In this document: in pieces, positions 1 through 8,878 of the stretch
Numbering within the stretch: position 1 is the first letter of the stretch
How the letters are laid out: each line of letters starts with the position of its first letter
Assembly (NCBI GenBank): GCA_028684915.1
Contig: JAQUEZ010000245.1
Location: 1 to 8,878, forward strand
Origin: Desulfobulbus sp.
GTDB taxonomy: Bacteria > Desulfobacterota > Desulfobulbia > Desulfobulbales > Desulfobulbaceae
Direction: 5' to 3'
Length of the DNA: 8,878 bases
The notes under the pieces: model-generated
Database searches by the model: none
Told to the model about the DNA's origin: nothing
Seen by the model: the letters and a program-made list of their open reading frames with translations, nothing else
Made by a program: the position numbers and the translations under genes

Positions 1-1
1 A

Positions 2-199
2 AGCCTGCTCCGCAGCCTTTATGCGACAGAGGCAGACATCCTGCCTGATCATAATGTAAATAAACTCACCGTCCGCCTGCACCAACCGGCTAATCATTGC
101 AGCAGTGCAACGATTCTGCATCTCCTCCAGGAATTGAACGCAACGCGAACGACGTTTCCAGGCACCGACCTCCGCCTGTTTTACGAATTGGTATCGTAG
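2..199 (+). CDS. Probable transposase, C-terminal fragment (5' end outside window)
   Basis: An open frame enters from the left edge and ends at TAG 197-199, giving 65 residues. The tail contains KLTVRLHQPAN, then LLQELNAT, and ends FPGTDLRLFYELVS. I recognise this as the closing segment of a group of bacterial DDE-type transposases, whose tails typically read ELNATET-FPGTDLR-YEL. The exact IS family is not assigned because the catalytic part lies off the window. Two neighbouring facts support a mobile-element origin: the frame closes just before a broken tyrosine recombinase on the opposite strand, and that recombinase stops abruptly at 215. The 3' end of the element should therefore lie near 200-217. 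No terminal inverted repeat can be confirmed because the other end is not visible. Confidence 0.6.
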   Translation, partial: SLLRSLYATEADILPDHNVNKLTVRLHQPANHCSSATILHLLQELNATRTTFPGTDLRLFYELVS

Positions 200-214
200 C
201 AAAATCTCTCGAGA

Positions 215-650
215 TCAGGAGTTCTGACGTTCCTGTTCCCGGTCGATATATTGAGCGATGTCTTTCCGGCTAATTTGCTCAATATGGTTACGGCCTAATC
301 CATTGAAAAACAACAAAAAAGAATAAAGAGTCCTGGCCGTTTGACTGATTGAGGATATCGAGTGGTTGCTGCGGTATTTGTTGTAAAGATACGAAATAAC
401 GTACTCGAAACCAGGGGAGCCTGCTTGCTTCTAATTTGCCTGCTGCTCTATTGAGTGATTTCCGTCTCTCACTAGGGTGGAGGGCATATAGAGCTCCAGC
501 ACTAGGAAAAAAGAATGTTCGTAGCGACTCGGCTTCAAAATTAGGATTGTCCGAAAGTGGAATAAATAAAGAATGGTTGGTTGAGCAAACTGAATTAAGC
601 CATTCCGTGGGGTAATGGCAGTTCGAAAAATCGAGTGAATTGGTCATCAT
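215..650 (-). pseudogene. Tyrosine recombinase/phage-type integrase, N-terminal remnant with one frameshift
   Basis: Reading leftward from 650 (or 647) the protein begins MTNSLDFSN and continues through NPNFEAESLRTFFFPSAGALYAL to about KLEAS near 430. There the frame breaks. The next frame carries on smoothly with SPGFEYVISYLYNKYRSNH, then TARTLYSFLLFF and LGRNHIEQISRKDIAQYIDR, and ends at TGA 215-217. The second part has the look of the SAM-like N-terminal DNA-binding domain of tyrosine recombinases: a helix, then an 'I..ISRKDI..YI..EQ.R' stretch before the catalytic domain. A 1-nt indel around 415-432 joins the two frames. The catalytic domain is absent. Translation stops where the element carrying the fragment at 2-199 begins, so insertion of that element probably removed the rest. 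The recombinase identity is good for the second half and inferred for the first. Confidence 0.6.
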
Positions 651-651
651 A

Positions 652-660
652 TCCTCCTTC
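652..660 (-). promoter_or_regulatory. Strong Shine-Dalgarno of the recombinase remnant
   Basis: On the minus strand the sequence reads GAAGGAGGA just before ATGATG. The AAGGAGG core (659-653) is 2 nt from the first ATG (650) and 5 nt from the second (647), so the second ATG is the better start. This site supports a once-functional gene here rather than a chance frame. Confidence 0.6.
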
Positions 661-829
661 TCGCTTCGAAAAAACAGGATTTTGATAACCGTATTTTATC
701 ACGTTCTCGGTCTCAATTTTATTACGTATATACAGGAGACATCGTGACTCGGCATAGAAAAGCGTGGGGCGTCCCCTATTATTTTGTTTCTGGGTCATTC
801 AACCAGAAATATATCCTCACACGCGCGAA

Positions 830-2437
830 CTACCGGTTGCTGCTGTTGTCGCTATTGATCTTATCTTGCTTGATGCGGGCTATTTGCTCTATGAAATCAG
901 CCTCTGTTTTGTAGAGGTTCTTGTTCGTTTTGATGGTATCCCCAAGTTCCAGATTAAGATCATTTTTCCTGTTGTATGCTGGCCAATTAGGGAGCCCCCT
1001 CCCGTTCGGGTTACCGATTTTGGCAAAATTTACCCAGTAATTCATTATCTGTGCAGAAAGTTTTTTGTCTGTGTCGGTGTAGTTCTCGGTTGCGGGCATG
1101 TTCCCAAAAACATAGGCCAGTTCTACACCATGATGTACCCCAAGCTTTCGCGTCAGTGCCGTGGCAGGCAGACGAGTGAACTGATACAAGTAGGCCTTGG
1201 ATTGTTTTTTTTCCATGGATTGAGCCATAAGCCTTGCTGGCTGTGCGTTAGCTGCCACAGTAAGGATTTTATCCAAAGCAGGGGCAACGTCTTGAGCCGT
1301 TAGCGCAGGGAATATTTCAAACGCTTTCGAAAAATTATCAGCAAACCTCGCCTTTAAAAATAATGTGTATTTTTCGATGGATAAGTCTTTCTCTTGGGCC
1401 AGGTAAATATTGCCTTCATTGAGAGTGCTGCCGGTAATAATCGGCACATCGTGCTGTTCTCCGCCCAAGTATGCGGCTAGCGGATCGCGGGGAAGTACCC
1501 ATCCATCAAATACCGGTGCAAAAAACAGTTCGTCCATAAATATGCTTGTATTGCAATTGGCCACCTTCACTATTTCCTGCGCTGACTTGGCGCGCATTGC
1601 AGCTAGGACATCTTGAACTCTATCGCAGCCAAGTCTTGCGGCTAGCTGTAACCCCATTTTCGACACGTTTGCCATATTGCCGTTAAACGAGGGCGATAAA
1701 TACTCCGAACCAATTATTGGCCCACCACTTTCAGCGATCACCCTATGGAAAAGCCCAGCTGATAGTGGACTGAGCATCAGAAGCGAAACGGATCTGGATC
1801 CGGCGGATTGGCCGAAAATGGTTACTCGTTTTGAATCCCCGCCAAAAGCGACAATGTTTTTTTGCACCCATCGCAAGGCAGCAACTTGATCGAGTAGGCC
1901 ATAGTTGCCTGAGGTGCCCTGGGGAGATTCACTGGATAATAGCGGATGTGCAAGAAATCCCAGCGGACCGAGGCGGTAATTGATGGTCACGACTACGACG
2001 CCTTTCTGGGCAAGATTTTTGCCATTGTATTCCGGCAGAGATGCGGAACCGAAATTAAAAGCGCCGCCATGAATCCAGACCATGACCGGCAGCTTTTCAA
2101 CGGGTTCTTTTTCGGGAGTCCAGATATTCAGGTAGAGGCAGTCTTCGCTATATTTGCCTTTTTCATCCTGATTCAACTGTGGGCAGGAGGGTTCGAACTC
2201 CGAACCGTTGCGTACTTGCGTCCACGGAGTAACTTCTTGTGGAGGTTTCCAGCGCAGTTCTCCAATGGGCGGCGCGGCATATGGAATGCCCAAAAACATT
2301 CGCATGCCTGCTTCCACCTTGCCGCGTATTGGGCCGCTATCGAGTTGAACGACATCAGATCGTTGCTCATCGGCAAAAGCGACACGGGGGAAGGCGATCA
2401 GGAATAAGAAAAGAGCAGTCAACGGAATGGTTTTCAA
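830..2437 (-). CDS. Secreted type-B carboxylesterase (para-nitrobenzyl-esterase-like)
   Basis: A 535-residue alpha/beta hydrolase of the carboxylesterase/cholinesterase family, of normal length. It hydrolyses carboxylic esters; the natural substrate is unknown. Residues 1-22 form a signal peptide (MKTIPLTALFLFLIAF, cleavage near AFA-DE), so it should be exported. Family marks are the SEDCLYLNIWTP signature (97-108), the oxyanion-hole HGG (123-125) and the nucleophile elbow GQSAG with Ser211, preceded by FGGD. The acid is Glu341 in STLNEGN and the base is His436 in HHGVELAYVFGN. Cys85/Cys100 match the conserved first disulfide, and Cys271/Cys295 may form a second. The start is TTG at 2437, chosen because GAGGA lies 7 nt upstream and the signal peptide begins there with no nearby ATG. 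It lies 72 nt after the hydrolase at 2510-3832 on the same strand, so co-transcription is plausible. Confidence 0.93.
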   Translation of the reverse strand: MKTIPLTALFLFLIAFPRVAFADEQRSDVVQLDSGPIRGKVEAGMRMFLGIPYAAPPIGELRWKPPQEVTPWTQVRNGSEFEPSCPQLNQDEKGKYSEDCLYLNIWTPEKEPVEKLPVMVWIHGGAFNFGSASLPEYNGKNLAQKGVVVVTINYRLGPLGFLAHPLLSSESPQGTSGNYGLLDQVAALRWVQKNIVAFGGDSKRVTIFGQSAGSRSVSLLMLSPLSAGLFHRVIAESGGPIIGSEYLSPSFNGNMANVSKMGLQLAARLGCDRVQDVLAAMRAKSAQEIVKVANCNTSIFMDELFFAPVFDGWVLPRDPLAAYLGGEQHDVPIITGSTLNEGNIYLAQEKDLSIEKYTLFLKARFADNFSKAFEIFPALTAQDVAPALDKILTVAANAQPARLMAQSMEKKQSKAYLYQFTRLPATALTRKLGVHHGVELAYVFGNMPATENYTDTDKKLSAQIMNYWVNFAKIGNPNGRGLPNWPAYNRKNDLNLELGDTIKTNKNLYKTEADFIEQIARIKQDKINSDNSSNR

Positions 2438-2509
2438 CTATTTTTCCTCGTCTGAACTATTTTTAGGCCAAACATCAACAGAATCAAGGCGTCGCATAAT
2501 TAAGCCACA

Positions 2510-3832
2510 TTATTGAAAAACGTCGTCCAGCCAATCGAACAGCACCTGCCCCACAAGGCTACGGTTTTCCATGACACAGTGATTAGTCGCGCCTTCGGCA
2601 GTCGGGGTGATCACCATTTTCTTCAACGGGTTGGGAAGACCGTCCATGATGACTTTCTGCTGTCGTACAACCTCGGCACTCTTGTATTCACCCTCACCAA
2701 CCATAAGCAATGCAGGGACTGCAATTTTTTCCGGATCAAAGGTAAACCCTCTATTGGCCTCCGCCAGGCCCATCGGAATATCGAGCGAAGTCCCCCAGCG
2801 CCAGCAGACAGCTCGAGCTATGTTGGTATGAAAGGTTGACCAGTTAGCTCTTTCTTTTTTTGTTGCCAGTACCACAGGCATTGTAGAAAAAAGCGGATAG
2901 GCATCAACTACGCCGGAATTCATGGCAATAGCCTTGATTCGGGGGTCGTGCATGGCGGCTTGCGGTACAAAACCGCCGCCACCGCTGTACCCAAACATGG
3001 CCAACTTGTTGGAATCCACGTCCTTGCGGCTGAGAGCATAATCAACAACCGCTTTGAGCGGAACATTCATGTCGGGGCGAAAGAATTTGCCTTCCAACGG
3101 GAGGAGCCCCTGCCCTGGCAGATCGATAGTCATGAAATTATAACCTCGGTCATGGGCCTGGGGGGCGATGTAAAAAATAAGATCTTCGGCAAAGGTCTCG
3201 CCGCCGCCGATCATGATCAGGGTTTTTGTTGCCGATGTTGCGGAAGAAGCCTTGCGGAAATAACCTGGAAGGATCGTCCCCTCGAAAGGAATCTCGATAT
3301 ATTCCATTGGAGGATTAAAGAGCTCTCCAGCCTTTTTCATGAGGCTCCGGCTTTTGAGCGCCCTTTCCTTTAGACGCGGATCATCCGCCAAGATCGCAAG
3401 GAGCGATATGCGATAGTAGTTGGAAGCGCGCTGAAATTGATCCCTTGCGCTCACCTTGTGTCCATCTGTAAGAGATTTTTCCCCCCTTGCCTCGACAAGT
3501 TGCGCCAACCTAAACCATTGCTCCTGCCAACTTGCAGCGTCGCCATCCTTTATCTTGGCGGCGGTATTGAAAGCCTCGCCGATTTCGACGCCATGGTTTA
3601 CCGTGCCACCGAGAACAAAGGTGCCAAAGTTGAAATCCATATCCGTGTCGTTAAAGTGGTAGCGGACGCCGGTATCATGTGCATCAAAGGTCTTCTTTGC
3701 CTCCAAGCCATCCAATGGTTGCGTTTGCGCCGCCCCTATTGTTTCACCAGCAATAGAAACTTGAATGCTCCAATTCGATAAGACCGCAGACATCGTCAAC
3801 ATCACGGCAACCATCATCACTCTCTGCAACAT
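2510..3832 (-). CDS. Alpha/beta hydrolase with N-terminal helical cap (FrsA / dihydropseudooxynicotine-hydrolase-like), exported
   Basis: A 440-residue protein. Residues 1-29 are a likely signal peptide (MLQRVMMVAVMLTMSAVLSN). Residues ~75-175 form a helical cap of the type seen in the FrsA and 2,6-dihydropseudooxynicotine hydrolase group, with WQEQWFRLA and ASNYYRISLLAI. Residues ~176-440 are the hydrolase core: LIMIGGGET (205-213), DLPGQG (237-242), the nucleophile elbow GYSGG with Ser283, a probable acid in LLMVGEGE (Glu380 or Glu382), and His418 in ATNHCVMEN. The family cleaves C-C or ester bonds; the substrate here is not predictable. ATG 3832 was chosen because AAGGAG lies 6 nt upstream and the signal peptide starts there. 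The frame stays open back to a TTG at 4018 overlapping the kinase stop, but that extension would bury the signal peptide and has no such ribosome site. Confidence 0.88.
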   Translation of the reverse strand: MLQRVMMVAVMLTMSAVLSNWSIQVSIAGETIGAAQTQPLDGLEAKKTFDAHDTGVRYHFNDTDMDFNFGTFVLGGTVNHGVEIGEAFNTAAKIKDGDAASWQEQWFRLAQLVEARGEKSLTDGHKVSARDQFQRASNYYRISLLAILADDPRLKERALKSRSLMKKAGELFNPPMEYIEIPFEGTILPGYFRKASSATSATKTLIMIGGGETFAEDLIFYIAPQAHDRGYNFMTIDLPGQGLLPLEGKFFRPDMNVPLKAVVDYALSRKDVDSNKLAMFGYSGGGGFVPQAAMHDPRIKAIAMNSGVVDAYPLFSTMPVVLATKKERANWSTFHTNIARAVCWRWGTSLDIPMGLAEANRGFTFDPEKIAVPALLMVGEGEYKSAEVVRQQKVIMDGLPNPLKKMVITPTAEGATNHCVMENRSLVGQVLFDWLDDVFQ

Positions 3833-3838
3833 TTCAAA

Positions 3839-3844
3839 CTCCTT
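3839..3844 (-). promoter_or_regulatory. Shine-Dalgarno that sets the hydrolase start
   Basis: AAGGAG on the minus strand, 6 nt before ATG 3832. It decides against the longer in-frame start at 4018. Confidence 0.75.
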
Positions 3845-3898
3845 GTGATTTTGTATTGAATGCATCTGCTTTTCAATTCGTGATTCAAGGCAGGTGGG

Positions 3899-3916
3899 AG
3901 GTGAACGTAAACACCT
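3899..3916. repeat. Short inverted repeat upstream of the hydrolase (possible operator)
   Basis: Perfect 5-bp arms, AGGTG and CACCT, around an 8-nt centre (AACGTAAA). It lies about 67 nt upstream of the hydrolase ATG in the 182-nt gap after the kinase. Dyads of this size are common binding sites for dimeric repressors, but one this short may also be chance. No convincing promoter with standard spacing was found next to it. Confidence 0.2.
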
Positions 3917-4014
3917 TTCCAATAAGTCATGACTAACAGGAGCAATGTTGACTGCAAAGGTCTTTGACATGCTGATTATTTTTTTAAACAACCAGAAAAA
4001 AATACCAAATTTTC

Positions 4015-7000
4015 TCAATCGTCGTTCCTGAAATTAAGCACTTCTCTGATTTTGGCACTAAGGTCGTTCATTGTGAAGGGTTTCTGGATAAAATGAACTC
4101 CCTCGTCGAGTACTCCACGGTGAGCAATAACGTTGGCTGTGTAGCCAGACATGAATAAAGGAATAAGGTTGGGATATAGGGTTAACAGATTCTTGGCCAA
4201 ATCACGGCCGTTCATCCCAGGCATGACCACATCGGTCATCAGCAGATGGATTTCGCCGGCATGCTCCTTTGCCAGACAGATGGCCTCGGCCGGCGTGGCT
4301 GCCGGCAGGACGGTGAAGCCCTGGATTTCGAGCATGTCCCTGGTCATGTCGAGGATCAGCAGTTCGTCTTCCACCAATAGAATGGTTTCATTCCCTCGGA
4401 CTACAGGCTCTGCCGTGTCTGTTTGTGTAGCCTGTCCTGTCTTAGCCGCATGCAGGGGCAGGTACACCTTGAAGGTAGTTCCCTGACCCGGTTCACTGTA
4501 GACATTTATAAAGCCGTCATTTTGCCTGACGATACCGTACACTGTTGCCAACCCCAAGCCGGTTCCTTTTCCCGTGTCCTTGGTGGTGAAGAAGGGCTCG
4601 AACAGGTGCGTTACGGTTTCGGGATGCATGCCGCAGCCGTTGTCGCTTACCGCCAGAAGTACATACTCACCGGGAAGGAAATCAGCGTGTTTGGCACAGT
4701 AGTCTGCATCAAAAGAAGCGGTGCTGGTTTCGATGGTGACCTTGCCGGTGTCACCGATGGCGTCCCGGGCGTTGACACACAGATTCACCAGGATCTGGTC
4801 GATTTGTGATGGATCCATTTTGATTGCCCCAAGTTTGCCACCCGGTAACCAAGCCAGATCGATGTCCTCGCCGATGAGCCTAGTCAGCATGTTCACCATC
4901 CCTTCGATGGTCTGGTTCAGGTCGAGCACTTTGGGGGCAACGGTCTGTTTACGGGCAAAAGCCAGGAGCTGGCGGGTGAGGTTGGCGGATCGTTCTGCTG
5001 CGGTGTGGATATTCTTCAGACTCTCATAGGCCAGGTGGGAGGTGTCCAGCCTATTCATCGCCAATTCGGTATGGCCGAGAATCACTCCGAGCATGTTGTT
5101 AAAATCATGAGCAACCCCCCCCGCCAACCTTCCTACAGACTCCAATTTTTGAGATTGGATCAATTGTTCCCGCATCATTTCTCGATCCGCCTCGGTCTGG
5201 ACTCGATCGGTGATATCAATTGTGTAGCCAGCGAGAAGATTTCTTTCCCCTAACCGAATCGGGAACTTGATGGTTGTGTATGTACATCCATTCATGACTT
5301 CTTCACGCTGCAGGATCTTTCCTTGAGAAAACACTTGCCAATCGTCGGCGGTGATCTGCGCGGCAAACTCGGGGGGGAAGAGTTCGTCCATTGTTTTGCC
5401 GACCATTTCGGCGACCGGCATGTTGACCAGGTCCTGAAAATTGTCGCTGGCCTTGATGGTTCGGCTGCCAGTAGAGCTTACCTCTTTAATATAGGCGTAA
5501 ATTGGTGAGTTTTTGATGAACTGCGAGAGCATTTCATTGGTGGATCGTGCTTCTTCTTGGGCCCGCTTGATGGTCGTGATGTCGGTATGTGTACCAAACA
5601 TCAACAACGGATTGCCTTCGGCGTCACGGGTGAAAACTTGGCCACGGTCAAGTATCCATACCCAATGGCCGTCCTTGTGCTGCATACGGAACTCACAATC
5701 ATAGCTGGCCGTTTTTCCTTCCACGCATGCGAACAATGCGCCTTTGGCGACTTCAACATCTGCAGAATGAAGCAATTTTTCCCATGTGGTGTAGCTAAAA
5801 GGCGTTAACTCCTTGAGAGTATATCCGAGCATTTCAGCCCAGGTCTCGTTAAACACGGTTTCATTGGTTTGGACGTTCCACTCCCATACCCCAAGGCGTG
5901 AACCATCAATCACAAACTCCAGGCGTTGGCGCTCATGCTGAAGTGCTATTTGACTGTTTTCCAGTTCGGCGGTCCGTTTCCGCACGGCTGTTCTCAATGA
6001 ATAATTCCAGATCAGGAACAGCAGGAAAAAAAGCCCTATGGCACCAACAGCCATCAGGATTTCGTTTCGGGACACCTTTTGAAGAAGGGATGATCCGAGC
6101 CATTTCTTTTCGATATTTTTCAATTCATCGGGAGAGATTAAAGCAAAGCCCGCTTCGATTTTCCGCAACATCGCAACATTGCCTTTTTTCACCGCACGGT
6201 GAAATTGGCCGATATGGAACGGCGGTGATGCCTTGAAATTGTTCTGTAGGTTGTATTTGTGAAGAAAATAGAGCGCTGGCGGAGCGTCAATGACAAAAAC
6301 ATTGACCTTGTGTTCCTTGGCCGCCTGGACAATATCCTCATACCCTTTGAAAAAGATTAAATCTTTGACTCCGTGGCTTAACAGCATGTTTACGGCGGCA
6401 TCGCCTTCCTTGACGGCAACGGCAAATCCCTGCAGAGAATTGACTGTAGTGATGGCACTTATACCCTTTTCGAAATATGCGGCCACCTCGATGTTGGTAT
6501 GGGGACCGCCGAAATCGAGCCAGGTTTTTCTCTCATCGGTTTTAAAGGCAGTGTCTATAACATCATATTTGCCGTCCTTCATGTCCCCGAGAGCGTCTTT
6601 CCAGTCGACGGCGGTTATCTTTACTTGGATACCGGTCTTATCCTCCCACAATCGCCACTGATCGACCAGAATGCCCTGGGGCTGCTTCTCGTTATCGATA
6701 AAGGTGTAAGGAGGATAGTTGTTGTCCATCACCACTCGTAGGACAGGGGGGGCTATGACGGCGGTGGGAGAGGCATGGCTCTGAAACCATGGAACATTGC
6801 ATAGGGTCAGCAGGATGCTGAGGGCAATAATACGAACGGCTATCGGTACTCTTATGCGAGATAAAAGCATGCGCGATCCCACCGTTTCTGGTTTATAGCG
6901 CTCAAAACTCAACCCGAATGACAACCTCGACGACAGCGCGCGGAACTCTTGCTCCATGTTCACACCGAGCTGGGGATCTATGGCTTTTGCTTTTGCAATC

Positions 7001-7020
7001 AAATCAGTCAGTCGGGACAT
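4015..7020 (-). CDS. Hybrid sensor histidine kinase: periplasmic SBP_bac_3 domain, two PAS, HisKA, HATPase_c, receiver
   Basis: A 1001-residue membrane sensor. Residues 1-47 are an unusual leader (see the separate entry). A hydrophobic segment at ~58-75 acts as signal anchor. Residues ~92-310 are a periplasmic solute-binding-type-3 domain (LRVVMDNNYPPYTF; YDVIDTAFKTDERKTWLDF), of the sort that binds amino acids or similar small ligands. A second membrane segment spans ~320-341. Two PAS domains follow at ~366-490 and ~497-608. HisKA carries the phospho-accepting His638 in GGVAHDFNN. The ATPase has the N box (Asn746, Asn750), DNGCG (793-797), FEPFFTTK (807-814) and GTGLGLATVYG (819-829). The C-terminal receiver has Asp885, phospho-acceptor Asp930 in MTDVVMPG, Ser958 and Lys980. 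All catalytic residues are present. ATG 7020 has only a weak AAAGGT; an internal ATG at 6870 (residue 51) could be the original kinase start. It ends 182 nt before the hydrolase. Confidence 0.92.
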   Translation of the reverse strand: MSRLTDLIAKAKAIDPQLGVNMEQEFRALSSRLSFGLSFERYKPETVGSRMLLSRIRVPIAVRIIALSILLTLCNVPWFQSHASPTAVIAPPVLRVVMDNNYPPYTFIDNEKQPQGILVDQWRLWEDKTGIQVKITAVDWKDALGDMKDGKYDVIDTAFKTDERKTWLDFGGPHTNIEVAAYFEKGISAITTVNSLQGFAVAVKEGDAAVNMLLSHGVKDLIFFKGYEDIVQAAKEHKVNVFVIDAPPALYFLHKYNLQNNFKASPPFHIGQFHRAVKKGNVAMLRKIEAGFALISPDELKNIEKKWLGSSLLQKVSRNEILMAVGAIGLFFLLFLIWNYSLRTAVRKRTAELENSQIALQHERQRLEFVIDGSRLGVWEWNVQTNETVFNETWAEMLGYTLKELTPFSYTTWEKLLHSADVEVAKGALFACVEGKTASYDCEFRMQHKDGHWVWILDRGQVFTRDAEGNPLLMFGTHTDITTIKRAQEEARSTNEMLSQFIKNSPIYAYIKEVSSTGSRTIKASDNFQDLVNMPVAEMVGKTMDELFPPEFAAQITADDWQVFSQGKILQREEVMNGCTYTTIKFPIRLGERNLLAGYTIDITDRVQTEADREMMREQLIQSQKLESVGRLAGGVAHDFNNMLGVILGHTELAMNRLDTSHLAYESLKNIHTAAERSANLTRQLLAFARKQTVAPKVLDLNQTIEGMVNMLTRLIGEDIDLAWLPGGKLGAIKMDPSQIDQILVNLCVNARDAIGDTGKVTIETSTASFDADYCAKHADFLPGEYVLLAVSDNGCGMHPETVTHLFEPFFTTKDTGKGTGLGLATVYGIVRQNDGFINVYSEPGQGTTFKVYLPLHAAKTGQATQTDTAEPVVRGNETILLVEDELLILDMTRDMLEIQGFTVLPAATPAEAICLAKEHAGEIHLLMTDVVMPGMNGRDLAKNLLTLYPNLIPLFMSGYTANVIAHRGVLDEGVHFIQKPFTMNDLSAKIREVLNFRNDD
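6880..7020 (-). other. Methyltransferase-like 5' segment fused in frame to the kinase
   Basis: Codons 1-47 encode MSRLTDLIAKAKAIDPQLG, then EFRALSSRLSFGL and FERYKPETV. From memory this closely follows the N-terminus of type III-style site-specific DNA methyltransferases, which read LTDLI.KAKA.DPQLG...ALSSRR.FGLNFERH.PE.VEL. It is charged and soluble, unlike a signal peptide, and lies directly before the kinase's hydrophobic anchor (MLLSRIRVPIAVRIIALSI, from residue 51). The simplest reading is a recombination junction after codon 47 that placed a kinase gene under a methyltransferase's start region. The match is recalled, not searched. Confidence 0.55.
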
Positions 7021-7101
7021 CTGCTACCTTTGAATCAATACGAACTGAAGAAATGTTTCCTTCTAACGACAAGCCTCACCAGTGGCGCCGCAGAACTTGC
7101 C

Positions 7102-7136
7102 GCATCAGCGCCGCCAACGTTCTCACCATCTGATGC
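7102..7136. repeat. Inverted repeat GCATCAG...CTGATGC
   Basis: Perfect 7-bp arms at 7102-7108 and 7130-7136 with a 21-nt spacer, in the divergent intergenic region. Function unknown; it could be a regulator site or chance. Confidence 0.25.
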
Positions 7137-7275
7137 ATGCTTTTGTTGGACGAAGCCGCTGCGCGACAGACAAGCCCCGAGCGACCCTGATTGCTCATAA
7201 TGAACATGTTGTGATTTCAGGTAATAGGTAGAAAGCGGCTGGACCAAGGCAAGGTCGGCCGCATCAACCATGACC

Positions 7276-7282
7276 AAGGAGG
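7276..7282 (+). promoter_or_regulatory. Shine-Dalgarno that sets the recombinase start
   Basis: AAGGAGG lies 5 nt before ATG 7288. An upstream in-frame ATG at 7270 precedes this site and has no comparable site of its own, so 7288 is taken as the start. Confidence 0.75.
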
Positions 7283-7287
7283 TTACA

Positions 7288-8195
7288 ATGAACACCACCC
7301 TGCCACAAGATCCTCATTTCACCAAGCAGTATCAACACCATCTGCAATGCCTGAAGCTGGCCGGCCTGCAACCCAAGACCATCGATGCCTACGCCAGGGC
7401 GATCCGGCGTATCGGCAACTATTTCGACTGCAGGATCGACAATCTCAGCTCCGATCAGCTGCGCGAGTATTTCACGGAACTCCTGGACACGCATTCCTGG
7501 AGCGCGGTCAAGCTCGACCTGTACGGTCTGAAGTTCTTTTCCATCCATGTACTGCACAAGCCCTGGGAGGATATCACCCTGATCAAACCTCCCAAGACAT
7601 CCAGAATCCCAGATATCCTTTCCGCCGAGCAGGTGGGGCAATTGTTTGCCGCGACCAGGATCTTGAGCTACAAAATATTCTTTTTCACCTGCTACAGTAT
7701 GGGTCTGCGCCTTGGCGAAACCATCCGACTTACTGTCGGCGATATTGACGCGGATAACATGCGGGTCCATATTCGGAATGCCAAGGGCAACAAGGACCGG
7801 CTGGTGCCGCTGCCCGACAAGACCCTGCGTGTGCTGCGGGAGTTCTGGGCCGTGCACAAGCACCCCCGCTTTCTTTTCCCCAGCAGGAAACGAGGGCTGG
7901 AAAACGCCCATTTGGTTGAACTGCCCCTGGACAGGGGCGGCATTCAAACCGCTATGCAGTCCGTGGTTCAACAGCTCGGCATAAAAAAAAATCTCATGCC
8001 ACTCCCTGCGCCACAGCTACGCCACCCATTTGCTGGAGGCTGGAGGCTGGAGTCGATCTGCTTGAGCTGCAACAGATCCTTGGCCATGTCAGCATCCTGA
8101 CCACCGCCAGATACACCCACCTGACCACCAACACATCCAACAAACGGTTCAGATTTTGGTTCGCTGCGCTCTCAAAATCTAACCTTATTCGTTAG
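7288..8195 (+). pseudogene. Tyrosine recombinase (XerC/D-like, of the type often paired with IS91-like transposases), two frameshifts
   Basis: The first ~234 codons are intact: a SAM-like N-terminal domain (~12-95), then the catalytic core with Arg141 (SMGLRLGE) and Lys166 (NAKGNKDRLVPLP). The rest of the active site is present but in other frames. HSLRHSYATHLLEAG, with the His (8000-8002) and Arg (8009-8011), is one frame on after an A9 run (7983-7991). LGHVSILTTARYTH, with the His (8085-8087) and nucleophile Tyr (8112-8114), is in the third frame after an extra 7-nt repeat unit (8033-8052). As read in the first frame it stops at 8098-8100 and lacks both. The third frame ends at TAG 8193-8195, inside the attC core box, so its last ~20 codons come from attC DNA and not from the family's usual C-terminus. 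The integrase-specific extra helix of integron integrases is absent, so this is not IntI. The usual partner transposase is missing. Confidence 0.85.
8033..8052 (+). repeat. 7-nt tandem repeat CTGGAGG, one extra copy
   Basis: CTGGAGG at 8033-8039 and 8040-8046, followed by CTGGAG at 8047-8052. Removing one unit restores TTG CTG GAG GCT GGA GTC, i.e. the conserved LLEAGV after ATH in tyrosine recombinases. The family frame thus shows that a two-copy run slipped to nearly three copies and broke the gene. Confidence 0.85.
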
Positions 8196-8197
8196 AC
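8135..8197 (+). repeat. Integron attC recombination site (single, 63 bp)
   Basis: All parts of an attC are visible. R'' is ATCCAAC (8135-8141), fitting RYYYAAC. R' is GTTAGAC (8191-8197), fitting GTTRRRY and complementary to R'' at five of seven positions. L'' is GGTTCAGATTTTG (8146-8158). L' is CAAAATCTAACC (8173-8184) and pairs with L'' fully except for one extrahelical base (C8150, a G on the bottom strand). Unpaired spacers are 4 and 6 nt and the terminal loop is 14 nt (8159-8172). The length lies within the known range of about 57-141 bp. The extra C in the left arm follows the pattern I recall for the aadA7 attC (ATTCAAG against ATT-AAG). This sets the orientation: the cassette gene is to the left and the cleavage point is after G8191. 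No integron integrase and no second attC was seen. Confidence 0.75.
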
Positions 8198-8300
8198 TCT
8201 CTTTTGCTACACCAATTTCCTTACTGACAAAGTTGAGAAAATATTTTGCCTCGTCCGCAGAATTTGTGGGTAGCTCTTTGAAAATAAGCCCCAGAACCTG
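8172..8300 (-). CDS. Reverse-oriented coding remnant right of the attC (unrecognised)
   Basis: On the minus strand a frame reads LIFKELPTNSADEAKYFLNF and VSKEIGVAKESLTNKVRF, with its stop (8174-8172) inside the attC loop. The composition is AT-rich and protein-like, unlike the GC-rich DNA that follows. The frame stays open rightward to about 8486, but beyond ~8287 its sequence is that of the GC-rich hairpin block, so it is probably a truncated gene fused to non-coding DNA. It would lie in the first cassette position after the attC and point against the attC direction. No family recognised; it may be chance. Confidence 0.25.
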   Translation of the reverse strand, partial: QVLGLIFKELPTNSADEAKYFLNFVSKEIGVAKESLTNKVRF

Positions 8301-8480
8301 AGCCCCGCCGGAGGTGAGGGGGTGGGCACCTGCCGCCCCGTCACCCTTGCCACTTTTAGGATGAGCGTGGAGGCTCGGCTCTGTCAAGGCTGGGCGCGCA
8401 GCGCACACCCGCAGGGCTTGGCCTTGATAGAGTCGGGGCTCCATGCTATTGCCAATGTCCTGTTGTGGGGTTTGCAGAAA
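8287..8480. other. GC-rich non-coding block, probably mobile-element DNA
   Basis: From about 8287 the sequence turns sharply GC-rich (GCCCCGCCGGAGGTGAGGGG and on) and holds the long hairpin at 8364-8447. Both strands have open frames, but their residues follow the inverted-repeat structure and look non-coding. It may be the leader region of the ISL3-type element at its right or a separate small element. Its exact borders are not visible. Confidence 0.4.
8364..8447 (+). other. Long hairpin: 27-position stem, 30-nt loop
   Basis: Positions 8364-8390 pair with 8421-8447 as RNA of the plus strand: 22 Watson-Crick pairs, 4 G-U pairs and one G-G mismatch (8373/8438). On the minus strand the four G-U pairs become A-C mismatches, so the plus-strand RNA is much the better folder. 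The loop (8391-8420) is GC-rich. No T-run follows, so it is not a standard intrinsic terminator. It could be a structured RNA, a hairpin element, or an element end. Confidence 0.5.
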
Positions 8481-8482
8481 AA

Positions 8483-8550
8483 GCATCCTGTCTTACCTTG
8501 CCGGGGAAAGTTTCTTCCAAAAACTCCTCAGCTTATCTCAGACAGGATGC
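8483..8550 (+). promoter_or_regulatory. Inverted repeat masking the transposase start codon
   Basis: GCATCCTGTCT (8483-8493) is the exact complement of AGACAGGATGC (8540-8550), with 46 nt between. The right arm contains the bases just upstream of, and including, ATG 8547. RNA read in from the left would fold and hide the start, while RNA starting inside the loop would lack the left arm. IS10 and IS50 protect themselves from outside transcription in this way. Whether it works here is inference. Confidence 0.45.
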
Positions 8551-8800
8551 ATATCAAAACTATCTTGAATCGTATCGAAAAACAACTGGGTTTTATCTAT
8601 GACACCTGCAGATGGCGCGACTCCGGGCCACCGGCATTGGTGATAACGTTGCGGCCCCAAGCCGGGAGCAAGCCCATCTGCTCCAAGTGCGGCGAAAGGC
8701 GACCAGGGTACGACACCCTACGTGCCAGGACTTTTGCTTTTGTCCCCTTATGGGCATAGCCGTCAGGCTAAGCCGTAGCGGCAGAGATTATGTCGCATGA
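8547..8800 (+). pseudogene. ISL3-family transposase, N-terminal remnant, frameshifted and truncated
   Basis: The frame from ATG 8547 gives MHIKTILNRIEKQLGFIYD, then LRPQAGSKPICSKCGERRPGYD and RTFAFVPLW, which is the usual N-terminus of ISL3 transposases. It includes the first Cys pair (CSKC) of the zinc-binding domain. At 8750-8755 TTATGGGCATAG closes the frame; the family continues PLWGI, so one G has been lost from TGGGGC. The other frame does continue GIAVRLS to about 8775, then loses similarity and ends at TGA 8798-8800. The second Cys pair, the helix-turn-helix and the DDE catalytic domain are missing. No good ribosome site precedes the ATG, whose upstream bases lie in an inverted repeat. 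Confidence 0.8.
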
Positions 8801-8842
8801 TGGCATTAATTCTCCACCAAATCTCAGAGTAAAAATGTCTTG

Positions 8843-8863
8843 AACTATCTCCGGAGAATAGTT
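8843..8863. terminator. Hairpin followed by a T-run (possible terminator)
   Basis: AACTATCT (8843-8850) and AGAATAGTT (8855-8863) pair with one bulged A around a CCGG tetraloop. A T6 run (8868-8873) follows about 4 nt later. The gap to the T-run and the A-T-rich stem make it a weak plus-strand terminator; it could equally be a regulator dyad for a gene off the right edge. Confidence 0.3.
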
Positions 8864-8878
8864 TCCATTTTTTCTCTT

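What the first reader, a model, noticed from the sequence alone, without database searches (positions are those of the whole stretch)
8135..8197. Solitary integron attC site with no integron integrase in view
The 63-bp site has both core boxes, paired inner arms, one extrahelical base on the recombined strand and a short loop: the parts integron integrases recognise by structure rather than sequence. It suggests the window touches a sedentary cassette array or a cluster of attC sites lacking an integrase.
Basis: partly seen in the sequence, partly recalled or inferred. Interest (0 to 1): 0.75.

Follow-up and report, generated by a model that had tools for sequence, protein, structure and literature searches.

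The report
Transposon end mimicking integron attC
The integron-like hairpin is the end of a jumping element whose full copies carry two different DNA-moving enzymes, whose tip looks like an integron cassette site, and which often inserts itself into real cassette sites.

Summary
The 63-bp attC-like hairpin is real and not chance, but it is not a lone cassette attC. It is the right end of a mobile element, present here as a 1,046-bp internally deleted copy (7146-8191). Full relatives (about 2.3-2.45 kb) read: G|TTGGACGAAGCCGC left end, tyrosine recombinase (Int), IS91-family HUH transposase, attC-like right end. Its R'' box (GTCCAAC) complements the element's own left end (GTTGGAC), as in an integron cassette. 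Covariation supports the stem with its bulged base. Copies insert at G^TT with a bipartite target, T(-12) A(-9) TTG^TTA, often next to attC-like hairpins: on the attC bottom strand, R'' side, against cassette orientation. The window copy sits in such a site: its joined flanks give a 91-bp attC on the minus strand. A relative on an E. coli plasmid has the same geometry in a class 1 integron. Int lacks the extra stretch of IntI, so it is not IntI. I read this as an IS91-type element that integrates by an integron-like G^TT exchange through its own Int; HUH-driven transposition is the main rival. Two papers note isolated aspects; nine searches found no account of the whole.

The parts
7146..8191 (+). 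Element, internally deleted copy (1,046 bp), bounded by G^TT on both sides
   Evidence: Homology to relatives begins near 7145 and ends near 8197; length
7145..7173 (+). Left end GTTGGACGAAGCCGCTGCGCGACAGACAA; its GTTGGAC complements the R'' box of full copies' right ends
   Evidence: Aligned left ends of 14 copies; pattern in 29 of 257 genomes of the class
7270..7991 (+). Tyrosine recombinase Int, N-terminal part in the start frame
   Evidence: PF00589 and PF13495; NCBIfam
7983..7991 (+). A9 run where Int changes frame
   Evidence: 49 of 56 readable copies are out of frame at this run
7992..8195 (+). Int C-terminal part in another frame (HSLRH motif), running past the deletion junction into the right end; end of frame read by eye
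   Evidence: Frame offset; sequence
8136..8143 (+). TCCAACAA: deletion junction; int homology and right-end homology overlap here, about 1.4 kb with the IS91 transposase gene is missing
   Evidence: spacing in L001, L003-L009; transposase domains in relatives
8135..8197 (+). attC-like right end (the finding): R'' 8135-8141, arms 8146-8158 and 8173-8184, R' 8191-8197
7061..7145 (-). Larger part of the cassette attC invaded by the element (R' GTTAGAA = 7067-7061 on the minus strand)
   Evidence: 13.1 bits, E 0.049
8191..8197 (-). R'' box GTCTAAC of the invaded attC; joined to the larger part it gives a 91-bp site
8198..8290 (-). End of an open frame (...KEIGVAKES) that runs into the invaded attC; possible remnant of a cassette gene
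   Evidence: Frame; no Pfam or NCBIfam match; extent judged by eye

Best explanation
The 63 bp is the right terminus of an IS91-family element that also carries a tyrosine recombinase (Int). Shown: the architecture, the exact G^TT ends, a conserved bulged hairpin, the complement between the right-end R'' box and the element's left end, dispersed multicopy insertions, a bipartite target, and entry on the attC bottom strand at its R'' side. Inferred: the HUH transposase supplies single-stranded or circular element DNA; the right end folds as an attC-like hairpin; Int exchanges strands at G^TT with TTG^TTA targets, much as IntI joins a cassette to attI, but without IntI. The window copy lost its transposase gene by a short-repeat deletion and would need help in trans. 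Identity as such an element: about 0.93. Int as the integrating enzyme: about 0.5.
For: Hairpin at the element end in 11 of 16 homologous loci; transposase PF04986/PF14319 in 3 of 3 tested. Flanks: G 79 of 79 left, TT in 45 of 46 right; T(-12) 60 of 79, A(-9) 62 of 79, kept where no hairpin adjoins (30 and 33 of 41). Such distal bases fit a recombinase site better than a tetranucleotide HUH target. Covariation: 5 pairs changed on both sides, score 0.116 against 0.047 shuffled, 0 of 500. Relatives with GTTGAAC left ends have R'' GTTCAAC in L116-L118. attC-type targets: 20 of 79 left flanks are strong hairpins against 2 of 46 right flanks; bulge on the 3' arm in 17, 5' arm in 2, neither in 11 of 30. 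Same geometry on RCS41_p. One insertion is exact (DUF1499 contiguous).
Against: A bulged hairpin beside GTT is also what an IS91 oriIS could be. T(-12) is not significant in G092 (6 of 15, p 0.14). L119-L121 pair left GTTGAAC with R'' GTCCAAC, one mismatch (a G.T on the bottom strand). Int lacks the IntI stretch that holds extrahelical bases, so how it would read the bulge is unclear. In most copies Int is out of frame. A model of other attC sites does not score this end.
Confidence: 0.68

Rival explanations
1. Pure IS91-type rolling-circle transposition: the hairpin is the oriIS, cut next to GTT by the HUH enzyme; the attC likeness is convergence and Int has another task, such as resolving products.
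For: IS91-family transposase in full copies; right flanks share TT in 45 of 46 and A in 37 of 46; IS91 targets next to oriIS are GTTC/CTTG (recalled). Transposase intact in 11 of 12 G070 copies while Int is split in all 12.
Against: Left-flank bases at -12, -9, -3, -2 are constrained, which a 4-nt target beside one end does not need. R'' complements the element's left end.
Confidence: 0.27
2. An ordinary integron cassette (or a cassette that caught an IS91 pair), moved by IntI into attC sites and scattered genomic G^TT sites (attG-like).
For: Cassette-like ends and R''-left-end complement; IntI in 19 of 29 genomes with the element (hand count).
Against: 120 of 228 genomes without the element also have IntI, so no clear link. 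Entry is at the R'' side against cassette orientation in the window, L116, L117 and by bulge side in 17 of 19 decided cases, not at R' as IntI does. G235 has 11 copies and only broken IntI pieces, though copies could predate the break.
Confidence: 0.08
3. One reading: a free cassette attC of a sedentary array or CALIN.
For: Structure at 8135-8197; a true split attC beside it.
Against: The hairpin is an element end in relatives.
Confidence: 0.04

Closest known systems
IS91 family (ISfinder), members preceded by a tyrosine recombinase, e.g. ISAzo26 (L122)
   Same: Int then IS91 transposase in one direction; left TTGGAC and a right-side GTCCAAC plus hairpin in L122. That ISfinder groups such members is recalled.
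   Different: L122's right boundary is not clear to me; I found no report that the group's end is attC-like or that it targets attC at R''.
Integron gene cassette / attC (IntI system)
   Same: RYYYAAC and GTTRRRY boxes, one bulged arm, bottom strand folds better, G^TT ends, R'' complements the unit's own start.
   Different: Own Int without the IntI stretch; an HUH transposase; opposite orientation in arrays; dispersed copies.
ISShvi3 next to an attC (PMC9229058) and ISCR28 with attC at or after it (PMC12772301)
   Same: IS91-like elements beside an attC; both seen as passages.
   Different: One case and 'data not shown'; neither links the attC to the element's own terminus, Int or target rule in what I saw.
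Group IIC-attC introns and IS1111-attC elements
   Same: Both invade attC; the introns use TTGT/T on the bottom strand against cassette orientation (PMC7923331, passages).
   Different: Unrelated enzymes (ribozyme/reverse transcriptase; DEDD transposase); no attC-like end of their own (recalled).
SE elements (strand-biased circularizing integrative elements, PMC9345347)
   Same: Tyrosine recombinases with strand-biased circles (passages).
   Different: The paper found no attC-type inverted repeats at their sites; no IS91 transposase seen in the passages.

Membership tests
Integron attC site | R'' RYYYAAC and R' GTTRRRY with paired inner arms and extrahelical base | tested here: met
   covariation on 22 ends
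Integron attC site | Score with an attC covariance model | tested here: inconclusive
   Home-made model of 8 sites: 6.6 bits, E 2.6; IntegronFinder's model not available
Integron attC site | Recombined by IntI | not testable with these tools
   Needs an assay
Integron gene cassette | Same orientation as the array, inserted at R' of the preceding attC | tested here: not met
   Opposite orientation and R'' side in the window, L116, L117; bulge side 17 to 2, 11 undecided
Integron integrase IntI | Over the TIGR02249 cut-off and extra domain between KDR and HxLRH | tested here: not met
   84.1 of 265 bits; 64-72 residues in 6 of 6 Int against 105 in 5 of 5 readable IntI
IS91 family | Y2 HUH transposase with zinc-binding domain | tested here: met
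   3 of 3 full relatives; gene deleted in the window copy
IS91 family | No conserved sequence on the left flank; 4-nt target beside oriIS (recalled) | tested here: not met
   Left-flank rule T(-12), A(-9), TTG
CALIN | Two or more attC sites without intI nearby | tested here: inconclusive
   One split attC plus the element's own end in the window; no genome held

The most novel reading that the evidence does not exclude
These elements are autonomous cassettes: an HUH enzyme makes single-stranded DNA, the tip folds as an attC, and a tyrosine recombinase without the IntI extra domain performs integron-type exchange at G^TT. That would be a second enzyme family working on attC-like hairpins and a possible link between IS91 transposons and the origin of cassettes.
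Probability: 0.3. Interest if true: 0.87.

Novelty: new variant of a known kind. Interest (0 to 1): 0.62.

Why it matters
Where attC sites came from and how cassettes arise are open questions. A widespread element with an attC-like end, its own recombinase and a single-strand-making transposase makes one answer testable, and a relative already sits in a class 1 integron. Programs that call attC sites may also count its ends as lone attC sites.

Tried and rejected
No whole genome is held for the window, so its own IntI and array could not be checked. No plasmid DNA match for 7200-8878 and no viral relative of the recombinase. My box-and-fold attC finders were too strict or too noisy to map arrays, and the home-made attC model is weak. 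IntI-driven movement was weighed by co-occurrence and orientation and found unlikely. The thought that the Int frameshift is decay was dropped, since the split recurs in divergent copies. G092 looks like a noisy assembly (element lengths 2435-2441 with one 2560, many broken frames), so I give the frame count without it too. The Int gene of the E. coli relative has no near match in the 5,426 E. coli genomes. A model of the window-clade end found the ends in L116 (E 0.00044) and weakly L118 and L119 (E 0.12, 0.44) but not those in L117, L120, L121, L122 at E up to 1. Of four frames read across joined flanks only one was informative. The attG paper is not held. Papers seen as passages: PMC9345347, PMC12772301, PMC9229058, PMC12901181, PMC7923331, PMC8876359, PMC4792948; others as search listings only.

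Full report
What is there. The 63 bp fold as described: two core boxes, 12 paired arm positions, one extra base, a 14-nt loop. The bottom strand folds better than the top, as in attC. A strict version of the architecture occurs once in the window and never in 1,000 dinucleotide shuffles.

It is an element's end. One scan of genome contigs with the recombinase gave 16 loci, most of them bins named after sulfate-reducing groups. Aligned to the window, homology begins at 7134-7144 in 13 of 16 loci; in L006, L007 and L013 it begins at 7263-7277, though L006 and L007 have the left end by pattern. It stops at 8129-8143 in L001-L009. The 63 bp then reappear about 1.4 kb further along in 8 loci (L001, L003-L009; twice in L006), and closer in L010 and L011, which are themselves shortened: 10 of 16 by alignment. 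A later pattern search found the end in L002 too. L012-L016 show none; several are cut off by contig ends. The missing 1.4 kb carries an IS91-family transposase: PF04986 and PF14319 in 3 of 3 tested. The window copy is therefore an internal deletion through the 8-bp repeat TCCAACAA.

Ends and targets. The left-end pattern occurs in 29 of 257 genomes of the class of G004, with 14, 17 and 11 copies in G070, G092 and G235. A looser pattern hit 17 of 395 genomes of the phylum, with one hit of the reversed control, in another genome (G626). I collected 82 distinct left ends, 47 with a right end by a strict expression. Among 79 left flanks G(-1) is 79, T(-3) 72, T(-2) 63, A(-9) 62, T(-12) 60; among 46 right flanks TT is 45 and A(+3) 37. 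The two distal positions hold where no hairpin adjoins the junction (30 and 33 of 41), but T(-12) is not significant within G092 (6 of 15). Twenty of 79 left flanks are strong hairpins (z below -2.5, 40 mononucleotide shuffles) against 2 of 46 right flanks. Of 30 left flanks with a stem of 10 or more pairs near the junction, the bulge lies on the 3' arm in 17, the 5' arm in 2, neither in 11: the element reads the attC bottom strand and enters at R''. One insertion into a DUF1499 gene leaves the domain contiguous when the flanks are joined, so nothing beyond GTT is duplicated there.

The window's own target. Joining 7145 to 8192 gives, on the minus strand, a 91-bp site with R'' GTCTAAC and R' GTTAGAA, entered by an open frame that has no family match. 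An attC model from eight other sites picks its larger part, 7061-7152, at 13.1 bits, E 0.049, the best of six hits in the window; the 63 bp come second at 6.6 bits, E 2.6. So the window does carry a cassette attC, but not the one reported, and it is broken by the element.

The class 1 integron case. On E. coli plasmid RCS41_p (NZ_LT985243.1) a relative (Int 51% identical) lies between aadA1 and qacEdelta1, opposite to the cassettes. Its left flank is a hairpin ending GAATTG and its right flank begins TTAGACATT, so it entered the R'' side of the aadA1 attC (that attC is recognised from memory). Its left end is GTTGAAC and its R'' GTTCAAC: both differ from the window clade and still complement each other, as in L117 and L118. 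L119-L121 have left GTTGAAC but R'' GTCCAAC, one mismatch. A model of the window-clade end finds the L116 end at E 0.00044 although it was not in the training set; it misses L117 and L120-L122. Salinivibrio L117 shows the same attC geometry.

Structure under selection. On 22 distinct window-clade ends, 99.5% of cells pair (shuffled 96.0), 5 pairs change on both sides (1.1), the covariation score is 0.116 (0.047), 0 of 500 shuffles reaching each; pair types 9 against 6.9 (22 of 500); sliding the partner destroys it. The bulge stays while its base and the neighbouring pairs change (GGTT-C to GGAT-A on the top strand). The outer box pairs in that set use the element's left end joined as in a circle, and barely vary.

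The enzyme. Int is a XerA/XerD-like tyrosine recombinase. Between the KDR and HxLRH motifs it has 64-72 residues (6 of 6) where IntI of the same bacteria have 105 (5 of 5 readable; a sixth gave no frame). IntI's extra domain accommodates extrahelical bases and these stop the second exchange (PMC4792948, passages). Int relatives are common: 4,465 proteins at E<=1e-40 among 8,000 scored candidates. The gene is out of frame at an A-run in 49 of 56 readable copies, 37 of 42 without the noisy G092; the four G143 copies are in frame and lack the long run. Two clades need opposite shifts. This suggests slippage or programmed frameshifting rather than decay.

How it works. Shown: ends, target rule, strand preference on attC, selection on the fold. 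Inferred: Int makes the G^TT exchange, with single strands from the HUH enzyme. Donor and target share little beyond G^TT, which suits one exchange resolved by replication, as in integrons, better than two exchanges with matching spacers. That the hairpin is simply an oriIS is not excluded; the distal target bases and the co-varying left end argue against it.

IntI's part. IntI is abundant here: 139 of 257 genomes at E<=1e-60, 136 over the cut-off. By my hand count it is in 19 of 29 genomes with the element and 120 of 228 without. G235 has 11 copies and only broken IntI pieces, but the copies could predate the break.

What is known. [quoted passage not shown] PMC12772301 reports attC sites at the end of or right after each ISCR28, data not shown, and in its discussion speaks of most ISCR28, read as passive shuffling. 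Group IIC-attC introns use TTGT/T on the same strand. Nine searches of the paper library showed no account of an IS91/recombinase element whose own end is attC-like; most subscription papers are not in it.

Noticed in passing
7983-7991: A-run inside int: 49 of 56 readable copies are out of frame there, in two clades needing opposite shifts; looks like conserved slippage.
   Followed up: partly
L010, L030, L156: Other short copies with both ends and little between (822, 693 and about 550 bp), like the window copy: possible helper-dependent derivatives.
   Followed up: no
L081: A 173-nt repeat, six copies, beginning GTTCTTGGCGAC, sits directly beside attC-like hairpins in G070: perhaps a small element that also uses G^TT.
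   Followed up: no
L092 and L095 (G235): Two element copies have the same right flank but different left flanks, as one-ended transposition or recombination could give.
   Followed up: no
2-199: End of a transposase-like frame (PF21804, E 3.6e-10) at the window's left edge.
   Followed up: no
8322-8759: Open frame with a short cysteine pair that reminds me of an ISL3-type transposase start (recalled); no Pfam match and no NCBIfam match over its cut-off.
   Followed up: no
class of G004: Integron integrase at E<=1e-60 in 139 of 257 genomes of this class: integrons are very common here.
   Followed up: no
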